NCBI GenBank assembly: GCA_001899385.1
Contig: MOYB01000005.1
Coordinates: 95,140 to 138,495, forward strand
Source of the DNA: Candidatus Caenarcanum bioreactoricola
GTDB taxonomy: Bacteria > Cyanobacteriota > Vampirovibrionia > Caenarcaniphilales > Caenarcanaceae
Direction of reading: 5' to 3'
DNA: 43,356 bases
Of the stretch, positions 1 to 43,356 are shown piece after piece. The first letter of the stretch is position 1. Every line of letters starts with the position of its first letter. Below the pieces are notes generated by a model. That model saw only the letters and a list, made by a program, of their open reading frames with translations. It did not search any database and was not told the DNA's origin. A program made the translations under genes and the position numbers.

Positions 1-25
1 GGATTTTGAGGGGGAGTAAGGGAGG
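1..25. repeat. Edge fragment of a GC-rich dispersed repeat
   Basis: The first 25 bases are a G-rich tract in an otherwise AT-rich window. Read on the minus strand it contains CCCTTACTCCC, which also occurs at the extreme right end of the window. Its composition matches the palindromic elements at 11366-11575 and 15541-15668. I read it as a truncated repeat copy at a contig boundary; the full unit cannot be seen. Confidence 0.45.
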
Positions 26-82
26 AATAGGTTTTCTTTTTCTAAAATTAGCTATAGAAATTCTTTCTGGAAGTACTGCCAT
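1..82 (-). CDS. Partial ORF of unknown function, open at the left edge
   Basis: An ATG at 82 on the minus strand opens 27 codons without a stop up to the window edge. The peptide begins MAVLPERISIANFRKRK and then enters proline/leucine codons supplied by the GC-rich repeat. It lies 39 bases downstream of the phosphopantetheinyl transferase gene on the same strand, so it could be the next gene of the exbD-argS operon. No Shine-Dalgarno sequence is visible and nothing in the peptide is recognisable. It may be a real N-terminus or a chance ORF running into the repeat. Confidence 0.25.
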   Translation of the reverse strand, partial: MAVLPERISIANFRKRKPIPPLLPLKI

Positions 83-121
83 TTTATTTTTTTAGTAGTT
101 TGCAATATTATAATATACGCT

Positions 122-634
122 TTACATTTTGTAAATTTTAATAGCACAACTAAAATAAAAATCTTTTAAATCTAGGCATAAATATTCAAAAATAATCTCT
201 GAATTATTTGATTTAAAGCTTGCAAGCTCAGAATTCTTTATTATATAATTTTTTATTATTGTATTATTATTTTGAGGATTTGCTTTAAAAAGCGCTTCTT
301 TTATTGTCCAAATTTTAAGTGTATCAAAATCTTTTACAACTTCTTTTTCTTCTAAGTTTATAATTCTGTTTCGTAGTTTTTTAGAATAATTCCTTTGTTT
401 AAATTCAAGATCTATACCTACTCCATTAAAACCTTGTATTTTTAATAAAACAAATATCTCTTTAGAATGTGAAATAGAAATTTCTTTATTAGGAAAAGAT
501 AAATTTTCTTTAAATCCTAAATCAGCAAAAGCTTTTTCTCGAAGACTTAAATCTCCAAAATAAAAATTCATAGATGATTGGATATTATATTTAAGACTTA
601 TTTTTTCTAACCAATCTTTAATTAATTTCTCCAT
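122..634 (-). CDS. 4'-phosphopantetheinyl transferase (Sfp/AcpT-like)
   Basis: This 170-residue protein carries the family signature: GVGIDLE in the middle and, about 35 residues later, WTIKEALFKA, matching the (F/W)xxKE(A/S)xxK motif that binds Mg2+ and CoA. A short SISHS segment precedes them, as in Sfp-type enzymes. The family transfers the phosphopantetheine arm of CoA to a serine of acyl or peptidyl carrier proteins, activating fatty-acid or secondary-metabolite synthases. The length is between AcpS (about 125) and Sfp (about 225), so it is a short single-copy-style version. The start lies 2 bases after the argS stop, indicating cotranscription. Which carrier protein it serves cannot be told from the window. 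Confidence 0.8.
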   Translation of the reverse strand: MEKLIKDWLEKISLKYNIQSSMNFYFGDLSLREKAFADLGFKENLSFPNKEISISHSKEIFVLLKIQGFNGVGIDLEFKQRNYSKKLRNRIINLEEKEVVKDFDTLKIWTIKEALFKANPQNNNTIIKNYIIKNSELASFKSNNSEIIFEYLCLDLKDFYFSCAIKIYKM

Positions 635-636
635 GA

Positions 637-2313
637 TTACATAATTTCTGGAGCACTTATTAATAATATTTCAAGTCCATTTTTCATTACATTTCTGAAA
701 GCCTGAATTAAACATAATCTAGCTAAACTTAAATTTTTATTTTCTGGATTAATCGCCTTACATGGTGCATAAAAAGAATGAAAAAGTCCTGCTATTTCAC
801 TTAAATAATTTAAAAGATTACAAGGATTTAGGTTTTTTGCAGAATTGTATAGTTCTTGGTTAAAGAATTCAAGCCTTAAAAGTAAATTTTTACTTGCAAT
901 TAATTCATTTTCATTTATATTTATAAAAGCAAAAGTTAAATTATTTATATCTTTAGAAAATTCTTCTAATTCTGTTAAAGAAGTAAAAGCTTTTTCCCCT
1001 TTAAAATTATCTTCAAAAGCTCTTCTTAAAATGCCAGAAGCTCTTGCAAATGCATATTGAAGATAAAATACAGGATTTGAATCATCTTTTTTCTTTACTA
1101 AATTTACATCAAATATAAGTCTATTATTTACATGTGTATTTAACATCGTTGTCCTGAAAGCATCTGCTCCTACTTCTTCAAGTACTTCTTCAACTGTAAT
1201 TAAAGTACCACTTCTTTTAGACATTTTTACTTCTTCATTATCTTTAAAAAGACTTACTAGCTGAAGGAAAAGTACTGTTAAATTTTCTGGATTTTTGTTA
1301 AGTGCTTTTAATCCAAGTTTTAAACTTACATCTTGTCCTTGATGATCTGCCCCCCAAAGATTAATGAGTTTTTCTGCTCTTGCAAATTTATGTTTATGAT
1401 AAGCTAAATCACCCATTAAATATGTAGCTTTTTGATTTTCAGATTTTATTAAAACTCTATCTCTTTGATCTCCTAATTTTATTGCGTTTAACCAAGTAGC
1501 ACCGTCTTTTTCATAGACTAAGTCATTGTTTTTAAGTTCTTGAAGTGTTTGATCTAAAATACCAGAATCATGAATTTCTTGTTTTTCACTTATCCATGAA
1601 TCAAATTCAACTTTACAAGCTTTTAAAATTTGTTTTTGTTTTTCTAAAATCTTTTCTTTTACTTGTATTGTTATTTCTTCTTCTGAAAGCCCAGCAGATA
1701 AATCTACAACATATTTTTCGATTAATTCTTTAGGATATTCATCTTCATTAGAACTTTCTTTTCCAAAATAAATAGTTGATGCAGATCTTCCAAGTTTAAG
1801 CATTTGTTCCCCTGCATCATTTATATAAAATTCACTTAAAACATTATGACCTAAAGCTTTAAAAATACTTACTAAAGCACTTCCTAAAACTGCACCTCTT
1901 CCATGTCCTAAATGTAAATCTCCTGTGGGATTAGCAGAAACATATTCAATTAAAATTTGTTGTTTTTCTTCAGATGGGACTTTTTCTATAATATTATTAT
2001 CTTGAAATTTTAAAAGTATTTCTGCAAAGGCTTTTTCTTTTAATTTAAAATTTATAAAACCAGGTGCAACAAAATTAACTTCTGCTATATCTTTCAATGA
2101 TTCTTTTAATTCATTACAAAGATTTTCAGCTATTTTAAGAGGAGATTGTTTAAGGGTTTTTGCAAAAATTAAAGGTGCTGTTGTACAAAGATCCCCATAA
2201 TTATAATTATTTGGAATTTCAAGATTTATAGAATTTTCATTTGGGATTTCTATAGAATAAATTTTTATTAAAGCTTGTTTTATTAAGGTTTTTAATTTTT
2301 TATGAAAAGACAT
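637..2313 (-). CDS. argS: Arginyl-tRNA synthetase
   Basis: Class I aminoacyl-tRNA synthetase of 558 residues, normal for bacterial ArgRS. It charges tRNA-Arg with arginine in the cytoplasm. The N-terminal additional domain contains NYGDLCTTAPL. The HIGH signature appears as HLGH (residues 134-137) within SANPTGDLHLGHGRG, and a KMSKRSGT loop is present further on, followed by GADAFR and the alpha-helical anticodon-binding C-terminus. It is preceded by exbD on the same strand after 44 bases and followed almost immediately by the phosphopantetheinyl transferase gene. Confidence 0.97.
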   Translation of the reverse strand: MSFHKKLKTLIKQALIKIYSIEIPNENSINLEIPNNYNYGDLCTTAPLIFAKTLKQSPLKIAENLCNELKESLKDIAEVNFVAPGFINFKLKEKAFAEILLKFQDNNIIEKVPSEEKQQILIEYVSANPTGDLHLGHGRGAVLGSALVSIFKALGHNVLSEFYINDAGEQMLKLGRSASTIYFGKESSNEDEYPKELIEKYVVDLSAGLSEEEITIQVKEKILEKQKQILKACKVEFDSWISEKQEIHDSGILDQTLQELKNNDLVYEKDGATWLNAIKLGDQRDRVLIKSENQKATYLMGDLAYHKHKFARAEKLINLWGADHQGQDVSLKLGLKALNKNPENLTVLFLQLVSLFKDNEEVKMSKRSGTLITVEEVLEEVGADAFRTTMLNTHVNNRLIFDVNLVKKKDDSNPVFYLQYAFARASGILRRAFEDNFKGEKAFTSLTELEEFSKDINNLTFAFININENELIASKNLLLRLEFFNQELYNSAKNLNPCNLLNYLSEIAGLFHSFYAPCKAINPENKNLSLARLCLIQAFRNVMKNGLEILLISAPEIM

Positions 2314-2357
2314 TTATATAGTTATTAAAGTATTTTAAAAATTATAACTTAAAATAA

Positions 2358-2849
2358 TTAATTAACTGCAGGCTTAACTGTAACAAGAATTAATTGACCT
2401 ATTAAGCCATTTTCTTTAGCTTTAGCAACTGCATCATAAACTGAAACAACTCTACCGTGTGTAGTTAAATCATCTGCTTTTAATTTTATTTTAGGTTTTT
2501 CATTTTCAGGAGTATCTTTAGAAACACCGCTTTTTTCAAGAATCTTTTGATAAAGTTTTTCAGAAATGCCTTCTGTTTTATCTTCTGCATTAGCAATTAT
2601 TTCACCATTTAAAGCAATAGCGCCATCTTTATTTATTTCAATAAGAATAGATTTTGCTTTATCAATTCCTTTTGAATTTGAAGAAGAAGTTGCAGATGGT
2701 GGATTTACTTTTAAAGAGGTTTGATCATCTAACAAAGGTGCTACAAGAATCATTATTACAAGTAAAACAAGAAATACATCTGTTAAAGGAGTTATATTTA
2801 TTTCGTTAAATTGATGTCTACGATTATTTGATGAAGATGAAAATCCCAT
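2358..2849 (-). CDS. exbD: ExbD/TolR-family biopolymer transport protein
   Basis: 163 residues with a basic cytoplasmic N-terminus, one transmembrane segment at about residues 20-42 and a periplasmic C-terminal domain. The start of the membrane helix reads INITPLTDVFLVLL; Asp24 corresponds to the conserved proton-path aspartate of ExbD/TolR. These proteins work with an ExbB/TolQ-type channel to pass proton-motive-force energy to the outer membrane or to the Tol-Pal system. No exbB or tonB is in the window; the gene instead heads the argS operon. A Ser/Asn-rich linker follows the helix. An AGAGGTAG Shine-Dalgarno lies just upstream of ATG 2849. ExbD versus TolR cannot be decided from one gene. 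Confidence 0.85.
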   Translation of the reverse strand: MGFSSSSNNRRHQFNEINITPLTDVFLVLLVIMILVAPLLDDQTSLKVNPPSATSSSNSKGIDKAKSILIEINKDGAIALNGEIIANAEDKTEGISEKLYQKILEKSGVSKDTPENEKPKIKLKADDLTTHGRVVSVYDAVAKAKENGLIGQLILVTVKPAVN

Positions 2850-2936
2850 TATACTACCTCTGAAAATTATAATTTTAACTTAAAAAAGTGATTTGATAAA
2901 GTATTTTATGTAAATAACTTTTGGAGATTAAAAACT

Positions 2937-3197
2937 ATGAATTTTTTCGTTGATAAACTTGATACTAATAAAAATAATAAAATTGAGGCATTAGAAGTTA
3001 TAGAATTTATAATTTCATTTTTAAAAATACTAGGAAATGTTTTAATGAAAGTTAATCCTTTTAATGGAACTTCTTGGACAATATTTTTATTTGAATTAAT
3101 AAAAGCTTTATTTAGTTGGGGCTTTGATTCTTCAAATGAAAAGATCAATAATGATGAACTTGCAGAAAATTTAAAGACTGAAATAAATAAAATCTAA
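2937..3197 (+). CDS. Small EF-hand protein, first of a three-gene operon
   Basis: 86 residues, not assigned to a named family. Residues 9-20 read DTNKNNKIEALE, a textbook EF-hand/dockerin-type Ca2+ loop with D, N, N, I and E at positions 1, 3, 5, 8 and 12. Only one loop is present. A hydrophobic stretch follows (about residues 23-60) with amphipathic segments that may associate with the membrane, and the C-terminus is acidic. GGAG at 2922-2925 lies 12 bases before the ATG. The stop overlaps the start of the next gene by one base (TAATG), so translation is probably coupled. Function unknown. Confidence 0.6.
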   Translation: MNFFVDKLDTNKNNKIEALEVIEFIISFLKILGNVLMKVNPFNGTSWTIFLFELIKALFSWGFDSSNEKINNDELAENLKTEINKI

Positions 3198-3499
3198 TGA
3201 AAAAAATATTTTTTATATTAATTTTAATTTTTTTATTTCAGTTTAGAGCAGAGGCTTTTAAATTGAAATTCTTTGGATTTAAAGCAAATAATTCTGTTGT
3301 AGAAAATCCTTGTAAAGAAGAAATTGAAACTTTTTATAAATTAACTGAACTTTTTCTTAAAGATAATTTACCTTATGAAACAAGAGAAATAGAACTAAGA
3401 AATCGTGAACTTAATTTTGAAATAAAGAAAAAAGAGCTTATAAATTGCATAGATCTTTGCACTGATAACAGAAATTGTTTTAAGGAGTGTTTAAAATGA
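3197..3499 (+). CDS. Small secreted Cys-containing protein, unknown function
   Basis: 100 residues. The N-terminus (MKKIFFILILIFLFQFRAEA) is a classical Sec signal peptide with a likely cut after AEA at about residue 20. The mature part is charged and helical, with a cysteine near residue 39 and a C-terminal cluster CIDLCTDNRNCFKEC with spacing suited to disulfides. The start overlaps the preceding stop and the end overlaps the next start (ATGA), so the three genes form one tightly coupled unit. I do not recognise the family. Middle position between an EF-hand protein and a membrane coiled-coil protein suggests an envelope-associated role. Confidence 0.6.
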   Translation: MKKIFFILILIFLFQFRAEAFKLKFFGFKANNSVVENPCKEEIETFYKLTELFLKDNLPYETREIELRNRELNFEIKKKELINCIDLCTDNRNCFKECLK

Positions 3500-3777
3500 A
3501 ACAAGAAACAATAAAAGTAGATTTAAAAGAATATTTTGAATTAAGATTTAAGAGTTTAGAGGAAACTCTTGGACGAATAGAAGATCGTTTAAATCAAAAT
3601 AACAAAGAATTAAAGGAAAAAATAGAGAAATTAGAAACAAGATATAATAAAGACTTTAAAGAAGTACAAAAAATTGATTTTAAAGTAAACTTTTCAATAT
3701 TTGTTTCTGTTTTAGCGCTTGTTCTTTGTGGTTTTAAATTACTTCTTGAAAGTTTAAAAATCTTTGGTATTGTTTAA
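3496..3777 (+). CDS. Coiled-coil protein with C-terminal membrane anchor (XhlA-like layout)
   Basis: 93 residues from ATG 3496, chosen over the in-frame GTG at 3487 because AAGGAG at 3482-3487 sits at a proper distance from the ATG and the ATG overlaps the preceding TGA. The first 60 residues are a charged heptad-like coiled coil (around SLEETLGRIEDRL and KLETRYNKDF). Residues about 66-87 form one hydrophobic transmembrane helix. The layout resembles XhlA-type phage or bacteriocin lysis accessory proteins, but similarity by eye is to the architecture, not to a diagnostic motif. A plain structural membrane protein is equally possible. Confidence 0.55.
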   Translation: MKQETIKVDLKEYFELRFKSLEETLGRIEDRLNQNNKELKEKIEKLETRYNKDFKEVQKIDFKVNFSIFVSVLALVLCGFKLLLESLKIFGIV

Positions 3778-3802
3778 TACTAATATTTTTATTTTATAAA
3801 TA

Positions 3803-3841
3803 AATTAGGGAGTTTTTAATAGAAATTTCCTAATTTTTTTT
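3803..3841 (+). terminator. Rho-independent terminator
   Basis: Inverted repeat AATTAGGGA (3803-3811) pairs with TTTCCTAATT (3826-3835) in a 9-bp stem with one G-T pair, followed directly by a run of eight T residues (3834-3841). It lies 26 bases after the coiled-coil gene and ends the three-gene operon. Confidence 0.75.
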
Positions 3842-3902
3842 GATTAATAAATATAAAATTAATAGTATTATTTATAAAACTTATTTACATAGTTAAAATA
3901 AA

Positions 3903-4337
3903 ATGGAAAAGATTTCTTTAAAAGAAAAAGCTATTGAATTTTACAATTCAGGCTACTCTTGTTCAGAATCAATCATTAAAGCAATAAAAGAACAAGATTT
4001 AATTAATGAAAATATAAATATTGAAATTCTAAATAAAATTGCTTCAGCTTTTTCTGGTGGAATAGGTTATAGTGGTTGTTTATGTGGAGCTGTTGCTGCT
4101 TCTGAAATAAGCTTAGGTTTACTTTTCGGAAGAAAAAATAAAACAGATAATACTGAAATTAAAGATATTTCAAAAAATTTTATTGATGAATTTAAAAAGA
4201 GAAGAAAAGCTACTTGTTGTAAAGCTTTATCTGCAGGTTATGAGTTCAACTCTCCTGAAAGACGAACAAATTGTGCTTCTATTGTAGGCGATGCTGGTGA
4301 AATTTTAGAAAGAATTATTTATTCAAATCAAAAATAA
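3903..4337 (+). CDS. C_GCAxxG_C_C family redox-type protein
   Basis: 144 residues with the spaced cysteine/glycine pattern of the C_GCAxxG_C_C family: GYSCSES near the N-terminus, SGCLCGAVAASE in the middle, CCKAL and then NCASIVGDAGE toward the C-terminus. Members are small soluble proteins thought to carry redox-active or metal-binding cysteines; their biochemical role is not established. It is preceded by the terminator at 3803-3841, so it is a separate transcription unit, and it converges with the thioredoxin-like gene on the other strand. No signal peptide is present, so it should be cytoplasmic. Confidence 0.75.
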   Translation: MEKISLKEKAIEFYNSGYSCSESIIKAIKEQDLINENINIEILNKIASAFSGGIGYSGCLCGAVAASEISLGLLFGRKNKTDNTEIKDISKNFIDEFKKRRKATCCKALSAGYEFNSPERRTNCASIVGDAGEILERIIYSNQK

Positions 4338-4350
4338 ATTTCTTAATAAT

Positions 4351-4866
4351 TTACCAAGGACAATCAATCATTTTTGCAAGTTTTTCGAGATCTTTTAATC
4401 CTTCTCTTTTTATACCTAGTGTGTTCCCTAAATACCAAGTTGGATAATATTTAATATTTCTAAGCGGACAAGTAAAAGCACTTGAATCACAATTAATATA
4501 TATTTTTAGTCTTTTTAATTCTTCTACATCATCTCCAAAGTATTTTAATTGCTGTTTACAGGCTTCACAATTAGGCTTTTCAGAAGTGAATAATAAAACC
4601 CCCTTTTCACTCATACATTTAAGCAATTCTTTTCTTTTTTCTTTTATAACTGCAATTTGAGCTTGCATTTTTGCTTCTTCAATCTTTTCTTCATCTGCTA
4701 ATTGCTTTTTCTTTACTTCAAGTGTCTCAAATTCAACTGCTGATATAGGAGTTTTATCTTTTTTTGGATCTTCTAATTTCCAATTACTTTTAATTAAAGT
4801 ATCTGCATTTACTAAACATGATAATAAAAACAAAAATAAAAATATTAAAATAATAATTTTTTTCAT
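4351..4866 (-). CDS. Exported thioredoxin-like protein (VKOR-associated Trx type)
   Basis: 171 residues. A signal sequence with a possible lipobox (FLLSC near residue 17) directs it to the periplasm or membrane. A charged helical linker (about 45-85) precedes a thioredoxin-fold domain with the active-site CEAC and the later cis-Pro region YYPTWYLGN, plus further cysteines in NCDSSAFTCP and at IDCPW. The arrangement resembles the Trx domain fused to cyanobacterial VKOR, suggesting a partner for disulfide formation in the envelope. The start lies 8 bases after the rpoB stop, so it is probably transcribed with rpoB. No VKOR or DsbB gene is in the window. Confidence 0.7.
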   Translation of the reverse strand: MKKIIILIFLFLFLLSCLVNADTLIKSNWKLEDPKKDKTPISAVEFETLEVKKKQLADEEKIEEAKMQAQIAVIKEKRKELLKCMSEKGVLLFTSEKPNCEACKQQLKYFGDDVEELKRLKIYINCDSSAFTCPLRNIKYYPTWYLGNTLGIKREGLKDLEKLAKMIDCPW

Positions 4867-4874
4867 ATTACGCT

Positions 4875-7800
4875 TTACTCTTGTTCATAATTAACATTGC
4901 TGCCTACTATTGATGAAAATAAAGGATCTCCTTTTGGTAATTCTTTTGAAAAACCTTCTGGACTTATTTCACCAAGTATATCAGCTGTTCTATCATAAAT
5001 ATCAGACAATACACTTCCTTCATTCATTTTAACATCAACTTCATGTGTACCAGATTTATCTGTGCTTACAACTCTAACATCTAAACCTAATGATTGTAAT
5101 TCACAAACAAGTACTTTAAAAGATTCAGGCACACTTGGTGGAGGTAAAATTTGACCTTTTACTATTGCTTCATATACTTTGCTTCTTCCAATAACATTAT
5201 CTGATTTTACAGTTAACATTTCTTGAAGATTATATGCCGCTCCGTAAGCTTCTAATGCCCAACATTCCATTTCTCCAAGTCTTTGTCCTCCAAACTGAGC
5301 TTTACCTCCGAGTGGTTGTTGTGTAACTAAAGAGTAAGGTCCTGTTGAACGAGCATGCATCTTGTCATCAACAAGGTGAACAAGCTTTAACATATACATT
5401 CTGCCAACTGTTGCTGGTTGGTCAAATGGTTCACCTGTACGACCATCTATAAGATGAATTTTTCCATCGTCAGTTATCCAATCAAATCCAGTTTTTTCTT
5501 TTGCTTCTTTGATTTTTTCTTTAATAAGATTTGCTGATGCTTGTTCTCCAAATCTTTCATCAAATGGCATTAATTCATAACTTTCACCTAAAAGCCATCC
5601 AGCAAGTCCTAAAGTAGTTTCATAAATTTGTCCTACGTTCATACGACTAGGCACACCAAGAGGATTAAGCACTATATCTATAGGAGTTCCATCTGGTAAA
5701 AATGGCATATCTTCAACTGGCAAAATCTTAGAAACAATACCTTTGTTTCCGTGTCTTCCTGCCATTTTATCTCCTACACGCATTTTTCTTTTTTGTGCTA
5801 AATGAACTCTTACCATTTTATTTGCAACTGGTGGTAATTCGTCCCCTTTGTTTCTATCAAGCACATGCACTGATATAACCCGTCCACTTTCTCCATGCGG
5901 TACTCTAAGTGAATTATCTTTTACGTCTTTTGCTTTTTCTCCAAATATAGCTCTAAGTAATTTTTCTTCAGGAGGTTGTTCTGATTCTCCTTTTGGGGTG
6001 ATTTTTCCTACAAGTATGTCTCCTGATTTAACCATAGAACCAACTCTAACAATACCGTCTTCATCAAGATGTTTTAATGAATCTTCAGAAACATTAGGAA
6101 TTTCACGAGTAATTTCTTCTGGTCCTAATTTAGTGATTCTAGCGTCAATTTCAAACTTCTCAATGTGTATAGAAGTATAAACATCATCTTGTATAAGTTG
6201 TTCTGAAATTAAAATCGCGTCTTCAAAGTTATATCCTTCCCAAGGCATAAATGCCGCAAGCAAATTCTTTCCTAAAGCCAATTCACCATCTTGAGAAGAA
6301 GGACCGTCAGCAAGTACTTGTCCTGCTTTTACTTCTTCATTTAAACCAACTATTGGTCTTTGATTAACACAAGTATCTTGGTTACTTCTTAAAAATTTAC
6401 TTAAAGCATATTTATTAGTTTTAGTTTCATTTTTATATTGTATCTCGATTTCTTTACTTGAAATACTAACAATTTTGCCATCTTTACGAGCAATACAACA
6501 CATTCCAGAATCTCTTGCAACTTGTCTTTCTAAACCTGTTCCAATTATAGGACGTTCAGCTTTAAGAAGAGGTACTGCTTGTCTTTGCATGTTCGCTCCC
6601 ATTAACGCTCGGTTAGCGTCATCATGTTCTAAGAAAGGTATAAGAGCTGTTCCTAAAGAAACTATTTGAACTGGGTTAACAGAAATAAAATCAACTTGCT
6701 CAGGAATTGCTCTTAAGAAATCTCCTTTATATCTTACAGGAACAAATTCTTCAATTATATTTCCTTTTTTATCTGTTTTTGTATCACCTGGTGCTATACG
6801 GAAAATATCTTCTTCTATTGCTGATAAATAAAATACTTCATCAGTAACTTTTCCTTCAACAACTTTTTTGTAAGGGGTTTCAAGGAATCCAAAACTATTA
6901 ATTCTTGCAAAAGTTGCTAAGCTTCCTATCAATCCAGCATTAGGACCTTCAGGAGTTTCTACAGGACATATTCTTCCATAGTGTGAAGGATGAATATCTC
7001 TAACTGCAAATCCAGCTCTTTCTCTACTTAAACCACCAGGTCCAAGTGCTGAAATTCTTCTTTTATGTGTTAATTCAGCAAGAGGATTTGTTTGATCCAT
7101 GAACTGTGATAACTGACTTGAACCAAAAAATTCTTTTATAGCAGCAATTAATGGTTTAGGATTTAAAAGGCTTGATGGAGTAAGAGTTTCTGCATCAGCA
7201 AGAGTCATTCTTTCTCTTATAATTCTTTCAAGTCTATTTAATCCAACTCTAAATTGATCTCTAAGTAATTCTCCTACCGCTCTGATTCTTCTATTTCCTA
7301 AATGATCTATGTCATCAAGAATACCTATTTCATAATATAAACTAATAAGATAATCAACAGAAGCAACTAAATCTTCTCTTGTTAAAACAGTAATACTTTC
7401 ATGTGTATTAAGAGAAAGTTTATTATTAAGTTTATAACGACCTACTTTACCAAGATCATAACGTTTACTATCAAAAAATCTTGAATTTAAAGTTTGAAGA
7501 CCACCTTGAACACTAGGAGGTTCACCCGGTCTAAGTCTTTTATATAATTCAATAAGTGCTTGTTCTTTATTTTGTACAGGATCTTTTTCAAGAGTTTTTT
7601 CAAGAAATTCACCATGATGAAATAATTTAGGAATTTCTTCTCTTGAATAACCAAGACACATTAAAAAAGTAGTAACTGGAATTTTTCTGTTTTTATCTAT
7701 TTTTGCATATAAAATATCATTAGCATCTCCTTCGAGCTTTAACCATGAACCTCTTGAAGGAATAAGTGTTGCGTTGAAAATTCTTTTTCCATTTAAATCA

Positions 7801-8261
7801 ATTTCTTTTTTATAATAAATACCAGGGGAACGTGTAATTTGACTTACTACAACACGCTCTGCACCATTTACAATAAAAGTACCTTTTTCTGTCATCATCG
7901 GAATTTCACCGATAAACATTTTAGATTCTTTTACTTCTGCATTTTCTCTATCAACAAGTTTTATTTTTGCATAAAATTTCTTTGTATAACTTTGTTCATT
8001 ACTTCTTGCTTCAGCAGGAGTTTTTGCTTTTTTATCTTCTGTATGCTCTTCAAAGAAATAATCTTCATGCATAAAAGAAAGTTCAAGTCTTCCTGTATAG
8101 TCTTTAATTGGAGAAAAAGCTTTTAATTCTTCAGCTAACCCTTCTTTTAAAAACCATTCAAATGAATTTTTTTGAATTTCAGCAAGGTCAGGTAAAATAT
8201 TTAAACTCAGATTATCAGATTCAGTATAAAAAGGACGTATTCTGGCTTTAGATTTAGACAT
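4875..8261 (-). CDS. rpoB: RNA polymerase beta subunit
   Basis: 1128 residues from ATG 8261. The TTG at 8264 would add one residue, but AAGGA lies 7 bases before the ATG. It forms the catalytic core of RNA polymerase with beta-prime. The fork and rifampicin-pocket region is wild-type in appearance: [20 protein letters not shown], then [10 protein letters not shown] and [16 protein letters not shown]. The catalytic-side [14 protein letters not shown] and the C-terminal [10 protein letters not shown] are intact. The length is short for the family, lacking the large lineage insertions of proteobacterial beta and closer to cyanobacterial size. Unusually there is no rplL upstream and no rpoC downstream; the next gene on this strand is the thioredoxin-like protein. 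Confidence 0.99.
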
Positions 8262-8278
8262 CAAAGATTCCTTATTTA

Positions 8279-8308
8279 ATTATAACTTTATAAGTTTAAG
8301 ATGTTTAA
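8279..8308 (-). promoter_or_regulatory. Candidate rpoB promoter
   Basis: On the minus strand TTAAAC (8303-8308) is followed after 18 bases by a perfect TATAAT (8279-8284). The predicted transcription start is about 10 bases before the rpoB ATG's Shine-Dalgarno. The -35 match is modest, and the AT-rich background makes chance matches common. Confidence 0.4.
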
Positions 8309-8395
8309 TTTTAACAACAGAAGTTTTTTTTTACAAGGGGGTAGCTTAAAAGATAAGCCCTAATAATCTCATATTTTTATATGATATTTTTAAGA

Positions 8396-8423
8396 TTGTT
8401 TATGAAAAGGGAATAGTTATATT
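8396..8423 (+). promoter_or_regulatory. Candidate promoter of the Lys-rich protein gene
   Basis: TTGTTT (8396-8401), a 16-base spacer and TATATT (8418-8423) precede the ATG at 8450, with GAGG at 8440-8443 as ribosome binding site. The region 8265-8395 between the divergent rpoB and this gene is otherwise AT-rich, with a weak imperfect hairpin near 8335-8362. Confidence 0.45.
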
Positions 8424-8449
8424 AAAATTTCAACAACGAGGTTTCAAAA

Positions 8450-8905
8450 ATGGTAACAAAAGCACCTATTAAAGAACAAAATCAAATTTCAAGTTCTTTA
8501 AATGAAATAAAGAAAGAATTATCTCAAAAATTTCCTCCGAATAAACTTTCTTTAGAAAGAGCTCTTAAGAAAATTAATTCTTTGATTTCTTCTTTAAATG
8601 AAAAGAACCAAAATCAAAACCAAAACCAAAACCAAAACCAAAAAAATAATCAAAAGAATCAAGCTAAAGCTCAGCCTAAAGCCCAAGCTAAAGCTAAGAT
8701 TCAATCTAAAATTCAACCTAAAGCTCAATCTAAAACTCAAGTTAAAGCAAAAACAGCTATAAAGAAAACTGCTTCAAAAACAGCTATAACAAAAAAAGTT
8801 ACTGTTAAAAAAGCAAGTCCTATTAAAGCGGTTGCTAAAAACTTGAATCAAAAACAAAACAATCAAAAGAAAAATAACAATAAAAAATCTTCTGCAAAAA
8901 AATAG
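8450..8905 (+). CDS. Lys/Ala/Gln-rich low-complexity basic protein (histone H1-like tail)
   Basis: 151 residues in two parts. Residues 1-50 look structured and helical (LSLERALKKINSLISSL). The rest is low complexity: an NQ repeat (about residues 52-64), then repeated KAQ/AKA/KIQ units and an alternating Lys/Ala/Thr tail ending KKSSAKK. Such strongly basic, repetitive tails occur in histone H1-like bacterial nucleoid proteins and in some RNA-binding proteins, so nucleic-acid binding is a reasonable inference, not a demonstrated function. It is monocistronic, diverges from rpoB and has a plausible promoter and GAGG ribosome binding site. Its 3' end converges with the ABC ATPase gene. Confidence 0.6.
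   Translation: MVTKAPIKEQNQISSSLNEIKKELSQKFPPNKLSLERALKKINSLISSLNEKNQNQNQNQNQNQKNNQKNQAKAQPKAQAKAKIQSKIQPKAQSKTQVKAKTAIKKTASKTAITKKVTVKKASPIKAVAKNLNQKQNNQKKNNNKKSSAKK
8606..8641 (+). repeat. Tandem 6-bp repeat (CCAAAA) coding for an NQ tract
   Basis: About six copies of a CCAAAA/TCAAAA hexamer lie in frame inside the Lys-rich protein gene and encode alternating Asn-Gln. The unit is a multiple of three, so copy number changes would alter tract length without shifting frame. Confidence 0.8.
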
Positions 8906-8911
8906 ATTTAG

Positions 8912-9682
8912 TCAATAGTTTAAAGCTTTGGCATTTTCTATAAATTCAATCGTGTATGGATGCGATGGATTAAGCATTATATTTTTTGTTAAACCAGATT
9001 CACAAATAAGACCTTTTTTCATAACCGTCATATATTGACAACTTTGAAAAGCTAAAGGTAAATCATGAGTAATCAATAAAAGACTCATTTTCTTGTTTGC
9101 GATTAAGCTCAAAATTAATGACATAATCTCAGATTGAGTTATAACATCAAGACCCGTTGTAGGCTCATCTGCTAATAAAATACAAGGATTTTGGGCTAAA
9201 GCCATGGCGATTAATACTCTTTGACACATTCCTCCCGAAAGTTCAAAAGGATAAAGAGACATTATTTCTTTATTTTTAGAAAGCTGTGCGTCAAAGAGTA
9301 AAGAGCCACAAATTTCTTCAATTTCTTTTTTATTTGCATTAGGATTATGTAATTTTATAATCTCTATAAATTGCTCTCCTATTTTCATTAATGGATTTAA
9401 TGAGCTACTAGGATTTTGAGGTATATATGCAATTTGCTTACCTCTATAAGTTTTTAATTTTAGACTTATATCTTCTTCAAGAAAAAATATTTCTCCAGAT
9501 TCTTTAATTGCATTAATTGGAAGTAAATCTAAAACAGAAAGACAACTAATAGATTTACCTGAACCAGATTCTCCTATTAAAGCATGGGAACTCCCTTGTT
9601 TTAATTCTAAATTAAAATCTTTTACTACAAAATTATCATTAAATCTAATTGAAAGATTTTCTATTTTTAGAATATTATTCAT
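8912..9682 (-). CDS. OppD/DppD-type ABC transporter ATP-binding protein, orphan
   Basis: 256-residue ABC ATPase with Walker A GESGSGKS, Q-loop YIPQNPSSSLNP, signature LSGGMCQRV, Walker B ILLADEPTTGLD and switch histidine ITHD. The PQNPSSSLNP stretch and a C-terminal PSHPYT segment are typical of oligopeptide/dipeptide importer ATPases (OppD/DppD/NikD). It is shorter than usual (about 320) because most of the C-terminal oligo/dipeptide extension is missing. No permease or binding protein lies nearby; it follows secF by 12 bases. It may energise a transporter encoded elsewhere. Confidence 0.85.
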   Translation of the reverse strand: MNNILKIENLSIRFNDNFVVKDFNLELKQGSSHALIGESGSGKSISCLSVLDLLPINAIKESGEIFFLEEDISLKLKTYRGKQIAYIPQNPSSSLNPLMKIGEQFIEIIKLHNPNANKKEIEEICGSLLFDAQLSKNKEIMSLYPFELSGGMCQRVLIAMALAQNPCILLADEPTTGLDVITQSEIMSLILSLIANKKMSLLLITHDLPLAFQSCQYMTVMKKGLICESGLTKNIMLNPSHPYTIEFIENAKALNY

Positions 9683-9694
9683 TTAATTAGAATA

Positions 9695-10639
9695 TTATTT
9701 ATTTTTTCCAGAGACTTTATCTGTATATTTTTTCCATTTATCTAAAAGTATTGCTGCTACAAATATACTTGAATATGTTCCTGCAAGTAATCCTGTGAAA
9801 AGACTTCCAGAAAAAATTCTTGTTGTATCTCCACCAAACAAAAATAAAGATAAAAGTACTACTAAAACAGTAAAACTTGTACAAAAACTTCTAAACCAAA
9901 CTTGACCAATACTTAAATTTATTATTTGACTAAAAGAATTTTTTTTAGAAAGAAACTTCATATTTTCTCTTATTCTATCAAAAACAACTATAGTATCATG
10001 TACTGAAAATCCTAAAACAGTTAAACATGCCGTTAAAAAGAGAGTATTAACTTCTATATTTTTAAATATTCCAAGCCAAGCAAATAAACCAACTACTATA
10101 AATACATCATGAATAAGTGCAATTATAGTACAAATAGCAAAATCCTGTCTAAATCTATAAGAGACATAAATGCAAATTCCTAAAATAGCAACAATAAGAG
10201 CTAATAAACCAGACCATAATAATTGAGGACCTATTATAGGGCTTATAGTTTCAACTGATTCAGGAGTAAATACTCCTATTTCTTTTGCAAGAGTTTTTTC
10301 TAATAATTCTTTTTCATCAAGATTTAATTCTCTTGTTCTTATAATTAATAGATTTTTATTTGCAATTTGAACTATTGAACTTTCTGCTAATTCAGGATGA
10401 ACTTTTGTAAGAATTGACTTACTTATATTTTTAGAAGTAAGTTCTCCAGTAATTTTCGAGAATTTATATTCTATTTTTGTGCCACCTTTAAAATCTAAAC
10501 CTAATAAAACAGGACTTCCAAATTTTATAAAAGATATTATTATTCCAACTAAACTTAAAATAAGAAAAAAACCTGATATTCCAAACCAGATATGTGCATT
10601 TTCTGTTATTTTAGGGATATATTTTTCTTGTTCAGACAT
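9695..10639 (-). CDS. secF: Protein translocase subunit SecF
   Basis: 314 residues with an N-terminal transmembrane helix, the periplasmic segment beginning GLDFKGGTKIEYKF, and five further membrane helices. The RND-type signature LTVLGFSVHDTIVVFDRIREN in the second half identifies SecF. With SecD it uses proton motive force to pull exported proteins through SecYEG. SecD is not adjacent, so the usual secDF pair is split here. It is the first gene of a two-gene unit with the OppD-like ATPase and diverges from the unknown membrane protein gene at 10722. Confidence 0.93.
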   Translation of the reverse strand: MSEQEKYIPKITENAHIWFGISGFFLILSLVGIIISFIKFGSPVLLGLDFKGGTKIEYKFSKITGELTSKNISKSILTKVHPELAESSIVQIANKNLLIIRTRELNLDEKELLEKTLAKEIGVFTPESVETISPIIGPQLLWSGLLALIVAILGICIYVSYRFRQDFAICTIIALIHDVFIVVGLFAWLGIFKNIEVNTLFLTACLTVLGFSVHDTIVVFDRIRENMKFLSKKNSFSQIINLSIGQVWFRSFCTSFTVLVVLLSLFLFGGDTTRIFSGSLFTGLLAGTYSSIFVAAILLDKWKKYTDKVSGKNK

Positions 10640-10721
10640 TCTTTAATTTGCTAATTCACTAGATGTTCTAAAAATTATATTATAATAGTTTTAAATTTAT
10701 ATATTTTTAAGTAAATTTTTG

Positions 10722-11360
10722 ATGAAAAAACAACAAATAAAACAACAACAACCAACTTTTAAAAAAGCAAAAGTTAATTTTAAAGAATGGTATTTAATTG
10801 TAAACAAAATAGTTAATGAAAATAAAAAAAGTTTGTCTATCTTCCGAAAGATTATTAATTTAATAAAAAAAATAGAAGAAGATCCAGAAAAAGAAATTTG
10901 TAAAGAAGTTATAAAAAGATTTGATAAAAAAAAGTTAAGTTTTGAAGATGCATATAAACTTGCTCAAGATAGTATGCAAAATATAGAAAAATTAAAAAAA
11001 GAATTACCTTCAATTTTACTTTTATTTTTTGGTGCATTGTTTGCTTTAATATTTGCAATAGTTTTTTTAATTTTAAAAATACCACATGAATTAACTATTA
11101 AAGCTTGGACTCAAAATTTTCAATGGATAAGTGCTTTAATTATTTTCTTTATGTCAATAATTGCTACAAGTATTACTTTAAAAAGAAGAGATAATTTTCA
11201 ATGGTCATTAATCACAAACTCTATATTATCACAAGCCGCAGGAGCATACGGCTCAGTCAAAAATCATGGTAAAGGAGGCTCTTTGTTTGAGGCTTTTATT
11301 GCTTTAGATCTTATAAGAAGAGAAATCAAAAAAAGTTCTGTAAAAACAAAAAAGAAATAG
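10722..11360 (+). CDS. Membrane protein of unknown function
   Basis: 212 residues from ATG 10722 (a TTG at 10719 would add one residue). The first 90 residues are basic, Gln/Lys-rich and helical. Two hydrophobic segments follow at about residues 95-120 and 130-150. The C-terminal cytoplasmic part contains SQAAGAYGSVKNHGKGGSLF, a glycine-rich segment I cannot assign, and ends in a Lys-rich tail. A TATAAT at 10681-10686 could be its -10 element. It converges on the RNase J-like gene, with the nested palindromic repeat between them. No family recognised. Confidence 0.6.
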   Translation: MKKQQIKQQQPTFKKAKVNFKEWYLIVNKIVNENKKSLSIFRKIINLIKKIEEDPEKEICKEVIKRFDKKKLSFEDAYKLAQDSMQNIEKLKKELPSILLLFFGALFALIFAIVFLILKIPHELTIKAWTQNFQWISALIIFFMSIIATSITLKRRDNFQWSLITNSILSQAAGAYGSVKNHGKGGSLFEAFIALDLIRREIKKSSVKTKKK

Positions 11361-11365
11361 AATAG

Positions 11366-11575
11366 GAGCCCCCTAACCCCCTAAAGGGGAAACTCAAAAA
11401 CAAAAACCCCCCGACCCCCTTGACAGGGGGAGATTGAACTCGTAGTTTTGTGGGGTTTGGGGTGACGACCCCATTTTAAAAACTTATATCCTTTAGATTC
11501 CCCCTGTCAAGGGGGCGAAGGGGGTTTCTTGAAAAATTTATCCTTAAACTCCCCCTTTAGGTGGTTGGGGGGCTC
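11366..11575. repeat. Outer inverted-repeat element (nested palindromic repeat, copy A)
   Basis: The arms at 11366-11395 and about 11546-11575 are imperfect inverted repeats. Both start GAGCCCCC, continue through AACC and CCTAAAGGGG, and differ at only a few positions when one is reverse-complemented. Between them lies a second inverted-repeat element (11405-11529). The 240-base gap between two convergent genes consists almost entirely of this structure. The GC content is far above the surroundings. It resembles a MITE or REP-like palindromic unit carrying another inside it; it has no ORF. Strong hairpins here could also act as a bidirectional terminator. Confidence 0.8.
11405..11529. repeat. 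Inner palindromic element, same family as 15541-15668
   Basis: About 125 bp. Each end carries its own small hairpin: CCCCCTTGACAGGGGG at 11415-11430 and CCCCCTGTCAAGGGGG at 11500-11515. These two 16-mers are exact reverse complements of each other, so the ends can also pair together. The centre (GTTTTGTGGGGTTTGGGG and flanks) matches the reverse complement of the 15541-15668 copy closely, so the two copies lie in opposite orientations. Confidence 0.85.
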
Positions 11576-11600
11576 AAAGCAGGAAAGTTTCTATTTTTAT

Positions 11601-13487
11601 TTAATCTTCTGATGAATTTTCATTTGCTCCAATATCTTGAATTACTATTGAAACTATTGAATTAAATGAACCGAATTTTTCTCTTACTCGTCTTTGAAAG
11701 ATTTCATTAATAAGTCTTTTATATAAACTTAGATCTTTTTGATTATTAGTAAAAGCTTTATTAAGACAATCTTTAATATCATTAGAAATCTTTTCTTCTA
11801 TTTCTTTCCAATTTGCACTTTCGGTAAAACCGCCTCCTGAAGATTTTATAGAAGGACCTGCAATTATTTTAGAATTCTTTATATCAAGTGTTAAACCTAT
11901 AAGGATAGTACCGTCTTCTCCTAATATTTGTCTTTCTTCAATAGATTTTGTATTCATTGAAACTTCTAAAGATTTGTTAAAGAAAATAGGACTACATTGT
12001 ATTTTGCCTTTTAATTCAACATTTAAACCATCAAAATCAAGAATACTCCCATTATCAAGAATAAGAACTTTTTTAGGATCTATGCCACAACTACCTATAA
12101 GCTCTGCATGAAGAACTAATTGTCTTGCTTCTCCATTACATGGAAAGAAATATTTAGGACGCGTAAGATTGTAAAGAAATTTTAATTCCTCTTTTCCTCC
12201 AAAATTATTTACATGAATATTATTATCTCTTGAAGTAAAAACTTTAATACCTCTAAAAGAAAGTTCATCAATCATACGAGTACAAAGTCTTGTTGTGCCT
12301 AAAGGTATATTTGAAGAAATTATTAATGTATCATTTTTTTCTAAAGAAATATCTCCAAAGGTATTATCTGTTAAAAGTGCTAAAGCATTAAGTATTTCAC
12401 CTTCAGTCTCAGATAATACAAAAACAAGATCTTTATTTTTAATTTTATTCTTTTTTGTATCTTCTAAAGAACAAAAGTTTACTTTTTCAATATTTTCCCA
12501 ATAGTTAAGCTTTTTCATAACAGTAAACCATTTTTGAAGTTCTTCTCCACAAAGACAAATTGTTTTGTTAGTTATTACAGAACTGTCAAATATTGCTTGT
12601 AATCTTTGCATATTACTATTATTTATAAGTAAACAGATTTTAGAATTTGCTTTTTCAAATATAGTTTCAAAAGTTTTAGATATAGAAGATTCAGAAGCAG
12701 AATAACCACTGTTTTCACAATTCACAGAAGGACTGATAAGTAAATCTACACCATCTGGATTTACAGAAGCTAATTGACTAAGATCTGTTGAAAATCTAAA
12801 AATCGGTGTTGAATGATCTATTTTAAAAGCAGAAGCATGAAAAATTTTTAATTTATTAATTTCAAGTAAAAAAGAAAAACTATCAGGACATGAGAAACTA
12901 ACAGGTAAAGCATGCACAGAAAATTTATTTCCAATTTTATAGACAGAATCACCTTCTAAAAGATTTATATTTATATCTTTAGATAATTCATCTTTTATAA
13001 GTTCATAATAAAGAGCAGGTAAATATAAATCTTTTATTTCAAGTTCATTTAAGAATTTAAGAGTGCTTCCTGAAAATTCTTCATGAGGATTACTTATTAT
13101 AAGTGCTTTTATTTTTTGTTTATTATTAATAAGATATTCTAAATTAGGTAAAAGAAGATCTATTCCACCTTTTATTCCATGAGGTACAAATCCTATACCA
13201 GCATCTATAATTAGAATTTCATTATCTTGTTCATATACCCAGCAATTACGACCATTTTCACCTTGTCCTCCAATAGGAACTATTCTTAATTTATTACCAG
13301 CAGGAGTTAATGGTCCCCCTATATTTCTTTGAACAGTAGGAGTTTGAGCCCGTTGTCCATAAGAATTATTTTGTCTATAATTTGTTCTTGAATCATCTCT
13401 ATTCTCTGTTCTAGAAGGGCTTTGTCTATAATCATTTCTTTTGAAATTATCTCTTTTAAAATTACTATTACTATTATTACTATACAT
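11601..13487 (-). CDS. RNase J-family protein with degenerate active site (probable pseudoenzyme)
   Basis: 628 residues. Residues 1-55 are an Asn/Arg-rich disordered tail. From residue 67 the sequence follows RNase J (metallo-beta-lactamase/beta-CASP): LRIVPIGGQGENGRN, IDAGIGF, GIDLLLPNLEYL, a beta-CASP region and a C-terminal domain with DGTILIGLTLD and AGPSIKSSGG. RNase J is a 5'-3' exo/endonuclease of RNA decay. Here the HxHxDH motif reads NPHEEF (133-138), the usual NHSIPD reads SFSCPD (197-202), HTGDFKFD reads HASAFKID (217-224), HVSGH reads HVNNF (425-429) and PVHGE reads PCNGE (449-453). One histidine of the main motif remains. Two-metal catalysis should be lost, so a scaffolding or regulatory partner of an active RNase J elsewhere is likely. 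The ORF itself is intact. Confidence 0.85.
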   Translation of the reverse strand: MYSNNSNSNFKRDNFKRNDYRQSPSRTENRDDSRTNYRQNNSYGQRAQTPTVQRNIGGPLTPAGNKLRIVPIGGQGENGRNCWVYEQDNEILIIDAGIGFVPHGIKGGIDLLLPNLEYLINNKQKIKALIISNPHEEFSGSTLKFLNELEIKDLYLPALYYELIKDELSKDININLLEGDSVYKIGNKFSVHALPVSFSCPDSFSFLLEINKLKIFHASAFKIDHSTPIFRFSTDLSQLASVNPDGVDLLISPSVNCENSGYSASESSISKTFETIFEKANSKICLLINNSNMQRLQAIFDSSVITNKTICLCGEELQKWFTVMKKLNYWENIEKVNFCSLEDTKKNKIKNKDLVFVLSETEGEILNALALLTDNTFGDISLEKNDTLIISSNIPLGTTRLCTRMIDELSFRGIKVFTSRDNNIHVNNFGGKEELKFLYNLTRPKYFFPCNGEARQLVLHAELIGSCGIDPKKVLILDNGSILDFDGLNVELKGKIQCSPIFFNKSLEVSMNTKSIEERQILGEDGTILIGLTLDIKNSKIIAGPSIKSSGGGFTESANWKEIEEKISNDIKDCLNKAFTNNQKDLSLYKRLINEIFQRRVREKFGSFNSIVSIVIQDIGANENSSED

Positions 13488-13623
13488 TAATTAATTAACT
13501 AAACTTGCTTTAATTTTAACTGATAAGTTTATAAATAATATCTTTCTTTTTTAACTAGCAAATAATTTTATTTTAATGCTAAACTATGCTTTCTAAATAA
13601 TAAAATGTAAAGAAAATAAGAAT

Positions 13624-14103
13624 ATGACTGCTGAAACAAAAGAAAACTTAAATTATAATAAAACAACTTTTGTTAATGAATCAACAAGACAAAGGAATTG
13701 GTATGTTATAGATGCAAAAGACAAAGTATTAGGTCGTTTAGCATGTGAAGTTGCAAGAATTCTTAGAGGAAAAAGAAAAGCAAATTTTACTCCTCATTGT
13801 GATAATGGAGATTTTGTAATTATTATAAATGCAGAACACATTATGTTAACAGGCAAAGACAAAGAAGATAATATAAAATATTATAAACATTCCGGATATA
13901 TAGGACATTTAAAAACTGAAACTTTAGGTGAACTTTTAAAGCGTCGTCCCGAACAAGTTTTTATAAATGCAGTTAGTAGAATGCTTCCTAAAGCAACACA
14001 TCTCAGAAGCCTTTTACTAAAGAAATTAAAAGTTTATGCTGGAGATAAGCATCCACATTCTGCACAAAACCCTATTTTAATACAAGAAATATCTAATATT
14101 TAA
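13624..14103 (+). CDS. rplM: 50S ribosomal protein L13
   Basis: 159 residues with hallmark L13 segments: RNWYVIDAKDKVLGRLA, NGDFVIIINAEHI, LTGKDKEDN, YYKHSGYIGH and the MLPK loop in AVSRMLPKATH. It binds 23S rRNA early in large-subunit assembly. An N-terminal extension of about 20 residues precedes the core. It starts a rplM-rpsI-prs unit, with 11 bases before rpsI, and diverges from the RNase J-like gene. No strong Shine-Dalgarno is present before ATG 13624. Confidence 0.97.
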   Translation: MTAETKENLNYNKTTFVNESTRQRNWYVIDAKDKVLGRLACEVARILRGKRKANFTPHCDNGDFVIIINAEHIMLTGKDKEDNIKYYKHSGYIGHLKTETLGELLKRRPEQVFINAVSRMLPKATHLRSLLLKKLKVYAGDKHPHSAQNPILIQEISNI

Positions 14104-14114
14104 GGAGAAAAAAA

Positions 14115-14510
14115 ATGACAACACTTCAATATAATGGTACAGGAAGAAGAAAAAGAGCAATAGCTAGAGTTTTTATTAAACCTGGTTCTGGCAAAATTAT
14201 TGTTAATAATAAAGATGTAAATGAATATTTTTGTAATAATTTATCTTTTCTTGAAGCAATAAAAGAGCCACTTGTTAGAACAAATAATTTGAATAAATTT
14301 GACATTTTAGTAAATGTTAACGGTGGTGGAATAAAAGGTCAAAGTGATGCAGTTAAAATGGGCTTAGCAAGAGCTCTTTTAATGTTTAATTTAAGTAATA
14401 GAACCCCATTAAAAGCAGCAGGCTTACTTACTAGAGACTCAAGAGAAGTTGAAAGAAAGCATTATTATAAAAGAAAAGCAAGAAAGAGTCCTCAATATTC
14501 AAAACGTTAA
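14115..14510 (+). CDS. rpsI: 30S ribosomal protein S9
   Basis: 131 residues. Family hallmarks are GTGRRKRAIARVFIKPGSG at the start, VNGGGIKGQSDAVKMGLARAL in the middle and the basic C-terminus ending SPQYSKR, which reaches the P-site tRNA. A strong AAGGAG lies upstream of ATG 14115. The rplM-rpsI pairing is the standard bacterial arrangement. Confidence 0.98.
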   Translation: MTTLQYNGTGRRKRAIARVFIKPGSGKIIVNNKDVNEYFCNNLSFLEAIKEPLVRTNNLNKFDILVNVNGGGIKGQSDAVKMGLARALLMFNLSNRTPLKAAGLLTRDSREVERKHYYKRKARKSPQYSKR

Positions 14511-14525
14511 TTATTTTTATTTTTT

Positions 14526-15494
14526 ATGTTTTTATCTCCAAGATCCGCTGTTAAATTATTTTCAGGAAGAGCTAATTTACCTTTATCTGAAGAAATTGCA
14601 AAAGTATTAAATATTAAACTTGGAGGAATAAAAATAAGTCCTTTTTCAGATGGGGAAATCTATCTTAAAATTCTTGAAAGTGTAAGAAAAGACGATATTT
14701 TTATTATTCAACCAACTAGTCCACCAGTAAATGAGAATTTAATGGAACTTCTCATTATGATTGATGCACTTAAAAGAGCAAGTGCAGGAAGTATAACAGT
14801 ACTTATACCTTATTTTGGTTATAGTAGACAAGACAGAAAAGCCTCTGGTAGAGAACCTATTACCTCAAAACTTATAGCAGATCTTTTAAAAACAGCGGGA
14901 GCAGATCGTATTGTTTGTATAGATCTTCATGCAAATCAAATAATGGGCTTTTTTGATACTTTAGTAGATCATTTAAGTGCAATACCAGTACTTGCAGAAT
15001 ATATTAAAAAGCTTGATCTTAAAGATTTAGTAGTAGTGAGCCCTGATGTCGGTGGAGTTGCAAGAGCAAGAACTTTTTCTAAAATATTAGGAGATGCACC
15101 TTTAGCAATTATCGATAAAAGACGTTCTCCAAATCAACAAAATTATGTTGAAGTTTTAAATATAATAGGAGAAATTGAAAATAAAACTTGTGTATTAGTT
15201 GATGATTTAATTGATACAGCAGGTACAATTTCAAAAGCAGCAGCACTATTAAAAGAAAAAGGAGCAGTTGAAATTTATGCTTGTGCTTCACATGGAGTAT
15301 TATCTGGAAATGGTTTGAAAAATATTCAAGAATCTTGTTTGAAAGAACTTATAATTACAGATACTATAATTCTTTCAGAAGAGAAAAAAATAAATAAAAT
15401 AAAACAATTAACAATTGCGCCTTTATTAGCAGAAGTTATTAAAAGAATACATTCAGGGGAAAGTGTTAGTTCCATGTTTATTCAAGGGAATTAA
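14526..15494 (+). CDS. prs: Ribose-phosphate pyrophosphokinase (PRPP synthetase)
   Basis: 322 residues, normal class I length. It makes PRPP from ribose 5-phosphate and ATP for nucleotide, histidine and tryptophan synthesis. Visible signatures are KLFSGRANLPL near the start, SPFSDGEIYLKI, PYFGYSRQDRKASGREP (ATP-binding flexible loop), CIDLHANQIMGFF, SPDVGGVARA and the PRPP-binding loop VDDLIDTAGT. It lies 15 bases after rpsI without its own Shine-Dalgarno (the upstream bases are almost all T), so it may depend on read-through from rpsI. Confidence 0.97.
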   Translation: MFLSPRSAVKLFSGRANLPLSEEIAKVLNIKLGGIKISPFSDGEIYLKILESVRKDDIFIIQPTSPPVNENLMELLIMIDALKRASAGSITVLIPYFGYSRQDRKASGREPITSKLIADLLKTAGADRIVCIDLHANQIMGFFDTLVDHLSAIPVLAEYIKKLDLKDLVVVSPDVGGVARARTFSKILGDAPLAIIDKRRSPNQQNYVEVLNIIGEIENKTCVLVDDLIDTAGTISKAAALLKEKGAVEIYACASHGVLSGNGLKNIQESCLKELIITDTIILSEEKKINKIKQLTIAPLLAEVIKRIHSGESVSSMFIQGN

Positions 15495-15540
15495 ATATAC
15501 TACTAAAAAATGATCATTAGCCAGCAAATAGATTTTTTAA

Positions 15541-15668
15541 AGAAACCCCCTTCGCCCCCTTAATAGGGGGAATCTAAAGGGTACAAGTCTTTAAAATGGG
15601 GCTGTCGCCCCAAACCCCACAAAACTATGAACTCAATCTCCCCCTGTTAAGGGGGCTGGGGGGTTTCT
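15541..15668. repeat. Palindromic GC-rich element, copy B (128 bp)
   Basis: The element is bounded by AGAAACCCCC and its inverse GGGGGTTTCT. The ends form hairpins (CCCCCTTAATAGGGGG at 15556-15571; CCCCCTGTTAAGGGGG near 15640-15655) and are inverted repeats of one another over about 30 bp. It matches the inner element at 11405-11529 in reverse orientation but lacks the outer arms seen there. It has no ORF and no obvious target-site duplication. It fills most of the 208-base gap between prs and bioB and may terminate the prs transcript. Confidence 0.85.
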
Positions 15669-15702
15669 GAAATTTGATTACTTTTTGAATTAAATATTTT
15701 TT

Positions 15703-16647
15703 ATGAATTATGAAATAGAAGAAAATATTCTTTTAAAAATAAAAGGACTTTATGAATTAGCTTTTACTGATTTGATTTTTACAGCACAAACTGTTCATAG
15801 ACAAAATCATGATCCTAGAAAAATAAGATTAGCAACACTTTGCAGTATTAAAACAGGTGCTTGTAGTGAAGATTGTGCTTATTGTTCTCAAAGTATTCAT
15901 AATAAAGCAAAGATTGAAAGTCATCCTATTCTTAATAAAGAAGAAGTTCTTATTTCAGCTAAAAAAGCTAAAGAAAATCTTTCTACACATTTTTGTATGT
16001 CAGCTTCATGGCGAGAATTGCCAGATTCTTCTCTTCAATATTTTTGTGATTTGATTTCTTCTATAAAAGCTTTAGGTCTTGAAGTTTGTGCAACTCTTGG
16101 ATTATTAACTCAAGAACAAGCTTTTAGTTTAAAAAAAGCAGGACTTTCTGTTTATAATCATAATATAGATACTGGTCCTAATTTTTATCCACAAATTATA
16201 AGTAGTAGAAAATTTGAAGATCGTATAAATACTATTAAAAATATTAAAAAAGCAAATATAAATCTTTGTTGTGGTGGTATTTTTGGAATGGGGGAGAGCC
16301 TTCAAGATCGTTTTGAATTTTTAGCGGTTTTAGCTGATATCGAACCTTCTACTGTGCCTTTGAATATTTTAATTCCAATACAAGGAACAAAACTTGAAAA
16401 TAGAGAAAGATTTGAAGTTTTAGAATTTGTAAAAATGATTGCTATAACTCGAATAATCTTGCCTAAAGCTAAAATATCAATTGCTGCAGGACGGGAATCT
16501 ATGACTTTAGAAGAACAAGCTTTGTGTTTTTTAGCTGGTGGTAATAATATTCCGAGTGGTGAAAAACTTCTTACAACAGTAAATAAAGGCTATGATAAAG
16601 ATAAAGAAATGATAATTAATAAATTAAAAATGGAAATTGATATTTGA
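15703..16647 (+). CDS. bioB: Biotin synthase
   Basis: 314 residues, slightly short for the family. It is a radical-SAM enzyme that inserts sulfur into dethiobiotin in the last step of biotin synthesis. The SAM-cluster cysteines are C54, C58 and C61 in TGACSEDCAYCSQS. Candidate ligands of the second [2Fe-2S] cluster are C98 (FCMSASW), C129 (VCATLG) and C189/190 (NLCCGGIFGMGE). YNHNIDTGPNFYPQI is also diagnostic. No bioF, bioA or bioD lies in the window, so either these are elsewhere or the cell uses imported dethiobiotin. No Shine-Dalgarno is visible before the ATG. Confidence 0.96.
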   Translation: MNYEIEENILLKIKGLYELAFTDLIFTAQTVHRQNHDPRKIRLATLCSIKTGACSEDCAYCSQSIHNKAKIESHPILNKEEVLISAKKAKENLSTHFCMSASWRELPDSSLQYFCDLISSIKALGLEVCATLGLLTQEQAFSLKKAGLSVYNHNIDTGPNFYPQIISSRKFEDRINTIKNIKKANINLCCGGIFGMGESLQDRFEFLAVLADIEPSTVPLNILIPIQGTKLENRERFEVLEFVKMIAITRIILPKAKISIAAGRESMTLEEQALCFLAGGNNIPSGEKLLTTVNKGYDKDKEMIINKLKMEIDI

Positions 16648-16662
16648 ATTTTCTTAAAAAGC

Positions 16663-17991
16663 TTAATATTCAATAATACTTAGATTATAATGATTTTGTT
16701 TTTTATTAACTTCAAAATACATTCTCATCATAAGTGCATCTGCATAATCAGGACTTTTCCCTAAAGCTATTTTTATATTTTCTTTACTTATAACTGCAAG
16801 TTTGCTATCTTTATCAAAATCTTTATCTTTTATATATTGAAATTCTTTTTTTATTTCTTCTTCTATTAAAGGAGAAGTATTTATTTTTATTTTTTTTTCT
16901 TTTACAAAATCTGCAAACCTAAAATAACATTGACTTCTTAAATTTCTATAATTAGAATTTTTATTATTATTTATAGGAGAAGCATTTCCAATAAAACCTC
17001 TACATTTTAAAATATCTACTACTCCACCACCTACACCATCTTCATCAACTATTACATTTGACAGTGCAATTTTATATTTTTCTCTGAATTGATTTATTAA
17101 TTCTGCTGTTTTTGTTACAAGTGTTATATCATAAGATTTTATTTCTATAACTTCAAATCCTTGCCATATAATTATTATTGTTTTATCTATCCCTTTTCTT
17201 GCTACATCACAACTCAAATAAAATTCTTTTTCTTTAATAATACAATTACTAAAAAGATCATTTATATCATTATAATCAAATAATTTATTTGGATCATCAT
17301 CATATTCCCAATTTCCAAAAAGAAGTCTTTCTTTAGTATTTTGATCTTTTATTTTATAAAGATTATTAATATAATGTTTTGAAATATAAGGATTATCAGC
17401 AGCTAAAGATTGCACAAATTTTTTATTTTCATTTAATTTATTGTCTTTCCAAGGTTTGTAAAATTCACTATAAACCCAATTTTTAGCAGGATTACATGTC
17501 ATAAGTAATTTAGGAGTTAAATTAAATTCATCTAATTTATAACGAATACGAGAATTTATAATTTCTTTACATTTATGAGTAATTTGATTACATTCATCTA
17601 TAAATGCTCCACAGACTTCTATGCTTCCCAACTCATCATAATTAGGATCTGAGGGTTTATGTGCAAGATCTTTTAAAAGTATTTGAGAATTATTATTAAA
17701 AGTAATAGTGCCAGAACTAATATTATATTTATAATCTGTTTTATCAATTTCAAGGATTTTAATAAGATCAAAAAAACTATTAAGAGTAGTTTCTTTTAAA
17801 GTCTTTAAAACAGATCTTCCCATAATCCAACGACTATCTGGATATTTAAGACAAGAACTTATAAGCCAGAAACAACCACATTGACTTTTACCTCCACCAG
17901 CGCCTCCTCCAAATAAAACTTCATTTATATTAGGATCTTCAAGATATTTTAAAGTTAATGATTGTTTTTCTGTTAATTTGAAATTTTCCAT
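16663..17991 (-). CDS. Phage-type terminase large subunit, solitary
   Basis: 442 residues, the full two-domain TerL layout. ATPase: Walker A GGGAGGGKS (28-36), Walker B GAFIDE (128-133) and coupling motif TCNPA (165-169). RNase H-like nuclease: D262 in CDVARKG, DED at 316-318 in VDEDGVGGG, and D415/D418 in SPDYADA. In tailed phages and gene transfer agents TerL pumps DNA into capsids and cuts it. No portal, capsid, protease, small terminase or integrase gene is near; neighbours are bioB (convergent) and an EF-hand protein (divergent). The base composition matches the neighbourhood. It could be an old prophage remnant, part of a dispersed gene transfer agent, or a domesticated nuclease. Confidence 0.88.
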   Translation of the reverse strand: MENFKLTEKQSLTLKYLEDPNINEVLFGGGAGGGKSQCGCFWLISSCLKYPDSRWIMGRSVLKTLKETTLNSFFDLIKILEIDKTDYKYNISSGTITFNNNSQILLKDLAHKPSDPNYDELGSIEVCGAFIDECNQITHKCKEIINSRIRYKLDEFNLTPKLLMTCNPAKNWVYSEFYKPWKDNKLNENKKFVQSLAADNPYISKHYINNLYKIKDQNTKERLLFGNWEYDDDPNKLFDYNDINDLFSNCIIKEKEFYLSCDVARKGIDKTIIIIWQGFEVIEIKSYDITLVTKTAELINQFREKYKIALSNVIVDEDGVGGGVVDILKCRGFIGNASPINNNKNSNYRNLRSQCYFRFADFVKEKKIKINTSPLIEEEIKKEFQYIKDKDFDKDSKLAVISKENIKIALGKSPDYADALMMRMYFEVNKKQNHYNLSIIEY

Positions 17992-18027
17992 GATAGTTTT
18001 AATCTTTTATATTTTGACTATAACAAA

Positions 18028-18056
18028 TTGACAGGTTAATAAACTTAAAATATATT
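18028..18056 (+). promoter_or_regulatory. Near-consensus sigma-70 promoter
   Basis: A perfect TTGACA (18028-18033), a 17-base spacer and TATATT (18051-18056, five of six) precede the EF-hand gene by about 45 bases. The predicted start is near 18063, leaving a leader of about 38 bases with AAAGGAAA as ribosome binding site. This is one of the two best promoters in the window. Confidence 0.75.
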
Positions 18057-18100
18057 AAAATAATAAAACTAAATATCTAAAAATTTAAAAAGGAAATATT

Positions 18101-18430
18101 ATGAAATCCAAATTTCTAGTATTATTTTTATTATCTGCATTAGTTTCAACTAGTGCTTGCTTAGCAAATACTGAAGTTCAAAGTCCTGAAGAACAAGCTA
18201 ATACTCTTCTTAATAACTTTGATAAAAATAAAGATGGAAAAATAACCAAAGATGAAACTCCTGAATCTTTTAATGAAAAAGGTTTTATTGCTGCAGATAA
18301 AAACAAAGATGAAATCTTAACAAAAGATGAATTAGTAGTTTATTATACTAATCTTAACGGCATGAAAAAAGGCTGGTGGAATAAAAAAATAGAATTCAAA
18401 AATCCAATGAAAAAGCAATCTAAAAAATAA
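18101..18430 (+). CDS. Secreted protein with two EF-hand Ca2+-binding loops
   Basis: 109 residues. A signal peptide covers about residues 1-22, with cleavage near ACLANT (a cysteine there makes a lipoprotein conceivable). Two EF-hand loops follow: DKNKDGKITKDE and DKNKDEILTKDE, both with acidic or polar residues at the ligand positions. The C-terminus is Lys-rich. Family members are calcium-binding or calcium-sensing envelope proteins, but the specific role is unknown. It has a strong promoter and a good ribosome binding site, so high expression is likely. The HemY-like gene starts 3 bases after its stop and probably shares the transcript. Confidence 0.75.
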   Translation: MKSKFLVLFLLSALVSTSACLANTEVQSPEEQANTLLNNFDKNKDGKITKDETPESFNEKGFIAADKNKDEILTKDELVVYYTNLNGMKKGWWNKKIEFKNPMKKQSKK

Positions 18431-18433
18431 TTA

Positions 18434-19615
18434 ATGCTTGATTTAATTATAATAGGCGGAGGTATAGCAGGTCTTACTTCCGCTTTTTTTGCAAAGAAAC
18501 AAAAATTAAATTTTTTATTATTAGAAGCTTCTAATAAACTTGGTGGTTCTATAAGAACAAAAAATATAAACAATCAAATTATTGAATGTGGGAGTACTGG
18601 ATTAAGAGCAGGATCTGTTATTAAAGAAATAATCAAAGATTTATCTTTAGAGATTTTAACTAGAAATAAAAAAGCAAATAAACATTTTATTTATTATAAA
18701 GATTCTTTATATAGTCAAAATCAAATATTAGGTTTCAAGGCTTATTTAGACTTAATAGGAAAAGTATTCTTTAGGGTTAAAGCTTTAAAAGAAAAAGAAA
18801 GTATAAAAGAATTTGCTGATAGAGTTTTAGGTCAAGAAATTAGTGAAAAAGTAATATCTGCAATGATTAATGGACTTTATGCAGGAGATTATAGTATTTT
18901 ATCTAAGAGTCTTTTTCCTAAGTTTTTAAAATCTAATTCTTTAATATATTTTAAAAAAGGATTAAATGAATTTACTGACTCAATGGCTGATTTTATAGAA
19001 CATAATAATATTAAATTAAATACAGAAGTTTTAGAAATTCAAGAAAATAATAATTATTTTGAAGTAATAACTAAAGATTTAAAATTAGAAGCTTCTAAGA
19101 TAATTTTAGCAGTGCCTGCATATAAAGCTTCTAAGATCTATGTTAAATATCTATCTAGACTTTCGGAAATAGAATATTTAGCTGTAATAAATATAGCTTG
19201 TGAAATTCCTTATAAACAAGCTTTTGAGAATTATGTAGGTTTTCTTTCTTCAAATAATTCAAATACAGAATTACTTGGACTTATACATTCTTCTAATCTC
19301 TTTAAAGTTAATAATAAAATGATTTTAAATTGTTTTTTAGGAGGACATAAAAATCCTCAAATAATACAAAAAACAGATCAAGAGATTATTTCTATAATAA
19401 AAACCGAATTAAATAAAATTTATAATTTTAATGAAATAAATATTTTAAATATAGAAAGATGGCCACAAGCAATGCCTCAATATAAAATTAATCATGAAGA
19501 TATTTTTAAAGAAATTATTTTGCCTAAAGGTCTTTATTTATGTGGGAATTATTCAAAAGGCATTTCAATTGAAGAAGTTGTAAGGCTTTCAAAAGAGGTA
19601 TTATTAAAACTATAA
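18434..19615 (+). CDS. FAD-dependent oxidase of the protoporphyrinogen/coproporphyrinogen oxidase (HemY) type
   Basis: 393 residues. The N-terminal dinucleotide-binding motif IIGGGIAGLTSAFF is followed by LLEASNKLGGSIRT, the second FAD-contact segment of the amine-oxidase superfamily. The C-terminal LYLCGNYSKGISIEEVVRLS matches the closing FAD-binding segment of HemY-type oxidases, where GNY/GDY plus a Gly-rich turn is typical. The likely reaction is oxidation of proto- or coproporphyrinogen in heme synthesis. It is shorter than standard HemY (about 460), so another flavin amine oxidase cannot be excluded. No other heme genes are nearby. It has no Shine-Dalgarno and follows the EF-hand gene by 3 bases. 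Confidence 0.72.
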   Translation: MLDLIIIGGGIAGLTSAFFAKKQKLNFLLLEASNKLGGSIRTKNINNQIIECGSTGLRAGSVIKEIIKDLSLEILTRNKKANKHFIYYKDSLYSQNQILGFKAYLDLIGKVFFRVKALKEKESIKEFADRVLGQEISEKVISAMINGLYAGDYSILSKSLFPKFLKSNSLIYFKKGLNEFTDSMADFIEHNNIKLNTEVLEIQENNNYFEVITKDLKLEASKIILAVPAYKASKIYVKYLSRLSEIEYLAVINIACEIPYKQAFENYVGFLSSNNSNTELLGLIHSSNLFKVNNKMILNCFLGGHKNPQIIQKTDQEIISIIKTELNKIYNFNEINILNIERWPQAMPQYKINHEDIFKEIILPKGLYLCGNYSKGISIEEVVRLSKEVLLKL

Positions 19616-19660
19616 AAATATGAGATAATTTATTAAAAATTAAAAGATTTAATAATTTTT

Positions 19661-20638
19661 ATGATTTCTATAATAATGCCTGTTCATAATGAAGAAAGAT
19701 TTATAAAAGAAGCTATAGAATCAATTATTAATCAAACTTATAAAGATTGGGAGCTTATAATTATTGATGATGAATCAACAGATAAAAGTCCTCTTATTAT
19801 AAAAGATTTTACAGAAAGAGATTCTAGAATTAAATATGTTAAAACTGAACGACTTAAGAGTCCTGCAAAATTAAGAAATTTAGGTTTAAGAAACGCAAAA
19901 GGACAATATATTAGCTTTCTTGATAGTGATGATTTGTTTTATGAAAATTCTCTTGAATTGTTATTAGAAAATTTTAATAAAGATGAAAGATTACAAGTAA
20001 TTACAGGTACAAAGTTTTATATAGATGAAGACGGCTCAGAATGCGAAAAACAATTTGTTTTTGATGAAAATAAACTTGATATAAAGAATATAAATAAGAA
20101 TTTTAATTATTTAAAATCATGGTGGGGGACTTTAGGTTCTTGTATGATTAAAAGAGAATTCTTTGATGAAATAGGTTCTTTTAATGAAGATTTAACTACT
20201 AGTGATGATGGGGAATTTATTTTAAGAGCTTTTGTTAATGCTTTTTCAAAAATAAAATTTATTCCTAAATATATATATAAACAAAGATTTAAAAATGGAA
20301 GTCTTACTAAAAATAGTGAAAGAGCATTAGAAGTACTTGGAAATAGAATAAAAGCTTATGAACTTTTTCTTAAAAATCCTAAAATAGCTTCTTGGAATCT
20401 TAATATTTCTAAAATTTATCTTAATACTTATTTGCATTATGCAAAACAATGGTTAAAACTTAAAGATTTTAAAATAGCTTATTTAATAATTGGTAAATCA
20501 TTGTCTGATCCAAATATAAAATTTTTACAAAAGGCACGAATATTTACAAGATATATAAAATTAAAACTTAGAGATTCATTAATTCATTTATTTCCAAAAT
20601 TTGATGAAAGATTTTTAAATAAATTCTTTTTTAGATAA
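19661..20638 (+). CDS. Family 2 glycosyltransferase
   Basis: 325 residues with a GT-A fold. The N-terminal IIMPVHNEERFIKEAI, the nucleotide-binding IIIDDESTDKSP and the DxD motif in FLDSDDLFYENS mark the GT2 family; SDDGEFILRA provides the likely catalytic acidic region. The C-terminal 100 residues are basic and helical. Such enzymes add sugars from nucleotide sugars to polysaccharide, LPS or protein acceptors on the cytoplasmic face of the membrane. The acceptor is unknown. No Shine-Dalgarno is visible; the upstream 20 bases are A/T only. Confidence 0.88.
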   Translation: MISIIMPVHNEERFIKEAIESIINQTYKDWELIIIDDESTDKSPLIIKDFTERDSRIKYVKTERLKSPAKLRNLGLRNAKGQYISFLDSDDLFYENSLELLLENFNKDERLQVITGTKFYIDEDGSECEKQFVFDENKLDIKNINKNFNYLKSWWGTLGSCMIKREFFDEIGSFNEDLTTSDDGEFILRAFVNAFSKIKFIPKYIYKQRFKNGSLTKNSERALEVLGNRIKAYELFLKNPKIASWNLNISKIYLNTYLHYAKQWLKLKDFKIAYLIIGKSLSDPNIKFLQKARIFTRYIKLKLRDSLIHLFPKFDERFLNKFFFR

Positions 20639-20649
20639 TAAAATATTTT

Positions 20650-21618
20650 ATGTATAATCTTGAAATAAATTATTCTTTTGAAGATCAATATATAAATAGA
20701 CGACTTGATATTTTTCTTGCGGAAAAGACTGGCTTAAGCCGCTCCCAAATTAGACTTAATATAAAAGAAAAAAGAATTTCTGTAAATAATAAAATTGCTG
20801 AAAAAGCAGGACTACCTCTTAAACAAAATGATATTATCTCTGGTTTTTTATGTCTTCTACCTGAAAAAGACGAAGATATTTTGCCGGAAGATATTGAAAT
20901 AGATATAATCTATGAAGATAAAGATCTTATAGTTCTTAATAAGCCTGCTGATTTAATAGTTCATCCAACTGATTATTTAAAAGAAGGCACACTGGTAAAT
21001 GCTTTATTATATAAATATGCTAAAGAACTTTCTGATTTAGATGAAAGTCGTCCCGGTATAATCCATAGATTAGATAAAGATACTACAGGACTAATGCTTG
21101 TAGCTAAAAATAATATTGCACATGCACATCTATCAAAACAATTAGCACAAAGAACATTAAAGAGAACTTATTGGGCAGTAGTAGACGGTTTGTTATCTGC
21201 AAATGAAGGTAGTATTTGTGCAAGTATAGGCAGAAATCCTAGAGATAGAAAAAAAATGGCTGTATTGCCTGAAAATTATGTTAAAAGTCGTTATGCTTTG
21301 ACAGAATGGGAATTGCTTGAGGAATTTCAAAAACATTCTCTTGTTAAAATAAATTTGCAAACAGGAAGAACCCATCAAATAAGAGTACATTTTTCTTATA
21401 TTAAACATCCTGTCTTAGGTGATCCAACTTATGGAAATAAACATAGTAGAAATATTTTAATTAATAGACAATGTTTACATGCAAAAGAAATAAGATTTAT
21501 TCATCCAACTAAAGAAAAAGAAATGCATTTTGAATGTGAATTACCCGACGATTTCAAAGAAGTACTTAAAGTTTTAGGTTCTAATTTTATCCAGAAGCCC
21601 ATCTCCGAAGTTTCCTAG
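20650..21618 (+). CDS. RluA/RluD-family 23S rRNA pseudouridine synthase
   Basis: 322 residues with an N-terminal S4 RNA-binding domain (about residues 17-62, RRLDIFLAEKTGLSRSQIR) and a pseudouridine synthase domain. The catalytic aspartate is D142 in GIIHRLDKDTTGLML. RTLKRTYWAVVDG and TGRTHQIRVHFSY are further signatures. The length and S4 domain fit RluD, which modifies helix 69 of 23S rRNA, but RluC-type specificity cannot be excluded. Its 3' end overlaps the convergent gene at 21587 by 32 bases. Confidence 0.9.
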   Translation: MYNLEINYSFEDQYINRRLDIFLAEKTGLSRSQIRLNIKEKRISVNNKIAEKAGLPLKQNDIISGFLCLLPEKDEDILPEDIEIDIIYEDKDLIVLNKPADLIVHPTDYLKEGTLVNALLYKYAKELSDLDESRPGIIHRLDKDTTGLMLVAKNNIAHAHLSKQLAQRTLKRTYWAVVDGLLSANEGSICASIGRNPRDRKKMAVLPENYVKSRYALTEWELLEEFQKHSLVKINLQTGRTHQIRVHFSYIKHPVLGDPTYGNKHSRNILINRQCLHAKEIRFIHPTKEKEMHFECELPDDFKEVLKVLGSNFIQKPISEVS

Positions 21619-22648
21619 TCCAACCTTTTATAGTATCAGTTGCCCTTTCTGTCCGTGAAATTTTTTCAGTTGAATCTGGATATTTTGCTGTTAAAAGTGC
21701 TTTACCTGTCCCGTAAATTGAAAGTCTATTTATTATAGCTTCAGGACTTGGCATTTTACCATTTCTATGTCTTTCTTGTATAACAGCAATAGCTACATAT
21801 AAAGAACCTTCTGGAGAATCAAGATTTTCTATCATTTCAAGAGTTGCAGTATTTTTGCTAAGTCTATCTAAATCAACAGTAGAAGGATTTTGATGAGTAA
21901 AATAAGCTCTAAGATAAGAAAGTGTCTGTCCTCCAATTTCATTTAAGGTTTGAAAATATAATTCTAAATTTTTTCGTTTATCAATAGGTATTTTTGATTC
22001 TTTTGAAGGGTTATTCATTATTTCTCGAGCTTCTTCTGCCCTATCAAAAAGTGTATTAGGCATATTTCCTAAAGATAAATTTAAAATATTTGAATTTAAT
22101 ATAGATTCTATTTTAGCTTCAAGTTCTTTATAACTGCTTTTTGCTTCAGGAATTGAAAGTAAAGGTAATTCTTCTTTTTGTCTTTTTAAATCTATTTTCT
22201 CTTTAAGATTTTTAGCGGTTTCGCTTTGTAAAGCTTTTTTACCTCCAAAAACCAAAGCTAAGATCGCACCTATAGCAAGAATTACTTTTAATATATTCCC
22301 CATTACATTAGAAGTAAATATTGTTTTTACTTTAGTCCAAAAATTTTCTTTAGTAGTAGAAGAATTTTGTGTTTGTGTTTTTACTGTTTCTGTTTGTCTT
22401 ATTTTATTTTTTATCATTAAAAATTGACTTTCTAATGCTTTTTTTCCTTCAGGAGTTTTTAATGCTTGAGAAATAGCTTTTTTTTCTTCTTCAGAAAATC
22501 CTTTTAAAAGCATGCTTATTTCTTCTTTTTTAAATTCTAATGTTAATAAAAAATTATTTATTTCACTTTCTATTTCAGGAGATGCTCGAAAAGTATTAAC
22601 GCTTCGAAAAGTCCCATGAATTTGACTTATTGCTGCTAAAGGAGTCAT
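21587..22648 (-). CDS. Single-pass membrane protein of unknown function
   Basis: 353 residues. Residues 1-100 are helical and charged. A transmembrane helix lies at about residues 115-135 (VMGNILKVILAIGAILALVFGG). The rest is soluble and helix-rich, with a segment SLYVAIAVIQERHRNGKMPS near residue 285 and a basic C-terminus (KGWTRKLRRWASG). I recognise no family. A TATAAT (22659-22664, minus strand) ends only 10 bases before the ATG, so the transcript would have almost no leader, and there is no Shine-Dalgarno. It diverges from the lipoprotein gene at 22867. Confidence 0.6.
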   Translation of the reverse strand: MTPLAAISQIHGTFRSVNTFRASPEIESEINNFLLTLEFKKEEISMLLKGFSEEEKKAISQALKTPEGKKALESQFLMIKNKIRQTETVKTQTQNSSTTKENFWTKVKTIFTSNVMGNILKVILAIGAILALVFGGKKALQSETAKNLKEKIDLKRQKEELPLLSIPEAKSSYKELEAKIESILNSNILNLSLGNMPNTLFDRAEEAREIMNNPSKESKIPIDKRKNLELYFQTLNEIGGQTLSYLRAYFTHQNPSTVDLDRLSKNTATLEMIENLDSPEGSLYVAIAVIQERHRNGKMPSPEAIINRLSIYGTGKALLTAKYPDSTEKISRTERATDTIKGWTRKLRRWASG

Positions 22649-22851
22649 ATTTTTTTATATTATAAAAAGTAAGTATTTAAAAACTAATTCTTATTTAAAA
22701 ATTTATATTTCTATAATATAATATTAAAATTAAATTAACAAAAAGTCAAGTAATGGTTAAGGGAATGTTTCTTGTTTTTTTATTTGGGATAAATCTTACT
22801 ATACTTTAAAAGCCTAGTTTTTAACCTAATAATCAACTATTCAAACTTTTA

Positions 22852-22860
22852 TGTTATAAT
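22852..22860 (+). promoter_or_regulatory. Extended -10 promoter element next to a start codon
   Basis: TGTTATAAT forms an extended -10 (TGn plus perfect TATAAT, 22855-22860). Only six bases separate it from ATG 22867, so transcription would start at or near the start codon and yield a leaderless mRNA. No good -35 is seen. The 218-base gap between the divergent genes holds nothing else recognisable. Confidence 0.5.
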
Positions 22861-22866
22861 TTTTAA

Positions 22867-23412
22867 ATGAAAAAATTAATAAGTTTTATAATAGTTTTAA
22901 GTTTTATAGCAATAACGCTTAGTAGTTGTGCTTCAAATAGCACTGCAATGAAAATAAAAGTCAGTGGAGATAAAACAGAAAATCTTGAATTCGATTCTAT
23001 ATATTGTTCATATATGCCTAAAGCCAATAAAAGCAATGATATTATGATTCGTTTTTCTAATTCAAAAAGTACTTCTGGTTTTCCTTCACTTCAAATTAAT
23101 ATTAGAAAAGCAAATAATTTTATTGGGACATTCCTTGGTGGAAATTCCGGAACAACTGCAGATATTCAATTAAATTTTACTGCTCCTAATTATTTTACTA
23201 CTTATAATACAGAGAACTTTATGGTAAAAATCAATAACTTTGATGATAAAAAAGGACTTTCTGGGGATTATGAAATTAAAGATAACGGGAAATTAAGCAG
23301 TTTTGACAATAAATCAACAGTTATTTTAGAACCAGCAATATTTAGTTTTAAATGTAATTGCGTTGATAATATTAATGATTTTGAACAAAACTGCCCTGTA
23401 GAAAAGATATAA
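22867..23412 (+). CDS. Lipoprotein of unknown function
   Basis: 181 residues. The signal sequence ends in a lipobox (ITLSSCAS, Cys about residue 21), so the mature protein should be lipid-anchored in the envelope. The mature part is beta-rich with FLGGNSGTTADIQLNF, and three cysteines near the C-terminus (FKCNCVD and NCPVEK). No recognised domain. No ribosome binding site precedes the ATG, consistent with a leaderless transcript. It converges with the 23414 gene with one base between stops. Confidence 0.65.
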   Translation: MKKLISFIIVLSFIAITLSSCASNSTAMKIKVSGDKTENLEFDSIYCSYMPKANKSNDIMIRFSNSKSTSGFPSLQINIRKANNFIGTFLGGNSGTTADIQLNFTAPNYFTTYNTENFMVKINNFDDKKGLSGDYEIKDNGKLSSFDNKSTVILEPAIFSFKCNCVDNINDFEQNCPVEKI

Positions 23413-23413
23413 G

Positions 23414-23941
23414 CTATTCTTCTTTTTGTTCTTCTTCTGAAACAAGAGGAGTAGGCTCTTCAAAACTAGTACCTGAATAAATACTTAATTTATTATCTTC
23501 AGAATACCATGTTTCATAATCTGTCTCATCTTTATTAAATGTAAGTAAAAAAGGAGGAATCTCTTTATCAGTAAGAGTTTTTAATAATAGTTCTTTTTCT
23601 CCCGCAGAAACTCTTTCTCCTGCAGGGCTATCTTCTTTTGTTATTTCTTTCAATGTTCCTTCTAAAGATCCTACAACTTCATCTATTTGTTCTTTTGTTA
23701 AAGCTTCTTCAAATTGTAAAGCTATATTATTTGCAAGAGGGTAGTCTGTAATATCGACAGATAAAATATTAGTAGCATTTTCCCAAGCATCCTTTCCAAC
23801 AGTAAGAACTGAGGTCTTTCCGTTTACAATTGCAAGATCTGGAGCTGTATAATTTAGAGTGTTTCTATCTAAAGTAAGAGGAGATTTAGGAGAAGTATCA
23901 GCTTGTGGTATAGGAGTTCTTTCTGAATTAAAACTTATCAT
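23414..23941 (-). CDS. Acidic protein of unknown function
   Basis: 175 residues, strongly acidic, with a Pro/Thr/Ser-rich N-terminus, a Glu-rich centre (FEEALTKEQIDEVVGSLEG) and an acidic tail ending SEEEQKEE. No signal peptide or membrane segment, so it is probably cytoplasmic. A very good AAGGAGAAG Shine-Dalgarno precedes ATG 23941, supporting a real, well-translated gene. Family unknown. Confidence 0.6.
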   Translation of the reverse strand: MISFNSERTPIPQADTSPKSPLTLDRNTLNYTAPDLAIVNGKTSVLTVGKDAWENATNILSVDITDYPLANNIALQFEEALTKEQIDEVVGSLEGTLKEITKEDSPAGERVSAGEKELLLKTLTDKEIPPFLLTFNKDETDYETWYSEDNKLSIYSGTSFEEPTPLVSEEEQKEE

Positions 23942-24041
23942 TACTTCTCCTTTTAAAAATTTCTTAGTATAAGTTTTATATGACTCATAAAGGTTAAAGA
24001 AAAAATAAATTAGGTTATAATTAATAAAAGAAATAAAATAT

Positions 24042-24332
24042 ATGAAAACATTAGAAGAAATTAGGAAATTAATAAAAAATAATAAAACTCAAATTGAAAA
24101 GGAACATGGGGTTAAAATAATTGGCATTTTTGGCTCATATGCTCGCGGAGAAGCGACTGAAAATAGTGATCTTGATTTACTTGTAGAGTTCGAAAAAATA
24201 AATGGTTTTGAAACTCTTAATATATGGGATTATTTTGAAGAGTTAATTGGAATAAAAGTTGATTTGATTTCAGTAAAATATATAAAACCAAGATTGTTAT
24301 CTTTAATTCAAGAGGATTTAATAAATGTCTAA
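24042..24332 (+). CDS. MNT-type nucleotidyltransferase, antitoxin of a HEPN-MNT module
   Basis: 96 residues. The fold signature GSYARGEATENSDLDLLVEF gives G31-S32 and metal ligands D43 and D45; the third acid is D74 in KVDLIS, so the active site looks complete. In HEPN-MNT systems this protein (MntA) neutralises the HEPN RNase by adding AMP to it. The expected downstream partner is reduced to a 17-codon stub (24325-24378) that overlaps the end of this gene. A TATAAT at 24016-24021 is a possible -10. It is either a surviving orphan antitoxin or acts on another HEPN protein. Confidence 0.85.
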   Translation: MKTLEEIRKLIKNNKTQIEKEHGVKIIGIFGSYARGEATENSDLDLLVEFEKINGFETLNIWDYFEELIGIKVDLISVKYIKPRLLSLIQEDLINV

Positions 24333-24378
24333 AAGAAATATTAAATTTTTATTAATAGAATTTATCAAAATAATGTAA
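24325..24378 (+). pseudogene. Truncated HEPN (HepT/DUF86-like) toxin remnant
   Basis: The ATG at 24325 overlaps the last codons of the MNT gene, as is normal for these pairs. It opens a frame reading MSKRNIKFLLIEFIKIM before TAA. The first residues resemble the N-terminus of DUF86 HEPN proteins, which commonly begin MSKRD and continue into a helix. The rest of the roughly 110-residue toxin is missing, and only about 60 bases remain before rpsN. I read it as a deletion scar; the match is short, so this is inference. Confidence 0.5.
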
Positions 24379-24387
24379 TAAAAATAT

Positions 24388-24416
24388 ATGAAAAATTTTT
24401 GATTTTGAGTTATACT
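24388..24416 (+). promoter_or_regulatory. Candidate promoter of the rpsN ribosomal operon
   Basis: ATGAAA (24388-24393, four of six to the -35 consensus), a 17-base spacer and TATACT (24411-24416) lie 24 bases before ATG 24440. It starts immediately after the HEPN remnant, so the deletion there may have set the distance to this promoter. Confidence 0.4.
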
Positions 24417-24439
24417 AGAAAATTCTAATAATAAATGTT

Positions 24440-24646
24440 ATGGCAAAGAAATCTTTACTTGAAAGAGACAAAAAAAAGAAAATTTTGGTCGAAAAAGGCT
24501 TAATGTCAGAAGTTAAGTTAAATAGCAGATGCTGGAGATGCGGAAGACCTAAAGCTGTATATAGTGATTTTGGTATATGCAGAATCTGTTTAAGAGAAAT
24601 GGGTCATAGCGGTCAAATCCCTGGACTAAGAAAAGCTAGTTGGTAA
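24440..24646 (+). CDS. rpsN: 30S ribosomal protein S14, zinc-binding type
   Basis: 68 residues. Two CxxC pairs (CWRCGRP and CRICLRE) form the zinc ribbon of the short type Z S14, and the C-terminal [11 protein letters not shown] is diagnostic. It sits in the 30S head near S3 and S10. It starts the block rpsN-rpsH-rplF-rplR-rpsE; the usual upstream rplX and rplE are absent, replaced by the MNT gene. Confidence 0.97.
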
Positions 24647-24664
24647 ATTTAAGGTAAGTAAAAT

Positions 24665-25075
24665 ATGACAATATCAGATCCTATAGCAGATATGCTCACA
24701 AAAATTCGCAATTCAATTCTTATAAAGAAAAAAGAAGTTGTAATTGGATATTCAAAAATAAAAGAAGGCATTATTGATGCTTTTCTTCGTTTAGGCTTTA
24801 TTTCAAATTATGAAGTGTTTGAAGAAACTAATAGAAAATATATAAAAGTTTTTCTAAAATATGTAAATCGTAAACCTGTCATAGAAAAAATAATTCGTAA
24901 TAGTAAGCCTAGTTGTAGAGAATATACTTCTCTTCTTGAAATAAAAAAGAAAAAAGCTTATGGAATAGAACCACAACATGCTGTATTTATTTTAAGTACA
25001 AGTAAGGGTGTCCTCTCTAAAGCAGAAGCTCAAGAAAAGGGTATAGGCGGCGAAAAACTTTGTACAATATGGTAA
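24665..25075 (+). CDS. rpsH: 30S ribosomal protein S8
   Basis: 136 residues. DPIADMLTKIRNS at the start and the C-terminal STSKGVLSKAEAQEKGIGGEKLCTIW are the S8 signatures. It binds the central domain of 16S rRNA, and in many bacteria also represses its own operon. AAGGTAAG precedes ATG 24665. It is part of the spc-type block. Confidence 0.97.
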   Translation: MTISDPIADMLTKIRNSILIKKKEVVIGYSKIKEGIIDAFLRLGFISNYEVFEETNRKYIKVFLKYVNRKPVIEKIIRNSKPSCREYTSLLEIKKKKAYGIEPQHAVFILSTSKGVLSKAEAQEKGIGGEKLCTIW

Positions 25076-25088
25076 TGAGGAAAATATA

Positions 25089-25634
25089 ATGTCAAGAATA
25101 GGAAAAAAATCTATAAAACTTCCAAAAGGCGTTAGTGCTGAACAACAAGATTGCAAAATTATTATAAAAGGACCTAAAGGAAATCTTGTTGTTGAAATGA
25201 TTGAGGGTTTTATACTTCAAAAAGAAGAAGATAATTTGTCTTTAGCTATTAAAGATGAAAATCAAAGAAAGAAATTAAATGCTTTTCATGGTTTGTATGG
25301 AAGTCTTCTTCAAAATGCAGTTGTTGGAGTTTCTGAAGGATTCAGTAAAACTTTAAATTTAGAAGGGGTTGGATATAGAGCAAATCTCGCTGGTAATGTT
25401 TTGAATTTAGCAATGGGTTATAGCCATCCAGTTCAATTTACAGCACCTCAAGATATAAAGCTTGAAGTACCTAATCAAACAACTATAATAGTTTCAGGTA
25501 TAGATAAACAAGAAGTAGGACAGGTTGCTGCAAATATAAGAGAAATAAGAAAACCTGAACCATATAAAGGTAAGGGTATTAAATATAAAGATGAAACTGT
25601 AAGACGTAAAGCGGGTAAAACTGGTAAGAAATAA
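25089..25634 (+). CDS. rplF: 50S ribosomal protein L6
   Basis: 181 residues. Opens SRIGKKSIKLPKGV, contains GVGYRANLAGNVLNLAMGYSHP in the second domain and closes with RKPEPYKGKGIKY followed by a basic tail. It lies near the sarcin-ricin loop of the large subunit. GAGG precedes ATG 25089, 13 bases after rpsH. Confidence 0.97.
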   Translation: MSRIGKKSIKLPKGVSAEQQDCKIIIKGPKGNLVVEMIEGFILQKEEDNLSLAIKDENQRKKLNAFHGLYGSLLQNAVVGVSEGFSKTLNLEGVGYRANLAGNVLNLAMGYSHPVQFTAPQDIKLEVPNQTTIIVSGIDKQEVGQVAANIREIRKPEPYKGKGIKYKDETVRRKAGKTGKK

Positions 25635-25645
25635 GGAGAAGATAA

Positions 25646-26017
25646 ATGGCAAACTTAACTAAAAAAGAAAAACAAAGAAAAGTAAAAATAAGAATTCGCA
25701 AGAAAATTAAAGGTGATACAGAGAAACCTAGACTTGCGGTACATAAAAGTGGTAAGCATATTTACGCACAAATAATTGATGATACAAAGGCTGAAACATT
25801 AGCTTTTGCTTCTTCTTTATCAAAAGAATTTAAATCTTCTTCTAATTTAAAAAATGGTTCAAGTAAAGAAGCTGCTAAATTTATAGGAAAATTAATAGCT
25901 AAAATTGCTAAAGATAAAAAGATAAGTTCTGTTGTATTTGATAGAGGTGGCTTTCTTTATCATGGAAGAATTTCAGAACTCGCAGACTCTGCACGTGAAA
26001 ATGGTTTAAACTTTTAA
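25646..26017 (+). CDS. rplR: 50S ribosomal protein L18
   Basis: 123 residues. [20 protein letters not shown] and [19 protein letters not shown] are diagnostic for bacterial L18, which carries 5S rRNA into the large subunit. AAGGAGAAG is a strong ribosome binding site before ATG 25646. Confidence 0.97.
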
Positions 26018-26028
26018 GGGAAATAAAA

Positions 26029-26646
26029 ATGAATAAGAATAATTTTGGACATAATAGAAATAACAACAACAATAATAACAATAGAAATCCTGAAAACTCT
26101 GAAAGAAGAGCTCCTAGAAGAGATTTTCAACAGAATTCAAGACAAGAAAGAGATAAAGATAGCGAATGGAAAGAGTTTGTTGTTCAAATTAGTCGGGTTA
26201 CAAAAGTTGTTAAAGGTGGAAAAAATCTTAGTTTCAGAGCTTTAGTTGTTATAGGTGATGAAAGAGGGAGTTTCGGAGTTGGATTAGGTAAAGCAGCAGA
26301 AGTTGTTGATGCAGTAAAAAAAGCTATAGAAAATGCTAAAAAAGATGTTGTAAAAATACTTTTCGATCAAGGTTCTATTCCTCACAATATATTAGGACAT
26401 TTTAATGCTTCAGAATTACATCTTTTCAAAGCAAGAAAAGGAACTGGGTTAATTGCAGCAGGAATGGTAAAAACAGCACTTGAATTAGCTGGTTTACATA
26501 ATGTAGTTTGTAAAATCCATGGTTCAACAAATCCTGCTAATGTATTGTTTGCTCTTAAAGATGCTATTCTTAAGCTCAAAACAAGAGGACAAATTAGACA
26601 ATTAAGAAATAATATTGCTCCAAAACCATCTGTACTTATTGCTTAA
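26029..26646 (+). CDS. rpsE: 30S ribosomal protein S5 with Asn/Arg-rich N-terminal tail
   Basis: 205 residues, about 40 longer than usual because of a disordered N-terminus ([20 protein letters not shown] and on). The core is standard: [52 protein letters not shown] and the [11 protein letters not shown] segment. S5 acts in decoding fidelity. The tail resembles that of the RNase J-like protein. The expected rpmD-rplO-secY do not follow; trpS overlaps its 3' end instead. Confidence 0.96.
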
Positions 26647-27637
26647 GAAAACATTAGTTTCTGGAATGCGCCCAACTGGCAAACTTCATATAGGCCATTA
26701 TATGGGGGTTCTTAGAAATTGGGTTGTACTTCAAAATTCAAATAATTATAATTGTTTTTTCTTTATAGCTGATTGGCATTCTCTTACAACTAAATATTCT
26801 GAAACTGCTAATTTAAAATCAAATATTATTGAAATAACAAAGGATTTTTTAGCTAGTGGTTTAAATCCTGAGAAAAGCTCTATTTATCTTCAATCTGCAA
26901 TTCCTGAAATTGCAGAGATTTTTCTTTTATTAGGGATGTTAACACCTAATAATTGGGCAGAAAGAGATCCTACTTTAAAAGATCTTGTGAAAGGTGCTAA
27001 AAATAGCGGAATAAATGAATTAACTTATGGTATGTTAGGTTATCCTATTTTACAAACAGCAGATATATTAACTTTTAAAGGGGAAGTTGTACCAGTAGGT
27101 AAAGATCAAGAAGCACATTTAGAAATGTCACGAGAAATCGCAAGAAGATTTAATTTTATTTTTAATACTAATTTTTTCCCAGAACCTAAGCCATTATTTA
27201 CAGATACTGCTTCTTTAAAAGGCGTTGATAATAATAAAATGAGTAAATCTTTTAATAATGATATAAAAATTTCTGCTACAGAAGAGGAAACTATAAATCA
27301 AACAAAAAAAATGATTACTGACCCTTTAAGAATGAAACGTTCCGATGCAGGAAGTACTAAAAGATGCCAAGTTGCTTTCCCTTATTATGAAATTTTTGCT
27401 AATACAGAGATTATTAATAAAGTAAAACAAGAATGTGAAACTGCTCAACGAGGATGTGTTGACTGTAAAATAGAACTTGGAAAAATTATAAATGCTTATT
27501 TTAAAGAAATAAGAGAAAAAAGAAATGATTTTACAGATAAAGAAGTTCTTGAAATTTTAGAAGAAGGAAATATGAAAGCTCAAATACAGGCAAAAGAATG
27601 TTTATTTAAGGTAAAAGAAATTATGAAGTTAAATTAA
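26639..27637 (+). CDS. trpS: Tryptophanyl-tRNA synthetase
   Basis: 332 residues from TTG 26639. The enzyme needs the first strand KTLVSGMRPTGKLHIGHY, so the first ATG (26666, inside it) is too late; TTG 26639 gives MLKKTLVSG, and TTG 26615 would add eight residues. Class I motifs are HIGHYMG and NNKMSKSFNN. RRFNFIFN and GCVDCKIELGKIIN are also typical. It charges tRNA-Trp. The start overlaps the rpsE stop by 8 bases with no separate Shine-Dalgarno, so translation is probably coupled to rpsE. Confidence 0.94.
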   Translation: MLKKTLVSGMRPTGKLHIGHYMGVLRNWVVLQNSNNYNCFFFIADWHSLTTKYSETANLKSNIIEITKDFLASGLNPEKSSIYLQSAIPEIAEIFLLLGMLTPNNWAERDPTLKDLVKGAKNSGINELTYGMLGYPILQTADILTFKGEVVPVGKDQEAHLEMSREIARRFNFIFNTNFFPEPKPLFTDTASLKGVDNNKMSKSFNNDIKISATEEETINQTKKMITDPLRMKRSDAGSTKRCQVAFPYYEIFANTEIINKVKQECETAQRGCVDCKIELGKIINAYFKEIREKRNDFTDKEVLEILEEGNMKAQIQAKECLFKVKEIMKLN

Positions 27638-27642
27638 TAATC

Positions 27643-28251
27643 ATGTTTACAGGTATAATACAAACAATAGCAAAAATAAAAAATATAACAAATCTTCCAA
27701 AAGGAAAACGATTTGAGGTAGATGTTAATGATTTGCTTAAATATAATCTCGAAATAGGTGAAAGTATTGCTATAAATGGTTCTTGTCATACAATTGAAAG
27801 TTTAAATAATAATTTTGCAAGCTTTTTTTCTTCTCAAGAAACTCTTAATAAAACAAATTTGAATTTTATAAAAATAGGAGATTTCGTAAATTTAGAATTA
27901 GCAGTATCTTTAAATCAACGATTAGGCGGGCATCTTGTTAGTGGACATGTAGATTGTCTTGCGAAATTTCTTAGTTTTGAAAATCAAGGACAAGCTTATT
28001 TAATTTATATTGAAATAATCGAAAATATAGCTAAATATATAGTAAATAAAGGCTCTGTTTGCTTAAATGGCATATCTTTAACAGTAGCAAATATTGAAAA
28101 AAATTCAAATGTCTTTTCTGTTGCAGTAATACCACATACTTGGAATAATACAAATTTAAAATATTTGAAAACTGGAGATTTATTAAATTTTGAAGCAGAT
28201 ATGATAGGAAAATATATTGAAAAGTTCTTAAATTATAAGCTTACTGATTAG
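27643..28251 (+). CDS. ribE: Riboflavin synthase alpha chain
   Basis: 202 residues with two lumazine-binding barrels. MFTGIIQ opens the first; the second follows LGGHLVSGHVDC. NGSCHTI and NGISLTVANIEK are the substrate-binding segments of each half. It dismutates two lumazine molecules into riboflavin. Starts 5 bases after trpS; no other rib genes or FMN riboswitch are visible, so it appears to ride on the ribosomal transcript. Some authors use the symbol ribC for this enzyme. Confidence 0.93.
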   Translation: MFTGIIQTIAKIKNITNLPKGKRFEVDVNDLLKYNLEIGESIAINGSCHTIESLNNNFASFFSSQETLNKTNLNFIKIGDFVNLELAVSLNQRLGGHLVSGHVDCLAKFLSFENQGQAYLIYIEIIENIAKYIVNKGSVCLNGISLTVANIEKNSNVFSVAVIPHTWNNTNLKYLKTGDLLNFEADMIGKYIEKFLNYKLTD

Positions 28252-28292
28252 AAATTAAACTTAATTGGTATAAAAATAAAAAGCGCATAATT

Positions 28293-29063
28293 ATGAATAA
28301 AATTAATATAGAATCAAATAGTTCTAATGAACTTTATGATCTTTTTAAGATTGATGCCCCTAAAGAAAAAAATATTAATAAGGGAGCTGAAAAGTCTTTT
28401 GAAGATTTTCTTTCTCCATGCAAAGATCCTTGTCATTCAGATTTTCTTCCTATAAATTGCGCTGAACTTAAAAGAAAAACTAATGAAGAAAAATCTATTC
28501 AAGATGATATGAAAATCTTAATGAATAATATAGCTAATGCAAATAAAGCAAATTATAAGAAAACATATATTTATAAAGATTCTAAAGGCGAAAATATAAA
28601 AGAAACTTCAGCTGCTTCTCTTATTAGAAGTGATAGATCTTTAGATTTAGCAATTGACGGAGAAGGTAAAGGCTTTCTCCTTGAAAATGGTGAATATACA
28701 AGAGATGGTCGTTTTAAATTTAATAATAAAGGACTTCTTGTAACTGAATCTAATGAAATTCCCTTAAAAATAACTTATAAAGATCCTAAAAATAAAGATT
28801 GGAGTAGCTTTGAGTTAAATATTAATCAAAAGGGAGAGGTAATTGATTATAAAACAGGTAATTATCTTGGTAAAATTTCTGCAGATTTTTCTAAAAAAGC
28901 GCGTATTGCTCAAAGTTATTTAGAAACTTCAAATGTTCATTTACCTACAGAACTTGCTCAATTAAGTCAAATGTTTAGACTTTTAGAAGCTGAAAAAAGT
29001 ATATATTATAGCAGCTCAAAATTAGATCAAGATGCTATTTCAATTGCTAGATCCGCAGCTTAA
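28293..29063 (+). CDS. Flagellar basal-body rod/hook-type protein (FlgF/FlgG-like)
   Basis: 256 residues. After a non-conserved first 70 residues, MNNIANANKANYKKTY matches the N-terminal rod signature (NNIANANTxGYKK). SLDLAIDGEGKGFLLENGEY followed by TRDGRFKFNNKGLLVT is the classical FlgF/FlgG/FlgE core. The C-terminal segment from YLETSNVHLPTELAQL parallels the closing helix of rod proteins (LExSNVDLxxE). Such proteins form the rod that crosses the periplasm. No other flagellar gene is in the window, and the extra N-terminus is unusual. Ends tail-to-tail with the pyruvyl transferase gene, overlapping 24 bases. Confidence 0.78.
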   Translation: MNKINIESNSSNELYDLFKIDAPKEKNINKGAEKSFEDFLSPCKDPCHSDFLPINCAELKRKTNEEKSIQDDMKILMNNIANANKANYKKTYIYKDSKGENIKETSAASLIRSDRSLDLAIDGEGKGFLLENGEYTRDGRFKFNNKGLLVTESNEIPLKITYKDPKNKDWSSFELNINQKGEVIDYKTGNYLGKISADFSKKARIAQSYLETSNVHLPTELAQLSQMFRLLEAEKSIYYSSSKLDQDAISIARSAA

Positions 29064-30063
29064 TTCTGCTATTTTATCAAATAAAGCATTTATTTTATTT
29101 TTTGTATTAACTAAGAATATATCTATTTTTTGAATCTCTGCTTCTGTAAATTCATAATTACTTTCATTATTTATTAAAGAAACTTGATCTTTTGTTATAA
29201 GTCTATTAGAAAGTCCTATATCATAAAGTAATCCTTCTATTTTATAAGTATTAGAAGGAATTGCTAAAAAAGGAGTTTTAGTAATAAGCGCAAAACAAAC
29301 ACTGTGAAAACGTCCTGTAATTAAAAATTTTAAACTTGCTAATTTTCTTTTATATTCTAAAGGTGTTGAAAATAATTTGTCTTGATGAGCTTGAGAACTA
29401 AAGATTTTCTTTAATTTGTAAATTATATTGTCAAAATAATAATTAATTCTTTGTGGATTTAAAATAGAAGCACAATAATCTGCATATAAAGATAAATAAA
29501 TAGTGTTTGTTAATTCACAGGATTTTTCATAAAGTATCTTTGTAATATCTTTAAAAATACTATCTGTGAAACCAATTAAATTAGTTCTTTTATTTAATTC
29601 ATTATATGTTGAATATAAAGTTAAATCAGGAACTATAAGAGAATTTATATTTATTTTTTGTAGTTCGTTAAAAGAATTACTTTCTCGAACAGCTATTAAT
29701 TTGAATTTTTTTAAATATTCTTTATAATTTTCCGGATTATTTTGATATACAGTATTTATAAGAACACATGGAATATTTAATTTTTCTGCATAATTAGCCA
29801 TTTTTACGAGATTTAAAGCACGTTCTCGTCCTGAATGAATAGAACCCTTCACCATTTATAATTATAATATCTGCTTTTTTGCTTTGTTTATAAAATTCTT
29901 TTTCTTTTTGCCAATTCTTCCTAAAATCTAATGAAAAAATTATTTTTATATTTCTGACATTTAAAAGTTTATGTATATTTTCTATGACTTGACGACAACC
30001 ATGATGTAAATCATAACTTGTATCATTTATTAAAATTGCTTTTTTAATTTTATTTTTTACCAT
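29040..30063 (-). pseudogene. Polysaccharide pyruvyl transferase family gene, split by a 1-base frameshift
   Basis: Two overlapping frames together make one family member. The first starts at ATG 30063 (MVKNKIKKAILINDTSYDLHHGC) and reads IIIINGEG; the second frame then supplies GSIHSGRERALNL, restoring the conserved NGEGSxHxxxxxAL segment if one base is removed from GGGTT at about 29844-29848. The rest (LITGRFHSVCFALI, PFLAIPSNTYKIEGL) is typical. The family adds pyruvate to exopolysaccharide or cell-wall sugars, or belongs to related enzymes. ATG 30063 is preferred over TTG 30075, which lies inside leuS. An assembly error, a true mutation or re-initiation at ATG 29855 are all possible. It is the last gene of the ompH-ftsEX-priA-leuS run. 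Confidence 0.7.
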
Positions 30064-30068
30064 GTCCT

Positions 30069-33056
30069 CTAACAAACTATATTAATTAATTTTCCTGCTA
30101 CAAATATTATTTTTTTTATTTCTTTAGCCTCAAGTCTATTTTTAACTTTGTCTTGCGCAAATACAAGTTTTTCAATTTCTTCTTTAGAAGCTTTCTTTGA
30201 ACAAAATAAAGAAGAAACTTTTTTACCATTTATTTGTATAACAAGCTCAAAATTATTTTCTTCTATTATTTTCTCATTATATTCAGGCCAAATTTGTTCA
30301 TGGACAGACGATTTTTCTTTAATTATACTTTGCCATAGTTCTTCACTTATATGTGGACTAAATGGACTAAGCAATTTCAAGAAATTAATTGCAAAAAATC
30401 CTAAAACTTTTAAATCTGTTTCTGAAAGTTCTCTATTATCAAGAAATTTATAAACAGCATTTATCATTTCAAACATTCTTGCAATGGCAGTGTTAAATGA
30501 ATATCTATCTTCTGCTAAATCTTCTGTTATTGCCTTAATTGTAAAATGTATTTGTTTTATAATTGCACTTTGTTCTTGTCTTAAATCTTTAAGACTATCT
30601 TCTTTTGAAAAATCTGATTCTATATAATTTTCATTATTTTCTTGAAATTTTTCTTTAAGACTATATATTAAACGCCAAATCCTAGATAGAAATCTTGATT
30701 GTCCTTGAGCACCAGTAGTTGACCATTCTATTTCATCGGTAGGTGGTCCTGCAAAAAGCATAAAAAGTCTTGCTGAATCTGCTCCATATTCATTTACAAA
30801 ATCATCTATGCCTACTACATTGCCTCTTGATTTTGACATCTTAGCAATTTTACCTTCTTTATCGCTATACATAGTAACCATGCCTTGACTTAATAAACGA
30901 ACAAAAGGTTCTGAAAAGTTTAATAAGCCAATATCTCTTAATGCTTTAGTAAAAAATCTTGCATAAAGAAGATGTAATATAGCGTGTTCTATTCCCCCTA
31001 CATATTGATCTACAGGTAAGAACTTTTCAACTGCTTCTTTAGAAAAAGGCATTTCAGTATTTTTAGGATCACTATATCTTAAGAAATACCAACTTGAACA
31101 AATAAAAGTATCCATAGTATCAGTTTCACGACGAAATAATTCATTTGTTTCTTCTTCTTTAGAATTTTTATCTAATAATTTTACAGGCAGTTTATCGTAA
31201 TCAACAGGAATTATATTGTTTTCTTTGTCATAAAGAATAGGAATAGGACAACCCCAATATCTTTGACGACTTATAAGCCAATCTCTAAGTCTATATTTTA
31301 TTTTGAAACAAGCAAAAGACCTTTCTTTTCCATATTGAGTTAATTTTTTCTTTGCAGTGTTTGAATCTAAAGCTGTAAACTCTCCAGAATTAATAAGTAG
31401 TCCATAATCTACAAAAGCAAAATCAAGTTCTTTTTTAAGAAAGATATCATCACAAGGAAGCTTATCATGATAAACTTCTATTCGTTTATAATTAAATTTA
31501 TTATAAAGACTAACAGCAGGAATTTGCTTGTGATGTGTTTCTAAATAAATTTGTTTATAGTTTTTTTCTTTAGCCCAAGCTTCTACATTATTTAAAAGAA
31601 ATTCAGCTAAGCCTTTTTTACGGAAAGCTTTTTTTACAAAAAGTCTTTTTACTTCACAACTTTCAGTATCAAATCTCCGTGCAGATACACAAGCAATAAA
31701 TTCTCCTGTTTTCTTTTCCTTAAGTAAGAAAAATATATTATCTTTTACAGAAAGCAATTCATTTAAAACACTATCGTTAGAAAGATTTGAGGAACAATTT
31801 GATTTTTGAAGATTCTTTTTATTATCTTCTTCAAAATAATTTAAAGTTTCTTCTTCACCTACTTCTTCCATTAAATCTTTTATATAATCTTTGCTTATTT
31901 GAAGTGCTTCTTTTATATAGCTTTCATTAGCATGAATTAATTCAAAATCATTATAATTAAAAGCCTTAGGACTAGGTAGAATCACACTTTTTATAGGGAG
32001 ATTATATTTTTTTGCAAATTCAAAATCCCTATGATCATGAGCAGGCACTCCCATTACAGCACCAGTACCATAACTAGCTAGTACATAGTCAGCAATCCAA
32101 ATTTCAACTTCTTGATTATTAAAAGGATTAATTGCTTTTCTACCTATAAATATTCCTGTTTTAGAACGATTTTCATTTTGTCTTTCTGTCTCAGAAAGTT
32201 TTTTAGAATTTTCTATATAATCATTAACTTTTTCTTTATAGTTTACATGAGTCAATTCTTCTACAAGAGAATGCTCTGGGGCTAGAACAATATAACTAAC
32301 TCCAAATATAGTATCTATTCTTGTAGTATAAACAGTGATTTTATGCTGAGAATCAATAAGCTGAAAATCTATTTCAGAACCTTCAGATTTGCCAATCCAA
32401 TTCCTTTGCATTGTTTTAACTTGCTCAGGCCAATGTTCAAGTTTATCAAGATCATTAAGTAATTCTTCTGCATAATCAGTGATTTTCAAAAACCATTGAG
32501 AAAGATTTTTCTTTTCAATTAAAGTATCTCCATGTCTCCAACAATAACCATTTTCAACTTGTTCATTAGCAAGTACAGAAGCGCATTTTGGGCACCAATT
32601 TACAGCCGCAGATTTTTTATAAGCAAGACCTTTTTCATAAAGTTTTAAGAAAAGCCATTGAGTCCATTTGTAATAATCAGGAGAACAAGAAATAACTTCT
32701 CTATCCCAATCATAGCTACTGCCCATTTTTTTTAATTGAGCACGCATTTTATCTATATTAGAATAAGTCCATTCTGCAGGATGTATATTTCTTTCTAGAG
32801 CAGCGTTTTCAGCAGGCAATCCAAAAGCATCAAATCCCATTGGATTTAAAACTTCATAACCTTGCATTCTTTTATAACGGGAGATTACATCAGAGATAGT
32901 ATAAACCCTCATATGTCCCATATGTAAATCACCACTAGGATATGGGAACATCACAAGTGAATAAAATTTACCTTTTGAGATTTTATTTTTAGGTGGTTGT
33001 TTCTCCCAAAATTTTTGCCATTTATTTTCGATTTCAAGAGGGTTATAATCTTGCAT
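30069..33056 (-). CDS. leuS: Leucyl-tRNA synthetase with a GNAT acetyltransferase domain inserted in the editing domain
   Basis: 995 residues against about 800-870 normally. Standard parts: HMGH (45-48) in [13 protein letters not shown], zinc-type CPKC (155-158), editing domain from about 222 with TTRIDTIFG and the deacylation region [12 protein letters not shown] (337-348, D344), [15 protein letters not shown] (739-743) and the anticodon domain. Between SVILPSPKA (365) and [13 protein letters not shown] (548) lie about 180 extra in-frame residues that form a GNAT domain, listed separately. Flanks resume exactly where ordinary LeuRS continues. Charging and editing residues appear intact, so it should serve as the leucine enzyme of the cell; no other leuS is in the window. 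A TATAAT (33088-33093, minus strand) is a possible -10. Confidence 0.97.
31419..31967 (-). other. GNAT acetyltransferase domain inserted within LeuRS (residues ~364-546)
   Basis: The insert begins [17 protein letters not shown], like the first strand and helix of GNAT proteins. The acetyl-CoA-binding motif A is [20 protein letters not shown] (467-486), matching xxRxGxA/G with K481, G482 and A484. It is followed by [20 protein letters not shown] (499-518) and [11 protein letters not shown], the typical motif B end with the ALYxxxGF-like turn. The region before it (402-438) is variable. Motif order and spacing are those of a complete domain. No frame break or stop occurs at either junction. Confidence 0.88.
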
Positions 33057-33138
33057 TATTTTTATGTAAATCTTCCTAGAATCAAGTATTATACAATAAA
33101 TTTAAGAAGAAAAAAATAAACACAAAGAAATATAAGCA

Positions 33139-35370
33139 TTAAGAAAAATTCAAAGGCATTATATCAACAAATAATCTTGATTTTATTTTTAATTTAATTT
33201 GTAAACTTTCAAGTATTTTAAAAAATTCTAAATCTGAACTTTTAAGAAGAATATGCCATCTATAAAAATTTTGAAGCTTTTTTATTGGGCAAGGTGCTGG
33301 TCCTAAAATTATTACTTCTTTATCTAAATTTTCTTTAATATAATCAAAAACCAAAGTAATTTCTTTTTGTGCAGAATCTTCATCTTCAGAAGATAATACT
33401 ATTTTAGCTAATTTTGAAAATGGAGGATAAAAATGTTTTTTTCTTTCTTTTATTTCATTTTTGTAAAATCCTAAATAATCATGTTTTGATGCAAGTTTTA
33501 TTATATTATTATCTGGGGCATATGTCTGAAAAATAACTTTGCCTTTTAGATCTGAACGTCCACTCCGTCCAGCTGCTTGAGTTAACAATTGAAAAGTTCT
33601 TTCCCCTGCACTATAATCTGGAATATACAAACCTGATTCTGCTTGTAATACTCCTACTAAAGTTACTCTTCTTAAGTCTATGCCTTTTGCTACAAGTTGT
33701 GTTCCTATAAGTATTTGCGCTTTAGATTGGGAAGAAGAGTCTGTTAATTTATCCCAAACTTCTTTCATTCCATAACGTCTAGAAGAAACATCTCTGTCTA
33801 ATCTTATTACTTCTGTATCTGCAAAATTTCTTTTAACTTCTTCTTCAAGTTTTTGAGTACCAAAACCACTGCCTTTTATTCTTTTACTTTTACACTCAGG
33901 ACAATATTCAGTTAATTCATAGATTTTTGCACAATGATGACAAATCATTATATTACCGTCTAAATGATAAATTAAAGCTACTGAACATTGCTCACAAAAA
34001 AAAGTAAAACCACAATCTCTACAAAATACATAATTTGAATAACCTCTTCTATTAAGTAAAAGTATTACTTGCTCTCTTCGATTAATACATCCCTGTATTT
34101 CTTTTCGTAGTTCTCGCGAAAATATTGAACGATTTCCTTCTTGAAGTTCCTGTCTCATATCTATTATTTTGACTAAAGGCAAAGGATTTTTATGAAATCG
34201 TTCTTCTAAAGTTAACAAAGAATTATTTTCTAATGCTTTATGATAATTTGCGACTGAAGGGGTAGCACTACCATAAACAAGCATTGCGGAATCAATTTGA
34301 CTTCTTTTTTCAGCAATAACTCTCGCATCATAAAATGGAGCTTTTGAACTTTTATAAGAAGAATCATGTTCTTCATCTATTATAATAAGTCCAAGATTAG
34401 GCAAAGGTGCAAAAATAGCAGATCTAGCACCTAATATAATAAGAGGTTGATCTTTTATACATTCTTCCCAAGAATTGATTCGTTCACTATCAGCTAAATT
34501 ACTATGCCAAAGAAGAATTTTTTCTTGAGGGAAATATTTTTTCATTCTTTCAAGAAGCTGAATACTAAGTGAAATTTCAGGTAAAAGAAAAATAACTTGT
34601 TTCCCTTGTTCAAGAACTTCTTCTATAAGTTTAAAATAAATTTCGGTTTTACCAGAGCCGGTAACACCTCTTATAAGAAATGTTGATTCTATTTTATTTA
34701 TATAAGCTTGTTTTAATTTTTCAAAGATTTCAGATTGTTTAGGAGAAAGATTTATAATTTGTTTAGGATTTGTTTCTATAGCTTTTATAGCTTCTTTTAA
34801 ACTTTTTCTTTTTTTCTTTTCAATAGAAATTTTCTCAATAATATTCTTGTTTTCAAGATTTTTAATAATTCGACTAAGGCTTTTAATCTTAGTTTTACTT
34901 TTTATAAAATTAAGACTTAAACTTTTAGAATGGGATTTTTTCAACAATTCAACAACTTGCATTTCTAAAGGAGAGAGTTTAGTTATTTCTTTGTTAATTA
35001 ATAACTTTATTTTTTCTTCATGCTTTTCAAGTAAGCCGGTAGGTAGTATACCTTTAAGACTAGTTAACAAATCAGAAATATAAAATTCTGAAACCCAAGA
35101 AAATAATTTAAGGAAATTTTCAGAAAACAAATTATTTCTAAGAATGCTTTTTATTTCTTTTAATTCATAGTCTAAAGCCTGAATTTCATCAGAGCTTATT
35201 TTATATATATCAATTACAAAGCCTCTACAAGGTTTTATGCCAAAATTTACACTAACAAGATTACCAATAAATACTTGTCCCAAGAGATTTTCTGCTATTT
35301 TATAATCAAATATTTGTTTGAAACTTTTATTTGAATTAGAATCTATGAGGACTTTAGCGATTAATGGCAT
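33139..35370 (-). CDS. priA: Primosomal replication protein N' (PriA helicase)
   Basis: 743 residues. N-terminal 3'-DNA-binding domain, then a superfamily 2 helicase: Walker A GVTGSGKTEIYF, DEEH box in LIIIDEEHDSSYK, TAT-like SATPS, and motif VI QAAGRSGR. Between helicase lobes lies the zinc region with paired cysteines (CRDCGF, CEQCSV, CHHCAK, CPECKS). PriA reloads the replisome at stalled forks. It lies in the ompH-to-leuS run, 17 bases downstream of the MNT gene. All family motifs look intact. Confidence 0.97.
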   Translation of the reverse strand: MPLIAKVLIDSNSNKSFKQIFDYKIAENLLGQVFIGNLVSVNFGIKPCRGFVIDIYKISSDEIQALDYELKEIKSILRNNLFSENFLKLFSWVSEFYISDLLTSLKGILPTGLLEKHEEKIKLLINKEITKLSPLEMQVVELLKKSHSKSLSLNFIKSKTKIKSLSRIIKNLENKNIIEKISIEKKKRKSLKEAIKAIETNPKQIINLSPKQSEIFEKLKQAYINKIESTFLIRGVTGSGKTEIYFKLIEEVLEQGKQVIFLLPEISLSIQLLERMKKYFPQEKILLWHSNLADSERINSWEECIKDQPLIILGARSAIFAPLPNLGLIIIDEEHDSSYKSSKAPFYDARVIAEKRSQIDSAMLVYGSATPSVANYHKALENNSLLTLEERFHKNPLPLVKIIDMRQELQEGNRSIFSRELRKEIQGCINRREQVILLLNRRGYSNYVFCRDCGFTFFCEQCSVALIYHLDGNIMICHHCAKIYELTEYCPECKSKRIKGSGFGTQKLEEEVKRNFADTEVIRLDRDVSSRRYGMKEVWDKLTDSSSQSKAQILIGTQLVAKGIDLRRVTLVGVLQAESGLYIPDYSAGERTFQLLTQAAGRSGRSDLKGKVIFQTYAPDNNIIKLASKHDYLGFYKNEIKERKKHFYPPFSKLAKIVLSSEDEDSAQKEITLVFDYIKENLDKEVIILGPAPCPIKKLQNFYRWHILLKSSDLEFFKILESLQIKLKIKSRLFVDIMPLNFS

Positions 35371-35387
35371 GAATTTTTAAATCTTAG

Positions 35388-35693
35388 CTAATATAAAATT
35401 TTATATTCTTTTAAAATTATTTGTTTAAAATCATCATTAATTACTGCCCAATCTATTATATCTACTTTATAAGGAATATTACTTTCTTCAAATGCATTTT
35501 TTAAATCTTGTAAAATTTTTTTATCAATTTTTTGTTTAGGATTATTTTTTTGTTGAACAACTAAATCTAAATCAGAAAATTTTTTTAGATTTCTTCCATG
35601 TACACGTGATCCAAAAGCCCAAACTTCATATAATAAAGCATATTTTTTTAAAATTTCTAAAACTATTTCAAGATATTTTTCTTCAATATACAT
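35388..35693 (-). CDS. MNT nucleotidyltransferase (HI0073-like), antitoxin partner
   Basis: 101 residues. AFGSRVHGRNLKKFSDLDLVV carries G28-S29 and metal ligands D41 and D43; D78 in KVDIID is the third. It pairs with the HEPN gene just upstream, overlapping it by one base (TAATG). In this class the small nucleotidyltransferase modifies or neutralises the HEPN partner. The pair lies between ftsX and priA. Toxin-antitoxin action is inferred from the family. Confidence 0.85.
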   Translation of the reverse strand: MYIEEKYLEIVLEILKKYALLYEVWAFGSRVHGRNLKKFSDLDLVVQQKNNPKQKIDKKILQDLKNAFEESNIPYKVDIIDWAVINDDFKQIILKEYKILY

Positions 35694-36118
35694 TATGAAT
35701 TTCTTTTTAGAAGAGCACTAAAGAAAAATTGAACTTCTTCCAAAAATTCTGGGATTATTTCATATACATCTTGTGCTTTATTTTCATCATAAATGTGTGA
35801 TGTTATATTTCGTTGTTCTCTAAAATTAAACCAAGCTTCCGGAGAATTAATTAAACCTCTCATAGCACCTAATCTTAATAAATCTTTAAATCCAAGTTGT
35901 TCAACAATTTCACTAGAGGCTTCTATTTGTTCTAATTGTCTTCTCAAAAATTTAATTGCTAATTCATAAGTGAATTCAAAACCCTGTATAGTAGCTGCAC
36001 GAAATTGAAAGAACAATTCATTGTTTTGTTTTGCAAGATCTGAACAAGCAAATTTCATACTTTTTTTAAGCTGTTTAATTGCTTTATCTAATGAACTTAT
36101 GTCTAATTTATTATTCAT
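35693..36118 (-). CDS. HEPN-domain protein (HI0074-like), toxin or substrate-binding partner
   Basis: 141 residues, all helical. FRAATIQGFEFTYELAIKFL and WFNFREQRNITSHIYDE mark the HI0074/TIGR01987 family; RNITSH (103-108) fits the RxxxxH HEPN RNase motif. Known members form a complex with the adjacent nucleotidyltransferase, and several HEPN-MNT pairs act as toxin-antitoxin modules. It begins 12 bases after ftsX on the same strand. Both genes of this pair look intact. Confidence 0.86.
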   Translation of the reverse strand: MNNKLDISSLDKAIKQLKKSMKFACSDLAKQNNELFFQFRAATIQGFEFTYELAIKFLRRQLEQIEASSEIVEQLGFKDLLRLGAMRGLINSPEAWFNFREQRNITSHIYDENKAQDVYEIIPEFLEEVQFFFSALLKRNS

Positions 36119-36130
36119 TAATTTAAAAGA

Positions 36131-37027
36131 TTAACTATTAAGTCTTATTTTTCTTTCTGTTACCCAATAACTTGAAAAACAACTAAAGACAACTCCTGTT
36201 AAAAATAAAAGACAAATGATTTGCCAAAAGATTGAAGATTTAGGCATTAAAAAAGAAAGAATATTAGCAGCATCTTTATTGTTTCTAATAAGTTGATAAA
36301 CCATGGAAAGTAATGCACAGCTCACTGCAGAAGAACATATACCATAAAATAAACCTTGTACAATAAAGGGTCCTTTTATATACCATTCTGTAACACCCAT
36401 GAAATTTAAAAGATCTAATTCCTGTTTTCTTGATCTAATCACAAGTTCTATAGTATTAAAATTTATAACAAAGGTTGCAATACCCAATAACATTGAAATT
36501 AAAATACCAAAGAATATTAAAATATTTTTTACTGACTGAAGTTTTCTAACTATTTCTGGTAAATGCTCAATTTCTTCAAGATCTTCGCCTACTATTTGTT
36601 TGATTTTATTTATAACAGGCATTATATTATTTGAATTATCAATATTTATTACTAAAGTATTTGGTAATTTATTGAAAGAATCATCAATTTGCATATCCAA
36701 ATGTTTTAAAAGTCTTTTCCAGTTTTGTTCTTTACTACTAACTCTTATTTGTCTAATTTCTTTTATTGAATTAATTCTCTGTATAATAGAATCCATATTT
36801 GAAGTATCTTTAATATGAACAGAAAACTCAGTTTTAGAACCAAGAGAATTAGCAATATTTTTAAAACTAACACTTATAGTTAACATTAAACCAAAGATTA
36901 TAAGTGCTGAAACTAAAATACTTATTATAACAAAATTTAGCCATCGACTATGAAGAAGTCCTAACCCTGCTTCTATAAAGATTCGAGTTAACATTCTAAA
37001 ACGACGCATATGAGTTGTTCTTATCAT
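36131..37027 (-). CDS. ftsX: Cell division protein FtsX
   Basis: 298 residues with four membrane helices: one at about 27-50 after a basic N-terminus (HMRRFRMLTRIF), then three in the C-terminal 130 residues, and a periplasmic domain between them. FTSX hallmarks include the region FNTIELVIRSRKQELDLLNF and MGVTEWYIKGPF in the second half. FtsX with FtsE activates peptidoglycan hydrolases at the septum. It follows ftsE by 9 bases. No Shine-Dalgarno is visible at ATG 37027; an internal ATG before RRFRMLTR is an alternative start. Confidence 0.92.
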   Translation of the reverse strand: MIRTTHMRRFRMLTRIFIEAGLGLLHSRWLNFVIISILVSALIIFGLMLTISVSFKNIANSLGSKTEFSVHIKDTSNMDSIIQRINSIKEIRQIRVSSKEQNWKRLLKHLDMQIDDSFNKLPNTLVINIDNSNNIMPVINKIKQIVGEDLEEIEHLPEIVRKLQSVKNILIFFGILISMLLGIATFVINFNTIELVIRSRKQELDLLNFMGVTEWYIKGPFIVQGLFYGICSSAVSCALLSMVYQLIRNNKDAANILSFLMPKSSIFWQIICLLFLTGVVFSCFSSYWVTERKIRLNS

Positions 37028-37036
37028 AATTATTTA

Positions 37037-37735
37037 TTAATTAGGGCTATAATTGCTACCAAACGTTGATAAATTACTAGGTTCAGTATCCATAGATATT
37101 TGACCATTAGTTAATTGTATTATTCTTTTCTTTAATTGATGAACACGAGGATCATGTGTTGCAATTACCATAGTCATTCCAAGTTTTTGATTTATTTCTT
37201 TAAAAAGTTGAAAAATTCTTAAAGAATTAACAGGATCAAGATTACCAGTAGGTTCATCAGCTAAAAGTATAGGAGGGTTAGTTACAATAGAACGAGCAAT
37301 TCCTATTCTTTGTTTTTCTCCGCCAGATAAATGATTTGGCATGTCATTAGCTTTATGTGAAAGTCCTACAACATTAAGTGAACCTTCTACTCTATATTTA
37401 ATTTCTCTTTCACTTGCTCCACTAGCTCTTAAAATATAAGCAATATTATCAAAAACATTGAGATAAGGAAGTAAGGGCACATCTTGAAATATTAAACCCA
37501 TTCTTCTTCTTAATTGAGAAGAATCCTGAAGTCTAGATATATCAACGCGCCCTATAAGAACTCTGCCAGAAGTAAAATTCTCTGCTTTATAAAGAATTTT
37601 CATAAGAGTGGACTTCCCTGCACCACTTTCCCCAATAAGAAAAACCATTTGTCCAATAGGAATATGTAAATTCAAATCCTTAAGAACAAATTCATTTTCA
37701 TTATATTTTTTATTTAATCTATAGAGTTCTATCAT
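37037..37735 (-). CDS. ftsE: Cell division ATP-binding protein FtsE
   Basis: 232-residue ABC ATPase: Walker A GESGAGKS, Q-loop FQDVPLLP, signature LSGGEKQRIGIARS, Walker B ILLADEPTGNLDP and H-loop ATHD. The start FELYRLNKKY-like strand and short length fit FtsE. It powers FtsX at the septum. The C-terminus extends about 15 residues past the core with a Ser/Asn-rich tail. It follows ompH by 11 bases. Confidence 0.94.
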   Translation of the reverse strand: MIELYRLNKKYNENEFVLKDLNLHIPIGQMVFLIGESGAGKSTLMKILYKAENFTSGRVLIGRVDISRLQDSSQLRRRMGLIFQDVPLLPYLNVFDNIAYILRASGASEREIKYRVEGSLNVVGLSHKANDMPNHLSGGEKQRIGIARSIVTNPPILLADEPTGNLDPVNSLRIFQLFKEINQKLGMTMVIATHDPRVHQLKKRIIQLTNGQISMDTEPSNLSTFGSNYSPN

Positions 37736-37746
37736 GTTTATCTTAT

Positions 37747-38208
37747 TTATTGAAGCTTAGAAAGTACAGAAGTAGTAATATCTTTACCACCAAAATAAAC
37801 AACTGTATTGCTTATAACAACAGATAAACCTTGTTCAGAAGCAACTTGTTTAATAGCAGTTTCAATTTTACCGTCTATATCTTTTCTTACACTTTCAACA
37901 ACAGAATCAAATCTTGCTTTTTCTGTTTCAAATTTAGTTTGAACTTCTTTTTGTTTCTTTAATTTATCAGCATCACTAAGACTTGTGTTTTGTAAAGCTT
38001 TAGTTAATTCATCTTTAAGTCCTTCAAAAGTCTTTTCTAATTCAGCTTTAAGATTCATTATTTGCTTTTGAGCAGCTTTAGCTTCTTTATAATCGTTCAT
38101 AATTTTATAGTTATCGATTATACCTATTTCCCCTGCTGCCTTAGAAGCTTGGTTGTTTATTGTAAGCAAAGAAAAACAAAGGATTAATGTAATTAAAATA
38201 CGTTTCAT
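37747..38208 (-). CDS. Periplasmic chaperone OmpH/Skp
   Basis: 153 residues. Signal peptide (MKRILITLILCFSLL to about residue 24, cut near SKAAGE). The mature part starts IGIIDNYKIMNDYKEAK, the OmpH-type first strand, continues as a long charged helical hairpin, and ends with a beta strand (LSVVISNTVVYFGGKDIT). Skp carries unfolded outer-membrane proteins across the periplasm, so its presence implies an outer membrane. It is the first gene of the ftsEX operon, with a good promoter upstream. Confidence 0.88.
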   Translation of the reverse strand: MKRILITLILCFSLLTINNQASKAAGEIGIIDNYKIMNDYKEAKAAQKQIMNLKAELEKTFEGLKDELTKALQNTSLSDADKLKKQKEVQTKFETEKARFDSVVESVRKDIDGKIETAIKQVASEQGLSVVISNTVVYFGGKDITTSVLSKLQ

Positions 38209-38239
38209 AATTTATAAGAATCAGAATTATTACATTGGT

Positions 38240-38268
38240 ATTTTAAGCTTTTAATTTGTTTTTTGCAA
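38240..38268 (-). promoter_or_regulatory. Promoter of the ompH-ftsEX operon
   Basis: On the minus strand TTGCAA (38263-38268), a 17-base spacer and TAAAAT (38240-38245) lie about 30 bases before the ompH start. Confidence 0.5.
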
Positions 38269-38286
38269 AAATTTATTTAGTAAGAT

Positions 38287-38315
38287 TTTACATTAGATTA
38301 AATCATATGTATAAT
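38287..38315 (+). promoter_or_regulatory. Strong promoter of the 38354 gene
   Basis: TTTACA (38287-38292), a 17-base spacer and a perfect TATAAT (38310-38315) lie 38 bases before ATG 38354. A Shine-Dalgarno AGGGGAA (38344-38350) follows. These signals support translation from that ATG. Confidence 0.7.
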
Positions 38316-38353
38316 TACATAATAATATATGTAAAAATTTTATAGGGGAAATT

Positions 38354-38702
38354 ATGGGGATAATGCATATTGGCGGGGGGTTCTCCTTTTACAAGAACTT
38401 TAAAGAGTAAGCTTAAGGTAAGAAGTGAAGCATTCAATGGAATATTATCTCATATAAATATTATAACTAGCTTTTTAAAAGCTGTTAATATAAGGTTTAC
38501 GCGTTTAAAAAGGCTTGAAAAAGATATAACAGAAAGTTTAAAAGAAAAAACGCTTTCTGAAAGCGAAATTCAAGCCTTAATTTTAAAATTAATGTTTATA
38601 AGAAAGGATAGTTTACCGGTGAATAAAAGAAAACAAACAAAAGAACCGACTCAAATTATTTTAGAATTAATAAATAAATTAAATAACGCTTTAAATATAT
38701 AA
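38354..38702 (+). pseudogene. Small basic helical protein gene, frame broken at a G6 tract
   Basis: The promoter and Shine-Dalgarno point to ATG 38354, which reads MGIMHIGGG and then stops after 18 codons because of the six-G run at 38375-38380. With one G fewer the frame runs on as GGSPFTRTLKSKLKVRSEAF for about 115 residues to 38702. The second frame alone could only start at TTG 38370. The product is basic and helical (RFTRLKRLEKDI, SEIQALILKL) with no recognised domain. Possibilities are slippage-controlled expression, a true frameshift, or a homopolymer sequencing error. Confidence 0.55.
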
Positions 38703-38725
38703 AATGCTATTAAAAGATTTTCTCC

Positions 38726-41700
38726 CTAATTATTTAATTCCTTTAATAAATCTTTTCTTTTTACTTTTTTAGTTGAAGTTTTTGGTAATTCTTCAAGTCT
38801 TATAATTATTTTCGTAGGTCTTTTATAAGTCGCTAAACTCTCTTCTGAAACTTTCTTTACTTCTTCTATTATAACTTTTTCAATTTCTTTTAAATCATTA
38901 TTTTTTTGACTTACAAGAAAATCTGAAGGTACTGCTACTAAACAAACTTCTTCTCCTTCTTTTTCTTTTTCAGCTATTCCTAATACACACATTTCTTTTA
39001 TTAAATTAATCTTTGCAAATGCTATTTCAACTTCTTCAGGATGAACTTTTTTTCCACCTGCTAATACAATAAGATTCTTAAGTCTTCCTGTTATATACAA
39101 ATAACCTTCTTTATCTAGCTTCCCAATGTCTCCTGTATGAAACCAATAATCATCTTCAAGAATTTCTTTTGTCAAATCTTCTCTATTATAATAACCTTTC
39201 ATTATATGCGGTCCTCTAACACATATTTCCCCTTCTTCTTGTAAAACATTTTCTTTTATAAGTTTTATCTGTACTCCTTTAAGAGGTTTACCAACTGAAC
39301 CTATAAGATTTTTTTTCTTTGTATTTGTTGAAATAATTGGACTTGTTTCTGTTAAACCATAACCTTGATAAACATTAATTCCTATTGTTTCAAAGAAATT
39401 TGCAATGTCTACTGATAAAGGCGAACCTCCTGAATAAAATGCTTTAAATTTACCTCCAAATCCATTGTGTATAAAGAAAAATAATATTCTTCGTAAAGAA
39501 ACTGGTAGTTTTTGTGAAAAATTAAAACATAATTCAAAGATTTGCTTTTGTATAGTACTAAGTGAATTAATTTTATTTTCTATACTGTTTTTAAGTACAT
39601 TTAAAAATAAAGGCACTGTTATCATATGTGTTATTTTCTTTTCTTGCATTATTGTTGTAATTTCTTTAGGAGATAGGCTTTTACTATAAAAAACACTTCC
39701 CCCTTTATGTAAAACAGCTAATAAACCACATGTTAATTCAAAAAGATGGTTTAATGGCAAGATAGAAAGAAGTCTTGCATTGTTTTCTACCATGTCTAAT
39801 TCTTCAGCAGCACGCACTTGAAAAATCAAATTGCCAAAGCTTGTCATTACTCCTTTAGGACTACCTGTTGTACCTGAAGTATAAATTATTAAAGCAGTAT
39901 CATCAAATCGTCTTTCTCTTCCTGTATAACTATTTTTTGCTTTTAATTTAAAAATTTCACCTTCATCAAGAATTATAATTTTTTCAAGTGAAGTTATTTG
40001 TTCTTGTAAATGCTTTGTTTTCTTTAATAAATCTTTTGAAACAAAAAGTATTCTAGGTTTACAATCAGAAAGTATAGATTCTAATTCTTTTTCAGTTAAT
40101 TTTATATCAAGAGGCACTGTTATAGCACCTGTTCTTATATTTGCAAACAATACAACAGACCATTCAGGACAAGACTCAGAAAAAATCGCAATTCTATCTT
40201 CTCTTTCTATACCTTGTTCTATTAACCAATCAGATAATTCTAAAGATTTTCGTGATAATTCTATATAAGTTAATTCTCTCCAACTATGATTTTTATCTTT
40301 TATAGCAAGAGCTACTTTATGACCATAGATATCTGATTTACTTTCCATAAGAGATAATACACTATTAGCATAAAGATCTTCTTTTTCATAATTTTCTTTT
40401 CTAGTCTGTGATGCTTTCATAAATTCAACTCTTTTTTGCAAATCTTTTAAAACATCATCTTCTTTTTGTTCTGCTTTATGTTGTATAGCTTCTCCAAATT
40501 GTATATAAAGCTTTCTAAGTTTAGGTAATTTTTTATTCCAAGCCCAAGCTTCATAACCTCCATGTATAGAAAATGGAATTATAGGAGCTTTTGCATTTTT
40601 ATGTATACGAATAACTCCTCTATGAAAACGATCAACACCGCCATCTTTTGAAAGCTTTCCTTCTGGGAATATACAAATCATTTCGCCTTTATTAGCACGT
40701 TCTACTGCTTTAGCAAGAGTTTCTTTACTATTACCTGGTGAAACCTTTAACATATTTGTTATTTCTAATACATTTTTTATAAAAAACCATTTAAAAATAT
40801 TTTCATGAGCCATAAAAGTAATAGGTCTTTTACATGCACCTGCAATAATAGGAATATCAAGCCAACCAGTATGATTTCCTGCTAATATACAACCTTTATT
40901 TGAATTTATATTATTTATATGTTCTATTCCATCGACTTGAACATTATATATAAATTTAAAAGTTTTACTTACAAAGAATCTTATTGCCTTATAAGCTAAA
41001 AATCTATTTTGAATAATAATTACTAAACTAAGTAAAAAAGAAAAAATACCTAGAATTTGAAAAATAGAAAAAGGAGAAAATCTTTTTACACAAAAGCCTG
41101 CAGAAAGAATACCTATAAGAAAAAATGCTGTTTGTACTGCTGATCTGAAACCAAAAATCTTACCTCTAAATCGATCCGGAATAGACTTTTGAAGGAAAGT
41201 GTCTAAAGAAACTAAAATCACGGAATTAGAAGCACCTAATATTATAAGCCAAATCCAAGCTTCAATCCAAGAATTTACTACAGGACTTGTAATTGTAACT
41301 AAAAATAAAGTTAAAAAAGAATAAATTAAAAGTTTTCTCATTTTAACAGTCTTTTTAAGGAACATAATAAAAGCTGCCCCTAAAATCATGCCTAGTCCTA
41401 ATATTGCAAGTACTTTTCCATAACCTTCAGAATTAAGTTTAAAATGATCAGTAGCAATTGCAGTTAAAGAAATATAAAAGAAAGAAGTTTGAACAGAAAG
41501 TCCTATTGCAAGATATATAGAATTTAAAACTTTTTTATGGGATCTTAAATAATTTACACAAAATTTAAAATCATTTAATGTGAAAATTTCAAATTTATTA
41601 TTTATTTCTCTTATACTTTCAGGAACACGCATTGAAAGTAGAAATACAGCAGAAAGAATATAAGTAAAAATATTTATTATAAAGCCTTTATCTACACCTA

Positions 41701-42217
41701 ATTTACTAACTATAAATCCACCTAAATAACTACCTATTAAAGTTGCAAACTGAGCAGTACCTGCCCCTAAAGCATTAGCATCTTTAAGTTGATTTGAGGA
41801 AACAAGATTAGGAACTATTGCAAGTTTTGCAGGATAAAAGAAAGCAGTACAAGTCCCAACTAAAAAAGCAAAAATATAAAGTAAATAAATAGAACTATTA
41901 ATTTTTAAAAGAAATAAAAAAATAATTAAAAAAATTGCTCTTAATATGTCTGTAATTATAAGAAGTTTTTTCCGAGAGAAAGAGTCTGAAAGCATACCAG
42001 CAACTTGTCCAAATAAAAAACCAGGTAATACACTAAAAAAAGTGATATTTGCCATTTCAGGAGCAGTTTGTGTCCCACTACCACTAAGTATGCCTAATAT
42101 AGCCATATGGCTCATTCTATCGCCGGTATAGGAGATTATTTGTGCAAACCATAGTTTTAGAAATTCAAAGTTCTGAAATATAGAAGAATTTTTTTCTTTT
42201 AAAGATTTTTTACTCAT
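38726..42217 (-). CDS. LplT-PlsC-acyl-ACP/CoA ligase fusion (Aas-type phospholipid recycling)
   Basis: 1163 residues in three parts. Residues 1-410 are an MFS transporter with about 12 helices, like LplT, the lysophospholipid flippase. Residues about 425-600 form a PlsC-type acyltransferase with NHTGWLD (448-454) and FPEGKLS (517-523). Residues about 625-1163 are an AMP-forming acyl ligase with YTSGTTGSPKGV (779-790), GYGLTETSP, YWFHTGDIG and TGRLKNLIVLAGGKKVHP. Together these would import lysophospholipid, activate a fatty acid and reacylate it at the inner membrane. In E. coli these functions are the separate genes lplT and aas. Diverges from the isocitrate dehydrogenase gene. Confidence 0.9.
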   Translation of the reverse strand: MSKKSLKEKNSSIFQNFEFLKLWFAQIISYTGDRMSHMAILGILSGSGTQTAPEMANITFFSVLPGFLFGQVAGMLSDSFSRKKLLIITDILRAIFLIIFLFLLKINSSIYLLYIFAFLVGTCTAFFYPAKLAIVPNLVSSNQLKDANALGAGTAQFATLIGSYLGGFIVSKLGVDKGFIINIFTYILSAVFLLSMRVPESIREINNKFEIFTLNDFKFCVNYLRSHKKVLNSIYLAIGLSVQTSFFYISLTAIATDHFKLNSEGYGKVLAILGLGMILGAAFIMFLKKTVKMRKLLIYSFLTLFLVTITSPVVNSWIEAWIWLIILGASNSVILVSLDTFLQKSIPDRFRGKIFGFRSAVQTAFFLIGILSAGFCVKRFSPFSIFQILGIFSFLLSLVIIIQNRFLAYKAIRFFVSKTFKFIYNVQVDGIEHINNINSNKGCILAGNHTGWLDIPIIAGACKRPITFMAHENIFKWFFIKNVLEITNMLKVSPGNSKETLAKAVERANKGEMICIFPEGKLSKDGGVDRFHRGVIRIHKNAKAPIIPFSIHGGYEAWAWNKKLPKLRKLYIQFGEAIQHKAEQKEDDVLKDLQKRVEFMKASQTRKENYEKEDLYANSVLSLMESKSDIYGHKVALAIKDKNHSWRELTYIELSRKSLELSDWLIEQGIEREDRIAIFSESCPEWSVVLFANIRTGAITVPLDIKLTEKELESILSDCKPRILFVSKDLLKKTKHLQEQITSLEKIIILDEGEIFKLKAKNSYTGRERRFDDTALIIYTSGTTGSPKGVMTSFGNLIFQVRAAEELDMVENNARLLSILPLNHLFELTCGLLAVLHKGGSVFYSKSLSPKEITTIMQEKKITHMITVPLFLNVLKNSIENKINSLSTIQKQIFELCFNFSQKLPVSLRRILFFFIHNGFGGKFKAFYSGGSPLSVDIANFFETIGINVYQGYGLTETSPIISTNTKKKNLIGSVGKPLKGVQIKLIKENVLQEEGEICVRGPHIMKGYYNREDLTKEILEDDYWFHTGDIGKLDKEGYLYITGRLKNLIVLAGGKKVHPEEVEIAFAKINLIKEMCVLGIAEKEKEGEEVCLVAVPSDFLVSQKNNDLKEIEKVIIEEVKKVSEESLATYKRPTKIIIRLEELPKTSTKKVKRKDLLKELNN

Positions 42218-42316
42218 GATTTATACTTTTTACAAAGATAAATTAAATTTTAAATTATTATAAAAGGTTTTTGTTTATTATATTAGAAAGCGATTAAAAC
42301 ATAAGAAAAAATTTTA

Positions 42317-43356
42317 ATGCATAATATAACATTAATTCCGGGAGATGGTATAGGTCCAGAAATTACAGAAGCTGTTTTATCAGTACTTTCTGTTTGTAAT
42401 CTTGAAATTAATTGGGAAATACAAAATGCAGGCAGTGATTGTATTGAAAAAGAAGGCACTCCTCTTCCTGATAGAGTTATTGAATCAATTAGGAGAAATA
42501 AAATAGCTTTAAAAGGACCAATAACAACACCTATAGGAACTGGATTTAGAAGTATTAATGTTACTCTTAGAAAAAAATTAGATTTATTTTGTTCACTCAG
42601 ACCTGCTAAAAGCATAGAAGGAATAAAAACAAAATTTGAAAATGTTGATTTAGTAATCTTTAGAGAAAATACTGAGGATTTATATGCTGGAATAGAAAGA
42701 AAGATAGATGAAGACACTGCAGAATCAATAAAAATAATTACAAGAAAAGCTTCTTTAAGAATAGCGGAATCAGCTTTTAATTATGCTGTAGAACAAAATA
42801 GAAAAAAAGTTTCGGCAGTGAGTAAGGCTAATATTTGCAAATTAAGTGATGGGCTTTTTCTTGAAGCTTGCAGAACAGTTGCAGAAAAATATCCTAATAT
42901 AAAATATGAAGAAATTTTAGTAGATAATATGTGTATGCAACTTGTACAAGTCCCAGAAAATTATGAAGTGCTTGTTATGCCAAATCTTTATGGGGATATA
43001 ATTTCAGATCTCTGTGCCGGTTTAGTAGGAGGCTTAGGCATAGCAGCTGGTGCGAATCTAGGTAATGATTATGCAATATTTGAAGCAGTACATGGGAGTT
43101 CCCCTAATTTAAAAGGTTTAAATAAAGCAAATCCAACAGCTTTATTATTATCAGCAGTTATGATGTTAAGATACATAAAAGAAAATATAGTTGCTGATAA
43201 TATTGAAAAAGCAATTTATGAAGTAATTAAAGAAGGAAAATATACAACATTTGATCTTGGAGGTAGTGCAACTACTAAAGATATGACAAAAGCAATTATT
43301 GAGAAAATTAAGAACAGAAACTTTTCTGTTCTAAGCCCCCCAACCCCCTTACTCCC
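42317..43356 (+). CDS. NAD-type isocitrate dehydrogenase, open at the right edge
   Basis: ATG 42317 opens a frame with no stop before the window end (346 codons). Signatures are PGDGIGPEIT, FRSINVTLRKKLDL with the substrate-binding Ser/Asn/Arg, FRENTEDLYAGIE, SKANICKLSDGLF, the metal-binding VMPNLYGDIISDLCAGLVGG and EAVHGSSPNLKG followed by KANPTALLLSA. It converts isocitrate to 2-oxoglutarate. Homology ends near residue 331 (AIIEKIKN), the usual C-terminus of short NAD-type enzymes; the remaining codons (SPPTPLLP) come from a GC-rich repeat. So only the true stop is missing or displaced. A related isopropylmalate or homoisocitrate dehydrogenase is less likely. No Shine-Dalgarno is visible. 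Confidence 0.9.
   Translation, partial: MHNITLIPGDGIGPEITEAVLSVLSVCNLEINWEIQNAGSDCIEKEGTPLPDRVIESIRRNKIALKGPITTPIGTGFRSINVTLRKKLDLFCSLRPAKSIEGIKTKFENVDLVIFRENTEDLYAGIERKIDEDTAESIKIITRKASLRIAESAFNYAVEQNRKKVSAVSKANICKLSDGLFLEACRTVAEKYPNIKYEEILVDNMCMQLVQVPENYEVLVMPNLYGDIISDLCAGLVGGLGIAAGANLGNDYAIFEAVHGSSPNLKGLNKANPTALLLSAVMMLRYIKENIVADNIEKAIYEVIKEGKYTTFDLGGSATTKDMTKAIIEKIKNRNFSVLSPPTPLL
43311..43332. repeat. Perfect 10-bp inverted repeat at the 3' end of the dehydrogenase gene
   Basis: AGAACAGAAA (43311-43320) and TTTCTGTTCT (43323-43332) are exact inverse copies around a 2-base centre. It lies at the junction between the dehydrogenase sequence and the edge repeat. No T-run follows, so it is not a standard terminator as it stands. 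Confidence 0.7.
43334..43356. repeat. Edge fragment of a GC-rich dispersed repeat (right end)
   Basis: AGCCCCCCAACCCCCTTACTCCC, cut off by the window end. Its start resembles the outer arm of the nested element at 11366 (GCCCCCTAACCCCCTAA). Its CCCTTACTCCC recurs, inverted, at the left edge of the window. Confidence 0.55.

Follow-up and report, generated by a model that had tools for sequence, protein, structure and literature searches.

The window analysed here, a stretch of 43,356 nucleotides from the genome of Candidatus Caenarcanum bioreactoricola, encodes a full-length RNase J homologue in which six of the seven catalytic zinc ligands are replaced. It belongs to a single clade of degenerate RNases J that is found across families of the class Vampirovibrionia (Melainabacteria), nearly always in genomes that also carry an intact RNase J. 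We consider it probable that this class-wide pseudo-RNase J is a structural or regulatory subunit working with the active RNase J, convergent with RNase J2 of Firmicutes and with the eukaryotic proteins CPSF100 and INTS9.

The window gene and its metal site

The degenerate gene reads on the minus strand from an ATG to a stop codon without any internal stop (Table 1). Its product matched B. subtilis RNase J1 (3zq4) with a phmmer E-value of 1.1e-68, and both Pfam PF22505 (RNase J beta-CASP) and PF17770 (C-terminal domain) were above their gathering scores. The protein is a member of the RNase J family by descent, with a homology that spans the MBL, beta-CASP and RNase J C-terminal domains and that, judged from sequence, is beyond doubt. 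Like RNase J1 or the single RNase J of other bacteria (B. subtilis, T. thermophilus, M. tuberculosis, cyanobacteria), it has these three domains at full length and in the predicted fold. Unlike them, it is without the metal-ligand set and much of the 5'-phosphate pocket, and it misses the curated NCBIfam cut-offs, with 296 versus 400 bits for RNase J and 322 versus 820 for RNase J1.

Table 1. Features of the degenerate RNase J gene and its product (window coordinates; ligands in B. subtilis J1 numbering).
Feature	Position	Strand	Basis
Pseudo-RNase J, P0001, 628 aa	11601-13487	-	Open frame; RNase J by sequence and predicted fold
N/R/S-rich tail, residues 1-65, predicted disordered	13293-13487	-	pLDDT <50 for residues 1-54; tail lengths in relatives
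NPHEEF (133-138) for HxHxDH: H74>N, H76 kept, D78>E, H79>F	13074-13091	-	Alignment with intact paralogue
SFSCPD (197-202) for NHSIPD: H142>F	12882-12899	-	Alignment with intact paralogue
HASAF (217-221) for HSGDF: bridging D164>A	12825-12839	-	Alignment with intact paralogue
HVNNF (425-429) for HVSGH, motif B / 5'-phosphate pocket: S366>N, G367>N, H368>F	12201-12215	-	Alignment
PCNGE (449-453) for PxHGE: H390>N	12129-12143	-	Alignment with intact paralogue
D407 codon, invariant in degenerate copies, Asn in most intact	12267-12269	-	Aligns with Mtb Asp353
R455 codon, invariant in degenerate copies	12123-12125	-	Aligns with Mtb interface residue Arg401
W560 codon, C-terminal domain, invariant in degenerate, not in intact copies	11808-11810	-	Alignment
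RNase J C-terminal domain PF17770, residues 516-616	11640-11942	-	Pfam

A second RNase J is present in the same genome (G000:C1:144159-145904), 29% identical to the degenerate copy. All of its motifs are present (HGHEDH, NHSIPD, HSGDF, HVSGH, PAHGE), and every ligand is intact. The two genes are unlinked; they lie on different contigs and share no operon. The genome itself comprises 1.84 Mb in 67 contigs, is 91% complete and has a contamination of 1.34%. The original prediction, made on the window alone and giving no strand for the gene, had described a full-length RNase J homologue of 628 codons that had lost nearly all catalytic metal ligands, and had pointed to a search for an intact HxHxDH copy elsewhere in the genome. 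Each of these points was borne out: the frame, phmmer and Pfam agree on the homologue, the intact copy exists, and the five motif replacements originally quoted are all exact, the alignment with the intact paralogue being gap-free inside the motifs.

The zinc ligands are H74, H76, D78, H79, H142, D164 and H390. In B. subtilis J1, one zinc is held by H74, H76, H142 and D164 and the other by D78, H79, D164 and H390 (PMC5383250). The window protein keeps only H76 (its H135); D78 is changed to Glu, and the other five to N, F, F, A and N, so that the set of a catalytic RNase J (HxHxDH, the distal His, the bridging Asp and the motif-C His, for two metals) is not found in it. The His of motif B (H368) is a Phe, and S366 and G367, which with it contribute to motif B and the 5'-phosphate pocket (PMC7864078, PMC10119312), are replaced as well. 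Residues in contact with the 5'-phosphate and the RNA are eroded at many places in the clade, S300, Q301 and G367 being lost in most degenerate copies. At the Arg position of the TFASxxHR motif a basic residue, Arg or Lys, is kept.

The other degenerate copies have part of these losses in common. H74 (replaced by N or S), H142 and the bridging D164 are gone from every degenerate copy that covers those positions, while H76, D78 (often Glu), H79 and H390 are retained or lost depending on the lineage. Outside the window's family several ligands persist in some copies, for example in family f6 (SHDSSSHHH). On the simplest reading of the alignment, the common ancestor would already have had neither an intact first metal site nor the bridging Asp, and erosion of the second site would have followed.

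The degenerate proteins might instead be weak ribonucleases that use one metal or a changed coordination. We regard this as improbable. S. epidermidis J2 is indeed active with a single metal ion despite its lost ligands (PMC7864078), and H76, D or E at 78, and H79 are present in many of the degenerate copies from other families than the window's, with H390 in some; weak activity may persist in these ligand-retaining copies. However, the activity of E. faecalis J2 requires the equivalents of H74 and H76 (PMC5383250), and the first of these is Asn or Ser in each degenerate copy that spans it. H142 and the bridging Asp are always lost, the window protein retains one ligand of seven, and the possibility that shifted residues supply new ligands, a check that had been asked for, gave no conserved candidate in the degenerate clade. 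Among invariant or near-invariant positions in the catalytic domain and at C-terminal sites, the only residues that differ from the intact copies of the class are D407, W560 and Tyr217, the last being a His in the window protein.

Distribution and descent

The search covered 97 genomes of the class, and the copies of both types found there were aligned. Intact and degenerate copies coexist in 47 of the 52 genomes that bear any RNase J, as J2 and J1 do in Firmicutes; two of the remainder had the degenerate copy only and three the intact copy only, all of them drafts of 54-93% completeness. Each of the five genomes sampled from the window's family has a degenerate orthologue, and four other families also have degenerate copies. 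Since the other 48 genomes with a degenerate copy show related ligand losses, the window gene is not a product of chance or of sequencing error. Elsewhere in the Cyanobacteriota there was one strong RNase J match per genome, intact in all those aligned. A search of genome contigs with the window protein as query returned only two ordinary clostridial RNase J loci.

The remaining 45 of the 97 genomes have neither copy. RNases J are confined to families f1, f2, f4, f6 and f7, and both are missing from f3, f5, f8 and f9. This joint absence from whole families is no more than suggestive. It may correspond to only one or two loss events, which makes the co-occurrence weaker than the genome counts suggest.

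RNase E/G was found nearly everywhere, and full-length RNase Y only in f5. Families f3, f8 and f9 are devoid of RNase Y as well as RNase J and, of these enzymes, seem to depend on RNase E/G. The photosystem I proteins PsaA and PsaB were found in genomes elsewhere in the phylum and in none of those sampled from the window's class, Synechococcus being the only control that matched; the class is therefore non-photosynthetic.

In a maximum-likelihood tree of 64 sequences, built with the ligand columns masked, all 24 degenerate copies formed one clade (support 100/100), separate from the clade of the class's intact copies (97/91). The best tree joined the degenerate clade with these intact copies and with photosynthetic cyanobacteria (99/99). 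The degenerate clade branches broadly as the intact clade does, f2 and f7 being set apart from f1, f4 and f6, and this is the pattern that vertical inheritance would give. The degenerate copy probably goes back to a single ancient RNase J duplication, no later than the base of the non-photosynthetic class, and has been passed on beside the active copy since. As for the timing of this duplication relative to the split from photosynthetic cyanobacteria, AU tests accepted both placements (p 0.22 and 0.50).

The degenerate gene could also be an orthologue of Firmicutes RNase J2 gained by horizontal transfer, both being degenerate paralogues of RNase J. An AU test that included a single J2 sequence did not reject their union (p 0.21, with a log-likelihood 17 lower), so that the case for a separate origin is made by the best tree together with the ligand pattern. 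Both of these speak against the transfer, which we hold to be very unlikely: S. epidermidis J2 is placed in that tree beside Firmicutes J1 (99/97), away from the degenerate clade, and the sets of lost ligands are opposite. Firmicutes J2 keeps H74, H76 and H142, loses D78, H79 and H390, and has D164 changed to Glu (S. epidermidis J2 has HHHAHEHHQ at positions that are HHDHHDHHH in intact enzymes). In the degenerate clade, by contrast, H74, H142 and D164 are missing in every case, the loss of second-site ligands came afterwards and differs between lineages, and the J2 pattern was not encountered in it.

Selection, fold and conserved residues

Selection was estimated by the Nei-Gojobori method on unsaturated within-genus pairs. 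The dN/dS values ranged from 0.018 to 0.105 for degenerate pairs and from 0.018 to 0.084 for intact pairs; the G001/G004 pair, from the window's family, gave 0.076 and 0.053, respectively. These values are far below 1 and close to those of the active copies, as the original prediction of a gene under purifying selection required. The reading as a maintained pseudonuclease is well supported by the second, intact RNase J of the genome, by the search for replacement ligands, which found none that are conserved, and by the low dN/dS; the loss of catalysis itself would follow from the missing ligands. Of the refuting conditions set beforehand, neither shifted ligands nor relaxed selection was seen.

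The intact frame, the conserved clade and the low dN/dS rule out a decaying pseudogene, a frameshift or an artefact. The window copy has the longest branch of its family (0.95), as a gene en route to loss might; the open frame of 628 codons, the orthologues in every sampled genome of the family and in four further families, the dN/dS and the low contamination of the genome leave such decay, or an error of assembly or contamination, with a negligible likelihood.

An AlphaFold2 model was built with 40 degenerate sequences. Its mean pLDDT was 80.7, with values above 90 through most of the core. In a Foldseek search with this model, the integrative model of B. subtilis RNase J1/J2 (9a5v) and RNase J1 (3zq4) came out on top, and each of the best 42 matches was an entry for an RNase J (E 1.9e-49 to 2.5e-27). 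The two-domain core was superposed on J1 and J2 structures with target TM values of 0.88-0.91, at about 2.5-4 A. The window protein is thus predicted to keep the RNase J fold.

The disordered N-terminal tail has a different status. It is 65 aa long in the window protein and reaches 87-128 aa in the family's four further genomes, whereas in the other degenerate copies it mostly measures 0-25 aa. It had been proposed that this Asn/Arg-rich tail helps the protein to function. The tail is real; being confined to the window's family, it is a family-level addition and cannot be the core of a shared function. The longer tails (L005-L008), disordered and rich in N, S, G and R, resemble RNA-binding low-complexity regions, and among degenerate copies this feature is seen in the window's family only.

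Several residues are invariant across the degenerate copies, among them D407, R400, E433, K436, R455, G452-E453 and W560. Of the 50 intact copies in the class, 47 have an Asn at position 407, and W560 is absent from the intact copies. In the M. tuberculosis (Mtb) RNase J, Arg401 contacts Asp353 at the dimer interface (PMC10119312). By the range of the match to 7wnt, which has equal length on both sides, and by the register of motif C, D407 corresponds to Asp353 and R455 to Arg401, and each of the 47 degenerate copies that span the two positions has both residues. This conservation would fit a protein that must still dimerise. W560 may at most hint at a heterodimerisation through the C-terminal domain in the style of CPSF100/INTS9.

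Candidate function and known counterparts

Under the favoured reading of a subunit, the protein would retain the RNase J fold over its full length with a catalytic site no longer able to hold two metal ions. It would enter a hetero-oligomer with the active RNase J and hold the complex together, shaping the exonuclease activity of its partner or the access of substrates without itself cutting RNA. Support for this partnership is indirect, coming from the co-occurrence of the two copies and from the precedent of J1/J2 in Firmicutes. Points against it are the separate loci of the two genes, the absence of a neighbour of the degenerate gene that is shared across the class, the several ligands kept in some copies of other families, and the weak activity of Firmicutes J2.

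The protein could alternatively have become an independent RNA-binding or RNA-sensing protein, for instance as a homodimer that puts the former RNA channel to use, and could serve in RNA turnover, in ribosome biology or in some other pathway. Such a role is less likely, though it has arguments in its favour: the two genes share no operon, the change of Asn to Asp at 407 and the Trp at 560 are fixed as a new function would predict, the TFASxxHR Arg remains basic, and a long disordered tail has been gained in the window's family. Against it stand the nearly strict coexistence with the active copy, the joint absence elsewhere, and the erosion of much of the 5'-phosphate and RNA-contact set.

The known cases provide a background for the subunit reading. 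In S. aureus, active-site mutants of J2 have no phenotype whereas its deletion has one, and the authors proposed that J1 gives the active site and J2 structure (PMC3937233). E. faecalis J2 active-site mutants bind J1 like the wild type (about 80-90 nM), and J2 activity is required for one phenotype (PMC5383250). Firmicutes J2 (RnjB) has a broken HxHxDH motif, yet weak activity (PMC7864078, PMC5383250); like the window protein, it is a second, degenerate RNase J encoded away from the intact one. Among eukaryotic beta-CASP proteins, INTS9 and CPSF100 are inactive subunits that dimerise with INTS11 and CPSF73, respectively, and the HxHxDH of INTS9 is broken similarly to that of the degenerate RNase J (PMC7980224). 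They too are catalytically impaired paralogues kept under selection beside an active one. They differ in belonging to another beta-CASP branch with another domain layout, and in that dimerisation is demonstrated for them, whereas we infer it for the degenerate RNase J.

Degenerate RNase J partners are already known from Firmicutes J2. The case described here, extending through a class of Cyanobacteriota, with a more thorough loss of the site and an opposite order of ligand loss, appears to be independent. No report of the degenerate clade, nor any that joins Melainabacteria and RNase J, was found in the literature searched, which covered few subscription papers and makes this absence weak evidence. 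A bolder version of the subunit reading, which could equally well prove right or wrong, is that this non-photosynthetic class independently evolved a two-subunit RNase J with one obligate non-cutting partner, reached by the opposite decay route, both subunits being lost together, and with a tail in one family that could recruit RNA or decay factors.

If true, Firmicutes, a cyanobacterial class and eukaryotes each added an inactive sister subunit to an active beta-CASP nuclease, independently of one another, and pairing with a dead sister becomes testable as a general control of these enzymes. The opposite routes of metal-site decay in two independent cases would offer a natural experiment showing which features a scaffold subunit has to retain. 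The case also carries a warning for annotation, as these degenerate proteins are likely labelled RNase J despite their lost catalytic residues.

The neighbourhood of the gene was compared by tblastn of 17 window neighbours and by an all-against-all comparison of flanks, and no conserved neighbour of the degenerate gene was found across families; the flanks in f6 are conserved within f6 only. In the window, a plus-strand frame of 213 aa (10719-11360) adjoins the degenerate gene, with no Pfam match and no counterpart in the flanks of the relatives examined. On the other side, rplM-rpsI (L13, S9) and a ribose-phosphate pyrophosphokinase gene (13624-15494, plus strand) are divergent from it, an arrangement not seen in the relatives examined. 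Further on, the neighbours tested at 18434-22648 contained no phage domains, and the large subunit of a phage-type terminase (Terminase_3, 4e-15) is encoded on its own at 16663-17991 on the minus strand, flanked by a radical SAM/BATS gene and an EF-hand protein.
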